Positions 1 through 47,425 of a stretch of DNA of 47,425 nucleotides are shown piece by piece. This stretch comes from a virus. The notes under the pieces are model-generated. The model searched no databases. It had not been told where the DNA came from and saw only the letters and a program-made list of their open reading frames with translations. Made by a program: the position numbers and the translations under genes. The stretch is taken from positions 1-47,425 of IMG/VR virus record IMGVR_UViG_3300037961_001215. One strand, given 5' to 3'. Position 1 is the stretch's first letter; every line of letters starts with the position of its first letter.

Positions 1-31
1 TTCAGCTACAAAATTCTTTGGTAAGAAATAA
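1..31 (+). CDS. 3' end of a gene entering from the left (partial)
   Basis: The frame starting at base 2 reads SATKFFGKK and stops at 29-31, where the TAA shares one base with the ATG of the next gene. That TAATG arrangement recurs in this genome (for example at 240 and 20969), which favours this frame. Only nine residues are visible, so no function can be given. Another frame stops at 22-24. Confidence 0.35.
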   Translation, partial: SATKFFGKK

Positions 32-240
32 TGGTTGATTGGTGGAAAAGATGGCTGCAATTTAATGTTACAGCCAAACTAACTATGATTGCCTCTGTTG
101 CAATGTCGTGGCGTTGTGCAGAGTGGTTTATGAATCTAGAAGACCCAACAACACAGCAATCTGCATTTGTGTCTGTTATCATGGGTGTTATGACAGGTGT
201 CTACGGTATTTATCTAGGACGTGAAGCTAAAGGTAAGTAA
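31..240 (+). CDS. small membrane protein, putative holin
   Basis: This 69-residue protein has an aromatic, basic N-terminus (WWKRW). It has two hydrophobic stretches at about residues 12-32 and 43-62 and a charged tail (GREAKGK). Two short membrane segments, small size and a position directly before the lysozyme gene fit a holin, which forms inner-membrane lesions that release the endolysin. The stop overlaps the lysozyme start by one base, so translation is probably coupled. No holin family was recognised by sequence, so the role rests on topology and neighbourhood. A general phage membrane protein is the alternative. Confidence 0.7.
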   Translation: MVDWWKRWLQFNVTAKLTMIASVAMSWRCAEWFMNLEDPTTQQSAFVSVIMGVMTGVYGIYLGREAKGK

Positions 241-791
241 TGGTATTTGACCATTCTCAGCGGACAACGCCTGAGCAAGCAAGAAGGAATCGCGGTATGA
301 AATATATTCGTACACACTTAGTTAAGCAGTTGATTAAGAGCGAAGGGCTACGCTTGGAGGTGTATCAAGACACTTTAGGTATAGATACCATTGGTGTTGG
401 CAGAAATCTTGAAGACAGGGGCATCAGCCAAGAAGAGCTGGATGCCATGGATATACCTAACATAGATACAATATATCAATATGGGATTACAGAGGCGGAT
501 GCGGCTTTTTTACTTGAGAATGACATAGAAATAGTAGAAAATGAAATTGTAAAAGCGCACCCGTGCGTAAAAGACTTAGACAGTGTAAGACAGCTTGTCC
601 TTGTAGATATGGCCTTTAATATGGGTGTGCCAAGGTTAGGCGGGTTTAAAAAGATGTGGGCGGCAATTCATGAAGGTGATTTTCCAACCGCATCTCGTGA
701 GATGCTAGACAGCCGCTGGGCTGTACAGGTAAAAGGACGTAGCCACAAGCTAGCACATGCTATGCACCATGGGGAGCTAAAAGGTGACTAA
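240..791 (+). CDS. endolysin, T4-type lysozyme (GH24-like muramidase)
   Basis: The 183-residue product should cleave the glycan strands of host peptidoglycan at lysis. The T4 lysozyme triad is present with exact spacing: Glu35 (KSEG), Asp44 (YQD) and Thr50 (DTIGVG), that is 9 and 6 residues apart as in E11/D20/T26 of T4. The C-terminal half has the family pattern LVDMAFNMG and DSRWAVQV. No signal peptide is visible, consistent with release through a holin. The ATG at 240 overlaps the previous stop. A second ATG at 297 has AAGGA 8 nt upstream (284-288) and gives a start close to the domain edge, so it may be the true start. Confidence 0.93.
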   Translation: MVFDHSQRTTPEQARRNRGMKYIRTHLVKQLIKSEGLRLEVYQDTLGIDTIGVGRNLEDRGISQEELDAMDIPNIDTIYQYGITEADAAFLLENDIEIVENEIVKAHPCVKDLDSVRQLVLVDMAFNMGVPRLGGFKKMWAAIHEGDFPTASREMLDSRWAVQVKGRSHKLAHAMHHGELKGD

Positions 792-1074
792 ACAAGTCAG
801 AAAAGTATCTGGTGGAGAGTTTGTTAAGAACAAAGGCACACGTGGCCAGACCTTTTATGGAGTACCAGAGGGTAAGTCTGAACCCATATTTGATTTAGAT
901 GGCGGAGTAGATGCAGCGGTTAAAGCTGCTAAAGACATGGGACAGGCCTCCAAAGATGCCCTTAATGCATTTCTAAAAGGCTTCGGCATGTCAGTTAGAC
1001 GTAACGGAGGCACAAGCGTTAAGCCTCATATCATGCAACTGCCTACAAACAGTTCGCAGAGAAATAAAAAGTAA
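784..1074 (+). CDS. hypothetical protein with C-terminal HIMQLPTN motif
   Basis: This is a 96-residue protein of unknown function. It probably starts at GTG 784, preceded by a GGGGAG-like ribosome site, and overlaps the lysozyme stop by 8 nt. The middle is an alanine/lysine-rich helix (about residues 40-65). The C-terminus carries HIMQLPTN, which recurs as HIMELPTN in the next gene, so the two may share a binding partner or a processing or targeting signal. No catalytic motif is visible. Confidence 0.75.
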   Translation: MTKQVRKVSGGEFVKNKGTRGQTFYGVPEGKSEPIFDLDGGVDAAVKAAKDMGQASKDALNAFLKGFGMSVRRNGGTSVKPHIMQLPTNSSQRNKK

Positions 1075-1084
1075 AGGTAGTATC

Positions 1085-1645
1085 ATGGCAGAATTAAATA
1101 GTAAAGATGAAATGCAAGCTCGTCAAAATTTCTTTGACTTAAAACGGGACGAAACTATGGCAATGGCAGAATATCTGAAAAGCCCTGTTGCTGTACGTGA
1201 CTTAAAAGCCAATCCTCCTTCAGGTAAGAAGAAGGGCGGCACAAAACATATTATGGAGTTGCCCACAAACGTGCCACGTCTGATGGCAGGGGCTAACCTT
1301 ATGAATCCAAATAAGGCTGACTTAGATAAAGATGGTAAGTTATCTTCTTATGAAAAAGCACGTGGACGTGCAATTGAAAAGAATATGGCAAATAAAAAAG
1401 TATCTAAAGCCAAAGATGGTAAGATAAAAATGTCTGACCAAGATACACGGTTCCTAAACAGGATGTCTGACCAAGATAAAGCTTTAATTGCTTCTTATAA
1501 AAATGAAATTGCTGATGCACGCATGTCCGACCAAGATAAAAAAATAGCTATAGATATTATGTCAGGTTTTAAAGGTATGTCCGACCAAGACAAAAAAGTA
1601 GCTAAGCGCAGACTAAATACTTTAATGAACAAAAATGGCTCCTAG
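1085..1645 (+). CDS. EF-hand protein with MSDQD repeats
   Basis: This 186-residue lysine-rich protein contains one canonical EF-hand loop at residues 79-90 (DLDKDGKLSSYE). Asp is present at positions 1, 3 and 5, Gly at 6 and Glu at 12, as expected for calcium binding. It sits between two probable helices. The C-terminal third carries four copies of MSDQD (first three at about residues 116, 127 and 147, last at 165). Residues 55-62 (HIMELPTN) repeat the motif at the end of the previous protein. A virion-associated or host-directed role is possible but not shown. The start at 1085 follows an AAGGT site. Confidence 0.8.
   Translation: MAELNSKDEMQARQNFFDLKRDETMAMAEYLKSPVAVRDLKANPPSGKKKGGTKHIMELPTNVPRLMAGANLMNPNKADLDKDGKLSSYEKARGRAIEKNMANKKVSKAKDGKIKMSDQDTRFLNRMSDQDKALIASYKNEIADARMSDQDKKIAIDIMSGFKGMSDQDKKVAKRRLNTLMNKNGS
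1430..1591 (+). repeat. four coding copies of the MSDQD motif
   Basis: The pentapeptide MSDQD is encoded at 1430-1444, 1463-1477, 1523-1537 and 1577-1591. Three of the copies are followed by Lys. Codons vary between TCT and TCC and between GAT and GAC, so the peptide rather than the DNA seems to be conserved. Spacings of 33, 60 and 54 nt are irregular. Confidence 0.85.
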
Positions 1646-1934
1646 AATACCTAGGAAAAAAGGCCAACCTGCAAGAAGCAAAAAACATAGCGACTTGTAC
1701 ACGGATGAAAATCCAAAGGGCACTATACATGGTTTAAAGTTTGCTACAAAGAAAGATGCAGAAGCATCTGTGCGCAGAATACGTGCATCTAGTAGAACAC
1801 ATGCTCATAAAACACAAGCTGCGATTGCTATGGAACAAAGGGCGAAAGCGGCTGGTAAAACTTCTGCGGCAGCAGTCTACCGTAAATTCATAGAACAACA
1901 AAAGAAGAAGACCCGTGCATCCCGTAGAAGCTAA
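1635..1934 (+). CDS. basic conserved marine-phage protein, function unknown
   Basis: This 99-residue, strongly basic protein has an N-terminus rich in Lys/Arg (RIPRKKGQPARSKK). A mixed core (HSDLYTDENPKGTIHGLKF) is followed by a long alanine/lysine helix ending in KKKTRASRRS. I recognise this type from marine phage genomes but know no function for it. The charge suggests nucleic-acid or virion binding. It overlaps the previous gene by 11 nt and the next by 20 nt. Confidence 0.75.
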   Translation: MAPRIPRKKGQPARSKKHSDLYTDENPKGTIHGLKFATKKDAEASVRRIRASSRTHAHKTQAAIAMEQRAKAAGKTSAAAVYRKFIEQQKKKTRASRRS

Positions 1935-2433
1935 TATTCGGAAATGGTCTAATGATTTTTTAGAAGTTCCGAATGATAAATTAAATGGATTACCTCCCTG
2001 TCCTTATGCACAAAAAGCATGGGCAGAGAATAAAGTTAGTTTTAGTATTAACACTGGTCTTGAGGGCTTGCAGTATGAAGTCAAGAACTTTGACCAGCAT
2101 AATTACGATATAGTCATTTGGGCTAGCGAACAGCTACCTGATATAGAATACCTTGACGGGTGGTGCGACGGCATGAACGAAGCACTGTCTATAGCTAATA
2201 TGGATATGCACCTGATGGTGTTTCATCCAGATTATGATGCTGTAGATGCAGGGTTGGACTTCCTGATTCAAGAGGAACAGGAAGATTTAGAATACTGTAT
2301 GGTATTCGTACAGCGGTTATCATTGTTAGATGATGCTGCAATTAGCTTAGAAAAGTCGGGATATTACAAACACTTTCCAAAAAACGTGTTTGAAAATCTT
2401 GTCTTAGAAAGAAGGAAACTAAGAAATGGTTAA
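1915..2433 (+). CDS. conserved hypothetical protein (LPPCPYA motif)
   Basis: This is a 172-residue acidic protein with an N-terminal LPPCPYAQKAW segment (about residues 25-35), an aromatic-rich core and a charged C-terminus. The cysteine-proline motif resembles one in small uncharacterised cysteine-containing families, but I cannot assign it. The only suitable start is GTG 1915, which follows an AAGAAGAAG tract and overlaps the upstream gene by 20 nt. Its last 8 bases overlap the next small gene. Confidence 0.75.
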   Translation: MHPVEANIRKWSNDFLEVPNDKLNGLPPCPYAQKAWAENKVSFSINTGLEGLQYEVKNFDQHNYDIVIWASEQLPDIEYLDGWCDGMNEALSIANMDMHLMVFHPDYDAVDAGLDFLIQEEQEDLEYCMVFVQRLSLLDDAAISLEKSGYYKHFPKNVFENLVLERRKLRNG

Positions 2434-2578
2434 GAAAAAAACAACTATGAAAGCCCGTGGCGGTAAAATGAAAATGGCTTCAGGAAAGATGCGTGGCGGC
2501 ATGACTAAAAAAATGCGCGGTGGCGGTGCTATGAAAATGGCAAGGCGTATGCGCGGTGGCATGACTAAAAAGAAATAA
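2426..2578 (+). CDS. 50-residue Met/Gly/Lys/Arg repeat protein
   Basis: The frame from ATG 2426 gives 50 residues made almost only of Met, Lys, Arg and Gly, plus a few Ala, Thr and Ser. RGGMTKK occurs twice (about residues 23-29 and 43-49), and KMRGG, KKMRGG and RRMRGG variants fill the rest. It overlaps the preceding stop by 8 nt. Short Met/Gly/Lys repeat proteins of this kind are familiar from marine phage genomes, with no known function. Charge and flexibility suggest DNA or capsid-lumen binding. Low complexity alone could mislead, but the overlapping start and clean stop support a gene. Confidence 0.7.
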   Translation: MVKKKTTMKARGGKMKMASGKMRGGMTKKMRGGGAMKMARRMRGGMTKKK

Positions 2579-2584
2579 TTAGTT

Positions 2585-2755
2585 ATGGCTAAGAAAAAAT
2601 CAAAATCAAAATCTAAAAAGCCTGTGCCTACAAAACCAGCGCTGTGGGCTAAGGCAAAAGCTGAAGCTAAGCGTAAATATAAAGTATACCCTTCTGCATA
2701 CGCAAATGGCTATGCATCAAAGCGGTATAAAGAAATGGGCGGTAGCTGGAAGTAG
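2585..2755 (+). CDS. 56-residue basic protein (KVYPSAYANG motif)
   Basis: ATG 2585 begins a 56-residue protein with a Lys/Ser N-terminus, then LWAKAKAEAKRK and KVYPSAYANGYASKRYK, ending GGSWK. The second half resembles a motif I know from many marine phage and giant-virus small proteins (KxKFxVYPSAYANxW-like). Its function is unknown. It lies 6 nt after the preceding gene, in a row of small basic proteins. Confidence 0.75.
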   Translation: MAKKKSKSKSKKPVPTKPALWAKAKAEAKRKYKVYPSAYANGYASKRYKEMGGSWK

Positions 2756-2771
2756 AATGCTTTGAAAATAA

Positions 2772-3167
2772 ATGGCGGCTAAACTAAGTGAAAATACAGA
2801 GGTAGCTTTACCTCTGCGTAATATTATAAGCATGGTTGCCGCCGCTTCTTTAGCTACATGGGCATACTTTGGTATCATAGAGCGCCTTAATCAGATAGAG
2901 ACAAACATCACAATGATGGAGTCCAACTTAGAACAGAACACTGAGTTTCGTATTAAGTGGCCTAGAGGAGAAATGGGCAGTTTACCTGCCGACAGCGAAC
3001 AGTTCATGTTGATTGAACATCTTGCTGACCAGTTAGATGAACTAACATCACAAATAGATGAAGGTCGTGCGCCACATGACCAACAGCAAAAATTAACACT
3101 AGAGTTTTATGAAAAGCGAATAGCTGCTATAGAAACACGTATTGAGAAAATAACAAATGGTCACTGA
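2772..3167 (+). CDS. membrane-anchored coiled-coil protein
   Basis: This 131-residue protein has one transmembrane segment at about residues 16-35 (IISMVAAASLATWAYFGIIE), followed by a mostly helical, charged, coiled-coil-like part. It also has a distinctive WPRGEMGSLPADSEQ segment at about residue 63. A single anchor followed by a long periplasmic-facing helix would suit an inner-membrane spanin or another lysis or membrane factor near the holin and lysozyme. That role is inference only. It overlaps the next gene by 11 nt. Confidence 0.75.
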   Translation: MAAKLSENTEVALPLRNIISMVAAASLATWAYFGIIERLNQIETNITMMESNLEQNTEFRIKWPRGEMGSLPADSEQFMLIEHLADQLDELTSQIDEGRAPHDQQQKLTLEFYEKRIAAIETRIEKITNGH

Positions 3168-3375
3168 AACAATAACATTAATATTATATCTTTCAGGGCA
3201 TATTGCGGAGCACACACCATTTGAACAAATATCTAAATGCTTAAAAGCTAAGCGCACCATAGAAAGAAATTTATACAAAGATACGGGGACTGTACGGTAC
3301 TCGTGTGAAAACAAAACAGTAGAAATAGACAAAGGGCCAGACGGTAAAACTTATATCGTAAAGATTGTGGAGTAG
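3157..3375 (+). CDS. hypothetical protein with N-terminal hydrophobic segment
   Basis: This 72-residue protein has a hydrophobic N-terminus (ITLILYLSGHI) that could be a signal or membrane segment. Two cysteines (CLKAKR, YSCENK) and a mixed C-terminus follow. The pattern would allow a small exported protein with one disulphide. Overlap with the preceding membrane protein and 3-nt spacing to the next gene place it in the same translational unit. Function is unknown. Confidence 0.65.
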   Translation: MVTETITLILYLSGHIAEHTPFEQISKCLKAKRTIERNLYKDTGTVRYSCENKTVEIDKGPDGKTYIVKIVE

Positions 3376-3378
3376 CAA

Positions 3379-3813
3379 ATGTTAGCAGAAATAGCGGCAG
3401 CGAATGCGGCATTTGCGGTAATCAGAACAGCTGTTAGAAACGGCAAAGAAATAGCTGATGTTGCTTCTTCTGTAGGTAAATATGTAAATGCTACAGAGGA
3501 CTTACGTAGAAAAGGTGAAAAAAAGAAACGTGCAGGAGGTGCTGACTTAACAGAGTTCATGCAACTTGAAAAGCTCAGACAACAAGAAGAAGAGCTAAAA
3601 CAAATCATGATATATGCTGGTAGGCCCGGATTATGGCACGATTGGCAGAAGTTTCAAGCACAGGCACGTAAAGATAGGCTAGCCGCTGCAGAAGCACAAA
3701 GAAGAAAAATACAGCGGTGGATTGAGATAGGAACAATAGCTATACTTTGTATAGCAGGATTATTTGGGGTTGCGGCGTTAGTCGTTTGGGCATTGTATTT
3801 GAAAGGTTTATGA
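3379..3813 (+). CDS. C-terminally anchored membrane protein, conserved in marine phages
   Basis: This 144-residue protein starts with an alanine-rich helix (MLAEIAAANAAFAVI). It continues with a long charged helical region containing GRPGLWHDWQKFQAQ. One transmembrane segment lies at about residues 118-140. The start and the GRPGLW-type motif match a protein I recognise from many marine phages without known function. A lysis role such as spanin or antiholin is possible given the neighbours. The stop overlaps the next start (ATGATGG). Confidence 0.75.
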   Translation: MLAEIAAANAAFAVIRTAVRNGKEIADVASSVGKYVNATEDLRRKGEKKKRAGGADLTEFMQLEKLRQQEEELKQIMIYAGRPGLWHDWQKFQAQARKDRLAAAEAQRRKIQRWIEIGTIAILCIAGLFGVAALVVWALYLKGL

Positions 3814-4094
3814 TGGCGTACAAAGGAGGATTACGTAAATGGTTCAAGGAAGATTGGCGGGATGTTTCAACAGGAAAACCCTGTGGGCGTAAATCATCAA
3901 CTAAATCTAAGAGAAAGTATCCAGCGTGCCGCCCGAAGGCGGTCGCAGATAAAATGTCAAAAGGACAAAAAGCTGCAGCCACCCGTAAAAAAAGAAAAGC
4001 AGGAAATCCAGGTGGAAAACCTACCTCAATCAAATGGTCAGTTTCACCCACTGGACGTAAACGAAAGACCAAACGGAAAAGCACAAAAACATGA
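3813..4094 (+). CDS. basic conserved marine-phage protein (MAYKGG family)
   Basis: The protein begins MAYKGGLRKWFKEDW and has 93 residues. It includes a CGRKSS...YPACRPK segment and a Lys/Arg-rich C-terminus with KRKAGNPGGKPTS. I recognise the MAYKGG start and the YPxCRPxAxA and KAGNPGGKP motifs as common in marine phages. Function is unknown; the two Cys-Arg motifs could bind metal or nucleic acid. ATG at 3810 or 3813 is possible, both after GAAAGG. A longer frame to 3747 exists but lies inside the previous gene and is not favoured. Confidence 0.78.
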   Translation: MAYKGGLRKWFKEDWRDVSTGKPCGRKSSTKSKRKYPACRPKAVADKMSKGQKAAATRKKRKAGNPGGKPTSIKWSVSPTGRKRKTKRKSTKT

Positions 4095-4348
4095 CCAATA
4101 AGCGTAACTACAGAAAAGAGTATGATAATTACCAAGGCAAACCAAAACAAAAGAAGCGTAGAGCTTCTAGGAATGCTGCTCGTGCCAGCATGGCTAAAAA
4201 AGGGTTGGTAAAAAAGGGTGATGGCAATGATGTACATCACACAACGGGAAATCCTATGAATAACAAGAAGTTATCCGTTAAGCCCCGTAGTAAGAATCGT
4301 TCTTTTGCAAGAACAAAAACAGGAAGAAAGAAGAATCCTCGTGCCTAA
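4091..4348 (+). CDS. HNH-like small basic protein
   Basis: This 85-residue basic protein begins NYRKEYDNYQGKPKQKKRR. It has a GDGNDVHHTTGNPMNN segment (about residues 43-58), followed by LSVKPRSKNRSFARTKTG. The VHH...N...L...NRS order recalls the metal-binding half of HNH nucleases, but the usual cysteine pairs and full length are missing. It may be a reduced HNH fold or a DNA-binding protein. Lying next to the terminase genes fits a DNA packaging role, since HNH proteins often sit there. The ATG overlaps the previous stop by 4 nt. Confidence 0.7.
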   Translation: MTNKRNYRKEYDNYQGKPKQKKRRASRNAARASMAKKGLVKKGDGNDVHHTTGNPMNNKKLSVKPRSKNRSFARTKTGRKKNPRA

Positions 4349-4742
4349 CAGAGAACTCACTGACTTACAGCATAAGTTTCTTGCCGCCTTATTTGGAGAA
4401 GCAAAAGGCAACCATGCAAAAGCTATGAGATTAGCTGGTTATTCTGAGTCATCAAATCCTCATGCCATAGTTAAATCCCTGCGTTCCGAGATTATGGAGC
4501 TTGCAGAACTTGAATTAGCGGCTAATGCACCGAAAGCAGTTATGTCCATGGTTGGTGTTATGGATGACCCAACTGCCATAGGTAACAGAGAAAAACTAGC
4601 TGCATCCCAACAAGTCCTTGACAGAATTGGCATTTCTAAGGTAGAAAAGTTAAATGTATCATCGGAAAAGCCGATGGGTGTATTTATCTTGCCAGCGAAA
4701 AAAGATGACGACAGTATCAACGAGATTGAATCCGACGAATAG
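4341..4742 (+). CDS. terS: terminase small subunit
   Basis: The product (about 133 residues) has an N-terminal helix-turn-helix-like part (TDLQHKFLAALFGEAKGNHA...AMRLAGYS), typical of small terminases that recognise phage DNA. A helical oligomerisation part and an acidic tail follow. It lies two genes before the large terminase. GTG 4341 was chosen because it gives PNRELTDLQ after an AGGAAGAAAGAAG tract and an 8-nt overlap with the previous stop. The frame stays open back to a TTG at 4305. Assignment rests on the HTH pattern and position. Confidence 0.8.
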   Translation: MPNRELTDLQHKFLAALFGEAKGNHAKAMRLAGYSESSNPHAIVKSLRSEIMELAELELAANAPKAVMSMVGVMDDPTAIGNREKLAASQQVLDRIGISKVEKLNVSSEKPMGVFILPAKKDDDSINEIESDE

Positions 4743-5043
4743 GTATGCCACAGCGAATGGCCCAAGAGTGCCGTGGGGATACAAGCGTAATGATACTGAA
4801 CCCCATAAGCTGGAACCTATTGATGAACAACTTGAAGCTCTTGAGCTAGGCATTGAATATTTAAAGATGTCATCCTATCCAGAAGTAGCTCGCTGGCTTA
4901 CAGACTATACAGGGAGACGTATAACTCCTATGGGTCTGTGGAAACGTCTAAAAAGAGACGAAGACGACAGACGGAAGTATGGTAAACAAAAACGCAGTGC
5001 TGCCGAGGCCTCGGGCGAAACCTACGCCCAAGCCCAAGACTAA
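4705..5043 (+). CDS. recombinase-like HTH protein between terminase genes
   Basis: From ATG 4705 the product has 112 residues. NRYATANGPRVPWGYKRN is followed by EPIDEQLEALELGIEYLK and SYPEVARWLTDYTGRRITPMGLWKRLKR. This order resembles the linker and helix-turn-helix of large serine recombinases (RVPxGY, then a repeated AxWLxxxTGRxIxxxGLxxRL pattern), but no catalytic domain is present. A sequence-specific DNA-binding helper for packaging is a reasonable guess. It overlaps the small terminase by 38 nt and the large terminase by 65 nt. An upstream ATG at 4654 looks like read-through of the small terminase gene. Confidence 0.7.
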   Translation: MTTVSTRLNPTNRYATANGPRVPWGYKRNDTEPHKLEPIDEQLEALELGIEYLKMSSYPEVARWLTDYTGRRITPMGLWKRLKRDEDDRRKYGKQKRSAAEASGETYAQAQD

Positions 5044-6601
5044 AGAACAGCGTGCACAAGATAAGTTACGTAAAGAAAAACGTTCTGCTCGTATACAATT
5101 AAATAGAGCTCAAAAGAAACTTGCCAACTTAGACAAAAAAGACCAACAAGAAGATGAGGTTTCATTTGTCGGTAGCAGTGCTTTTGAAAACCAAGAAGAA
5201 GTAAAAGAAGAAGTACTTTTTCAACCCAACGAAGGCCCACAAACGGATTTCTTGGCTTCGTCTGAACGAGAAGTTTTGTATGGTGGGGCTGCTGGTGGCG
5301 GCAAATCTTATGCTTTGATTATAGACCCGCTACGATATTGTAATAATCAAAACTTCAATGCTCTTATATTACGTCGTACCAACGACGAGCTTAGAGAACT
5401 GATACATAAAAGCCAAGAAATGTATCCAAAGGCATATCCGGGTGCCAAATGGATGGAAAAAAAGAGTCAGTGGACTTTTCCGTCAGGTGCTAGAATCTGG
5501 ATGACATATTTAGAACAAGATAAAGATGTTCTACGTTATCAAGGTCAGGCATTTACTTACATAGGTATAGACGAATTAACACAATATAGTACGCCATATG
5601 CTTGGGATTATTTACGCTCGCGTCTTAGAACAGCAGACCCATCGCTTCCCGTCTTCATGCGGGCAACGACAAACCCCGGCGGGCCAGGCCATGTCTGGGT
5701 TAAGAAGATGTTTATTGACCCTGCTGTGCACAATACACCATTTTGGGCAACGGATATATCAACTGGCGAAACGCTTAAATACCCAGAGCGACATAGCAAA
5801 GCAGGACAGCCTCTTTTCAGACGTAGGTTTATTCCTGCTAAACTCATGGATAATCCGTACCTTTATGAGCAGGGCGACTATGAAGCAATGCTGTTATCTT
5901 TGCCAGAAGTACAAAGAAAACAGTTGCTTGAGGGTTCTTGGGATATAGCTGAAGGTGCTGCTTTTGGAGAATTCGATAGGAGATATCATGTTGTTGAACC
6001 TTACCAAATTCCTAATTCGTGGCGAAAATTTAGGGCTTGCGATTATGGTTACTCCTCTGCTACCGGCGTTCTTTGGTTCGCTGTAGACCCTGCAGATGAA
6101 ACCCTGATTGTTTACAGGGAGTTATATGTAAGCAAGGTGCCGGCTAAAGAACTAGCTCATATGGTTATGCAGCTAGAGGAAGAAGAGTCTATACACTATG
6201 GTGTGCTTGACTCATCATTATGGCACAAACGTGGGGACACAGGCCCGAGCCTAGCTGAACAAATGATTGTCGAAGGATGCCGTTGGCGTCCCTCTGACAG
6301 AAGTCGAGGTAGCCGAGTTGCTGGTAAGAACGAACTGCACCGTAGGCTACAGATAGATGAGGATACAGACCGCGCTGGTATTGAGTTCTTTAGTAACTGC
6401 ACTAACTTGATTGCCCAGCTTCCAACACTTCCTTTAGATAAGACAAATCCAGAGGATGTAAACACAAAGGTTGAAGACCACCTTTATGATGCCTTAAGAT
6501 ACGGCATTATGTCCCGTCCGCAGTCACGGTCTATATTTGACTACCCTAGTCAGATGAATATACAAAAGTGGCGCCCAGCGGACTCTAGCTTTGGATACTA
6601 A
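4979..6601 (+). CDS. terL: terminase large subunit
   Basis: This 540-residue ATPase/nuclease pumps DNA into the procapsid and cuts concatemers. A Pro/Lys-rich N-terminal extension (residues 1-60) precedes the ATPase domain. Walker A is YGGAAGGGKS (101-110), and Walker B is TYIGIDELTQ (193-202) with Asp198-Glu199. The C-terminal RNase H-like nuclease domain shows ACDYGYS (Asp355), GVLDSS (Asp411) and EDHLYDALRYG (Asp500/Asp504). Length is normal for the family. It overlaps the HTH gene by 65 nt and is followed 2 nt later by the portal gene. Confidence 0.96.
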   Translation: MVNKNAVLPRPRAKPTPKPKTKEQRAQDKLRKEKRSARIQLNRAQKKLANLDKKDQQEDEVSFVGSSAFENQEEVKEEVLFQPNEGPQTDFLASSEREVLYGGAAGGGKSYALIIDPLRYCNNQNFNALILRRTNDELRELIHKSQEMYPKAYPGAKWMEKKSQWTFPSGARIWMTYLEQDKDVLRYQGQAFTYIGIDELTQYSTPYAWDYLRSRLRTADPSLPVFMRATTNPGGPGHVWVKKMFIDPAVHNTPFWATDISTGETLKYPERHSKAGQPLFRRRFIPAKLMDNPYLYEQGDYEAMLLSLPEVQRKQLLEGSWDIAEGAAFGEFDRRYHVVEPYQIPNSWRKFRACDYGYSSATGVLWFAVDPADETLIVYRELYVSKVPAKELAHMVMQLEEEESIHYGVLDSSLWHKRGDTGPSLAEQMIVEGCRWRPSDRSRGSRVAGKNELHRRLQIDEDTDRAGIEFFSNCTNLIAQLPTLPLDKTNPEDVNTKVEDHLYDALRYGIMSRPQSRSIFDYPSQMNIQKWRPADSSFGY

Positions 6602-6603
6602 AT

Positions 6604-8706
6604 ATGGCTGAAGAAGAAATTACCGAAGAAATGATGTTCGTTCCTAAATCGGGTTCAGAGCTTTTAGCAGAATATGTACGAGAAAAATTTACATCTGTTG
6701 AAAGTAGCAGACAAGATGAGGAAGAAAGATGGCTAGATTCATACCGTCAATACAGAGGATTGTACGGCCCTGAAACTCAGTTTACTTCATCAGAAAAATC
6801 TCAAGTATTTATTAAGATTACAAAGACAAAGGTGCTGGCAGCATACGGACAAATAATTGATGTTTTGTTTGCAGGACAACGCTTTCCGATTGGTGTAGAT
6901 TCTACACGTATTCCAGAAGGTGTTGAAGAAGCTGTACACTTTGACCCTAAAGACCCTGATAATGCTATTGAAGAACTTAGTAAAACATATGGTTTTGAAG
7001 GTGATGGGCGCGAGTTACCCCCCGGCGCTACGAAGGGTAGTTTAGAAGAATTAAACTTAGGCCCACTTGAAGAGTCGCTTAGCGAAGTATCAGAAGACTT
7101 AAAAAGTGGGTATGGTTTAACCCCATCTTCCCAAACATATAATCCTGCAGATGAAGCAGCGAAGCGTATGGAAAAAAAGATTCTTGACCAGCTAGAAGAA
7201 TCAAGCGCTTCTAAGCATTTGCGTAACACTGCTTTTGAAATGGCATTGTTTGGCACTGGTATACTTAAAGGGCCATTTGCTTTTGATAAGGAGTACCCAA
7301 ACTGGGACGAAGAGGGCACTTATGACCCTGTAATTAAAACTGTTCCTAAAGTTGAAAACGTTTCAATATGGAATTTCTACCCAGACTCTGATGCTAAAAA
7401 TATGGATGAATGCGAATTTGTCATACAGCGTCATCGTTTGAGTCATTCTGATATGCGTGCGTTACGTCGTCGTCCTCTGTTTGATGAAGACGCAATCAAC
7501 GATTCAATTGAAATGGGCACTGACTATGTCCGTAAATGGTGGGAGTCAGACTTAGAAGATTACCGTAATAGCTATGATGTTGACCGATTTGAAGTTTTAG
7601 AATTTTGGGGTAACATTGACCGCACCATGGCTGAGGGAGCTGGGTTAGAAATTCCTAATGAATTTAAGGATGTGGATACGTTACAGATTAACTGTTGGAT
7701 TTGTCATAACAATATTCTTAGAATTGTTGTAAATCCTTTTACACCGAAGCGTATTCCTTACTTTGCTTCACCTTATGAACTTAACCCATATAGTTTCTTC
7801 GGTGTAGGTCTGGCTGAAAATATGACTGATACGCAGCAACTTATGAATGGTTTCATGCGTATGGCTGTTGATAACGCGGTGTTGTCAGGTAACCTAATAT
7901 TTGAAATTGATGAAACTAATTTAGTGCCGGGGCAAGACCTTGAGTTATATCCGGGTAAAGTATTTAGACGTCAAGGCGGGGCGCCGGGACAAGCGTTATT
8001 TGGAACCAAGTATCCAAATGTCAGTGCCGAAAATATGATGATGTTTGATAAGGCACGGGTGCTTGCCGATGATGCCACAGGCATACCGTCGTTTTCCCAT
8101 GGACAGACAGGAATACAAGGCACCGGTAGAACTGCAGCAGGTATCTCTATGTTGATGGGAGCATCACAAATCAGCATCAAGGGTGTTGTAAAAAACATTG
8201 ATGATTACTTACTACAGCCACTGGGAGAGGCGTTCTATGCTTTCAATATGCAGTTTGACTTTGACCCTAACATAAAAGGCGATTTAGACGTTAAGGCTCG
8301 TGGCACAGAAAGCTTAATGAAGAACGAAGTACGTTCACAACGTTTGCTACAGTTGCTTAATGTGGCGTCCAATCCAAACCTTGCATCCTTTGTTAAGTTT
8401 CCTGTTGTGCTACGAGAGCTGGCACAAGCTATGGATTTGGATGCTGAAAAACTTATCAATGATGAGCGCGAAGCTTTCCGCCAAGCTGAAATTATTAAAG
8501 CTGCAGGTGGAGGTCAGCAACCTCCTCAACAAGCTGAAGGTATGAGTCCGATGGATATGTCCGGTGGAGGAGGCGGTAACATCGGTGTAGGTGGGGCGGC
8601 ATTGCCCGGAGAACAAGGGTTTAGCGCACCTGGACAACAACCACAGGAACCATCTCAAGATGCTCAGGCACAATTATCTGCTATTCTAGGAGGTTTAGCT
8701 CAGTGA
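6604..8706 (+). CDS. portal protein
   Basis: This 700-residue protein lies directly after the large terminase. It should form the dodecameric ring for DNA entry and exit. It has an acidic N-terminus, then KSQVFIKITKTKVLAAYGQI. Later blocks include FYPDSDAKNMDECEFVIQR, HNNILRI...PFTPKRIPYF and FGVGLAENMTDTQQLMNGFM, which match the order of stem and crown elements in large podoviral portals. Residues from about 640 are a low-complexity Gln/Pro/Gly tail with GGGGGN. The assignment rests on size, position and these portal-like blocks. Confidence 0.9.
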   Translation: MAEEEITEEMMFVPKSGSELLAEYVREKFTSVESSRQDEEERWLDSYRQYRGLYGPETQFTSSEKSQVFIKITKTKVLAAYGQIIDVLFAGQRFPIGVDSTRIPEGVEEAVHFDPKDPDNAIEELSKTYGFEGDGRELPPGATKGSLEELNLGPLEESLSEVSEDLKSGYGLTPSSQTYNPADEAAKRMEKKILDQLEESSASKHLRNTAFEMALFGTGILKGPFAFDKEYPNWDEEGTYDPVIKTVPKVENVSIWNFYPDSDAKNMDECEFVIQRHRLSHSDMRALRRRPLFDEDAINDSIEMGTDYVRKWWESDLEDYRNSYDVDRFEVLEFWGNIDRTMAEGAGLEIPNEFKDVDTLQINCWICHNNILRIVVNPFTPKRIPYFASPYELNPYSFFGVGLAENMTDTQQLMNGFMRMAVDNAVLSGNLIFEIDETNLVPGQDLELYPGKVFRRQGGAPGQALFGTKYPNVSAENMMMFDKARVLADDATGIPSFSHGQTGIQGTGRTAAGISMLMGASQISIKGVVKNIDDYLLQPLGEAFYAFNMQFDFDPNIKGDLDVKARGTESLMKNEVRSQRLLQLLNVASNPNLASFVKFPVVLRELAQAMDLDAEKLINDEREAFRQAEIIKAAGGGQQPPQQAEGMSPMDMSGGGGGNIGVGGAALPGEQGFSAPGQQPQEPSQDAQAQLSAILGGLAQ

Positions 8707-8924
8707 CACCAGAAATAGCTAAAAAGCTACTACCGCTTGTAAATACAAAACGTAATGTAGATTTGCTAGAGTTATATGTAGAAGCTCGTATTTCAGAATC
8801 ACATAAGCTTATGGAACAGTCAGATGACCTAAGAGTTATCCAAATGGCGCAAGGGGCTATCAAAGAATTGCGTAGATTTAAAACTTTGCGCGATGAAGTT
8901 ACTAAGAAAGCTGAAAATGGTTGA
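8703..8924 (+). CDS. small conserved protein after the portal gene
   Basis: This 73-residue, mostly helical, charged protein begins at GTG 8703. An AGGAGG site lies 9 nt upstream (8688-8693), and the start overlaps the portal stop (GTGA). It contains LLPLVNTKRNVDLLELYVEARI and a QGAIKELRRF helix. No family was recognised. Its place between portal and a large virion protein suggests a head-assembly role. Confidence 0.78.
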   Translation: MTPEIAKKLLPLVNTKRNVDLLELYVEARISESHKLMEQSDDLRVIQMAQGAIKELRRFKTLRDEVTKKAENG

Positions 8925-11900
8925 CTTTTTAGATAGACAAGACGCTGGGTTTTCAGGTCTCCGTGACAAGGGCATTGAGAGCATACCTTTTCTTAAACGT
9001 ATGCTTGACCCAACTTCGGATACTATAGAAGTTGATGGTAAACCCGCTACGGCACGCACTATAACTATAGATAATATGGTTATCCCAACAATCGTAGAAC
9101 GAACGGACAATGATGGAAATAAAAGATTAATTAATCTTGAGGATGTAGCTAGTGCTACTAATCGTTCTCTTGAAGATGTAGCGCTTGAAGAAGCAGAGGC
9201 AACTGGTAATTTTATACCAATGCTAAGCGCAGACCGTGCTGAACGTTTGTCTAAATTACTCAGCAGGGAAGCAGGTCTTAGAAGAGAACGATACTCTTTA
9301 ATGCAACAAAGTAAAGGTCTAGGTGATGTAGAAATGCGTGCTGACCTAGAGCCTTACATACAGGATGATGCTTTAACTCGTTTAGGATATGAGTTAGCTA
9401 GACGAGGAGAGGTAGATTTAGCATCGTATTCATCCCCCGACCCAAAAAGTCTTTTTACTAGGGGAGGGGGACAACTAATGGGTACTTATTTTTCCGAGGG
9501 GCTACCTGCAGATAATCCTCGCGGCGAACTCATAGGTGAAATTTCTCCTGTAACGCGCAGTTTAATGGCAACATCTGATAAACCAGCAGCCATTTATGAA
9601 AATGCTCCCCTTGAAATGGAGAAAAGATTTGTATCTGAAAAAGGTAATGAGTATAGACGACAACAGGCAGGAGCTGAAAAAGACACTGCTGTTCATGAAT
9701 TAAGGCACGCAGCTATCGACTGGTTGTTGAAAAACACTGATTTAAAAACAAATGAATTATTCAGTGATGATAAATTTCCAATGAAAACAGAAGAATATAT
9801 CATGGACAGAATGTCCATTGAAACTGATGAAAAAGGCAAAAAAGCTAAACTTCCAGAATTTACAGGAACTCGGTTTACAAAAGATATAGACCCAGAACAA
9901 ACACAAAGAAGAGCCGAAACAATACCTACCCCGCCTTTTGATAAATACGGCGGAAATGTTAAGGAACAACGCCAGTTACTTGATATGTATGCAACTGATG
10001 CATTAAAAGATTTTAAAGTACCTGAGTACACGGAAAGAAACGAACCAAAGCCAGGTTTTTTCCAAAGAATATTTGGAAAAAAAGAAGGAGGAATAATGAT
10101 GGCGCAAGAAGGACAGGCATTACTGCCTATGACACAGGCTACATCTGCACCACAAGGCGGTGGGCCCAAGGCGGCTAATCCAGCGGCACGACAAGCTTTA
10201 GCTCAAGCTCCTAAAAAAGCACCGCGTCCCGGTTCCACAGACCCTCGTGACGCAGCTGTACAAACTTTAGCGCAAGATATGCAGAAAAAACAACTTGCAT
10301 CTGCGCCTCCACAACCCTTAGCTAATGCCCAAACTCAGATGGGGGGAATGGCAGCACCTACTAATCAGGCTGTTCCCATGATGGCAAAAGGCGGTACTAA
10401 AAAAGATGCGCCTGAAGGTCTTGCTGTTATGATTGGCCTTGGAGCGCCTCCCTCCGCCGATTTCGAACGAGCCGCAGAAGGTAATCCTCCGCCTGGTGCA
10501 ACAAAGTCCGAAGTTGCAGATGACCAACTTGTTTTGTTAAGCGAAGGAGAGCTAGTAGTCCCCGCTAATGTTGTACGGTATCATGGCTTAGGCACATACG
10601 AAGGTATGCGTAGAGAAGCTTTAATGGGATTACAGGGTATGGAAGAAAGCGGACAAATCGAATATGTAAGTGGCGGAGCTAAAAAAGCAGACCCTATTGA
10701 TGATAATGGAGGATTGATAAAAGCACAAACAGGTACAACAGTATTAGGTGCGCCTACGACTACCAACTTAGATAGAACAATTGCACCAAATACTCAAGCA
10801 TTTACTGTTCCTGAAGCTGCCTCTGCTAGATTTATTCAAAATCCTAATCAACCGAGCACACAACTTAAACCTACAACACAAGGCACATATAGATTTTTAA
10901 AAAGACTTAATGCACCAAACGTAGGTGATTATGCAACTCAACAACCAGTAACAGAAGAGAAACCTTCTGAAACTACCCAGCCAGCAACTTCTGGTGGACA
11001 AAGGGGACAAAGCAGTCAAGATTTTAGTGAAGAAACATCTATAACTCCAGAACAAAGAGCAGCTGAGCAACGTTATGAAGAACTTGTAGATAACAGAAAA
11101 AAGGCTGCAAAGGAATTAGGATACACTCGTGAACAAGGCTTAGGAAGTGCTTTACTTAATTTAACCCCAGCAGGTTTTATAGGTGGTAACCCTTCTGCTG
11201 GTACAGTATTACTTGATGGCACTATTGCAGATGGTAACGGTAATAGCTTTGACCCGATAACGGGGGAGCAAGTAGGTTTTAAAGGCGGCATCGTAGGCAA
11301 TATTGCTGGTCAGCTAGGTTTAATGGATAGAGAAACTCCTGAAGATATTGCAAAAACCATACCAGAAGCTAGTTATGCTGGGTTAATGTCTCAAGCAGGA
11401 GAAAGAAGTATTAGAGATGTCATAGAACAAGCAACCAGTCAAACTCCTGCGGCTACTTCCCGAACCCAAGAAACATTTACGGGGCCAGAGTTTGTTGAAC
11501 AAACTCCTGCTGGTCTTGGGTTTGCTCCAGAAGGGACAGGTGTCCCAACTAATCGCGGCACAGTATTTGATTTTGACACAACACCTGTAGGTATTGCTGC
11601 TCCTACGGTAGATACAGTGTTTGATTTTAATACCACTCCGTCTGGAACAATAGGTACACCGCAACGAGCTGACGAGTTTGCAAATCTTGGCGCACCTTCA
11701 GGGCCACCTCCCATTGGTAGAGATGTAATACAAGCTGCGATTAGAGAAGGATTTGAAAGAGGGGTTGATGCTTCTAGATATCCAGCAGGAACCACACCTA
11801 TGAATCCTGCTGAATTTGCTGGTACAAGTAGAACACCTATGGATGCTGGGGAATTTGTAGACCCATTAAGAGATTTTGGAGGTGCGGGACGTAGCATAGA

Positions 11901-12639
11901 TACAACTCGCAGAACCGCTGGTACACCTATGGATGCTGGGGAATTTGCAACAACTTCTACAGCTAGACAAACTGAAGAAGCTTTCCGACCTGATATCAAG
12001 AGACTTTCTGCAGCAGAACGTGCTGATATGGAACGTGCGGAGGCAGAAGGCGGTTCACCTTTCGATGATTATTCAGATGATTACAATCGTAATTATGACA
12101 GAGCTAGAGATTCAGGGTACAGTAGGTCACAAGCAGATGAGTATGCTTATAATAAAACCGCTGCAGATAATGAGGCTCAAGAGCAAACTGGTAGCGACTT
12201 TGCTACCGCTGTAACAAGTAGCGACGGCACCGCTGTGCGTAGCGAAAGTGGCAACGTAGTAACAAACGATTATGAAGCTGCTGAAGAACGTTCTGATGAT
12301 GGCGGTGGTTGTTGCTTTATTATGTTAGAAGCACGATATGGCGACGGAACAATGGATGAGGTTGTAAGACGCTATCGTGATGAGCATATGACTGTTAAAA
12401 ACAAACGAGGCTATTACAAATTAGCTGAAGTATTTGTACCGTTGATGCGTAAGTATCCAGCATTTAAATGGCTCGTTACTAAAACATTTGCAGACCCCCT
12501 TGTGTCATACGGTAAATATTATTACGGGCAAAATAAACATGGCGTAATATTTGCACCTGTAAAAGCGTTTTGGATGAAAGTATTTGATGTGCTCGGTACA
12601 GATACAGAGTTTGTTAGAGAAAATGGAGAAGTAATATAA
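8917..12639 (+). CDS. large multidomain virion protein: HExxH metallopeptidase-like, SEGE/VVPA motif, CFI-box-like C-terminus
   Basis: The product has about 1240 residues. Residues 258-270 (AVHELRHAAIDWL) hold a zinc-peptidase HExxH motif (His260, Glu261, His264), with a possible third ligand in TEEYIMDRM (residues 291-299). The middle is low complexity (Ala/Pro/Gln) and contains LVLLSEGELVVPANVVRYHG (about residue 535), a motif seen in many marine phage structural proteins. TPMDAGEF-type repeats lie at about 960-1010. The end has GGGCCFIMLEARYGDG (1129-1144), then RRYRDE and FADPLVSYGKYYY, resembling CFI-box C-terminal domains. Start 8917 gives an 8-nt overlap; ATG 8893 is possible. Position suggests a virion component. 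Confidence 0.85.
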   Translation: MVDFLDRQDAGFSGLRDKGIESIPFLKRMLDPTSDTIEVDGKPATARTITIDNMVIPTIVERTDNDGNKRLINLEDVASATNRSLEDVALEEAEATGNFIPMLSADRAERLSKLLSREAGLRRERYSLMQQSKGLGDVEMRADLEPYIQDDALTRLGYELARRGEVDLASYSSPDPKSLFTRGGGQLMGTYFSEGLPADNPRGELIGEISPVTRSLMATSDKPAAIYENAPLEMEKRFVSEKGNEYRRQQAGAEKDTAVHELRHAAIDWLLKNTDLKTNELFSDDKFPMKTEEYIMDRMSIETDEKGKKAKLPEFTGTRFTKDIDPEQTQRRAETIPTPPFDKYGGNVKEQRQLLDMYATDALKDFKVPEYTERNEPKPGFFQRIFGKKEGGIMMAQEGQALLPMTQATSAPQGGGPKAANPAARQALAQAPKKAPRPGSTDPRDAAVQTLAQDMQKKQLASAPPQPLANAQTQMGGMAAPTNQAVPMMAKGGTKKDAPEGLAVMIGLGAPPSADFERAAEGNPPPGATKSEVADDQLVLLSEGELVVPANVVRYHGLGTYEGMRREALMGLQGMEESGQIEYVSGGAKKADPIDDNGGLIKAQTGTTVLGAPTTTNLDRTIAPNTQAFTVPEAASARFIQNPNQPSTQLKPTTQGTYRFLKRLNAPNVGDYATQQPVTEEKPSETTQPATSGGQRGQSSQDFSEETSITPEQRAAEQRYEELVDNRKKAAKELGYTREQGLGSALLNLTPAGFIGGNPSAGTVLLDGTIADGNGNSFDPITGEQVGFKGGIVGNIAGQLGLMDRETPEDIAKTIPEASYAGLMSQAGERSIRDVIEQATSQTPAATSRTQETFTGPEFVEQTPAGLGFAPEGTGVPTNRGTVFDFDTTPVGIAAPTVDTVFDFNTTPSGTIGTPQRADEFANLGAPSGPPPIGRDVIQAAIREGFERGVDASRYPAGTTPMNPAEFAGTSRTPMDAGEFVDPLRDFGGAGRSIDTTRRTAGTPMDAGEFATTSTARQTEEAFRPDIKRLSAAERADMERAEAEGGSPFDDYSDDYNRNYDRARDSGYSRSQADEYAYNKTAADNEAQEQTGSDFATAVTSSDGTAVRSESGNVVTNDYEAAEERSDDGGGCCFIMLEARYGDGTMDEVVRRYRDEHMTVKNKRGYYKLAEVFVPLMRKYPAFKWLVTKTFADPLVSYGKYYYGQNKHGVIFAPVKAFWMKVFDVLGTDTEFVRENGEVI
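11794..11947 (+). repeat. TPMDAGEF coding repeats with a 25-nt perfect direct repeat
   Basis: A perfect 25-nt direct repeat occurs at 11833-11857 and 11923-11947, exactly 90 nt (30 codons) apart, encoding TPMDAGEF twice. A diverged copy at about 11794 encodes TPMNPAEF, and an earlier relative reads TPQRADEF. In-frame spacing and the identical DNA suggest recent duplication within the linker of the large protein. Confidence 0.85.
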
Positions 12640-12640
12640 T

Positions 12641-12669
12641 TAGACTTTGTAGTTAAAATATGTTATCAT
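12641..12669 (+). promoter_or_regulatory. sigma70-like promoter before the scaffold gene
   Basis: TAGACT (12641-12646) and TATCAT (12664-12669) are separated by 17 nt, giving 4/6 and 5/6 consensus matches. It lies in one of the two substantial non-coding gaps of the left arm, upstream of scaffold and capsid genes that need high expression. Transcription would start near 12676, at the base of a small hairpin. Confidence 0.45.
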
Positions 12670-12675
12670 ATTACC

Positions 12676-12744
12676 ACGACGTAAGTCGTAGCTGGCTACC
12701 CATCACCCCATTTGGCTACTGGTGGCCCCAATAAGGAGTAAATT
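12676..12744 (+). promoter_or_regulatory. leader of the scaffold gene with small hairpin and strong ribosome site
   Basis: ACGAC (12676-12680) and GTCGT (12685-12689) form a short stem with a GTAA loop of GNRA type. The block CTACCCAT (12696-12703) followed by TTTGGC (12711-12716) recurs in the leader of the capsid gene. AAGGAG precedes the scaffold ATG. No U-tract follows the hairpin, so it is not a terminator. Confidence 0.4.
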
Positions 12745-13614
12745 ATGGCAGAAGGCATGGCTGTAAAGCAAGATATTAAAACTGTACCTATGAAGTACAA
12801 AAAAGACCGTTCTGAAGAAACTGCAGAACTGGCACGGTTAGAAGAAGAGCGCAATCAAATTCTTCAAGACCAAAAAGAGGAGGAAGAAGATAAGGCAGAA
12901 ACCGAAAGTCTCAATCCTGAAGAAAAAACATTTAAAAAGCGTTATGGTGATTTACGCCGCCATTCGCAACAGAAAGAAGATAAATTAAAAGAGCAGATAC
13001 GTGCACTGGAAACTCAACTTTCTTCCGCTACTAAAGAAGCAATTAAATTGCCTAAGAGCGATGAAGAGATTGCATCTTGGGCGGAACAGTATCCAGACGT
13101 TGCTAAAATCGTTGAAACAATTGCAACCAAAAAGGCTCAAGAGCTTGATTCTACTATTGAAAAGCGGTTGGAAATAATTGCTGAAAGAGAGGCTGACGCT
13201 AATCGTAAAAGAGCTGAAGCAGAGTTATTACAGCTTCATCCTGATTTCGATGACATTCGAAATGATAATGAATTTCATGAGTGGGTACAAGAACAGCCTA
13301 CATGGGTGCAGAATGCTCTGTACGAAAATGAAAATGATGCTAGGGCAGCTGCTAGAGCAATTGACCTCTATAAAGTTGACCGCAATATCCAAGGCAAAAA
13401 AGCTGATAAAAAAGATACCAGTAAAGAAGCTGCTAAAGCAGTAACTTCTCGTGGTCAGAATAATGTAGCGGATACTAAAGAATCTCAATCCAATCAGTGG
13501 AAAGAGTCAGATGTTGCAAAGATGCGTCCTCAAGAATACTCAAAGCATGAAGAAGCAATTATGGACGCAATTCAGTCAGGAAACTTCATTTATGATGTTT
13601 CTGGACGCCAATAA
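12745..13614 (+). CDS. capsid scaffolding protein
   Basis: This 289-residue, highly charged and helical protein lies just before the major capsid gene, where scaffold genes sit in podoviruses. Residues 25-60 are Glu/Lys-rich, about 70-105 and 130-165 look coiled-coil, and HPDFDDIRNDNEFHEWV forms a more ordered block. The C-terminus (KMRPQEYSKHEEAIMDAI) ends in IYDVSGRQ. It should direct procapsid assembly inside the shell and then leave. Identification rests on composition and order. Confidence 0.87.
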   Translation: MAEGMAVKQDIKTVPMKYKKDRSEETAELARLEEERNQILQDQKEEEEDKAETESLNPEEKTFKKRYGDLRRHSQQKEDKLKEQIRALETQLSSATKEAIKLPKSDEEIASWAEQYPDVAKIVETIATKKAQELDSTIEKRLEIIAEREADANRKRAEAELLQLHPDFDDIRNDNEFHEWVQEQPTWVQNALYENENDARAAARAIDLYKVDRNIQGKKADKKDTSKEAAKAVTSRGQNNVADTKESQSNQWKESDVAKMRPQEYSKHEEAIMDAIQSGNFIYDVSGRQ

Positions 13615-13626
13615 TAAAGTTTTCCC

Positions 13627-13655
13627 TTTACAAACACTTGTAAATGTGGTAAAAA
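13627..13655 (+). promoter_or_regulatory. possible sigma70-like promoter before the capsid gene
   Basis: TTTACA (13627-13632) and TAAAAA (13650-13655) are separated by 17 nt, with 5/6 and 4/6 consensus matches. The surrounding AT-rich sequence makes chance matches likely, so this is a weak candidate. Confidence 0.3.
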
Positions 13656-13743
13656 ATATAGTAAACTTAAAAGCGGCCCCCATAGGCAACCCGCAATAGC
13701 TCTACGTACCTGATGCTATTTTATTTACTATATATAAGTTGTA

Positions 13744-13763
13744 ACCCTGTTACGTAGCAGGGT
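13744..13763 (+). other. hairpin in the capsid leader
   Basis: The six-base stem ACCCTG/CAGGGT encloses the eight-base loop TTACGTAG, whose core TACGTA is itself palindromic. It is followed by ATACGATTTTCTCC rather than a clean U-tract. It could be a weak terminator, an RNase processing site that stabilises the capsid mRNA, or a protein-binding site. Confidence 0.5.
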
Positions 13764-13889
13764 ATACGATTTTCTCCCCTTATAAACTACCCATGAGATG
13801 TTTGGCCCTGCTCAACGCAGATACCTAAACTGACTGGCCTTTAAAGTGTTCAGAAAATCGGTGTTTTTAGCCTCACTTAGGAGAATACG

Positions 13890-14960
13890 ATGGCTTTTAA
13901 AACTGCCGCTGGATACGGTAATCTACCGAATGGCAACTTTAGCCCGGTAATTTACTCGCAAAAAGTCCAGCAAGCTTTCCGTAAAACTTCTGTCGTTGAG
14001 TCAATCACTAATTCCGATTATTTCGGTGAAATCGCAAACTTTGGTGATACAGTGCGTATCATTAAAGAACCAGAAATCACCGTTAAGGAATATGCTCGTG
14101 GTGCACAAATTACTCCACAAGACCTTGACGACGAAGATTTTAGCCTTGTTGTAGACAAGGCCAACTACTTTGCATTTAAAGTAGATGATATTGAAGAAGC
14201 TCACAGCCATGTTAACTTTGAATCATTGGCATCTGACCGCGCCGGCTACCGTCTGCGTGACCAGCATGACCAAGAAGTTCTAGGTTATCTAGCTGGTTTC
14301 AAGCAATCCGCACTTAGCACTGCAGCTGGTGCCGCAAACGATGTAGTTAGCGGTTCAAAAGCTGTTGCTACTGCAGGTTCTGATGAACTTCTCACAAGCA
14401 TGAAGCTCCGCAAAGACAGCTTTGGTAATATTACCACTGGCTCTGCTGGTGACCACTCAATTCCTCTGGCAGCTCGTCTGCCTGGTGCAACTTCACTGCC
14501 AACAGCCACTGCCTCACCTCTGCAAGTTATTGCACGGATGGGCCGGTTGCTTGACCAGCAGTTTGTTGACACACAGGGGCGTTGGCTTGTAATTGACCCA
14601 GTGTTCGTTGAACTTCTCAAAGATGAAGACTCACGTCTTCTGAACGGAGACTTTGGCGGCTCAGGTCTGCAAGGTGGTCTTGCTATAGGCCAGTTGCATG
14701 GCTTTGATGTATATGTATCAAACAACCTTCCTTCAGTAGGAACAGGTGCTGGTACAACTGGTTCAGCTAACCAAAACGCTAACTTTGGCGTAATCGTTGG
14801 CGGACATTCATCAGCTATTGCGTCTGCTTCACAAATTACAAAGACTGAGTCATATCGTGACCCAGATTCTTTTGCGGACATCGTTCGCGGTATGCACCTG
14901 TACGGTCGTAAGATTCTTCGCCCAGAAGCAATTGTTACTGCCAAGTACAACGCAGCTTAA
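13890..14960 (+). CDS. major capsid protein
   Basis: This 356-residue protein has the best ribosome site in the region (TAGGAG, 6 nt before ATG). It lies between scaffold and capsid-associated genes. It opens with AAGYGNLPNGNFSPVIYS and has VRIIKEPEITVKEYARG, DIEEAHSHVNFE and RWLVIDPVFVELL, ending ILRPEAIVTAKYNAA. These blocks match the general layout of HK97-fold shell proteins with an N-terminal arm and extended loop. I recognise it as the capsid type of marine podoviruses but cannot name a Pfam family with certainty. Confidence 0.92.
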   Translation: MAFKTAAGYGNLPNGNFSPVIYSQKVQQAFRKTSVVESITNSDYFGEIANFGDTVRIIKEPEITVKEYARGAQITPQDLDDEDFSLVVDKANYFAFKVDDIEEAHSHVNFESLASDRAGYRLRDQHDQEVLGYLAGFKQSALSTAAGAANDVVSGSKAVATAGSDELLTSMKLRKDSFGNITTGSAGDHSIPLAARLPGATSLPTATASPLQVIARMGRLLDQQFVDTQGRWLVIDPVFVELLKDEDSRLLNGDFGGSGLQGGLAIGQLHGFDVYVSNNLPSVGTGAGTTGSANQNANFGVIVGGHSSAIASASQITKTESYRDPDSFADIVRGMHLYGRKILRPEAIVTAKYNAA

Positions 14961-14971
14961 GGGAGAGAATA

Positions 14972-15502
14972 ATGGCTACTTTTGACATGACCGCATCAGC
15001 AACTGCTGGTGTAAACTCAAATTCCATTGCCGTGCTTCCTGCAAGCCGCAATGGTATGAATATGCGCATGGTTGAGGCAATTCTAGACATCAGTAAAATT
15101 ACTGACTATAGTTGCACCGATGGCGATATCTTCCAACTGCTTGAAATACCTGCAAATACTTTTGTGTTGTTTGCTGGTGCAGAAATACTAACTTCTTTTG
15201 ATGGGTCATCTCCAACTGTAGATATTGATTTTGCAGAAGGTGATGATATCATTGATGGTGGTGATGTATCTGCCGCTGCTGGTACTTTTCTTGCAGAGGG
15301 TACTAATGGTCAAGCAAATGATGTGACAACAGGTGCTGCATCAACATTTGTTCAATTTGTAACTACTACAGATACAATTGATGTGAAGTTGAATGCGGGT
15401 TCTGCAGATGTCACTACAGGTAAACTCCGTGTATACGCTTGCGTCATAGACGTGAACGGTGCGCAGGAATTGGCAACAGAGGTTGCACGCGACAACGCAT
15501 AA
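14972..15502 (+). CDS. capsid-associated (decoration or structural) protein
   Basis: This 176-residue, Ala/Thr/Asp-rich protein with a predicted beta character begins MATFDMTASATAGVNSNS 11 nt after the capsid gene, behind AGGGAGAG. Acidic repeats (DIDFAEGDDIIDGGD) and low lysine content resemble small head decoration or structural proteins co-expressed with capsid. A strong terminator follows, so it is the last gene of the head transcript. Confidence 0.78.
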   Translation: MATFDMTASATAGVNSNSIAVLPASRNGMNMRMVEAILDISKITDYSCTDGDIFQLLEIPANTFVLFAGAEILTSFDGSSPTVDIDFAEGDDIIDGGDVSAAAGTFLAEGTNGQANDVTTGAASTFVQFVTTTDTIDVKLNAGSADVTTGKLRVYACVIDVNGAQELATEVARDNA

Positions 15503-15509
15503 TAATGCT

Positions 15510-15538
15510 GGGGAGGCGAGCAATCGCCTCTCCTTTTA
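15510..15538 (+). terminator. rho-independent terminator after the head genes
   Basis: A ten-base-pair stem (15510-15519 with 15524-15533, including one G-U pair) closes a GCAA tetraloop and is followed at once by TTTTAT. It separates the capsid block from the tail block. High capsid mRNA levels could be set here, with partial read-through feeding the tail genes. Confidence 0.92.
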
Positions 15539-15553
15539 TAGATATGGCACATT

Positions 15554-16264
15554 ATGGCAACTTACCTGACATTAGCAAACGCAGTTTTAAATCGCATGAA
15601 CGAAGTGGAGTTAACGTCAGTTACCTTTTCAAACGCTCGCGGTTTTCAAATTCAATGTAAGAACGCTGTAAATGATGCAATTGATTATATAAATCAAAGA
15701 GAGTTTGGATGGCCTTTTAATCATTCAGCTCATACACAAACTTTAGTAGCAGGAACAACTAGATACACAATTCCTACAGATGCTAAGCACATTGATTACC
15801 AAACTTTTCGTATATCCAAAGACTCTTCTCTAGCAAGCCCAGGCAACTCATTAAGTGTGTTAGAATATAAAGAGTACGTAGATAAATTTATAGACCAAGA
15901 AGATGATGCTACAGTTATAGGAGGTTTACCTGAATTTGTATTTCGGGCGCCCGACAATAACTTTGGTTTATACCCATACCCAAACAAAGCATACCAACTT
16001 AAATTTGATTATCACACAATTCCCACAGCGTTGACTAATGCTACCGATACACCAAGTATCCCAGACCAATTTAGTCATGTTATAGTAGACGGTGCTACAG
16101 CGTATGCATATCAGTATCGTGGCGAGTCCCAGCAATACCAATTAAATTTTGCAAGGTTTGATTCTGGTATCAAACATATGCAGTCGATTTTGTTAAACCG
16201 CTTTGATTACATGCGGTCTACATATATTGAAAGGTCAAAGGTATACGGGTCAGGATTACTTTAG
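15554..16264 (+). CDS. tail tubular protein / head-tail adaptor (T7 gp11-like position)
   Basis: This 236-residue protein should form the ring joining portal and tail. It has a helical N-terminus (YLTLANAVLNRMNEVELTS), a CKNAVNDAIDYINQREFGW block and TTRYTIPTDAKHIDYQTF. An aromatic mid-section ends with GLPEFVFRAPDNNFGLYPYP. A C-terminal helical segment follows. This pattern is shared by podoviral gatekeeper proteins. It is the first gene after the terminator, with the nozzle-like gene next. Confidence 0.85.
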   Translation: MATYLTLANAVLNRMNEVELTSVTFSNARGFQIQCKNAVNDAIDYINQREFGWPFNHSAHTQTLVAGTTRYTIPTDAKHIDYQTFRISKDSSLASPGNSLSVLEYKEYVDKFIDQEDDATVIGGLPEFVFRAPDNNFGLYPYPNKAYQLKFDYHTIPTALTNATDTPSIPDQFSHVIVDGATAYAYQYRGESQQYQLNFARFDSGIKHMQSILLNRFDYMRSTYIERSKVYGSGLL

Positions 16265-16273
16265 GTATAAAAC

Positions 16274-17776
16274 ATGGCGGATGAATCGGGCCTCAATCCT
16301 TTTGTATTTGCGTGCGAAGGTGGTCTAGTTCTTGACCAATCTACGTTTGCTATGCAACCCGGAATGGCGTTAGAACTACAGAACTTTGAGCCTGACATAC
16401 GAGGTGGTTATCGTCGTATATCCGGTTATGCTAAGTGGAATAGTAATATTGTTCCACAAACAGCCTCTGCAACAGAACCAGTTTTAATGTCAGCGCACTT
16501 TAATAATAAAGTAATTGCTGCACGTGGAACAAAAGTATACGAAGCTGGAACAACAGGTAGTTGGTCACAAATAGATACTGGTCGTACAAGCGCTGGTAAA
16601 TATAGCCACTTTCGTTATAACTTGGCTGGCACAGATTTTATCGTATGGGCGGACGGGGCAAATCATGCGTCTAAATACGATGGCACTACCGTTACTGATT
16701 TAAATGCAAGTGGGGCACCTGCTGACCCTAAGTTTGTTGTAGGGCACAAAGATAAATTATTTTTTGCTGGAATGTCTAGTACCCCACAGCAAATTACATT
16801 TACAGCACCTTTCACAGATAATGATTTTCAGACAAGTAATGGCGCCGGTACAGTAAAAGTAGACAGCAATGTAACAGGTTTATTTCCTTTTCGTGAATCG
16901 TTATTTATTTTTTGCGAAGAAAGAATATTTAAGCTAACAGGAAACACTGCGGCTGATTTTGTACTTCAACCTGTGACAAGAGAAATAGGGTGTGTAAACG
17001 GATTTACAATTAAAGAAGTAGCAGGAGATATAATTTTCCTTGGGCCTGACGGCTTACGCACAGTTGCTGGTACAGAAAAAATTGGTGACGTTGAACTTGG
17101 TACAATAAGCCGACCTGTGCAAAGAAGATTTCAAGCTGTATCTGATGTAGATGAATTTGAAAGTGTAGTTGTTCCTGATAAAACTCAGTACAGAATTTTC
17201 TTTTCAAACTCAGCCACATCTAGGCCTAACACAACTGGCTTAATTGCAGTTAGAAAAGAAAATTATGAATTTTCAGATTTAAGAGGTATACGTCCAAGTT
17301 GCACAGATTCCGTTGTAAACGCCGGTGAAAGCATTGTTTTACATGGAGAATTTGATGGCTATGTCTATCGTCAGGAACAGGGTAATGATTTTGATGGTAA
17401 CATAATAACTGGTAAGTACAGGTCTCCAGATTTAACCATGGGAGACGCAGGTATACGCAAAAACTTCCAAAGAGTTATTATTAACTACGCACCAGAGTCT
17501 ACCGTTAGTGCAGATTTATTTGTAAGATATGATTATGAAGCCCCTAATGTCCCAAGACCTGCTGCGTATCCATTTGATACTGCAACCTCTGTAGCGGTTT
17601 ACGGAAGTTCTGTTTATGGAACAGCAACATACGGTGGACAATCAAATCCTTTAGTTAGGCAGCCAATTGAAGGGTCTGGTTTTGCAGTTGCCTTACGAGT
17701 TAATGACAGAGGAACATCAGCACCTTATTCACTAAAAGGGTTTCAATTAGAATTTGACGCGGGAGCAAGACGTTAA
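16274..17776 (+). CDS. tail nozzle / stabilisation protein
   Basis: This 500-residue beta-rich protein begins with GGLVLDQSTFAMQPGMALELQNFEPDIRGGYRR-type sequence. Repeats in the centre (KDKLFFAGM, FRESLFIFCEERIFKLTG, GDIIFLGPDGLRTVAGT) suggest a propeller-like domain, as in T7 gp12 or P22 gp10. The order adaptor, nozzle, fibres supports this. It ends one base into the start of the fibre gene. Confidence 0.83.
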   Translation: MADESGLNPFVFACEGGLVLDQSTFAMQPGMALELQNFEPDIRGGYRRISGYAKWNSNIVPQTASATEPVLMSAHFNNKVIAARGTKVYEAGTTGSWSQIDTGRTSAGKYSHFRYNLAGTDFIVWADGANHASKYDGTTVTDLNASGAPADPKFVVGHKDKLFFAGMSSTPQQITFTAPFTDNDFQTSNGAGTVKVDSNVTGLFPFRESLFIFCEERIFKLTGNTAADFVLQPVTREIGCVNGFTIKEVAGDIIFLGPDGLRTVAGTEKIGDVELGTISRPVQRRFQAVSDVDEFESVVVPDKTQYRIFFSNSATSRPNTTGLIAVRKENYEFSDLRGIRPSCTDSVVNAGESIVLHGEFDGYVYRQEQGNDFDGNIITGKYRSPDLTMGDAGIRKNFQRVIINYAPESTVSADLFVRYDYEAPNVPRPAAYPFDTATSVAVYGSSVYGTATYGGQSNPLVRQPIEGSGFAVALRVNDRGTSAPYSLKGFQLEFDAGARR

Positions 17777-20022
17777 TGAGTGGTACAGGTTACACTAGAC
17801 AATCAACATTTACTGACGGAGATATTATTAATGCTTCGGACAGTAATGACGAATTCAATAAATTATTAGACGTATTTAGTAATACAACGGGACACAAACA
17901 TGATGGCTCTGCTGCTCAAGGGCCAGTCATTGGTTTAATTGGCGACCCCGGTGTTGCTACACCTATCAATAAAGTTGTCGTAGATGACACGAATAATCGT
18001 ATAGGTGTATTTGTTGATGTATCCGGTAGTACAACAGAACAAATTAGATTTCAAGATGGTGCTATTGTACCCGTTACTGACAATGATATTGACCTTGGTA
18101 CAAGCAGTCTTGAGTTTAAAGATTTACATTTAGATGGTACGGCTAATATAGATAGCCTTGTAGCAGATACAGCAGACATAAACGGTGGCACAGCAGATAA
18201 CGTAGTAATAGGTGGTTCAACTGCTGCGGCTATTACAGGTACAACTCTTGTTGCTAACACAAGCTTAAATATTGCAGGTGACGGGGCGACAGTAACAGGT
18301 ATCAAAGACGAAGACGACATGTCTTCCGACAGTGCTACCAAACTAGCCACACAACAATCCATTAAAGCATATGTAGATGCCCAACTTACAGCAGAAGATT
18401 TAGATTTTCAAGCCGATAGTGGTGGTGCACTCAGTATTGACTTAGATAGCGAAACACTTACTTTTACTGGTGGCACAGGTATTGACACCAGCGGCTCTAG
18501 TAACACTGTTACGTTTGCGATTGATAGCACCGTTGCAACCTTAACAGGTTCACAAACCCTTACCAACAAAACTCTTACTACACCAGTCATCGCAGAGATT
18601 GATTCTGGCGCAGATATTACTCTTGATGCAACCGCTGATATTATCCTTGATGCAGGTGGTGCAAATATTATTTTCAAAGATGATGGCACATCAATTCTTG
18701 ATATTGCCAACAACTCATCTGATGTAGAATTTACAGTAAGCACAGCAGATAAGAATTTTGCTATCAAAGGCACAGACGGTTCGTCTGCTATCACTGCTCT
18801 TGACATTGATATGGCTCTTAATGGTCAAGCAACCTTTAGCGGTGATGTTGTTGTAACAGGTGACCTAACTGTTACAGGCGATGACATTACCATGGGTACA
18901 AATACCTCTGGTCATATCATGGTAGCTGATGGCACAAATTTTAACCCAGTTGCTGTATCAGGTGATGTAACAATTAGTAGTGCTGGTGCAATCACTATTG
19001 CCAGTGGTGCTGTTGAAACTGCAATGCTTAATGCTAATGTTATCTCAGGACAAACTGCAGAAACATCTTTAGATACATCAAATGACACAGTTTTAATACA
19101 TGATGCCAGTGCCAGTGCTTTAAAGAAAACTACTCTAGCCTCTATATCATCTGCTCTAGGCGGTATTACAGATGTAGTTGCGGATACGACTCCGCAATTG
19201 GGCGGGTCGCTTGATGTTAATGGGCAGGATATTGTATCTGTATCTAACGGTAACATTGATATTTTGCCAAATGGTAGTGGTGTAGTAAACCTTGATGGTG
19301 ATGGGTCATCAGGCGGTGTATCTGTATCTGATGGTCTTATCGACATACGTACAGGAACAGGCAATGTATCTAAGGTAAAGTTCTATTGTGAGTCCTCTAA
19401 CGCTCACGCACAAACTTTGCAAGCACAGCCACACTCTGCAGGTAGTAGTGCAGTATTAACCTTGCCTGTGGCAACAGGTACACTTATTGGTACAGGAGAT
19501 ACTGGTTCTGTTTCTAACGCAATGTTAGCTACTATTAATACAGCAGGTAAGGTTGCTTTAGCTTCTCTAGAAATAGACGGGGGCACAGATATTGGTGCTG
19601 ACCTTGCTGATGCAGATTTGATTATTGTTGATGACGGCGCAGGGGGCACGAATCGTAAAGCCGCTATGACCCGTATAGCTACATATGTTCAAAGTGGTAT
19701 CAGCGGCGACATAACTATTTCTGGTGGTACAGCAGCTATTGGAAGTGGCGTGATTGTAAACGCAGATATTAACGCTAGTGCAGCGATTGCAGATACAAAA
19801 CTAGCAACAATTTCTACAGCAGGTAAAGTTGATTTAGCTGCATTAGAAATAGATGGCGGTACGGATATAGGTGCAGACCTTACCTCATCTGACTTGATTA
19901 TTGTAGATGATGGCGCAGGGGGTACAAATAGAAAAGCTGCACTGTCTCGCCTTACTACTTTTATGACTAGTCAAGGTTTTTCATCAGAAGACCCAACAGC
20001 TTTAGCAATCGCACTAGGTTGA
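17776..20022 (+). CDS. tail fibre protein with repeated beta-structured shaft
   Basis: This 748-residue Asp/Gly/Thr/Ser-rich protein has an N-terminal part with GYTRQSTFTDGDIINASD and NTTGHKHDGSAAQG, as seen in virion-attached fibre bases. A repetitive beta shaft follows (for example GGTGIDTSGSSNTVTF and SQTLTNKTLTTPVI). Near the C-terminus a block of about 46 residues is duplicated. It overlaps the nozzle gene by one base (TAATGA). The function would be host recognition or linking other fibres to the tail. Confidence 0.88.
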   Translation: MSGTGYTRQSTFTDGDIINASDSNDEFNKLLDVFSNTTGHKHDGSAAQGPVIGLIGDPGVATPINKVVVDDTNNRIGVFVDVSGSTTEQIRFQDGAIVPVTDNDIDLGTSSLEFKDLHLDGTANIDSLVADTADINGGTADNVVIGGSTAAAITGTTLVANTSLNIAGDGATVTGIKDEDDMSSDSATKLATQQSIKAYVDAQLTAEDLDFQADSGGALSIDLDSETLTFTGGTGIDTSGSSNTVTFAIDSTVATLTGSQTLTNKTLTTPVIAEIDSGADITLDATADIILDAGGANIIFKDDGTSILDIANNSSDVEFTVSTADKNFAIKGTDGSSAITALDIDMALNGQATFSGDVVVTGDLTVTGDDITMGTNTSGHIMVADGTNFNPVAVSGDVTISSAGAITIASGAVETAMLNANVISGQTAETSLDTSNDTVLIHDASASALKKTTLASISSALGGITDVVADTTPQLGGSLDVNGQDIVSVSNGNIDILPNGSGVVNLDGDGSSGGVSVSDGLIDIRTGTGNVSKVKFYCESSNAHAQTLQAQPHSAGSSAVLTLPVATGTLIGTGDTGSVSNAMLATINTAGKVALASLEIDGGTDIGADLADADLIIVDDGAGGTNRKAAMTRIATYVQSGISGDITISGGTAAIGSGVIVNADINASAAIADTKLATISTAGKVDLAALEIDGGTDIGADLTSSDLIIVDDGAGGTNRKAALSRLTTFMTSQGFSSEDPTALAIALG
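19540..19955 (+). repeat. internal duplication near the fibre C-terminus
   Basis: Segments 19540-19680 and 19816-19955 encode near-identical blocks beginning TAGKV and containing LEIDGGTDIGADL and DLIIVDDGAGGTNRKAA. The DNA has diverged mostly at third positions, so the duplication is old and kept by protein-level selection. Confidence 0.88.
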
Positions 20023-20047
20023 TAAAACTTAATTAATAAGGTATAAT
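20019..20047 (+). promoter_or_regulatory. near-consensus sigma70 promoter between tail genes
   Basis: TTGATA (20019-20024) and TATAAT (20042-20047) are separated by exactly 17 nt, matching 5/6 and 6/6. The -35 box overlaps the stop of the fibre gene. A start at about 20054 would fall on the AGAGGA ribosome site just before ATG 20062, giving an almost leaderless message for that first gene. Confidence 0.6.
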
Positions 20048-20061
20048 ACGAAGAGGATAAA

Positions 20062-20412
20062 ATGGCAAATACCTTTAAAGTAAAAACAAATGCGGCTATG
20101 CCAGCTAGTTCTGGTACTCCGCTTACATTATATACAGTACCATCAAGTACAACAACTGTGCTTATTGGTATGATGCTATGTAATGTACATACAAGTCAGG
20201 TTACTGTAGATATTGTTTTGGAAAGTGATACGTCAGATACTGAAACAAATGAAACAGTTAAGTTGGCAGATAATGTTCCTATTCCTGCAGGTTCTACTTT
20301 AGAATTATTTTCAGGAAACAAAATCATCATGCAAACAACAGATGTGTTAAAGATTGACTGCTCCGTTGCTGCAAAGATTGATGCGACACTGAGCATCATG
20401 GAGATAACCTAA
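20062..20412 (+). CDS. small tail-associated structural protein
   Basis: This 116-residue protein is predicted all-beta (KVKTNAAMPASSGTPLTLYTVP, TTTVLIGMMLCNVHTSQVTV, PIPAGSTLELFSGNKIIM). It resembles small virion proteins encoded among tail genes of marine phages. It sits between two fibre genes and just after a promoter candidate. The function is not known; a fibre connector or tail decoration is likely. Confidence 0.75.
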   Translation: MANTFKVKTNAAMPASSGTPLTLYTVPSSTTTVLIGMMLCNVHTSQVTVDIVLESDTSDTETNETVKLADNVPIPAGSTLELFSGNKIIMQTTDVLKIDCSVAAKIDATLSIMEIT

Positions 20413-20969
20413 TGCCTTACCTTGGTCAAGTTCCTTCACCCATATTTGACAGTGATATCACAGTTACAAACTTAACTACAAATGGTAATTTTACAACTTC
20501 AGGAACTACTACTTTGTCTGGTAATACTACTGTTGGTGGTACGTTAGGTGTTACAGGTGCTACAACATTATCTAGCACATTAGGTGTTACAGGCGCAGTA
20601 ACAGCTACAGGTGGTGGTACTGTAAAGGCAACATATCAAGAACGCTATGCCGCTGTTACCTCTTCTAGTGGCGCAGCTACTCTTGACTTGTCTACGGCAA
20701 ACTATTTTTCTCATACTTTATCAGAGGCAACCACTTATACATTTAGTAATCCACCGTCAAGTGGGACAGCGTTTACGTTTACACTTGAGTTGAAACAAAA
20801 TTCTGGTGGTAGTTCATACGCAACAACTTGGCCTAACTCAGTTGATTGGGCTGGGGGAACTGAACCAACAGATTCTAGTGGTGCAAATGATGTTGATATT
20901 TATGTGTTTACTACTAGGGATGGCGGTACAACTTACTTTGGCTTCCAATCTGGTGCAGATTTATCATAA
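20412..20969 (+). CDS. short tail fibre protein
   Basis: This 185-residue protein has an N-terminal MPYLGQVPSPIFDSDI tag, then Thr/Gly/Ser beta repeats (TTTLSGNTTVGGTLGVTGA, STLGVTGAVTATGG). A compact C-terminal domain ends with DVDIYVFTTRDGGTTYFGF. This type is a modular fibre component. The C-terminal domain is similar in style to that of the gene at 23057 (LDFSANQNFILTL block). Confidence 0.82.
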   Translation: MPYLGQVPSPIFDSDITVTNLTTNGNFTTSGTTTLSGNTTVGGTLGVTGATTLSSTLGVTGAVTATGGGTVKATYQERYAAVTSSSGAATLDLSTANYFSHTLSEATTYTFSNPPSSGTAFTFTLELKQNSGGSSYATTWPNSVDWAGGTEPTDSSGANDVDIYVFTTRDGGTTYFGFQSGADLS

Positions 20970-21139
20970 TGGCAGTTACAGAGGCAAATTATACAGATAA
21001 TACTTATACACAAATTATAGCCACTATTGATGGCGAAGAAGTAACAGTTCCTGTAAAAACTTCCGATGTTAACTATAATAAAATTTTAGATGCAATAGAG
21101 AATGATAATTTAGATTTTACTATACAGAATGCTGTTTAA
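20969..21139 (+). CDS. 56-residue protein between fibre genes
   Basis: ATG 20969 shares one base with the previous stop and opens a 56-residue frame: MAVTEANYTDNTYTQIIATI, then DGEEVTVPVKT and an acidic helix ending FTIQNAV. The sequence has normal composition and the frame is bounded by genes 1 nt and 3 nt away, so it fills the gap exactly. No function is recognised. A small fibre-associated factor is plausible. Confidence 0.72.
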   Translation: MAVTEANYTDNTYTQIIATIDGEEVTVPVKTSDVNYNKILDAIENDNLDFTIQNAV

Positions 21140-21142
21140 ATT

Positions 21143-22216
21143 ATGGCTACAAGTAAAAAAATAGTTATGGCTGCGGCTGGAGGTGGTGAAACTGAATTAT
21201 TCTCTTTTACTAGTTTTACTTTTACAGCAGCAGGAGTAACAGGAAAAGATGGCCCAAGTTTGGCTACTTTATTAGCACATTCTACGTATTCAAGTAAAAC
21301 CTCTACAAATACTTGGTTAACGAATACTAGCTATTTTAATATGAGTACAACAGGCATTCAACAGTTTACTGTTCCTATATCTGGAACATACAGGATACGT
21401 GCTATAGGCGGAAGCGGGGGGCAACATACAGGTACTTTTCATCCCGCTTTTCCCGGTGCAGGTGCAAACATAATAGCAGACTTTTCATTATCCCAAAATG
21501 ATGTTTTAAATATTGTTGTAGGTCAGCAACCGTCTGCTGTAAATGGTGTAAGTAGTACGATTAACGGTTCAGCAGGTGGTGGTGGAAGTTGGGTTTACAC
21601 TGGTTCTATTGGCGGTAGCGGCTTAATTATATGTGCTGGTGGCGGTGGTGGAACTGGACATGGCAGTAGTTCTAGTCCAGCAACAGGTGGTAATGGACGA
21701 GGTGGAAACAACGCTAATACATCTAATGAAAGTGGTTCAATAGCTACTTACGGGGTAAATAGTCGCACAGGAAACCGTCAATGTGGAAACAAAGGAACAG
21801 GAGAGGGCGGTAAATCAACTCTAACTGGGGGTAATACATTAACATATGGCGGTTCAGGCGGTGGTGCTGGTTGGAACTCTGATGGAGATGATTATGTTTC
21901 TAGAAACGCATATGGTGGTGACAGATTTGTAGGTGGTGTCGGAGATGTCGGGGGCCATTCTAACGGTGGATTTGGCGGTGGCGGCGGCTCTGGTGGCGGT
22001 GGCAATGCTGGTGGTGGTGGCGGTGGCTACACTGGCGGTGGTGCAGGAGATGGTTATGTTACTGTAGTTAGTTCTAAGAACTCTTGGGGCGGTGGCGGTG
22101 GCGGTGGAAGTTTCGTTAAATCTGGTGCAACTAACTCCACCTTGACACAAGGTAACAGCGGCATAAACTACTCTGATACAACAAACGGCAGTGTTTATAT
22201 AGAAAAAATAGCATAA
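21143..22216 (+). CDS. glycine-rich tail adhesin
   Basis: This 357-residue protein has three parts. An N-terminal tag (MATSKKIVMAAAGGG) is followed by a beta domain with GIQQFTVPISGTYRIRAIGG at about residues 72-91. A long polyglycine-rich domain (residues about 145-330) has many GGGG runs. It resembles glycine-rich lectin or adhesin domains such as the polyglycine tips of phage S16 gp38 and the ALK-type Gly-rich domain. It probably contacts the host surface. Its tag matches that of the next gene. Confidence 0.83.
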   Translation: MATSKKIVMAAAGGGETELFSFTSFTFTAAGVTGKDGPSLATLLAHSTYSSKTSTNTWLTNTSYFNMSTTGIQQFTVPISGTYRIRAIGGSGGQHTGTFHPAFPGAGANIIADFSLSQNDVLNIVVGQQPSAVNGVSSTINGSAGGGGSWVYTGSIGGSGLIICAGGGGGTGHGSSSSPATGGNGRGGNNANTSNESGSIATYGVNSRTGNRQCGNKGTGEGGKSTLTGGNTLTYGGSGGGAGWNSDGDDYVSRNAYGGDRFVGGVGDVGGHSNGGFGGGGGSGGGGNAGGGGGGYTGGGAGDGYVTVVSSKNSWGGGGGGGSFVKSGATNSTLTQGNSGINYSDTTNGSVYIEKIA

Positions 22217-22218
22217 TA

Positions 22219-23031
22219 ATGGCAACCAGCAAAAAAATAGTAATGGCTGCAGCAGGTAGTGGTGGTGAGCAATTTTTAAAATCCAGGGGTCTTACTGGCA
22301 CACAAGGTTTTACTATGAGAACCCTTTCAGTTACAAAAGATATGCAATCTGCTACTACTGGTATAAATATTCCTAACGGCTATAGCCCTCGTTCTGGAGC
22401 AATATTAACACCAGCAAGAATTAGTTATCGACACTATTGGACGGATTGGGGTGGTGATTACTTTGACAATTGGGGTAATTTTTATTTATTTAATCCGGCA
22501 GACAATACCGGAAGTAACATTACTTTTAGCACTAGCACTATTAATAAAGCAGATGGAACAATTAATACTATTGACCAAAATCATTTTTCCCAAACTTTCA
22601 AAGTTGAACATGGTTGGGTTGCACAAGGAATATTTAAATTAGATGTAGCATGTACTAGTAGTGAAACTTTTTCATTTGCTATGGGTACTTATGGAAATAT
22701 GGGTTCAGATTCGCAAACAAGTAATATTGATAGAACTTACACGAGTCCTAGTTGGGGTACATTGCACTACAATTATAATTCACAAAGCGGCTCTAGAGAA
22801 TACTTTTATACGCATGTAATACCAAAAAAGAAAGCAGATAATGATACCTTTAATATAGATTCAACTGGTTTGTTTACTGCAGTCTCAGGAAATGATAATC
22901 TTGCTATTTGGACAGGTGCATTTACACATGGGTTTACTTGGTATTTTATAAAGGGAAGCAACTCAACAACAGGTGCAATGTATGATTGGGTAGCAAATGA
23001 TATAGAATTAAGTGATACTTATCATAATTAA
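22219..23031 (+). CDS. tail-tip protein sharing the N-terminal tag of the glycine-rich adhesin
   Basis: The first 13 residues (MATSKKIVMAAAG) equal those of the preceding gene. The remaining 257 residues are unrelated, aromatic and beta-rich (HYWTDWGGDYFDNWGNFYLF, FSQTFKVEHGWVAQGIF). The shared tag suggests that both attach to the same site, with different receptor-binding or host-range modules behind it. No enzymatic motif is recognised. Confidence 0.8.
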   Translation: MATSKKIVMAAAGSGGEQFLKSRGLTGTQGFTMRTLSVTKDMQSATTGINIPNGYSPRSGAILTPARISYRHYWTDWGGDYFDNWGNFYLFNPADNTGSNITFSTSTINKADGTINTIDQNHFSQTFKVEHGWVAQGIFKLDVACTSSETFSFAMGTYGNMGSDSQTSNIDRTYTSPSWGTLHYNYNSQSGSREYFYTHVIPKKKADNDTFNIDSTGLFTAVSGNDNLAIWTGAFTHGFTWYFIKGSNSTTGAMYDWVANDIELSDTYHN

Positions 23032-23056
23032 AATTGATTTCTAGAGAGATTATAGC

Positions 23057-23692
23057 ATGGCATATATAGGAAAAACCCCATCACAAGCGGTAAGACAAAG
23101 GTATTATTTTACTGCATCAGGAAGTGAGACTTCATTTTCAGGTGCTGATGATAATGGTAATACTCTTGTATTCAGTGATGGTGAATATGTAGATGTATCA
23201 AAAAATGGCACAAGTCTTATTGCAGGTACAAACTATAATACAACTACCGCTAATACAATTGCTGGTTTATCTGGTATATCATCTAGTGATGTTATTGAAG
23301 TTATAGTATATGACACATTTAGTGTGCATAGCGGTATATTTAACGGGCCTACAACCTTTAACGGTAGTGTGTCTGCACCTACGCTTACAGATACTAGTAA
23401 TACAGGAAGCGTCACTTTAGATTTTTCAGCCAATCAAAATTTTATTCTTACGCTTACAGGTAATGTGACTTTAGCTAACCCTACAACAGAGTCGGTAGGT
23501 CAATCTGGGTTTATCGCATTTATACAAGACAGCACAGGTGGACGCACAGTTTCTCTTGGTACAGACTACGAAACAGCTACAGGTGCGGGACTAACACTTT
23601 CAAGTGCAGCATCTAAAACTGACCTCGTTCCTTATATTGTTGTTGCAGCAAATCGTATTCTTCTTGGAACAGCACAATTAGATTTTTCATAG
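23057..23692 (+). CDS. tail fibre protein
   Basis: This 211-residue protein starts MAYIGKTPSQAVRQRYYFTA. It continues with SFSGADDNGNTLVFSDGEYV and VSKNGTSLIAGTNYNTT, a module common in marine phage fibres. The C-terminal half (TLDFSANQNFILTLTGNVTL) resembles that of the gene at 20412. It is probably an attachment or connector fibre. An AGAGAG site lies before the start. Confidence 0.83.
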   Translation: MAYIGKTPSQAVRQRYYFTASGSETSFSGADDNGNTLVFSDGEYVDVSKNGTSLIAGTNYNTTTANTIAGLSGISSSDVIEVIVYDTFSVHSGIFNGPTTFNGSVSAPTLTDTSNTGSVTLDFSANQNFILTLTGNVTLANPTTESVGQSGFIAFIQDSTGGRTVSLGTDYETATGAGLTLSSAASKTDLVPYIVVAANRILLGTAQLDFS

Positions 23693-23699
23693 GTGTAAT

Positions 23700-26456
23700 A
23701 TGTCAGGGCCATTTGGTTCATCCGAATTTTTAACAAGCACAAACCCGCCTGAATTTTATGATTATAAGATTGAAAAATCTTTGTCTCTTTATCGTAAGGA
23801 TGATTCTACTTTAACTAGAACAATTAGTGCTAACAGTGCTACTAGTGCTACTGGTCGCACACATACATGGGCAGCTTGGGTTCAGATAGGTTCAATAGGC
23901 AGTCCTTTTGGTAGTAATCCACCTTTTTGGGGTCTTTTCCAAGCACACAGTGGCTTTCACGGCACACGTTTTGGTTTTGAAGAGGCTGGTGCAACTTCTG
24001 TTCCTACTCATTATTTTACTGTAATAAATAGTACTAGTAGACGTTATGGTAATGGAATGAGTACTAGCAGTTCTGCTTACGGTGGAAACAAAAGCCATGG
24101 TACGGGAAATACATGTTGTTGGGATACGGGTGGATGGTTTCATGTTTGCGTAGTGTTTGATGCTGAAAGCGGTGGCGGTATAGATACGGAAGATGCATTT
24201 AGATGGTACATCAATGGTGTTAGACTTGCCGGATATAGCTCATACGGTAATATAGATTACTATGATACCTATTTTGCAAGCACTGCTTCTGCCGTTACTC
24301 ATACAATAGGATATGCGAGTGTAAACGAAACTTATAAAGAATATTTTGATGGTAGAATAGCTGATGTTCACTGGGTGGATGGGCTTGCTCTTACCCCAGC
24401 TAGTTTTACAGAAACTAAACAAGGTGTTCTTGTACCTAAAGAATATACAGGTTCTTATGGAAATGAAGGATATCATTTAGAATTTAAAGATTCTTCAGAT
24501 ATAGGAAAAGATACCTCTGGAAATAATAATGATTTTACAGCAAATAATTTAAACCAGTATAATATTCTTCCGGACACACCAACTTCAACTTTTAATAAAT
24601 CTGTTGCTGCTATATATCAAGGAAACAGATTTGTATTTGATAATAGTAACCACGGTTTTGCTAATGAAGAGCCAAGCGGGTCTAGTCACTATAGACAACA
24701 TGACATAGGTGCAATACCTTTAAAAACAGGAAAGTGGTATTGGGAAGTATATATTAAAAGTATAAATTTAGATTCTACAAACAGAGAAATGCACATAGGT
24801 GTAATGACTGTTGACAATGCAAATAGTAACAGCTTTAGACAAATGAGAAGTGCTGTTACTTACATTGGTGGAAATGATGCTACTACTTATACTTCAGGAT
24901 ATAAAAGTGTAATTACAAACGGTACAGAAGTAGTAAGTTCTTATGGTGCTGCGTATGCAGATTCAGCAAGTCCAGATGATATTATTGGAGTTGCTTTAGA
25001 TTGTGATAATAGCACTATAACTTTCTATAAAAATAATGCGACTCAAGGAAGTATTAGTCTTCCATTATCTAATGAAAATTATCATACTTTTTTTAGGGCA
25101 ATTGGTGGTTCTGACCTTTTTCCCTCTGACTATGACAGAGAAGTTTATTTTAACTTTGGTCAGGATGATACATTTCATGGTCAAAAAACAAGTGGGTCTG
25201 CATCTGCAACAGCTTTAGGTGGTGTAGGTACATTTTATTATACACCGCCAAGTGGTCATAAGGCTATCCACTCTAAAAATTTAACTCCTGCGGTTGACCC
25301 TGTAAATGACGAAAAACCAGCAGATTTTTTTAAAGTAGTAAAGTATACTGGTAACGGAACAGCCATTGGTTCGGGGGGAAATACAGTAACAGTGGGATTT
25401 CAACCTGATATTGTTATTATAAAAGAGGGGTACAATAGCGGGGGGAATACTCCTAAAAATGCAGTTGCTTATGATTCTGTTAGAGGAGCAACAAAAAAGT
25501 ATATACTGCAAGAAGCGGCTGCAGCATCTAATGGGTCTGTTTCTAGTACACGTACAGAAACAACTGCAAGTGAAGGACTAACTTCATTTACTTCTACAGG
25601 TTTTACTTTAGGAAATGATACGGACACAAATAATAATTCTGATGATGATACATACTTTGCTTACTGTTGGAAATTGGGAGGAAGTTCATCATCTAATACA
25701 GACGGAACTATAACAGCAACAGTTTTAGCTAACCAAACTCTGGGCATAAGTATAATAAAATATACTGGAAATGGAACAGCAGGGGCTACTATAGGACACG
25801 GCTTAGATGTTGCACCCGAATTTATGATTATGTCTGACCTATCAACTTCAGGGGGGTATGTGTATCGTTATCACTCAGCCCTTAGTTTAAATGGCAGTAG
25901 CAGTTTTCAAAGTTTTGGAGATAATTACAAATCTACTTATAGCATAACTAATAGCACTGCTCCATCTTCAAGTGTTATAACATTAGGAACTGCTCGTAAC
26001 AGCAATGGCACAGAATATGTAATATATGCATTTGCAGAGAAAGAAGGATTTTCTCGTATAGGGGGTAACTATGGTTTTAATCCATCTAATAATAGTTATG
26101 GTACTAACACAAATCACCTACCTTTAGGATTTAAACCTGCTTTAGTTATACAAAATGAAGAAGGCTACACTTCTCCAACCATTTTTAATAGTCCTGTGTT
26201 TGGTTCTGATGTAGGAGATTTAAAACGTTCGTCTTATAGCACAACTAGTAAATATGGTATTCCTCAAGTTTCAGGATTTGGTGTACATGCGGAACACCAC
26301 TCTATGAAAACTGGTGAGAGCAATCGTTCTTCATTAGTACGTAAATTTGAATCTAGTGGTTTTACAATGGGCCATCGAGATATTGGAAATGAAAACGGTG
26401 CTTCTTACTTTGTAGCTTTTGCCGAAATGCCCTATAAGTTTGCAAGAAGTGGATAA
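23700..26456 (+). CDS. large tail spike/fibre with LamG-like, SPRY-like and repeat domains
   Basis: This 918-residue protein has an N-terminal tag MSGPFGSSEFLTSTN. Residues about 35-245 form a concanavalin/LamG-like domain (TWAAWVQIGSIGSPF, WFHVCVVFDAESGGG, RWYINGVRL, GRIADVHWVDGLAL). Residues about 290-480 resemble SPRY/B30.2 (KTGKWYWEVYI, MHIGVMT, IIGVALDCDNSTITFYKNN). Two repeats follow, with FFKVVKYTGNGTAIG...PDIVIIK and ISIIKYTGNGTAGATIGHGL. Such carbohydrate- and protein-binding modules suit receptor recognition. It is the longest tail protein here. Confidence 0.87.
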   Translation: MSGPFGSSEFLTSTNPPEFYDYKIEKSLSLYRKDDSTLTRTISANSATSATGRTHTWAAWVQIGSIGSPFGSNPPFWGLFQAHSGFHGTRFGFEEAGATSVPTHYFTVINSTSRRYGNGMSTSSSAYGGNKSHGTGNTCCWDTGGWFHVCVVFDAESGGGIDTEDAFRWYINGVRLAGYSSYGNIDYYDTYFASTASAVTHTIGYASVNETYKEYFDGRIADVHWVDGLALTPASFTETKQGVLVPKEYTGSYGNEGYHLEFKDSSDIGKDTSGNNNDFTANNLNQYNILPDTPTSTFNKSVAAIYQGNRFVFDNSNHGFANEEPSGSSHYRQHDIGAIPLKTGKWYWEVYIKSINLDSTNREMHIGVMTVDNANSNSFRQMRSAVTYIGGNDATTYTSGYKSVITNGTEVVSSYGAAYADSASPDDIIGVALDCDNSTITFYKNNATQGSISLPLSNENYHTFFRAIGGSDLFPSDYDREVYFNFGQDDTFHGQKTSGSASATALGGVGTFYYTPPSGHKAIHSKNLTPAVDPVNDEKPADFFKVVKYTGNGTAIGSGGNTVTVGFQPDIVIIKEGYNSGGNTPKNAVAYDSVRGATKKYILQEAAAASNGSVSSTRTETTASEGLTSFTSTGFTLGNDTDTNNNSDDDTYFAYCWKLGGSSSSNTDGTITATVLANQTLGISIIKYTGNGTAGATIGHGLDVAPEFMIMSDLSTSGGYVYRYHSALSLNGSSSFQSFGDNYKSTYSITNSTAPSSSVITLGTARNSNGTEYVIYAFAEKEGFSRIGGNYGFNPSNNSYGTNTNHLPLGFKPALVIQNEEGYTSPTIFNSPVFGSDVGDLKRSSYSTTSKYGIPQVSGFGVHAEHHSMKTGESNRSSLVRKFESSGFTMGHRDIGNENGASYFVAFAEMPYKFARSG

Positions 26457-26463
26457 TATAAAT

Positions 26464-26901
26464 ATGCCTTGGAAATATAATAATAAATTAATTAACATAG
26501 GTTCAAGTTGGACTGATGATGATGGAATAAAACATCCATCCAATTGGAATATATGGTCAGACGCTGATAAAAAAGCCAATGGTTTAGTTTGGGAAAATGA
26601 ACCTGAAGTATCAATTCCCGCTAGAAATTTAAACACATTAAAAACAGATTGGAAAGAAACTATTAACCAAGAAGCTAATCAAAAGCTGCAGCTTACAGAT
26701 TGGATGGTTATACGTTTACAGGAAGACAGCAGTAAAACTTTAAGTTCTGAAATAAGTACATATCGTGCTGCTGTGCGTACGGCTGCAAATAACATACAAA
26801 CTGCTATAGATAACTGCACAACACTTGATGAGTTTGATGCTCTGTGGATTGAGTCCGATGGTAATAAAGCACCTATAGCAAACTGGCCTGATGAGGTATA
26901 G
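26464..26901 (+). CDS. tail fibre assembly-like protein
   Basis: The product (145 residues) starts at ATG 26464; a frame to a TTG at 26419 overlaps the spike and is not used. The C-terminal half (LTDWMVIRLQEDSSK, YRAAVRTAANNIQTAIDNC, LDEFDALW) is similar in layout to tail fibre assembly or DUF4376-type proteins. The N-terminus has several Trp residues (PSNWNIWSDADKK). It directly follows the large spike, which supports a chaperone role in fibre folding or attachment. Confidence 0.72.
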   Translation: MPWKYNNKLINIGSSWTDDDGIKHPSNWNIWSDADKKANGLVWENEPEVSIPARNLNTLKTDWKETINQEANQKLQLTDWMVIRLQEDSSKTLSSEISTYRAAVRTAANNIQTAIDNCTTLDEFDALWIESDGNKAPIANWPDEV

Positions 26902-26911
26902 GAGATAAGAC

Positions 26912-28840
26912 ATGGTATCACCAACAGCTCAAGGTTTATCCATGCCCGCAGGTTCTACAAAAGAAGACATGGAAAAAGCAGAAGAAAAATTTAATGCAAT
27001 GGCTAAAATAGATGACATGGCTACCCCTCAAAATTCAGACGTTTTTAAAGATGAGGGTTATACTACACTACCTTTTCCCCCAGTTGATGGCATCCCTCCA
27101 ATTCCAATGCCTGAAGAAACTATGCCCATAGACCAATTTATGGGGCAACAGGCAGTAAATCCGGTAATTCCAGAGCAAGGACTATATAAACCTATACAGC
27201 AACAGGTTCAATCTGGTGAATTAATTGACCCTAATACAGGTAAATTGATAGGAGATGTAGCATCTCCTACTGCACAAGCAGACGCATTTACTGCTGAACA
27301 ACTTGCAGGACTTGACGCCACAACTTATGATGCTGTTTTAAACAAAGCTGCACCTAAAACCGAAGTAGCTACAGGAACAATAGATGAAAGGTCACTTGTT
27401 GACCCTGCACAACAAACTCTAACTGAACGTGCACAAGCTGCCACCGGTGAAGTTGTGGGCACTGTTGACCCCGGACTACGTAGAGATGTAGGCGAATCAG
27501 AAAAAATACAAGGTGCTAAAGCCGACACTAGTTTCTTAGGAGATACCCAAGCTCAAGAATCAGACTTCGTAAGTAATATCCAAGGTGCTACAATGGAGAT
27601 AACACCTGATATGACTGTAGAAGGTCAGTTATCAAGATTATCTGCACAGTTTACTGATGGCCAAGTTCCTGCATGGGCGGCTGGTGCTATACGTACAGCT
27701 AATTCTCAAATGGCTGCTAGAGGATTAGGAGCATCTTCCATGGCAGGTGCCGCTATACTACAGGCGGCTATGGAATCAGCACTACCCATAGCTGTACAAG
27801 ATTCCCAATCTTATTATAAAACTGCGGCACAAATTATGAACAACGAGCAACAAGCTCGTCTTACCAATACTCAGAATAATTTAAATATAGATTTAGCGAA
27901 TACGTCAAATCGTCAACAGATGGCGCTCGCTAAAATGCAGGTCAATGCTTCTTTGGCAGGACAAGAACTCAGCAACCAACAACAAGCTAACGTCCTCAAT
28001 GCTGAAAAATTTGCCGAAGCTGCTAACATAACCTTTAACTTTGAACAGCAACGTCAGTTTGCAAATTCAAAGATGATGGAAACTATGAACCTGCAAAATT
28101 TGTCATTTGAGCAGTCAACTGCGCTAGCTAACGCGGCATCTTTGGCTAATCTTGATATGGCAAATCTTAATACTAGACAGCAAGCGGCTGTACAAAATGC
28201 TAAGGCTTTCTTAGGATTAGATATGGCAACCTTATCTAATACGCAGCAAGCTAATGTAATCAATCAACAAGCACAACAGCAGGTTATGTTGTCTGACCAA
28301 GCCGCAGAAAATCTAGCACGTCAAACCAATGCAGCATCTATGACTGATGTAGATAAAAGTATGGCGATGTTAGCACAAGATATAAATAAACATAATTCTC
28401 AAGTGCTATCTGCTAACGCGCAAGCTAATGCTGGTCAAGCAAATGCCATGTCTCAATTTAGAGCTAACATGCAAAACAACAGAGAGCAATATAACGCAAC
28501 ACGTGCTCTTGAAATTGAAACAAGTACAACAGCGTGGCGCAGACAAACAAATACTGTAAATACAGCGGCACAAAATGCGGCTAATCAGGTTGCAGCAGCA
28601 GATTACTTAAGTATATCAAATACAGCTCAAAATAATATATGGCAACAGTTCCGTGATGAGGCTGACTATGCGTATTCATCGTCAGAAAACTCAGCAGACC
28701 GTGCTTTTAATATGGCAATGGCTGTGTTGGAAGCTGACGTCAATAAAGAGAGATATAATGAATATCTTGACCAACAAACGGCATCATCTTTAGGGTCTTT
28801 CTTAACGTCTCTAGGTGTAGCTTACATTCAATCAACATAA
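26912..28840 (+). CDS. Gln/Asn/Ala-rich virion protein with helical repeats
   Basis: This 642-residue protein has an N-terminal Pro/Ile/Met-rich region (residues 1-100). An ordered core contains GQLSRLSAQFTDGQVPAWAA and MAARGLGASSMAGAAILQAA. A long helical part from about 300 to 470 has repeats around NRQQMAL, NQQQANVLNA, NTRQQAAVQNA and NTQQANVINQQ. Composition and position before other large virion proteins suggest an internal or ejected virion protein that forms long helical assemblies. No transglycosylase motif was found. Confidence 0.78.
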   Translation: MVSPTAQGLSMPAGSTKEDMEKAEEKFNAMAKIDDMATPQNSDVFKDEGYTTLPFPPVDGIPPIPMPEETMPIDQFMGQQAVNPVIPEQGLYKPIQQQVQSGELIDPNTGKLIGDVASPTAQADAFTAEQLAGLDATTYDAVLNKAAPKTEVATGTIDERSLVDPAQQTLTERAQAATGEVVGTVDPGLRRDVGESEKIQGAKADTSFLGDTQAQESDFVSNIQGATMEITPDMTVEGQLSRLSAQFTDGQVPAWAAGAIRTANSQMAARGLGASSMAGAAILQAAMESALPIAVQDSQSYYKTAAQIMNNEQQARLTNTQNNLNIDLANTSNRQQMALAKMQVNASLAGQELSNQQQANVLNAEKFAEAANITFNFEQQRQFANSKMMETMNLQNLSFEQSTALANAASLANLDMANLNTRQQAAVQNAKAFLGLDMATLSNTQQANVINQQAQQQVMLSDQAAENLARQTNAASMTDVDKSMAMLAQDINKHNSQVLSANAQANAGQANAMSQFRANMQNNREQYNATRALEIETSTTAWRRQTNTVNTAAQNAANQVAAADYLSISNTAQNNIWQQFRDEADYAYSSSENSADRAFNMAMAVLEADVNKERYNEYLDQQTASSLGSFLTSLGVAYIQST

Positions 28841-28852
28841 TGGAATATAATA

Positions 28853-29137
28853 ATGTTAGGTAGTATAGCAACAGCAATAGCAGGTAAAATGGCAACTAAT
28901 ATGCTTACTGGAGGTGGTAGCCGGGTCAGCGCTCCCGCAGTTCAAGCACCTACTCCTATGAGCTTAGACAAGTTCAAACGTCCAACAGGACGAAGACGTT
29001 CAAACGCTCGTAGAACTACCCCAGCTAAAGCTACATCACCCTCTTTGTACGGTGGAGGGCCAAGTAGATATAATGCAGTATTAAGAAAAATGCTGAATGA
29101 ATCTGCTACAACTAAAAAAGTAAAGGCATTAAAATAA
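28853..29137 (+). CDS. small basic structural-region protein
   Basis: This 94-residue protein has a short hydrophobic N-terminus (LGSIATAIAGKMATNMLTGG), then a Pro/Ser/Arg-rich basic stretch (KFKRPTGRRRSNARRTT) and a Lys tail. It could be a minor capsid or ejected protein that binds DNA. It ends one base into the next gene. Confidence 0.7.
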   Translation: MLGSIATAIAGKMATNMLTGGGSRVSAPAVQAPTPMSLDKFKRPTGRRRSNARRTTPAKATSPSLYGGGPSRYNAVLRKMLNESATTKKVKALK

Positions 29138-29664
29138 TGGAGTTCTCAGATACTGTTATCATGCCATCAGGTAAAGAAAGGTCACGTTTTGATGCGGCCA
29201 TTCCTGGGCAGTCATTAACAAAACCGCCAAAGTCTTATCCATGGGAATCTCCCCCACGCTTCACAACTCCAGATGAAGCCATGGATTTTTATTTTGAAAG
29301 GTTTGAAGACGAAGAAACGCTATTTAATTTATTTGCATTGTTAGAAGCAAAAGTTCCTGTGGCTAAAGTCGTAGATTCTATGTTGTTACACGGGTTTTCA
29401 GACGGCTTGTACTCACCTGATTTAGCCATTCTGATAGCAGAAGACCTTATGATGACATTGGCTGTCATTGCTAACGAAGCAAATATAGAATATGAATTAG
29501 GCGCTGGAGATAAAACAAAAGACGCAATAGAAAAAGCAGCTAACCTAAAACAAGCTATAAAAGAACGTGATGATATTTTTATGCCTAAAGTTGAAGAGAA
29601 GCTAGAAGAGCTAAAAGAAGCACAGCCATCAAAAGGTTTGATGGGCCCGAAGGAGGTTGAATAA
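29137..29664 (+). CDS. conserved structural-region protein, function unknown
   Basis: This 175-residue acidic protein contains RFDAAIPGQSLTKPP, then PWESPPRFTTPDEAMDFYF. A helical centre (VAKVVDSMLLHGFSDGLYSP) and a charged helical C-terminus follow. The early block with FDxxIPGQSLTxxP is familiar from marine podovirus genomes and always lies among large virion proteins. No enzymatic motif is visible. A role in the ejectosome or its assembly is inferred from location. One-base overlaps occur at both ends. Confidence 0.76.
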   Translation: MEFSDTVIMPSGKERSRFDAAIPGQSLTKPPKSYPWESPPRFTTPDEAMDFYFERFEDEETLFNLFALLEAKVPVAKVVDSMLLHGFSDGLYSPDLAILIAEDLMMTLAVIANEANIEYELGAGDKTKDAIEKAANLKQAIKERDDIFMPKVEEKLEELKEAQPSKGLMGPKEVE

Positions 29665-31994
29665 TGTTACGGGGTACATTAGGAGCATTTATTCGAGGCG
29701 GTTTGGACACTGCTACGCAAGCTATTCAGCAAGTAAACGTCAGTGATGAAGAAAAAATTGTTAATAAATTACAACAATTTGGTGCTTCACACGAGAAGTA
29801 TGCAGAAGGTCTAGCAGAACATAATAAAGAATCAGAATTAATAACTGATGTAGCGTCAAGTCTATCTGTACAAGGCGACGAATCATTACAAGATATAGAT
29901 GAACAAGATATGCGTAGCTTGGCAAGAACTCTTATAACTTTGTCTGGTGCCACTGATTCAGGAAAAGCTTTAGAATATTTTGTAAACAATAGAGATAACT
30001 TAGCTCCTAAAGTTATGAGTACCGCAGCACCTGCAGTAGAACAAACTGACCAAATGCTAACTGATTCTGATACAGCTACTCAACAACCTAAGCAAAGAAA
30101 CTTTCTACAGCGTATATTCCAAGGTAAAACAGATGACCAAATTAAAGCAGAGGTTATAAATAGGGCAGGAGTAACAGAAGAAGCATATGACCGTATTGTA
30201 GCAGGTGCTATGCCAACACGTCCTGACCTAACTATGGGCTTCTCTATAGGGCAAGAAGATAAATACAAAGATGTTATTAAAGAAAATCAATCATCCGTCT
30301 TAAGCGCAATTAGAACAGGTCAACCTATATTCGAAACAGAAAAAGGTAAAAAATTAGCACAGAATTATTTAACTGAGCACGCTGCATATATGATTGGTGC
30401 AGATGACGCTAAATCTGGAGAAGAAATTTTAGCGATGCAAAACGATATTCTTACGTTTGCATCCCCACCAGAAGCAAAGAACTTCTTTTCAGTATATGAT
30501 GACTCTTTGCAAACCTTGCGTACTAGGCTTTTTGGAAAAGATATTAAACCAGCTGAATACGAAAAGGCGCTTCCAATATTTCAAGAAATAATGGGTATGA
30601 AGCGTTCCGCTGTAGCTAATCCAAAGTTTGCTGGTGACGTGAAAAATGCTGATGCGTATGCTAATAAAGTGTTTGAGTTAGCTGGAATTCTTAAGGTTGG
30701 CAGTAGTGATGACCAATTTGCTATGGTAACAAGCTTCTTAAATGATGCGGTAAAGCACGGACGTGAAAAAAGTAGATTTTACACTGGAGACCAATTGGAG
30801 TTACTATTTAAATTACCTCAGCAACTTGATATTGCTAAACAAGAAGGTAATACTGATATGATTCAGTCCATATATAACACTTTAGAAGATATAGTTCCTC
30901 AAGTGCCTGAAGGTAGCGATGATTTGACGGATTATGATAAAAAAGTTCGGGATTTAACTGAAGTATTTATAGCTAGAAACCCTGGTATTGACCCTAAAAA
31001 AGCTGAACTTAGAGCTAAAGAACAGGTAAATGCATTCACATTTAGGAGTTCTGACGGTCAATTCTATAGAATTGGGCCCAATGGCAATTTACAGAGAATA
31101 GATATGGAATCTCCAATGGGAATACCTGAACCTAGATACAAGGTAAAATCTGAAAATAATAAAAAGAATAAAGCTAACATAAATATTATGTTCTCTTTAG
31201 GGGAACAGTTGCAACTTCTTAATAAGCAGCCAAATGGTTACAACATCATTGGTGACTTTATATTAAGAACTGGTGATATATTTGATATGGCAAATAGCTT
31301 GATTGGTTCTAATTTAGAAATAGGAGACAACGCTGTAGCTGAAATTCAAAGGCTTCGTCAACTGTCTAAGCCGCTTATATCACGTGCTAAAGATGCTCTC
31401 TTTGAAGACCCTCGACTTTCTGACCAAGATTTAAGAATTGTTCTTGATTACGTAGCCATTATTAATGATGCTGGAATTGGTAGCACAAGAGCCACCGCAG
31501 CTCTTTTAGGACTTACTGAAGCTATTTCTACAGATTACGCCATGAGAATGTACGAAAATAACAGAACTATGCAAATCGTTAGATATAATCAAAATAACGC
31601 TATAAACATATTTGATGAAAATGGTGAAGTTGATGTGGAAAGCACTGTTGCAGGAAGCGTTATTGGTACAATGGCTCGGACACAAGGCATCAAGTTATTA
31701 AACAAAGATGAAATTGTTAAACTAAGGCGGGAAAATTTTGCTGCATATAAGAAATATGAAAAGCAAATAGCTATTTTAGGCACCGCAGCTCAACGTATTG
31801 TTAACCGTGTTGAAACTTATAGAGATAGCGGAAGTGCTGAAAAATACAGAACAACTTACCAAAATAGAAGCACTCTACATAGCTATGGTACGATAGGACA
31901 AGCTGCATCCGCACAAGATAGCGGCGTAAATTCTTTCGCACAAGAAATGGCAGATGGCGAAGCAAGATGGAGCAATATAAATTATGACAAGTGA
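29664..31994 (+). CDS. large virion protein, probably internal/ejected
   Basis: This 776-residue, mainly alpha-helical, charged protein starts MLRGTLGAFIRGGLDTATQA behind a perfect AGGAGG. Blocks include KNFFSVYDDSLQTLRTRLFG, FEDPRLSDQDLRIVLDY and GIGSTRATAALLGLTEAI. There are no transmembrane helices or recognised enzyme motifs. Large helical proteins after the tail genes in podoviruses are typically packaged in the head and ejected with DNA. The overlap with the next gene is 11 nt. Confidence 0.78.
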   Translation: MLRGTLGAFIRGGLDTATQAIQQVNVSDEEKIVNKLQQFGASHEKYAEGLAEHNKESELITDVASSLSVQGDESLQDIDEQDMRSLARTLITLSGATDSGKALEYFVNNRDNLAPKVMSTAAPAVEQTDQMLTDSDTATQQPKQRNFLQRIFQGKTDDQIKAEVINRAGVTEEAYDRIVAGAMPTRPDLTMGFSIGQEDKYKDVIKENQSSVLSAIRTGQPIFETEKGKKLAQNYLTEHAAYMIGADDAKSGEEILAMQNDILTFASPPEAKNFFSVYDDSLQTLRTRLFGKDIKPAEYEKALPIFQEIMGMKRSAVANPKFAGDVKNADAYANKVFELAGILKVGSSDDQFAMVTSFLNDAVKHGREKSRFYTGDQLELLFKLPQQLDIAKQEGNTDMIQSIYNTLEDIVPQVPEGSDDLTDYDKKVRDLTEVFIARNPGIDPKKAELRAKEQVNAFTFRSSDGQFYRIGPNGNLQRIDMESPMGIPEPRYKVKSENNKKNKANINIMFSLGEQLQLLNKQPNGYNIIGDFILRTGDIFDMANSLIGSNLEIGDNAVAEIQRLRQLSKPLISRAKDALFEDPRLSDQDLRIVLDYVAIINDAGIGSTRATAALLGLTEAISTDYAMRMYENNRTMQIVRYNQNNAINIFDENGEVDVESTVAGSVIGTMARTQGIKLLNKDEIVKLRRENFAAYKKYEKQIAILGTAAQRIVNRVETYRDSGSAEKYRTTYQNRSTLHSYGTIGQAASAQDSGVNSFAQEMADGEARWSNINYDK

Positions 31995-34900
31995 CACTAG
32001 TTATGGTGCAGCAATGCTTGGAATGCCTTATGAAGAGGGTGCAGAACAGTCTGTAGCTACAACAACACCTCCTCCTATAAAAGATATAGATGCAATACCT
32101 TTTGTTGACCCTAAAGTAGCTGAAGTTACACCTAGAGACAGAGGGCCAGCGTATGAAGTTGACACAGAACTTGGTATAAATATACCGAGTCCTGACTTAG
32201 CTATTCCAACAGAATCTGGCGCCAGAGAAGCTGCTAAACAAGCATTCAGAGACGCTAGAGACCTTCGTATGAATGAAAAAGCTTCTGCTTTGCAAGGTGC
32301 CTTCAACCCTGAAGGTTCTGAAGTATCTACTATACTTAATAATAAAGCAGTTACAGGTCAATCTCGTTTTTATCTAGCGGATACAGATGAACAATACCTA
32401 AATGCACTTGAAAGTATATTTGGGGAAGATAATGTTCGTATGATTAAAGATGACGGCCCTAAGCTAAGCCTCTTTGATTCTTCAAGATTCATATCAGTAA
32501 AACGAGAAGATGGCACCTTTACTGATTTTGAACCCACCACAGTAACTTTTTCAGATTATGCACGTCGTGTAGCCCCCGGTCTATTGGCTGAAGTAGGGGC
32601 TAGTAGTGCTGTAGTTGGCACTGCATTACTTACAAGTGCTGGTGTATCTGCAGCAACTGGCCCCTTTGCTCCTATTACTGGGCCTATATCATTTGTATAT
32701 ATGTTATATGCAGGTGGTAAGGGAGTTGAAACAGGGCGACAATATTTACAGGATGAATTAGGACTTAACGAACAAGAAGCTGTAGAATTTTCTAACGCAT
32801 TAGAGGCAGCTAATAAAATATTAGTGCCTCAGATTGAAGGGGTTACCACAGATAAACGAACACCCGCAGAATCTCAAAGAGAAATGGCAGGTATACTTGA
32901 AATGGCATTTGCGGCTGTGCCCGGATTAGCAGACAAAATGAAACTTGCACTGGGACGTGCAAGAGCATCGGGCAAGCTAAAACCTACTACTTTTAAATCA
33001 GCAGTTCAAGCACAAGAAACTATTGAAGATACCCTACCCGGTGGCTCTATGGACATCGGTGTTCCGCTTGAAAGCATCATGCTACAACAAGCTACTTCAA
33101 ATAAAATTGTAGGTCGTTTAGCATCGTTATCTGAGCAAACATCAATACAAATACCTAATAAAGTTAAACAGCAAATACAAAGTGCAGTAACATATCTACA
33201 GAAGTATGGTGATGATGTAGGTGAGGGTAATTTTGCAGAGTATCAACAGGCTGTAGCAGGACTTTCTCAAACTTTACGTAGTGTAATTAACAGGCCAGAT
33301 TCTGTAAAAAATCTAACAGAGATAGGGGAAGACCTTGGAAGTTTAGAGGATTTATTTTTACGTCTACGCGCTATTGAATCCCGTGGTATGTATAACAATG
33401 TATTTGACCGTCTATCTAATGCTTCATATGACCTAGACGCTATAAGAACTACAATGCCCGGTAAAAAATCTGTGCTTCCTACCACAGATGCAGCCGCTCA
33501 AAAAGGCGAAAAAGTAGCTGGTGCTTTGCCGACACAAGAACGTGGCGAAGGTATAATAGATAACTTGACTACAGATTTGTTATCAATTGGTAGGGTTCAA
33601 CCCGATGGAAGTAGAGTCATTACCCCAGCACAAGTAAAAGCTGCGGTAAGAGATTTTGCAGAGAAAAATCCAGAGTACACGTTTGATGTAAATACTATTG
33701 ATTCCCCTGCTAAACTATTGCAGTTGTATGCATCTAGGTATGGTCAACTGGCTCGCGACCAATTTGGTGAGTTTGGTGCTACAAAAAATCTTAAGATGTA
33801 TGGCCAAGCCATGAGAATGCGAAATGATTTACTTGAGTTAATTGGTAACCCACGTGAGGAAATTGCAGATATTGATAAAATTCGTAGCGATTTAGTCGAT
33901 GCTAACAAATTTTATAAAGAAACTGACGAACTAACAAGTCAACGATTACAAGTTCAAGCACGGCAAGGTCGGCGCAGCGACGTAAAAGACGAACCTGCAA
34001 ACCTTGCGGAAGCAGTAAGCACTGTGCCTGGAGGCGGACAGCGCGTGGCACCTGCCGTTAAAACCTTAGAAAATATACAAGCACAGGAAGCCTATGTACG
34101 TAACTTCTTGTCTGATGAAGAGAACGTAGCAAAGTTAAGCGGAACTACGTTAGAAATGGCCCAAGGGCCAGCTAAGGAAGCTTTAACAGAACTTAGATTG
34201 GCATTTGCTGATGCGTTTGCTTCAAAATTAGCTAGGGCTATACCTACTGACCCCGCAGATGTTACACAAGCAGGTGATGTAGTTAAATTCTTAGATTCAT
34301 TTGACCCTCCACAATTACGTTTGCTTGGCATTGATGAGCAGATGGAAAATCAGATACGTAATGATGCTACACTTATTGCTAGTCTTCAACGTGGGGGAGT
34401 AACTGAACAAGTTATAAAAATGACAGGCAGAGAAAGAATGTCTGACATTTTCTCCAGAATATTAAATATGCAACAAGATGACATGCTGGTTGGATTCTCA
34501 GAACTTACTGCTCCCATGCGTCGTGCAGGGATTAATGCAGATAAATCTAAAGAGCTATCTAATAACTTAAGAGGTGGGCTACTTAATTATATAATCTCAA
34601 CTGATAGCGGAGTTTTAAAACCTATTACAAAGAATAGTGCTTTTGGGGAAGTAGGTGACCTAACTATTGATGTAGCTGCATTTACAGATATTGTAACTAA
34701 GCTTAGAAACTCTGGTCAATTTGGCAAAACAGGTATACTGAACGAACAAGATGAAAAAATGCTTGACGCGTTGACTCAATACGCCGGCGTCATCAATACA
34801 GCAGGTGCAGACGCAGGTTCCGCACTTGCCGGTGCACAAATTATTGGGGAAATGTTTACTGTAGACCCTGGTAAATTTATTGCAGGTATTGCACGACTAG

Positions 34901-35142
34901 GAACACAAGCACGAATAGCTAAATTATTTGCTAACGATGAGTTTGTTAAAGCAGTGACAGGTACAGGAAAACCAATGTCAACAGCAGAAAAGCTCCGTAC
35001 CATGTTCTTTGGTAAAGGAGCTTTTGGTAGTATTATTGCTGATATTGCAATGTCAGAACAGAGAGTAAATGAATCTACAGAAGAACAAACTCAACGTATG
35101 TTAGATAGCTCATCTAATTATGGACGAGACATGCTTAATTAA
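31984..35142 (+). CDS. very large virion protein, probably internal/ejected, with hydrophobic segment
   Basis: This 1052-residue protein is the last + strand gene. The N-terminal 80 residues are Pro/Asp-rich. Residues about 195-245 form a hydrophobic Gly/Ala-rich stretch (AEVGASSAVVGTALL, FAPITGPISFVYMLYAGG) that could insert into the host membrane during ejection. The rest is helical with charged stretches. It fits a T7 gp16-like role in the transmembrane DNA conduit by size and place. No lytic transglycosylase motif was seen. Confidence 0.78.
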   Translation: MTSDTSYGAAMLGMPYEEGAEQSVATTTPPPIKDIDAIPFVDPKVAEVTPRDRGPAYEVDTELGINIPSPDLAIPTESGAREAAKQAFRDARDLRMNEKASALQGAFNPEGSEVSTILNNKAVTGQSRFYLADTDEQYLNALESIFGEDNVRMIKDDGPKLSLFDSSRFISVKREDGTFTDFEPTTVTFSDYARRVAPGLLAEVGASSAVVGTALLTSAGVSAATGPFAPITGPISFVYMLYAGGKGVETGRQYLQDELGLNEQEAVEFSNALEAANKILVPQIEGVTTDKRTPAESQREMAGILEMAFAAVPGLADKMKLALGRARASGKLKPTTFKSAVQAQETIEDTLPGGSMDIGVPLESIMLQQATSNKIVGRLASLSEQTSIQIPNKVKQQIQSAVTYLQKYGDDVGEGNFAEYQQAVAGLSQTLRSVINRPDSVKNLTEIGEDLGSLEDLFLRLRAIESRGMYNNVFDRLSNASYDLDAIRTTMPGKKSVLPTTDAAAQKGEKVAGALPTQERGEGIIDNLTTDLLSIGRVQPDGSRVITPAQVKAAVRDFAEKNPEYTFDVNTIDSPAKLLQLYASRYGQLARDQFGEFGATKNLKMYGQAMRMRNDLLELIGNPREEIADIDKIRSDLVDANKFYKETDELTSQRLQVQARQGRRSDVKDEPANLAEAVSTVPGGGQRVAPAVKTLENIQAQEAYVRNFLSDEENVAKLSGTTLEMAQGPAKEALTELRLAFADAFASKLARAIPTDPADVTQAGDVVKFLDSFDPPQLRLLGIDEQMENQIRNDATLIASLQRGGVTEQVIKMTGRERMSDIFSRILNMQQDDMLVGFSELTAPMRRAGINADKSKELSNNLRGGLLNYIISTDSGVLKPITKNSAFGEVGDLTIDVAAFTDIVTKLRNSGQFGKTGILNEQDEKMLDALTQYAGVINTAGADAGSALAGAQIIGEMFTVDPGKFIAGIARLGTQARIAKLFANDEFVKAVTGTGKPMSTAEKLRTMFFGKGAFGSIIADIAMSEQRVNESTEEQTQRMLDSSSNYGRDMLN

Positions 35143-35443
35143 CTGGCCTAATCACATTCATATTATCAAGGCGCTCCGTAAGTATATTTGATGCGGAGCG
35201 CATTTTATTTGAGCATTCCCGTAAATGGTCATAGCTTTCTACGCTAATCTTTTCATCATGTGTTCCTAACACAGGAACAGAATGGCTATCCACTAGGTCA
35301 CTGATAATTTCTGCCCAAGTGTATTCGCTAAAAGATGCTTCTACGTCCTGCAGAGAAGACGCTGTAACACCTATACCATTCCTTGTTATAGTTAAGTGAA
35401 CATCTAATTCACTCATTATTTCCAATACTTTTGTCGCAGACAT
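35135..35443 (-). CDS. hypothetical protein, last gene of the - strand arm
   Basis: This 102-residue protein starts MSATKVLEIMSELDVHLTIT and has an Asp/Glu-rich middle and SYDHLRECSNKMRSAS near the end. The C-terminal part is encoded over the terminator hairpin of the opposing arm. It ends 8 nt inside the converging virion gene. No family was recognised. Confidence 0.7.
   Translation of the reverse strand: MSATKVLEIMSELDVHLTITRNGIGVTASSLQDVEASFSEYTWAEIISDLVDSHSVPVLGTHDEKISVESYDHLRECSNKMRSASNILTERLDNMNVIRPVN
35171..35210 (+). terminator. rho-independent terminator of the + strand arm, inside the opposing gene
   Basis: GCGCTCCG (35171-35178) pairs with CGGAGCGC (35194-35201) around a 15-nt loop and is followed by ATTTTATTT (35202-35210). 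It lies 30 nt past the end of the last virion gene, in the coding region of the - strand gene 35135-35443. On the - strand no U-tract follows the hairpin, so it should act only on rightward transcripts. Confidence 0.88.
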
Positions 35444-35858
35444 TATCTTTCCTTTGAAAAGCTTTTATTACGTCAGTTGAAAATAGCTTCTTGATGTTCA
35501 GTAGATACATCTTTGCAGCATAATTGTCCCCACCTCTTACGGACTTTTTGTAATCTAGGTTGTCAATTATACGCCGTAACGCCTTCACATCAAACACTAA
35601 AGTAGCAAAAGTCTCATCCCCAATACACAAATTATGAAACCAGAAATCAGCTTGTGTAGCCATGATTCCGCTAGGCTTGCCATAGCATTCGTATTCTATG
35701 GCGATATTGCCTGTTTTCATCCATAAGTCTCTTTCAGACTTAACCTCAATTTTTTTATCCTGTAGCATGGTTGCTACCATTTGCTCACGGATTTTACCGT
35801 ATTGCAAATCAAGGTCAAATTTTTTGCGGTCAGCTATGCTGGGTTCAAGACTCTTCAT
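35409..35858 (-). CDS. PD-(D/E)XK-like nuclease or related conserved protein
   Basis: From ATG 35858 the product has 149 residues. IEVKSERDLWMKTGNIAIEYE (residues 37-57) holds an ExK pair (Glu38-Val-Lys40) followed by a second acidic strand, as in PD-(D/E)XK nucleases. Then come KPSGIMATQADFWFHN and a C-terminal GGDNYAAKMYLLNI. A Holliday-junction or flap nuclease in replication is likely. A longer frame to 35945 overlaps the upstream gene and looks non-coding. The overlap with the upstream gene is 14 nt, and with the next one 35 nt. Confidence 0.75.
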   Translation of the reverse strand: MKSLEPSIADRKKFDLDLQYGKIREQMVATMLQDKKIEVKSERDLWMKTGNIAIEYECYGKPSGIMATQADFWFHNLCIGDETFATLVFDVKALRRIIDNLDYKKSVRGGDNYAAKMYLLNIKKLFSTDVIKAFQRKDNVCDKSIGNNE

Positions 35859-36087
35859 CAGTTTCTTCTTTTTGCTCCACCTGTTCAAGCGGAAAATACT
35901 TTGTAAGCATTTCCAGCTTATCATGATACGCAGCAACTTTGTCAAGTTCTAACTCAATAGTTTCAATGATGTCAGAATGTTCACCAATGCCTATAGTTGT
36001 GTTCATGTACACTTCTATATTAGCAAGATGCTTGTTTATACCTCCTACAAGGTAGGAACGCATAGCATTTATCAATATATTTCTCAT
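35845..36087 (-). CDS. small conserved acidic protein
   Basis: This 80-residue protein starts MRNILINAMRSYLVGGINKH and has NIEVYMNTTIGIGEHSDIIE. A coiled-coil-like helix and a Glu-rich end (QKEETDEES) follow. The MRNIL and GIGEHxDI motifs are familiar from many marine phages, but no role is known. It has a clear AGGAGAG ribosome site. Confidence 0.78.
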   Translation of the reverse strand: MRNILINAMRSYLVGGINKHLANIEVYMNTTIGIGEHSDIIETIELELDKVAAYHDKLEMLTKYFPLEQVEQKEETDEES

Positions 36088-36209
36088 GTTTTATCTCTCC
36101 TAAATCTGTGTTTAAAGAACACAATCAAGTTAAGCAGAGTGTTTACTGTAATCATTACAAGTATCCACCACTGCCACCATAACAAATCTAATCCGCTACA
36201 TTCAATCAC
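36084..36209 (-). CDS. 41-residue single-span membrane protein
   Basis: Reading from GTG 36209, the frame gives 41 residues with a Trp-rich hydrophobic core (LLWWQWWILVMITVNTLLNL, then IVFF) and a basic C-terminus (KHRFRRDKT). This is a typical N-out, C-in single-span topology. The start overlaps the stop of the upstream gene by 8 nt, and the stop overlaps the ATG of the next gene by 4 nt, so it fills the gap completely. Function is unknown. A role in superinfection exclusion or membrane targeting is possible. Confidence 0.65.
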   Translation of the reverse strand: MIECSGLDLLWWQWWILVMITVNTLLNLIVFFKHRFRRDKT

Positions 36210-36402
36210 CGGTAATTCTTTCTAACTGTTGAAAATAGCTAGAGTTATACCCACGCTCCCATTCTTTGCCTCTAAAAGAATTAGATGTGTAAGGATTGGA
36301 TGAAGCATGGTAAATATTTTTATGCCCCTTTTTTATCTTTTGATAACGGTAGAAGGCCTTACGACCTTCATGATAAAACCGTTCAACAGCATTTTGAGAC
36401 AT
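36202..36402 (-). CDS. RMF-like small protein
   Basis: This 66-residue basic protein has the pattern YHEGRKAFYRYQKIK...NPY...GKEWERGYNSSY. It resembles ribosome modulation factor (RMF) and CrpP-like proteins: AxxxGxxAxxxG, then (C/N)PY, then a WxxGW/Y motif. RMF dimerises 70S ribosomes in stationary bacteria, so a phage relative could act on host translation. Similarity is at motif level only. AGGGGG lies 5 nt before the ATG, just after the reductase gene. Confidence 0.68.
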   Translation of the reverse strand: MSQNAVERFYHEGRKAFYRYQKIKKGHKNIYHASSNPYTSNSFRGKEWERGYNSSYFQQLERITGD

Positions 36403-36411
36403 ATGAACCCC

Positions 36412-38346
36412 CTAAGCAATGTCTACAATCTCACAGCTATCCGCTGTACAGGCCAGTGTCTGCATTGATACAGTGTTATCTTCCTGCTCATAGTCTGCAA
36501 GCTTAGTCCAGTCAATATCAAGCGGCATCTTTTTAACATACTCATTATAAGTCTTTTCATCACAGTCTTGATAAGGGGCTTGCTCATACACATGGTCATC
36601 CAAAGGCAAGAAAGATAGACCTGATGCAATATCAAAGTTCTTATAAATCCAACCACCAACTTCTAACCATTCATCTTCTGCTACGTTAACTGTGACAGAC
36701 GGCTTATGCTCACACCAATTCTCAGCATACAGTTTCCAAAAATTAAGCTGTTCGATAGCAGTTTTTTCTTTACGTGTTATACACTTTATTGGGGCACGGA
36801 CAGGAAAACTAAACACTGTATTAATAGGATTCCAGTTATCGTCTTCGTAAGGAATGCCTTTGTCCATCATAAATCTTGTGAGTGGGTCTTTCTTGTCTCC
36901 TCGCACAGTGCGAATGTAAAACCTGCTGTGGCGAGCGTGAATACCAGAAGCAGAATCTGTAAGTTGTGAAACTGTGCCAGAAGGTTTGACGCAAGTAATA
37001 GCAGTTGAAGGATTTATGCCAATCTTTTTAGCTACGTCTTGGTTAGTAGACACAGCAACCTGACGTAACTCTTGTAGCACTGACGAAATATTATTACCAT
37101 ATTTAGCGCTGGTGCCATTCAGAATAGCGTTATCCATGATGCCAGTCATTGATACGCCTAATAATCTTTCTTCTTCAGTATTTTTTGACCATATACGGCG
37201 CAGATATGGAAAGTTAGTCATAGTAGACTGCCACGTGCCAAGGATTGTAGCTATACGTACTTTGCGACGTAGCGACTCAACGTCGTCATCACCACGAACA
37301 ATAATTTCAGATAAATTACAGAACTGGTAAGGACGTAATATAATTTCAGAACATGGGTTTGTACCAAACTCTTGCTCATGGTCACGTCGCCCATTTTCTG
37401 CAGCTTTCTTCTGTGCTGCACCACGGTAAAACATGCCACGTTCACCTGTACCTGATTGGGCGAGAGAAATCCATTCACGCATAAAGGTCTGCATATCAGG
37501 CTTCTCTGTGTAAGATACGGAGTTGTTAGCCATTTGACGTTGTGGGTTGGTCTTCCAAAACTCTCCAACCTTTGCATGTCGCATACGGTCATCTGACAGA
37601 TTAGATAAGCTAATCATAGCAGAACGACGCACACCCCCAGATACAACAACTTCACCTACCTTGCACATAATGTCATGGCATTCTAAGCTAGTTAGGCGAC
37701 GTCCTTTTGCTTTCTGAAATGTATCTATTGTGAACTGGAAGAGTTCCGTCAGAGGGCCAGGCCCAGACGCACGCCCACCAAATGTCTTCAGCTTAGCCCC
37801 CGCAGGGCGTATATTGGACATATCCCACTTAGGAATTTCCCCAGTCCACAATAATGCTAGCAACTTACGGAAAGCTTTTGCCCAACCTTCTTTGCTATCT
37901 TTAACTATAATAGTTTCATCTGCCTCAAACATCAGCTCAGGAACTTCTGGTAGCTTTGCTATGTATTGACGTTCCACAGAGAAACCTACACCGGTGCCAC
38001 ACATAAGAATATACATGGCTTCATCAAACGCTTTAGGGTCATCCACAGGCAAGTACGAGCAGTTGTATCCTGCTGTATTATCGCGCTCAAGTGCTTTACC
38101 TGCTGTCATCATAGCTCGCATTGACGGCATTACTTCGGAATGCAGTATAGCTTCTTTTACTTCATCAAAAATTTTAGCAGGAATTTTATAACCCTGCTTT
38201 TCTTCTAATGTTTTTTTCATGAAATCCATATACCGACCAACGGTTTCATGCCATTCTTCCCGACGGCCTACATCATCTAGCCATCGTGCATAACGTGATT
38301 TATGAATAAATTGTTGATAATATGTTGGTAGCGTTACGTTACTCAT
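36412..38346 (-). CDS. nrdJ: ribonucleoside-triphosphate reductase, class II (adenosylcobalamin-dependent)
   Basis: This 644-residue enzyme reduces ribonucleotides to deoxyribonucleotides for phage DNA synthesis. Expected residues of the monomeric RTPR type are present: Cys96 (GYNCSY), the active-site NPCSEI (Cys332, Glu334) and FCNL (Cys343). The C-terminal redox pair CTADSC (Cys633, Cys638) is also present. CGTGVGFSVER and KPSGTVSQL blocks fit the ten-stranded barrel. Class II enzymes need vitamin B12 and no radical-generating partner, in line with the absence of nrdB. It follows MazG by 9 nt. Confidence 0.95.
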   Translation of the reverse strand: MSNVTLPTYYQQFIHKSRYARWLDDVGRREEWHETVGRYMDFMKKTLEEKQGYKIPAKIFDEVKEAILHSEVMPSMRAMMTAGKALERDNTAGYNCSYLPVDDPKAFDEAMYILMCGTGVGFSVERQYIAKLPEVPELMFEADETIIVKDSKEGWAKAFRKLLALLWTGEIPKWDMSNIRPAGAKLKTFGGRASGPGPLTELFQFTIDTFQKAKGRRLTSLECHDIMCKVGEVVVSGGVRRSAMISLSNLSDDRMRHAKVGEFWKTNPQRQMANNSVSYTEKPDMQTFMREWISLAQSGTGERGMFYRGAAQKKAAENGRRDHEQEFGTNPCSEIILRPYQFCNLSEIIVRGDDDVESLRRKVRIATILGTWQSTMTNFPYLRRIWSKNTEEERLLGVSMTGIMDNAILNGTSAKYGNNISSVLQELRQVAVSTNQDVAKKIGINPSTAITCVKPSGTVSQLTDSASGIHARHSRFYIRTVRGDKKDPLTRFMMDKGIPYEDDNWNPINTVFSFPVRAPIKCITRKEKTAIEQLNFWKLYAENWCEHKPSVTVNVAEDEWLEVGGWIYKNFDIASGLSFLPLDDHVYEQAPYQDCDEKTYNEYVKKMPLDIDWTKLADYEQEDNTVSMQTLACTADSCEIVDIA

Positions 38347-38355
38347 CTTTTCCTC

Positions 38356-38700
38356 TTATCTATTGTCGCCATCGCCCTGTAGTTTACCACGCTCTGCCCT
38401 GTCACGTAACTTATCTAAATTATGACTAGCAATATCGCCTAAGTCAAAATTTAAGTCACGGGCTAGCGCTGCGCAATACCACAGGACGTCCCCCAGTTCG
38501 TACGCAAGTTCTATTTTCTTTTGTTCGAAACCTTCTTTATCATAACCATCTCTAACAAATTTTTTAACTTTGTTAGCTACCTCTCCCGCTTCACCAGCTA
38601 AACCTAGTGCAGGATAAGTTATTTTATGGCTATCTGGATATATAGCTGTCGTTACAGCGTTTTCTTGATACGATGATAAAGTTAACTTGGTTTGCGTCAT
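38356..38700 (-). CDS. mazG: MazG-like nucleotide pyrophosphohydrolase
   Basis: This 114-residue protein has the MazG metal-binding helices: GLAGEAGEVANKVKK (Glu37, Glu40) and ELGDVLWYCAALARDL (Glu68, Asp71). It should hydrolyse NTPs or dNTPs, possibly (p)ppGpp or modified nucleotides. Such single-domain phage MazG proteins are common in marine phages and are often next to nucleotide metabolism genes, as here before the reductase. Its ATG overlaps the upstream stop (ATGA). Confidence 0.92.
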   Translation of the reverse strand: MTQTKLTLSSYQENAVTTAIYPDSHKITYPALGLAGEAGEVANKVKKFVRDGYDKEGFEQKKIELAYELGDVLWYCAALARDLNFDLGDIASHNLDKLRDRAERGKLQGDGDNR

Positions 38701-38870
38701 ATTGTCCTCACAAGTATTTTTACAGGTTCTAAACCTTCAATATCATACAGCAAATCTTCTAAATATTCTTTAACTATATCAGGAACTTCGTCAATGTCCA
38801 TATTAAATTCTTCTAAATCTATTTTAGCTGTAATTACAATATTAGCTTTTACTTTTTGAGGTTGTGCCAT
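38697..38870 (-). CDS. 57-residue hypothetical protein before mazG
   Basis: ATG 38870 opens a 57-residue frame: MAQPQKVKANIVITAKIDLE, then a hydrophobic/acidic helix (VPDIVKEYLEDLLYDI) and LEPVKILVRTI. Alternating hydrophobics suggest a small alpha/beta protein. It overlaps the upstream DUF3310 gene by 29 nt and the mazG start by 4 nt, which fits translational coupling. No function is known. Confidence 0.72.
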   Translation of the reverse strand: MAQPQKVKANIVITAKIDLEEFNMDIDEVPDIVKEYLEDLLYDIEGLEPVKILVRTI

Positions 38871-39090
38871 TTTCTAATACCGAGATAAGGCGGTCTAAGT
38901 AGAACCGCGCTTTCTGCAAGTCTTCAAGAGGCTTGCTCTTGTAACGATAGCGCCACAAGTATTTAAGAATATTACCTTGTAAATAATACTCATAACCTTC
39001 ATTAGTAGCGGCAGCAATGGCATCTAAGCACTCGATGCCGCTACGATTATAATGAGGAGGGTTGTTTACTAAATCACCCTTTTTAGCCAT
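38842..39090 (-). CDS. DUF3310 protein
   Basis: From ATG 39090 the product has 82 residues. It holds the DUF3310 signature NNPPHYNRSGIECLDAI followed by GNILKYLWRYRYK and LEDLQKARFYLDRLI. DUF3310 proteins are common in phage replication regions and are sometimes labelled nucleotide kinase-like, without firm biochemical proof. An upstream in-frame TTG at 39099 is less likely. The start overlaps the methyltransferase stop by 8 nt. Confidence 0.88.
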   Translation of the reverse strand: MAKKGDLVNNPPHYNRSGIECLDAIAAATNEGYEYYLQGNILKYLWRYRYKSKPLEDLQKARFYLDRLISVLENGTTSKSKS

Positions 39091-40111
39091 AATGTGCAAC
39101 CTTTATTGCTGTTCCAATTTGTTGTGCAATTTGCGGGACTATGGCGTTGCCTAATCCTTTAATTCTGTCCACCCTTTTGGGTATCCCATTAGCCACTCTA
39201 CCCACGTCGGGTTCAATGTTCCAGTTCCACTGTTCCGTACCTCTGGATGATTCCCCAACATTTTTTGCATCTTGTCGCCCGGCAGACCCGCTTTGTGTTC
39301 GCTGGCTGAAGGTGTCGGCCACATTTGCACTGCTTTCGACAGCCCTGCCCCCTTTCCCGTTTTCGGGTTTACTCCACTCCGTTCTGTCGCTGTCGGTGTC
39401 GGCCACATCTTGACTGTTGCGCACAGATACTTCCTGTCGTACATGTGTGTGTGACTCTTGCTCCCCACTGGGCCGCAGTCCTTGTACTCTGATGCTCTTG
39501 GTGTCGGCCACATCTTCACTTGGTCTGCTAAGTTTGCTCCAAATTTCAAGTTGGGATTGGTTTTGCTCACTCTGTATCCCTTCTCGTCCAACTGTCTCGG
39601 CCCCCCTGTCACATCCGTTGTCCTCGGTGTGGCCCACAATCCAGACTCTGTCTCTTCTGTGCGGTGCACCGACGCTGCAAGCTGGAATAACAAACGGCCT
39701 TGTGGTGTAGCCTTCGGCTTCCAAGTTAGAGAGCACTGTGTCGAGCCCCAAACTGATGTGGCCATTAACGTTTTCGAAAACAACCCAAGAGGGTCTTTTG
39801 TGTGCAACGATTGTGCGGATGTACGGCCAGATGTGGCGGTCGTCCTCCTCTCCCTTGCGCTTCCCTGCGGAAGAAAAGGGTTGACATGGATATCCTGCGG
39901 TGAGTATGTCGCAGTCTGGAATAAATCTATCTGGGTCATTTGCTAGTTCCTTTACATCTGATTTTATTGGTACATTAGGCCAGTGCTGTTTAAGTATATC
40001 CCTGCACCACGGTTCTATATCACAGAACAGATGTGGTGTAGATAGACCAGCCCACTCAAAACCGAGGGCAAAGCCCCCTATGCCACTGCATAAATCTACA
40101 TGTTTTAGCAT
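39083..40111 (-). CDS. dcm: DNA (cytosine-5) methyltransferase
   Basis: This 342-residue enzyme transfers a methyl group from SAM to cytosine C5. Motif I is DLCSGIGGFALGFEWAG (6-22), motif IV GYPCQPFSSAGKRKG with catalytic Cys76, motif VI FENV (112-115) and motif VIII RRDRVWIVG (152-160). Motif X is GLGNAIVPQIAQQIG near the end. The target-recognition region is hydrophilic and contains DVADT or NVADT three times. Most of the gene is shared with a second frame (39151-39939). It probably protects phage DNA from host restriction. No cognate endonuclease was seen nearby. Confidence 0.94.
   Translation of the reverse strand: MLKHVDLCSGIGGFALGFEWAGLSTPHLFCDIEPWCRDILKQHWPNVPIKSDVKELANDPDRFIPDCDILTAGYPCQPFSSAGKRKGEEDDRHIWPYIRTIVAHKRPSWVVFENVNGHISLGLDTVLSNLEAEGYTTRPFVIPACSVGAPHRRDRVWIVGHTEDNGCDRGAETVGREGIQSEQNQSQLEIWSKLSRPSEDVADTKSIRVQGLRPSGEQESHTHVRQEVSVRNSQDVADTDSDRTEWSKPENGKGGRAVESSANVADTFSQRTQSGSAGRQDAKNVGESSRGTEQWNWNIEPDVGRVANGIPKRVDRIKGLGNAIVPQIAQQIGTAIKVAHYG
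39151..39939 (-). CDS. overprinted protein with WPTPxA repeats, inside the methyltransferase gene
   Basis: This 262-residue frame lies wholly within the methyltransferase, same strand, shifted +1. It has its own ATG (39939) with AAGGAA 7 nt upstream (39947-39952). Features are KTLMATSVWGSTQCSLTWKP (residues about 57-76), LLFQLAASVHRTEETESGLW, and MWPTPRASE, MWPTPTATE and MWPTPSASE. The C-terminus reads GTLNPTWVEWLMGYPKGWTE. This is a coherent protein that I believe occurs in other phage genomes next to or within dcm-like genes. Its function is unknown; a methyltransferase accessory is possible. It ends 68 nt before the dcm end. Confidence 0.75.
   Translation of the reverse strand: MTQIDLFQTATYSPQDIHVNPFLPQGSARERRTTATSGRTSAQSLHTKDPLGLFSKTLMATSVWGSTQCSLTWKPKATPQGRLLFQLAASVHRTEETESGLWATPRTTDVTGGPRQLDEKGYRVSKTNPNLKFGANLADQVKMWPTPRASEYKDCGPVGSKSHTHMYDRKYLCATVKMWPTPTATERSGVNPKTGKGAGLSKAVQMWPTPSASEHKAGLPGDKMQKMLGNHPEVRNSGTGTLNPTWVEWLMGYPKGWTELKD
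39311..39513 (-). repeat. three copies of a 14-nt repeat in the dual-coding region
   Basis: On the + strand GGTGTCGGCCACAT occurs at 39311-39324, 39395-39408 and 39500-39513. Read on the - strand it encodes VADT with the preceding Asp or Asn in the methyltransferase and MWPTP in the overprinted frame. A diverged relative lies near 39635. Confidence 0.85.
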
Positions 40112-40118
40112 TACATCC

Positions 40119-40364
40119 TCAATGTTGTGTTATCGTTACTTCTTTGTCTCCAAAACTTTCACGTCCCATGTCAAGCACATGGTCAGTGTCTTGTGCCGCA
40201 TGGTATGCCATGCCTCTGGTTAACAGAGCATAAAATGTCAAATCATCTTCTGACATAGCTTCTGTAGGATAATGATATATTTCAATATCAAAACCAGAAT
40301 CTTCGCCTTCTTCGTGGCGTATAACTACAGCGGAATCGCCCGGATTTAAATTTATTTTTTCCAT
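40119..40364 (-). CDS. small acidic hypothetical protein
   Basis: This 81-residue protein starts MEKINLNPGDSAVVIRHEEG. It has a central acidic part (SEDDLTFYALLTRGMAYHAA) and ends GDKEVTITQH. The LNPGDxAxVxRH start and the following helical pattern are like small proteins in many marine phages. It has no catalytic motif. It ends 7 nt before the methyltransferase ATG. Confidence 0.75.
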   Translation of the reverse strand: MEKINLNPGDSAVVIRHEEGEDSGFDIEIYHYPTEAMSEDDLTFYALLTRGMAYHAAQDTDHVLDMGRESFGDKEVTITQH

Positions 40365-40696
40365 GATACTACCTTTATAAAATGTTCAGCATCGACGATA
40401 GCTAACGGTTTCTTGTGATTCATCTTCACAATAAGTAAAGGTTCCCCTCCAGAATCATGACTAATAGCTTGTTCATAATAATTATACAATGTAGTCATAC
40501 GCTCTGTATTCTTACATTCTATGTCGTAGGGAAACCTTTCGTATGCCGCCGTAGATAATTGGACATCAACACCGTTGACCCCCATAGGAGTTGACCGAAC
40601 ATCCTTGTCAGTCAACTTATTAAATGTCTCAAGAAGCTTTTCCACTACCCACGTCTGTAGCTTCCTCCCCTTGGCTTTCGCTGACCTCGGGGACAT
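40352..40696 (-). CDS. PD-(D/E)XK nuclease, probably Holliday junction resolvase-like
   Basis: From ATG 40696 the product has 114 residues. PMGVNGVDVQLS (Asp44) is followed by FPYDIECKN (Glu60-Cys-Lys62), the standard D...ExK metal site. A conserved EQAISH helix and EPLLIVKMNHKKPLAIV follow. I know this compact type from phage replication regions, where it may resolve branched DNA. The frame is open back to ATG 40858 (TGATG overlap). However, the extra 54 residues are Ser/Lys/Arg-rich and lie over another gene, so they look like an artefact. Confidence 0.82.
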   Translation of the reverse strand: MSPRSAKAKGRKLQTWVVEKLLETFNKLTDKDVRSTPMGVNGVDVQLSTAAYERFPYDIECKNTERMTTLYNYYEQAISHDSGGEPLLIVKMNHKKPLAIVDAEHFIKVVSWKK

Positions 40697-40889
40697 CCTC
40701 TTCTTCAATACGGATTTCGAAGATTTTGTCCGCTGGGAAGATGAAGCTTTGGTTTTTTGACCAGAGCGTTGGGAACGGGGCGCCTTCGTTGAGCTCGTTG
40801 ATAAACTCCGACGCTTCACTTTCGTTAACTTTGATGAACTTAGTTTGCGACGTACCATCAGCTGCCTGATATTGAATTGTCAGCGTCAC
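40629..40889 (-). CDS. 86-residue acidic protein between two nucleases
   Basis: GTG 40889, preceded by GGAGAG, opens an 86-residue frame: MTLTIQYQAADGTSQTKFIK, then an ordered region with APFPTLWSKNQSFIFPADKI and IRIEEEDVPEVSE. It overlaps the exonuclease by 32 nt and the downstream nuclease by 68 nt. The open frame continues upstream to 41144, but that part is the shadow of the exonuclease. Balanced composition and no known homologue suggest a small beta protein of the recombination module. Confidence 0.68.
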   Translation of the reverse strand: MTLTIQYQAADGTSQTKFIKVNESEASEFINELNEGAPFPTLWSKNQSFIFPADKIFEIRIEEEDVPEVSESQGEEATDVGSGKAS

Positions 40890-41757
40890 GTTCTCTCCAC
40901 TCGTCAGTGATGTGTGTGTACCAGACGAATTTTGGGTTTTTACCTTTGCTCGGTAACTGTCGTCTGAATTCGAGGTTTGGCCAGCAGGAGTGTTTGAAGT
41001 CGCAGTAGGAACACTCCACTCCCAAGGTTCTGTTACCAGTCTCTTTCTTATAAAATACCTCGGGGGCATCAGAAAATTGTCTTTCAAAAGGTTGTGAGCC
41101 ATTAGTTGCCACAATGGATTTCGAAATCTTCGCATTAACTTCATCCTTCTCTTGTGAAGATTCTACAGCATCGGCAAAAACAATTTCTCCGGTGGACTTA
41201 TTTACAGCAATCCATCCTTTGAATGGCTTATTTGACGCCATGCCGTAGCCTAGCCCTTGTGCTATGTAACCAAAGGAGTCATTTGCTTTGATTTTTTCAT
41301 GAGCGTTATCTGCATTAAATTTATGTTCAAATGCAAAAGGCGAGGCAGTTTTGATATCCCAAATACCATCTTCTAGTTCGATATCGTACTCACCATTAAT
41401 TATAGTGCCATCGACGTTATACGAAACTTTACCGTGTTTGGATTTTATTTCTATGCCTGATGCTTCCATCAGTGATATCAACAGCGCTTCAATAAGGTCT
41501 CCCATAATCATACGCATCTTAAAATCATACGTACGTGGCTCACCTTCAACGCCATTGGCTTGCATTTGCAGCTGACATAGGGGCTTGCCTATGTTGCTCA
41601 TCCGCAAAGTAAATTCTTTTTTCTCTTCTGTGAAATGTTTTTCTAAGGCGTTTCTAGCCGCTTCAGAAAAAGAATCAAGGATGTGAGGAGGCACTGAGGC
41701 CTCCCCACGAGCCGCCTTGGAAAGGAACGAAAGAAGGCGGCTTTGCTTTACGTTCAT
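40858..41757 (-). CDS. Cas4-like PD-(D/E)XK exonuclease with Fe-S cysteines
   Basis: This 299-residue protein resembles RecB/Cas4-family exonucleases. GDLIEALLISLMEASG, GEYDIELEDGIWDIKTASP (Asp125, Asp134-Ile-Lys136) and SFGYIAQGLGYGM correspond to the H/E, D, (D/E)xK and Q/Y motifs. Four cysteines (Cys61, then Cys249, Cys252 and Cys258 in GVECSYCDFKHSCWP) have the 1+3 layout of the Cas4/AddB iron-sulphur cluster. It likely degrades or resects DNA during replication or recombination. It overlaps the upstream ssDNA-binding candidate by 4 nt. Confidence 0.87.
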   Translation of the reverse strand: MNVKQSRLLSFLSKAARGEASVPPHILDSFSEAARNALEKHFTEEKKEFTLRMSNIGKPLCQLQMQANGVEGEPRTYDFKMRMIMGDLIEALLISLMEASGIEIKSKHGKVSYNVDGTIINGEYDIELEDGIWDIKTASPFAFEHKFNADNAHEKIKANDSFGYIAQGLGYGMASNKPFKGWIAVNKSTGEIVFADAVESSQEKDEVNAKISKSIVATNGSQPFERQFSDAPEVFYKKETGNRTLGVECSYCDFKHSCWPNLEFRRQLPSKGKNPKFVWYTHITDEWRERDADNSISGS

Positions 41758-42608
41758 GCTTGCATAAAGTTGCTTAGGTCATCATTAAGAGCATCGTCTA
41801 ATGATTCTGCAACATCCCCGTCGATGACTGTACCTTGCATACGCAAGGCCTTATCATACTCAGACATAACCTGCTTGTTTTCATTTGTTTCGTACTCAGC
41901 AAAGTACTGAAGCAAGCTTTGGTCTTCTTCACTAAAATCCAGTGGGCCTTTACCGACTTCAAAATCAGCAACATAGTAAACAAGTCCACCGTTCTTTTGT
42001 TTAGTTAGAGAAGCATTCAATGAGTAAAATATGAAAGGCTTCTTCTGAGCAGACAATGCATCAAGAGGCTTAGAAATAGGCATGAAGTTAGAGCCACGTG
42101 CACGCCACAAGGCTGGCACATCTTTAACTTCAATACTATTGCCATTGGCATCTACAGCATCATTGAACGTAACTTTTCCAAACAACAGGCGGAAGCACTT
42201 GATATTTTTTTGCTTCAATGCTTCCTCTGCGCTCAGAGTATCACGCTGGCTCGATGGGACTGAACCACAGCGGAAAGTACCAAGTGTGTCAGGTATTTCA
42301 GTCTGTGGGTACAGATTTTGAGCCATAACTGATTTGGAAACCATTTCATTGTTTTCCGCATCATAATGTGTATACTGGTAACGCTGCATAAATACTTGAA
42401 AAGACATTGTTTTACCATAAACAGCGCCTTCAAGCGTATTCATATAAAACGAACCAGCAGGAATCGAACGACCACTGTCGTCTTCATGGTCACGATTAAT
42501 TTTCAAAAGATTCAAAGACTTTGAACCATTTGAAGGTTGGTCTTGCCCAATAAGTTGGGCGATTTGTTCAAACGATGTAGTGTTTGTAACGGTAGGTAAT
42601 GTTGTCAT
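41754..42608 (-). CDS. probable single-stranded DNA-binding protein
   Basis: This 284-residue protein is first behind a strong promoter and AGGAGGGG site. The core has LNLLKINRDHEDDSGRSIPA, GAVYGKTMSFQVFMQRYQYT and AQNLYPQTEIPDTLGTFRCG. The C-terminus is strongly acidic (DGDVAESLDDALNDDLSNFMQA) and ends with an aromatic residue nearby, as in SSB and T7 gp2.5 tails. It lies among replication nucleases. It matches proteins I associate with marine podovirus replication modules. A binding role is inferred, not shown. Confidence 0.68.
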   Translation of the reverse strand: MTTLPTVTNTTSFEQIAQLIGQDQPSNGSKSLNLLKINRDHEDDSGRSIPAGSFYMNTLEGAVYGKTMSFQVFMQRYQYTHYDAENNEMVSKSVMAQNLYPQTEIPDTLGTFRCGSVPSSQRDTLSAEEALKQKNIKCFRLLFGKVTFNDAVDANGNSIEVKDVPALWRARGSNFMPISKPLDALSAQKKPFIFYSLNASLTKQKNGGLVYYVADFEVGKGPLDFSEEDQSLLQYFAEYETNENKQVMSEYDKALRMQGTVIDGDVAESLDDALNDDLSNFMQA

Positions 42609-42632
42609 TTACCCCTCCTTCTTCTATACCCC

Positions 42633-42661
42633 TTTATACCACAAAGAGCTTCCTTAGTCAA
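42633..42661 (-). promoter_or_regulatory. strong sigma70 promoter before the ssDNA-binding candidate
   Basis: Reading leftwards, TTGACT (42661-42656) and TATAAA (42638-42633) are separated by exactly 17 nt, with 5/6 and 5/6 matches. AGGAGGGG and ATG 42608 follow within 25 nt. The -35 lies at the 3' end of the upstream gene, so it can start a new transcript in mid-arm for the recombination and nucleotide genes. Confidence 0.75.
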
Positions 42662-42863
42662 GCACGGCGCTATCCGTCGGATAACATTGGATTAATATTT
42701 GGTAATATTTATTTTGGTTTTCATGGTTCCACATTTCTTCATGTGATAAAAACTCACATTGTTCTTGGGATAACGTTTCTTTTAAAATGGATTGATTACC
42801 AATAAATTCCCATTCAACGCCTGTGTGTCCCCACATACTTATTACAAGAGCAAATTCTTTCAT
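42654..42863 (-). CDS. small conserved marine-phage protein
   Basis: This 69-residue protein starts MKEFALVISMWGHTGVEWEF and continues with IGNQSILKETLSQEQCEFL and a C-terminal KYYQILIQCYP. The layout (MKEFALVIS, then IGNQ, EQCEFL) occurs in many marine phages, with no known role. Its ATG overlaps the previous stop by 4 nt, and its 3' end holds the -35 box of the next promoter. Confidence 0.75.
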   Translation of the reverse strand: MKEFALVISMWGHTGVEWEFIGNQSILKETLSQEQCEFLSHEEMWNHENQNKYYQILIQCYPTDSAVLD

Positions 42864-43000
42864 TTTTCTTTTTCTTTCAGTTTTCTTTTACCGTCCTGCC
42901 ACCACTGAATTCTTTCTTTAATAGCCTCTTCTTCACAAGGGCCACAGGTATGTATCAGTATGCCACGCTCATTGTATGTGCAGTCTTTGCACTTAGTCAT
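42860..43000 (-). CDS. 46-residue zinc-ribbon-like protein
   Basis: ATG 43000 opens a 46-residue frame. CKDC (residues 4-7) and CGPC (19-22) form a CxxC...CxxC metal-binding pattern. A charged helix follows (EEEAIKERIQWWQDGKRKLK). It overlaps the upstream membrane protein stop by 8 nt and the downstream start by 4 nt. It could be a small transcription or replication modulator, but only the cysteine pattern supports this. Confidence 0.7.
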   Translation of the reverse strand: MTKCKDCTYNERGILIHTCGPCEEEAIKERIQWWQDGKRKLKEKEK

Positions 43001-43274
43001 GCTCTCCACCTGCACCACGGCCTAGCCCACCGAAATACTGTGGCTTACGCTTAGCTGTCTCAAATACACCTGCTGTGATAAACACACCAGCTATCAACAG
43101 TGCATGTATTGCGGCACTTATACCAAAGGCAACAATGCTACCCAGATACATGCTGAATATAATACACCACATCCATGCCAACACTTGCATAATCATGTGA
43201 CGTGTGTTCATGTCAGGTATGTTACGCAACGGGTTGTGTTTACTGTCCATGATTAATTTATATAAGTTTGTCAT
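42993..43274 (-). CDS. two-span membrane protein conserved in marine phages
   Basis: This 93-residue protein starts MTNLYKLIMDSKHNPLRNIP. It then has NTRHMIMQVLAWMWCIIFSM and a second hydrophobic segment (IVAFGISAAIHALLIAGVFI). It ends FETAKRKPQYFGGLGRG. Two membrane helices at about residues 29-50 and 51-70 are predicted. This motif set is frequent next to phage DNA polymerases in marine genomes. Possible roles include tethering replication to the membrane. Confidence 0.8.
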   Translation of the reverse strand: MTNLYKLIMDSKHNPLRNIPDMNTRHMIMQVLAWMWCIIFSMYLGSIVAFGISAAIHALLIAGVFITAGVFETAKRKPQYFGGLGRGAGGEHD

Positions 43275-43284
43275 ACTTTGTTCC

Positions 43285-45387
43285 TTAAACGTTAAATTCC
43301 TTCATATCCAACCAGTTAGTTCCTATTTCAACATCAACAGCTAAAGGAACATCCCATTTTACATTATACAAGTCTTCAAAAGTTTTATCGACATTGACCA
43401 TAGCATCATGTGTGATGCGTGCTATAAGTTCTTCTTCGCCTGGGTATACGTCAAGCACTATTGAGTCATGAACTGTATTGATAACAATAGATTTGCATTT
43501 GTTATCTCTAAGTTCATCGTATAACGAAATAAGTGCGAGCGGCACCACGCAACCCCCTGCCAAACCTTGTACAGGGTAGTTCTTGATGGCGGGGGCGTTT
43601 GAGACATTGCCAGAAGCAAGCCGTTTAACATCCGGAAAAGAAAATTGCTGACCAGTATGCAACCTAACACAATTATGCGTAACAGCCTCAGTTTGTAAAG
43701 CCTGATGCCATTTCCCAAGGGATGGGTACTTTTCCACAAAGGCTTTATAGTACTGGACTTCATTGGGTGTACCAGACGTGCCCCCGTAAAGAGGCTTGAA
43801 TGTATGAGCCTTTGCTGCAGTTCTTTCATCCTTCGTGACATCAGCCTCGGGTTTTTGGAAAATAACCGACGCAGTATATTTATGAACATCGACACCCTCC
43901 ATGATGTCTGTCTTCATTTTCTCATCGCCACATAGCTGTGCTGCAACACGAAACTCTAGCTGACTATAATCAGCCTGTAGGATGGAGCCGCCCTCAAAGC
44001 GGGATATAACGACAGCACGAACTGGGAAGGTATTGCCACGGGGCTGGTTCTGAAAGTTAGGGTCTGAAGAAGACAGCCTAGTTGTCCGTGTGACGCACTG
44101 GTTAAATTTAGGGTGTAGGATACCATTTTGCTTAACATTACGCGCTATGCCCCCTACAAAGCTGTTTAAATACACATCTACAGCGTTCAGTCGGATTGAA
44201 GACTTTAAGAACTTTACAGCTTCATCGTTACCCTTGTGAACCGCAGAATTGAGTAATCGAACCAACGTGGTTTTATCTGTAGCAAACCCGCTAGCAGATA
44301 CGTCCATAATACCGCTTGGATTCATTGTGAGTCCACCGATTTTAGGCAAGGGTGCTTGGATAAACCCATCACCGCCACATGATTTGCAGCGTGTAGCATT
44401 TTTCCAACGGCTACCATCTTTCTTTATCTTATAGAACTCGCCCTTACCTTTACAGTTACCACATTGTTCAGCACGAGTCTTGTGAACTCTAGTTGTGAGT
44501 TCGCGAACCTTTTTAGCGAACTGTGAAGGATGCATATGAGGGCGTAACAAAGGCTTGCCTTTTTCATTCAGCCCTATATTAAATGTCTCTGCCCATTTCT
44601 TTTTATCAAGCACACGCCGTGAGTAGATGAGTTGGCTAAGTTGCTCAGGTGATGCAAAGTTAATTAAACGGTCACCCATCACGGAGTGGCATATATCTTC
44701 CATGTCGATTCGTAGCTTACTGCGCTCAATTTGGTAATCAGACCTAACTTTGTGAAGTTGTTTAAAATCAATTTTGATACCGTTACGCTCTATACTAGCT
44801 AGTATAAGCAAGAATTTATTCATTAAATTCAAATGCTTACGCATAGCAGAGTTGCTGTCAAGTGAATACAACTCTTGCTGAGCATGGTACAATTCATACG
44901 TTGATACTATGTCTGCTAACCCGTACTCTTCCACAATGTCCATCGGCATCTGGTCAAAACCTATACCATTGTGAAGATACTCATTAACTAATTCGCCCTT
45001 TTTAAGGGATACTTTACGTCGTTCACAGCTATCGGCTAGACTTATGCCGCGCTTTTGTCCCCGCAACAATAAGTATTCGCCAATCATCGTGTCATAAACT
45101 TCCCCATCATATACGAAGCCAGCTTCCCACAGCCACACTAAGTCAAACTTTATATTGTGACCTACCAATAACTTTGTATTATCAAGCACGTTTTGAATTA
45201 TTGTGAATGAATCGCGGCTATTAATGGTTCCATCGACATGATAAAACCAGCACATAGCAGGAGCATTGCCTTCAGTAGCATATTGCACAGACACTAATTT
45301 ATTATCACTGTTGAAGGGACTGGGGTCAGTGCGACGTGTCTCAGGGTCTTTTTGAAAGGTTGTTTCTACATCTAATACTGTAATCAT
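43285..45387 (-). CDS. polA: DNA polymerase, family A, with zinc-finger insertion
   Basis: This 700-residue replicative polymerase has a 3'-5' exonuclease domain: Exo I VLDVETT (Asp6, Glu8), Exo II GHNIKFD and Exo III GLADIVSTY. The polymerase domain has motif A QADYSQLEFR (Asp473, Glu478), motif B RTAAKAHTFKPLYGG (522-536) and motif C VHDS (Asp641). Between the domains, residues 309-338 hold CGNCKGKG and CKSCGGDG, a DnaJ-type zinc-finger pair. The position equivalent to E. coli 762 is Phe530. The ATG overlaps the helicase stop by 4 nt. Confidence 0.96.
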   Translation of the reverse strand: MITVLDVETTFQKDPETRRTDPSPFNSDNKLVSVQYATEGNAPAMCWFYHVDGTINSRDSFTIIQNVLDNTKLLVGHNIKFDLVWLWEAGFVYDGEVYDTMIGEYLLLRGQKRGISLADSCERRKVSLKKGELVNEYLHNGIGFDQMPMDIVEEYGLADIVSTYELYHAQQELYSLDSNSAMRKHLNLMNKFLLILASIERNGIKIDFKQLHKVRSDYQIERSKLRIDMEDICHSVMGDRLINFASPEQLSQLIYSRRVLDKKKWAETFNIGLNEKGKPLLRPHMHPSQFAKKVRELTTRVHKTRAEQCGNCKGKGEFYKIKKDGSRWKNATRCKSCGGDGFIQAPLPKIGGLTMNPSGIMDVSASGFATDKTTLVRLLNSAVHKGNDEAVKFLKSSIRLNAVDVYLNSFVGGIARNVKQNGILHPKFNQCVTRTTRLSSSDPNFQNQPRGNTFPVRAVVISRFEGGSILQADYSQLEFRVAAQLCGDEKMKTDIMEGVDVHKYTASVIFQKPEADVTKDERTAAKAHTFKPLYGGTSGTPNEVQYYKAFVEKYPSLGKWHQALQTEAVTHNCVRLHTGQQFSFPDVKRLASGNVSNAPAIKNYPVQGLAGGCVVPLALISLYDELRDNKCKSIVINTVHDSIVLDVYPGEEELIARITHDAMVNVDKTFEDLYNVKWDVPLAVDVEIGTNWLDMKEFNV

Positions 45388-46583
45388 GCTGTGTACCTAC
45401 TTGTTTCAGTTTCTAGGTTACATACAATATTACCATGAAATCCAGTGAGTTTGTTTTTAGATATTGTCAAATATCGACGGTTGTCATTGTTATCTGTTAT
45501 ATCTGATTTACCGATTCCAATTATAAGGTCAGCTTCTGCAGCTTTACCTGTCTTACTGTTTTCCATCATAGCATAGGTAACATTAGTCTTGTTCTCTGCA
45601 TCAGCAGATGCCTGACTAATACCAATACCAAACAAATCGTGACGTTTACAAATCTCACGAAACTTTAAATATATCTGACGAAGCTTTTCATCTGTACGAG
45701 CAAATGTTCCAGCGACGTCAATTTTGTCAAGCTGGTCAATAATAAGTATATCGGGTTTTTTTGTTGCACAATACTTGTCTAACCATTCAATACTGGCATC
45801 CACTTTATCTAGCATAATCAAGTTCGGGCCAATCTCGGTGAATTTCTGACAAGCATTTTGCTTATTCATATATACTTGCTCACGACTATAACCTGTGTAC
45901 GCCATTACAGAGCGTAGCATGGTGCGTATGGCTGGTTCTTCATTAGTAATGATGTGAACATCGGCACCTTGTGAACAAAACCCATTAGGAGATGCTGCAA
46001 GTGATACATAGAAAGCCGTTTTACCAATCTCGGGACGAGCAAAGGCAATCATAAATTCACCGCCTTTACCACCGCGCACAGCTTTTGCAAGACTTGGGAT
46101 GTTAAATTCCCAACAGTCAGCGTTGTCCATGTATTGCAATAATTCTTCAACATTAGTAGTCACAGGCTCTACATCATCATCTGGTACAAAGCCATTTTCA
46201 GAGCGTTCTACTAAGTCTTTGATTTCATATAGTTTTTCAGGATGCCCCTCCATCATCGCCAGGCCCATGTCAGCAATACGGCGTCCTATTTCTTGTTGCC
46301 ATAATTTTGTCAAGACATCTTCGGCTACATCACTACCTATATTAGCATAGGAAGCAACATCATCTAATATCTCAGCGACAAGTTCTCGCTTTGCTCTGGT
46401 GGCGGTGGGGTTATTGACACGGAACAGCTCACGTAACTCTGTTATTGTGAGGTCACGCTCGTACTTATCATGTCCATCTACTATAGTATCGTACAAGTCT
46501 GCCAGTTCATTTGGAAACATAGACCGCATGACTCTGGTTTTATTGTTGTCAAAAAACTCCTTATCTAGGAGTAGTTTTATCAA
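45384..46583 (-). CDS. replicative DNA helicase, DnaB/T7 gp4 C-terminal type
   Basis: This 399-residue SF4 helicase unwinds DNA ahead of the polymerase. An N-terminal helical region (1-160) leads to GGKGGEFMIAFARPEIGKTA, with Walker A ARPEIGKT (182-189). A VHIITNEEPAIR segment and Walker B ILIIDQLD (Asp283) follow, then GIGISQASADAENK. A primase domain is absent; the preceding gene supplies it. No ATG fits, so translation likely starts at TTG 46583, whose TTGA overlaps the primase stop. The next ATG, 18 codons further in, is the alternative. Confidence 0.92.
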   Translation of the reverse strand: MIKLLLDKEFFDNNKTRVMRSMFPNELADLYDTIVDGHDKYERDLTITELRELFRVNNPTATRAKRELVAEILDDVASYANIGSDVAEDVLTKLWQQEIGRRIADMGLAMMEGHPEKLYEIKDLVERSENGFVPDDDVEPVTTNVEELLQYMDNADCWEFNIPSLAKAVRGGKGGEFMIAFARPEIGKTAFYVSLAASPNGFCSQGADVHIITNEEPAIRTMLRSVMAYTGYSREQVYMNKQNACQKFTEIGPNLIMLDKVDASIEWLDKYCATKKPDILIIDQLDKIDVAGTFARTDEKLRQIYLKFREICKRHDLFGIGISQASADAENKTNVTYAMMENSKTGKAAEADLIIGIGKSDITDNNDNRRYLTISKNKLTGFHGNIVCNLETETSRYTA

Positions 46584-47353
46584 CTGCTGTTCTGTAGTAA
46601 TTGTCGTATCTCCTGTGCATCAAAATACTTCAAATCATCCTGTATTCGTATAATTTTCGAATTTACAAAGTACGATAGGTACTTGTGAATGTCAAGAGAC
46701 TTGCGCGTGGCATCGGGGTCTAAACATACATACACCGTATCATATTGTTTTAATTGAGTTAAATCTGCATCCTTCATGTTAGTGCCAAGAAGAGCAACGC
46801 CAGTTGCAACGGGGGATACGGCACACGCAGATGCTGCATCTTCTACTAGTATAGCTTCTTTGTGGTCGCCAGCTTTAAATAATTTGCTAGATTTTCCATA
46901 TCTATACCATTTTGGTACAGTATTTTTATTCAAGCTACGTCCTATTGCATCATGCACCTGGTCATCTTCAGTTACTAGAAATACAACTCTATCTTGCTTA
47001 GGGTCATACATTATACGTGCGCGTCTATTCTGATACGCATCCATACAATTATTACGTGTGAGGTAATTTAAAGCACGATTGTTTTCTGAAAAAGGTGTGA
47101 ACTGAGAGGGCAAACAAAAGTTTTGGTTGCTATGACAGTAAGTGATAGTTTCTCGGATTTTGTCAGCGATTTCTGATTTTGAACGTTCTTGCTGTGCAGC
47201 GCCAGATATTTTACATGAGGCTTTGTAGCAATTCCAAATCAATTTGCCATGAATTTTGCTAATCGTAAAAGTATTCCGTCCACCACATTCTGGACAATTT
47301 GTTCTTACCGAGTTTCCCTCGGTAGGAGCGTTCTGTGCAATAAATTTTTTCAT
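46580..47353 (-). CDS. DNA primase: zinc ribbon plus TOPRIM
   Basis: This 257-residue primase makes RNA primers. The zinc-binding domain has Cys20, Cys23, Cys42 and Cys47 (NCPECGG, WNCYKASC). The TOPRIM part has ILVEDAASAC (Glu171) and VYVCLDPDATRK (Asp212, Asp214). It matches the N-terminal half of T7 gp4 but is a separate protein. It is the first gene of the - strand arm inside the window, with its ATG at 47353. Confidence 0.92.
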   Translation of the reverse strand: MKKFIAQNAPTEGNSVRTNCPECGGRNTFTISKIHGKLIWNCYKASCKISGAAQQERSKSEIADKIRETITYCHSNQNFCLPSQFTPFSENNRALNYLTRNNCMDAYQNRRARIMYDPKQDRVVFLVTEDDQVHDAIGRSLNKNTVPKWYRYGKSSKLFKAGDHKEAILVEDAASACAVSPVATGVALLGTNMKDADLTQLKQYDTVYVCLDPDATRKSLDIHKYLSYFVNSKIIRIQDDLKYFDAQEIRQLLQNSS

Positions 47354-47394
47354 CTCTGGCCTATACTAAGGTGGTCGCCTCGGGAAGGTTGTTC

Positions 47395-47423
47395 CTTTTA
47401 CCAGAAAAAAAAGTCTGCGTCAA
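47395..47423 (-). promoter_or_regulatory. candidate sigma70 promoter before the primase gene
   Basis: TTGACG (47423-47418) and TAAAAG (47400-47395) are separated by 17 nt, with 5/6 and 4/6 matches. The primase ATG is 42 nt downstream. The upstream side of the region is cut by the window end. Confidence 0.45.
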
Positions 47424-47425
47424 TC

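What the first reader, a model, noticed from the sequence alone, without database searches (positions are those of the whole stretch)
39151..39939. A 262-codon gene overprinted inside the cytosine methyltransferase
Seen: the same strand carries two long open frames shifted by one base. One has all the DNA methyltransferase motifs. The other has 262 codons, its own ATG with AAGGAA 7 nt upstream, and a regular protein with three MWPTPxA(S/T)E motifs and an ending in NPTWVEWLMGYPKGW. The 14-nt repeat encodes VADT in one frame and MWPTP in the other, so the repeats serve both proteins. Random frames of this length with such structure are unlikely. From memory, WPTPxA/NPTWVEWLMG proteins occur in other phages near methyltransferases, but I cannot verify this here. 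Inference: it may modulate or target the methyltransferase, or be a toxin or anti-restriction factor.
Basis: partly seen in the sequence, partly recalled or inferred. Interest (0 to 1): 0.88.

Follow-up and report, generated by a model that had tools for sequence, protein, structure and literature searches.

The report
Methyltransferase specificity subunit in overlapping frame
A phage gene for a DNA-methylating enzyme hides a second, real gene in a shifted reading frame, and the hidden protein appears to be the missing half of the same enzyme, the half that picks which DNA sequences get methylated and is built from swappable modules.

Summary
The 262-codon ORF (39151-39939, minus strand; "OP" below) lies +1 of the cytosine-C5 methyltransferase (alpha, 39083-40111). 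All 179 homologous loci holding both ORFs show the same +1 shift. Given alpha's protein, 12.3 stops are expected in OP; none occurs.

OP is most likely not a modulator, toxin or anti-restriction protein but the other subunit of the same enzyme. Its end, LNPTWVEWLMGYPKGWT, is C5-methyltransferase motif IX, which alpha lacks; alpha keeps motifs I-VIII and X. In some actinophages OP's (L/W)PTPxA region and motif IX sit in frame between VIII and X, where the target-recognition domain belongs.

Among close relatives, selection over the 3' half acts on OP: changes silent in alpha but not OP are 24-fold rarer than the reverse. Alpha is a passenger there, kept open but otherwise nearly free.

OP's C-terminal half is an array of 1-6 modules shuffled between phages, like tandem target-recognition domains of multispecific Bacillus phage enzymes.

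Closest precedent: heterodimeric M.EcoHK31I. The split layout is noted in mycobacteriophages, with "two products or frameshift?" left open; conserved start, ribosome site and selection favour two products. Subunit assembly and module specificities are untested.

The parts
39083..40111 (-). alpha: cytosine-C5 DNA methyltransferase ORF, 342 aa, motifs I-VIII and X, no recognisable motif IX
   Evidence: PF00145 E 1.1e-42; AF2 confident for aa 1-170 and 313-341; fold matches M.HhaI over 168 columns; motif IX of classical enzymes finds no counterpart in alpha
39151..39939 (-). OP (beta): 262-aa ORF in the +1 frame, proposed specificity subunit carrying the target-recognition region and motif IX
39947..39952 (-). 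Shine-Dalgarno-like AAGGAA, 7 nt before the OP start codon
   Evidence: SD core in 59 of 60 loci with the same start region, start codon ATG 49 / GTG 11
39643..39939 (-). OP N-terminal part (aa 1-99), lying over alpha motifs IV-VIII; both frames under purifying selection; proposed docking part
39635..39667 (-). alpha motif VIII region, APHRRDRVWIV (aa 149-159)
   Evidence: sequence; HMMER alignment to M.HhaI ends just after it
39185..39601 (-). alpha aa 171-309: VADT-rich linker, predicted disordered; passenger reading of the OP array
   Evidence: pLDDT below 50 throughout; alpha amino acids nearly neutral here
39514..39639 (-). OP module 1 (type 0), LWATPRTTD..., 42 aa
39409..39513 (-). OP module 2 (type 5), MWPTPRASE..., 35 aa; begins with the 14-nt repeat
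39325..39408 (-). OP module 3 (type 10), MWPTPTATE..., 28 aa; begins with the 14-nt repeat; absent from nearest relatives L007 and L011
39217..39324 (-). OP module 4 (type 2), MWPTPSASE..., 36 aa; begins with the 14-nt repeat
39166..39216 (-). OP motif IX, LNPTWVEWLMGYPKGWT (aa 242-258)
   Evidence: hhalign chain: classical C5-MTases to in-frame actinophage enzymes to OP
39134..39157 (-). alpha motif X, GLGNAIVP (aa 319-326), beginning within the last OP codons

Best explanation
The locus encodes a two-subunit cytosine-C5 DNA methyltransferase from one stretch of DNA read in two frames. Alpha (frame 0) makes the catalytic large domain (motifs I-VIII), then a long disordered passenger linker, then motif X. 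OP (+1 frame), started from its own Shine-Dalgarno and ATG inside alpha, makes the small domain: an N-terminal part that probably docks on alpha, an array of swappable recognition modules each opening with (M/L)W(P/A)TPxA, and motif IX. The two would assemble into one active enzyme that methylates phage DNA at the sites chosen by OP's modules, most likely to escape host restriction. Shown here: dual coding, the selection pattern, the motif assignment by profile alignment, and module shuffling. Inferred: translation of both, assembly, one specificity per module, and the anti-restriction role.
For: Dual coding: 0 stops against 12.3 expected; same +1 register in 179 of 179 loci; reciprocally, alpha stays open under OP's C-half (0 against 17.0 expected here; 3 against 1276 over 87 non-redundant loci). 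Two separate starts: SD core in 59/60 and ATG/GTG in 60/60 loci with the same start region; the alpha Lys codon forming the SD is AAG in 59/60 although AAA is used twice as often in the phage. Selection: alpha codon position 1/2/3 differences are .19/.10/.46 in the alpha-only 5' part.17/.07/.17 over the core overlap.30/.06/.02 over OP's C-half and .12/.10/.36 in the alpha-only 3' part (bootstrap intervals). C-half substitution rates: silent in alpha but changing OP 0.0096; the reverse 0.228; neutral yardstick 0.288. OP is 95% and alpha 69% identical there. Identity: classical motif IX RKLTPLECFRLQGFPDEF aligns to RLAPAFSEWMMGWPAGWV of the single-chain actinophage enzymes, prob 99.7, E 9.5e-26, which align to OP over the (L/W)PTPxA region and motif IX, prob 98.2, E 3.8e-14. 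PHROG 1008 covers OP and residues 196-388 of single-chain ShiLan gp70 at 2e-61. Alpha's model has a confident core and motif X helix with a disordered middle. Modules: 215 modules, 79 types, 67 distinct orders in 78 phages, same types at different positions.
Against: No direct evidence of translation, assembly or methylation. The isolated OP model is poor (pLDDT 56) and its fold search finds nothing. A profile of the actinophage motif IX-X region alone does not hit PDB methyltransferases, so motif IX rests on full-length profile alignment, position and published HHpred results for Corndog gp6 (PMC4351075). The published view of M.EcoHK31I puts the predicted TRD in the large subunit (PMC3404938). 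The link from module to specificity is by analogy only.
Confidence: 0.86

Rival explanations
1. One fused product: ribosomes start alpha and slip +1 into the OP frame, giving I-VIII plus TRD and IX in one chain, as left open for Cluster O mycobacteriophages (PMC4351075).
For: Single-chain versions exist in actinophages, and the published authors could not choose between two products and a frameshift.
Against: A slipped product would not use OP's N-terminal ~100 codons, yet these are constrained in the OP frame (SN rate 0.114 against 0.288 neutral; OP stops silent in alpha further reduced to 0.032). SD and start codon are conserved. Alpha is kept open to a conserved motif X beyond OP's stop, which a slipped product would not reach.
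Confidence: 0.05
2. OP is a subunit and carries motif IX, but sequence recognition lies in alpha; OP's WPTP modules do something else, such as binding alpha or a host protein.
For: The published description of M.EcoHK31I assigns a predicted TRD to the large subunit (PMC3404938).
Against: In single-chain relatives the LPTPxA modules sit exactly between VIII and IX, the TRD position. Alpha's corresponding stretch is predicted disordered and nearly neutral in amino-acid sequence among close relatives, which is not expected of a recognition domain.
Confidence: 0.13
3. OP is an independent effector (methyltransferase modulator, anti-restriction factor or toxin) that merely overlaps the gene.
Against: Homology of OP to the C-terminal half of single-chain methyltransferases, motif IX absent from alpha, and OP always found with alpha.
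Confidence: 0.05
4. The open frame and its similarity across phages are by-products of alpha's codon use.
For: WPTPxA and EWLMG can in principle be read mechanically from VADTx and RVANG with particular codons.
Against: Synonymous resampling, positional rates and class rates all exclude it; the codons needed are rare ones in this phage.
Confidence: 0.01

Closest known systems
M.EcoHK31I (E. coli, YGGCCR), heterodimeric C5-methyltransferase
   Same: Large subunit has motifs I-VIII and X; only motif IX is in the small polypeptide (PMC3404938). From memory (Lee, Kam and Shaw 1995, full text not held), the small subunit is encoded within the large one's gene in another frame and both are needed for activity.
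   Different: TRD was placed in the large subunit there; here selection and single-chain relatives place it in the small one, as a multi-module array.
Split cytosine methyltransferase genes of mycobacteriophages (Corndog/Dylan gp6-gp7, Backyardigan gp73-gp74)
   Same: Catalytic half and (L/W)PTPxA plus motif IX half in two genes overlapping in +1 register.
   Different: There motif X is in the second gene with motif IX and the first gene ends after motif VIII; here OP is fully nested and alpha runs on to carry motif X.
Single-chain actinophage C5-methyltransferases (ShiLan gp70, Leonard gp5, PFR2 gp47)
   Same: Same order I-VIII, LPTPxA modules, IX, X; profile match to OP prob 98.2.
   Different: One polypeptide, one frame.
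Multispecific C5-methyltransferases of Bacillus phages (SPR, SPbeta, phi3T, rho11, H2)
   Same: Tandem target-recognition domains giving several specificities in one phage enzyme (PMC8936443, citing Wilke 1988).
   Different: Those are single-chain with known targets; here the array is in a separate overlapping-frame subunit, modules open with WPTPxA, targets unknown. No sequence comparison was made.
M.AquI (two-subunit C5-methyltransferase)
   Same: Natural split with motif IX in the small subunit (PMC3404938).
   Different: AquI's small subunit also has motif X and half the variable region; the window's alpha keeps motif X.

Membership tests
C5-cytosine DNA methyltransferase (alpha) | Catalytic core motifs I-VIII with PCQ and ENV | tested here: met
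   PF00145 E 1.1e-42; invariant GYPCQ, ENV columns; fold match to M.HhaI
C5-cytosine DNA methyltransferase (alpha) | Motif X (GNAxxP) | tested here: met
   GLGNAIVP aligned to classical GNAV; confident C-terminal helix
C5-cytosine DNA methyltransferase (alpha) | Motif IX in the same chain | tested here: not met
   Classical motif IX falls opposite gaps and unconserved residues of alpha
M.EcoHK31I-type heterodimeric C5-methyltransferase | Large subunit with I-VIII and X; motif IX only in the small subunit | tested here: met
   definition from PMC3404938
M.EcoHK31I-type heterodimeric C5-methyltransferase | Small subunit encoded inside the large subunit's gene in another frame (definition from memory) | tested here: met
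M.EcoHK31I-type heterodimeric C5-methyltransferase | Both polypeptides required for methylation | not testable with these tools
   needs expression and assay
M.EcoHK31I-type heterodimeric C5-methyltransferase | Sequence homology to the M.EcoHK31I subunits | not tested
   sequence not in the collections under a recognisable name
M.EcoHK31I-type heterodimeric C5-methyltransferase | TRD located in the large subunit | tested here: not met
   alpha's region is disordered and nearly neutral; recognition region assigned to OP
PHROG 1008 (annotated DNA methyltransferase) | Profile match | tested here: met
   E 2.3e-37
Multispecific C5-methyltransferase | Tandem, exchangeable target-recognition modules between motifs VIII and IX | tested here: inconclusive
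   tandem exchangeable modules at that position; not shown that each recognises DNA
Multispecific C5-methyltransferase | More than one methylated target sequence | not testable with these tools
   needs methylome data

The most novel reading that the evidence does not exclude
A phage C5-methyltransferase whose specificity subunit is a multi-module cassette written in the +1 frame of the catalytic subunit's gene. Phages trade the modules, probably by recombination at the repeated WPTP/VADT boundary, to change or add methylation targets, while every exchange must keep a passenger frame open so that the catalytic subunit still reaches motif X. This would be a combinatorial specificity system evolving under a dual-frame constraint, widespread but mostly unannotated.
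Probability: 0.55. Interest if true: 0.82.

Novelty: new variant of a known kind. Interest (0 to 1): 0.72.

Why it matters
Nested same-strand genes of this length are rarely supported by evolutionary evidence from many independent loci; here 87 non-redundant loci are informative, with a clean division between a stretch where both frames are constrained and one where the annotated frame is the passenger. It bears on a question left open for mycobacteriophage split methylases (two products or a frameshift; PMC4351075). Many phage 'DNA methyltransferase' genes are likely half-annotated, and cloning alpha with a recoded sequence would destroy the second subunit and probably give a dead enzyme. The shuffled modules make a direct, cheap test possible: does the number and kind of modules predict the number and kind of methylated motifs?

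Tried and rejected
Passive read-through of alpha codon bias: rejected by resampling and class rates. Toxin, anti-restriction or defence protein: no profile support. Direct PDB homology of OP by sequence and by fold (from a poor model): nothing, not used as evidence. PDB search with the actinophage motif IX-X region alone: one chance-level hit, so the assignment was made by full-length profile alignment instead. Pfam on C-terminal fragments: none. Literature for a phage overprinted methyltransferase gene: only the Cluster O paper and the split-enzyme papers bear on it; the 1995 M.EcoHK31I paper is not held. The genome-contig scan gave three loci; PHROG 1008 matches 4 of 299 Bacillota genomes, so it is mostly a phage/plasmid trait. 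No promoter or terminator signal of note around the pair.

Full report
OBSERVATION. The finding is as described. On the minus strand, alpha (39083-40111, 342 aa, PF00145 E 1.1e-42) is overlapped by a 262-aa ORF, OP (39151-39939), shifted +1. OP has ATG with AAGGAA 7 nt upstream and three MWPTPxA(S/T)E motifs. The 14-nt repeat ATGTGGCCGACACC is present three times. When alpha's protein is kept and its codons are redrawn from the usage of 14 other genes of the window, OP's frame gets 12.3 stops on average and none of 200,000 draws is open; shuffling alpha's own synonymous codons gives 10.2 stops and none open in 50,000.

CONSERVATION. tblastn with OP finds 228 phage records, among them Paenibacillus, Klebsiella, Escherichia, Rhodobacter, Mycobacterium, Salmonella and Xanthomonas phages, and 8 plasmids. 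Viral contigs gave 80 loci by OP and 78 by alpha. In all 179 loci holding both ORFs, OP is exactly +1 of alpha. Some genomes annotate it, for instance as 'g50 internal gene' in phage Redbud, 'Mte8-like' in K1ind1 or a second DNA methyltransferase in PhiXhv-18; others annotate only one of the two frames.

SELECTION. In nine close relatives (alpha about 65% or more identical to the window), differences at alpha codon positions 1/2/3 are .192/.100/.457 in the 5' alpha-only part.170/.072/.167 where OP overlies motifs IV-VIII.298/.059/.021 over OP's C-half and .120/.096/.358 in the 3' alpha-only part (bootstrap intervals for position 3 in the overlaps lie clear of those in the alpha-only parts). 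Alpha position 1 is OP position 3, so over the C-half the wobble position is that of OP. Per opportunity, changes silent in alpha but altering OP occur at 0.0096 there, changes silent in OP but altering alpha at 0.228; silent changes in the alpha-only flanks run at 0.288. Over the core both frames are constrained (0.114 and 0.096; changes altering both 0.040). OP is 95% and alpha 69% identical over the C-half, although alpha is about 83% identical elsewhere. Among more distant relatives the contrast in the C-half is weaker ('mid' set), as expected where modules differ. Yet alpha must stay open: given OP's protein, 17.0 alpha stops are expected over the window's C-half and none occurs (own-codon shuffle: 4.3 expected, P(open) 0.001); over 87 non-redundant loci 3 are seen against 1276 expected (the latter uses the window's codon usage for all loci, so it is a rough figure).

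TWO STARTS. Sixty non-redundant loci share the same start region. The OP start codon is ATG in 49 and GTG in 11; a Shine-Dalgarno core is present in 59; the alpha lysine codon that forms it is AAG in 59 although the phage prefers AAA 2:1. With the constraint on OP's first hundred codons and on alpha's motif X, this argues for two separately started proteins rather than a frameshift.

WHAT OP IS. In some actinophages the same elements occur in one chain: ShiLan gp70, Leonard gp5 and PFR2 gp47 read motifs I-VIII, then LPTPxA modules, then RLxxxFxEWMMGxPxGxVT, then GNGxxPxQ. Profile alignment of 14 classical bacterial C5-methyltransferases with these enzymes (prob 99.7, E 9.5e-26) places classical motif IX, RKLTPLECFRLQGFPDEF, on RLAPAFSEWMMGWPAGWV, and GNAV on GNGV. 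OP's profile aligns to the same enzymes over the (L/W)PTPxA region and motif IX (prob 98.2, E 3.8e-14). PHROG 1008 covers OP and residues 196-388 of ShiLan gp70 at 2e-61. The classical profile aligned to alpha finds I-VIII and X but no motif IX. Intermediates exist: in Backyardigan, Dylan and Juno112 the first gene ends after motif VIII and the +1 gene carries (L/W)PTPxA, IX and X in one frame. For the equivalent Corndog gp6, published HHpred puts its last 53 residues on the three C-terminal helices of M.HaeIII; the authors left open whether two products or a frameshift are used and noted similar arrangements in phages of other hosts (PMC4351075).

ALPHA. AlphaFold2 gives a confident core for residues 1-170, low confidence for 171-309 and a confident helix for 313-341; the core matches M.HhaI. 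So alpha looks like a catalytic domain tied to motif X by a long disordered linker that is simply the wrong-frame reading of OP's array. OP alone gives a poor model (pLDDT 56) with no fold match, which decides nothing.

MODULES. OP's C-half splits into 1-6 units, mostly 28-46 aa, each opening with (M/L)W(P/A)TPxA or similar. In 78 phages, 215 units fall into 79 types at 70% identity or more, in 67 distinct ordered combinations; a type may sit first in one phage and fourth in another, in phages whose alpha proteins are as little as 33-46% identical. The window reads types (0,5,10,2); relatives L007 and L011 read (0,5,2); type 10 recurs in L031 (0,10,3) and L107 (12,0,10,3). The three exact 14-nt repeats begin modules 2, 3 and 4, and could serve as recombination joints (inference). 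Tandem recognition domains are known in multispecific Bacillus phage enzymes (PMC8936443), so one specificity per module is the natural hypothesis; it is untested.

MECHANISM. Shown: dual coding, frame-specific selection, motif assignment by profile, module shuffling. Inferred: both proteins are made, OP's N-terminal part docks on alpha, the pair forms one active enzyme, modules set its targets, and the phage uses it to resist restriction.

KNOWN OR NEW. The nearest characterised system is M.EcoHK31I, whose large subunit has I-VIII and X and whose small subunit has only motif IX (PMC3404938); that its small subunit is nested in another frame is from memory. Placement of the recognition region in the small subunit, its modular shuffling, the evidence that the annotated frame is the passenger over half the overlap, and the breadth across phages go beyond what was found in the papers searched. 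Hence a new variant of a known kind.

Noticed in passing
L172:1228-2202 (Cronobacter phage JC01, YP_009998599.1): The annotated 'DNA methyltransferase' is the OP frame (ORF 1227-2199); the true catalytic alpha frame (ORF 1091-2156) is not annotated.
   Followed up: partly
L169:1195-1887 (Escherichia phage K1ind1 ORF28): 'Mte8-like protein' is an OP homologue overlapping the C-specific methylase in the +1 frame.
   Followed up: yes
L181, L182, L184, L185, L186, L170: Actinophages show a series of layouts for the same enzyme: single chain; two overlapping genes with IX and X together; compared with the nested layout of the window. A tree with layouts mapped on it would tell the order of events.
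   Followed up: partly
L166, L168 and G001 contigs C33, C4, C11 (Thermoactinomyces daqus): One bacterial genome carries three OP-like copies, whereas PHROG 1008 matches only 4 of 299 Bacillota genomes sampled.
   Followed up: no
window 39325-39408: Module 3 (type 10) is extra relative to the nearest relatives L007/L011 and recurs in more distant phages: a candidate recent module insertion, in frame for both genes.
   Followed up: partly
OP N-terminus of split versions (L184 gp6, L186 gp42, L170): A conserved PTSGxxRNG element precedes the PTP modules in split forms but not in single-chain ShiLan gp70; it may be the docking element needed when the subunits are separate.
   Followed up: no
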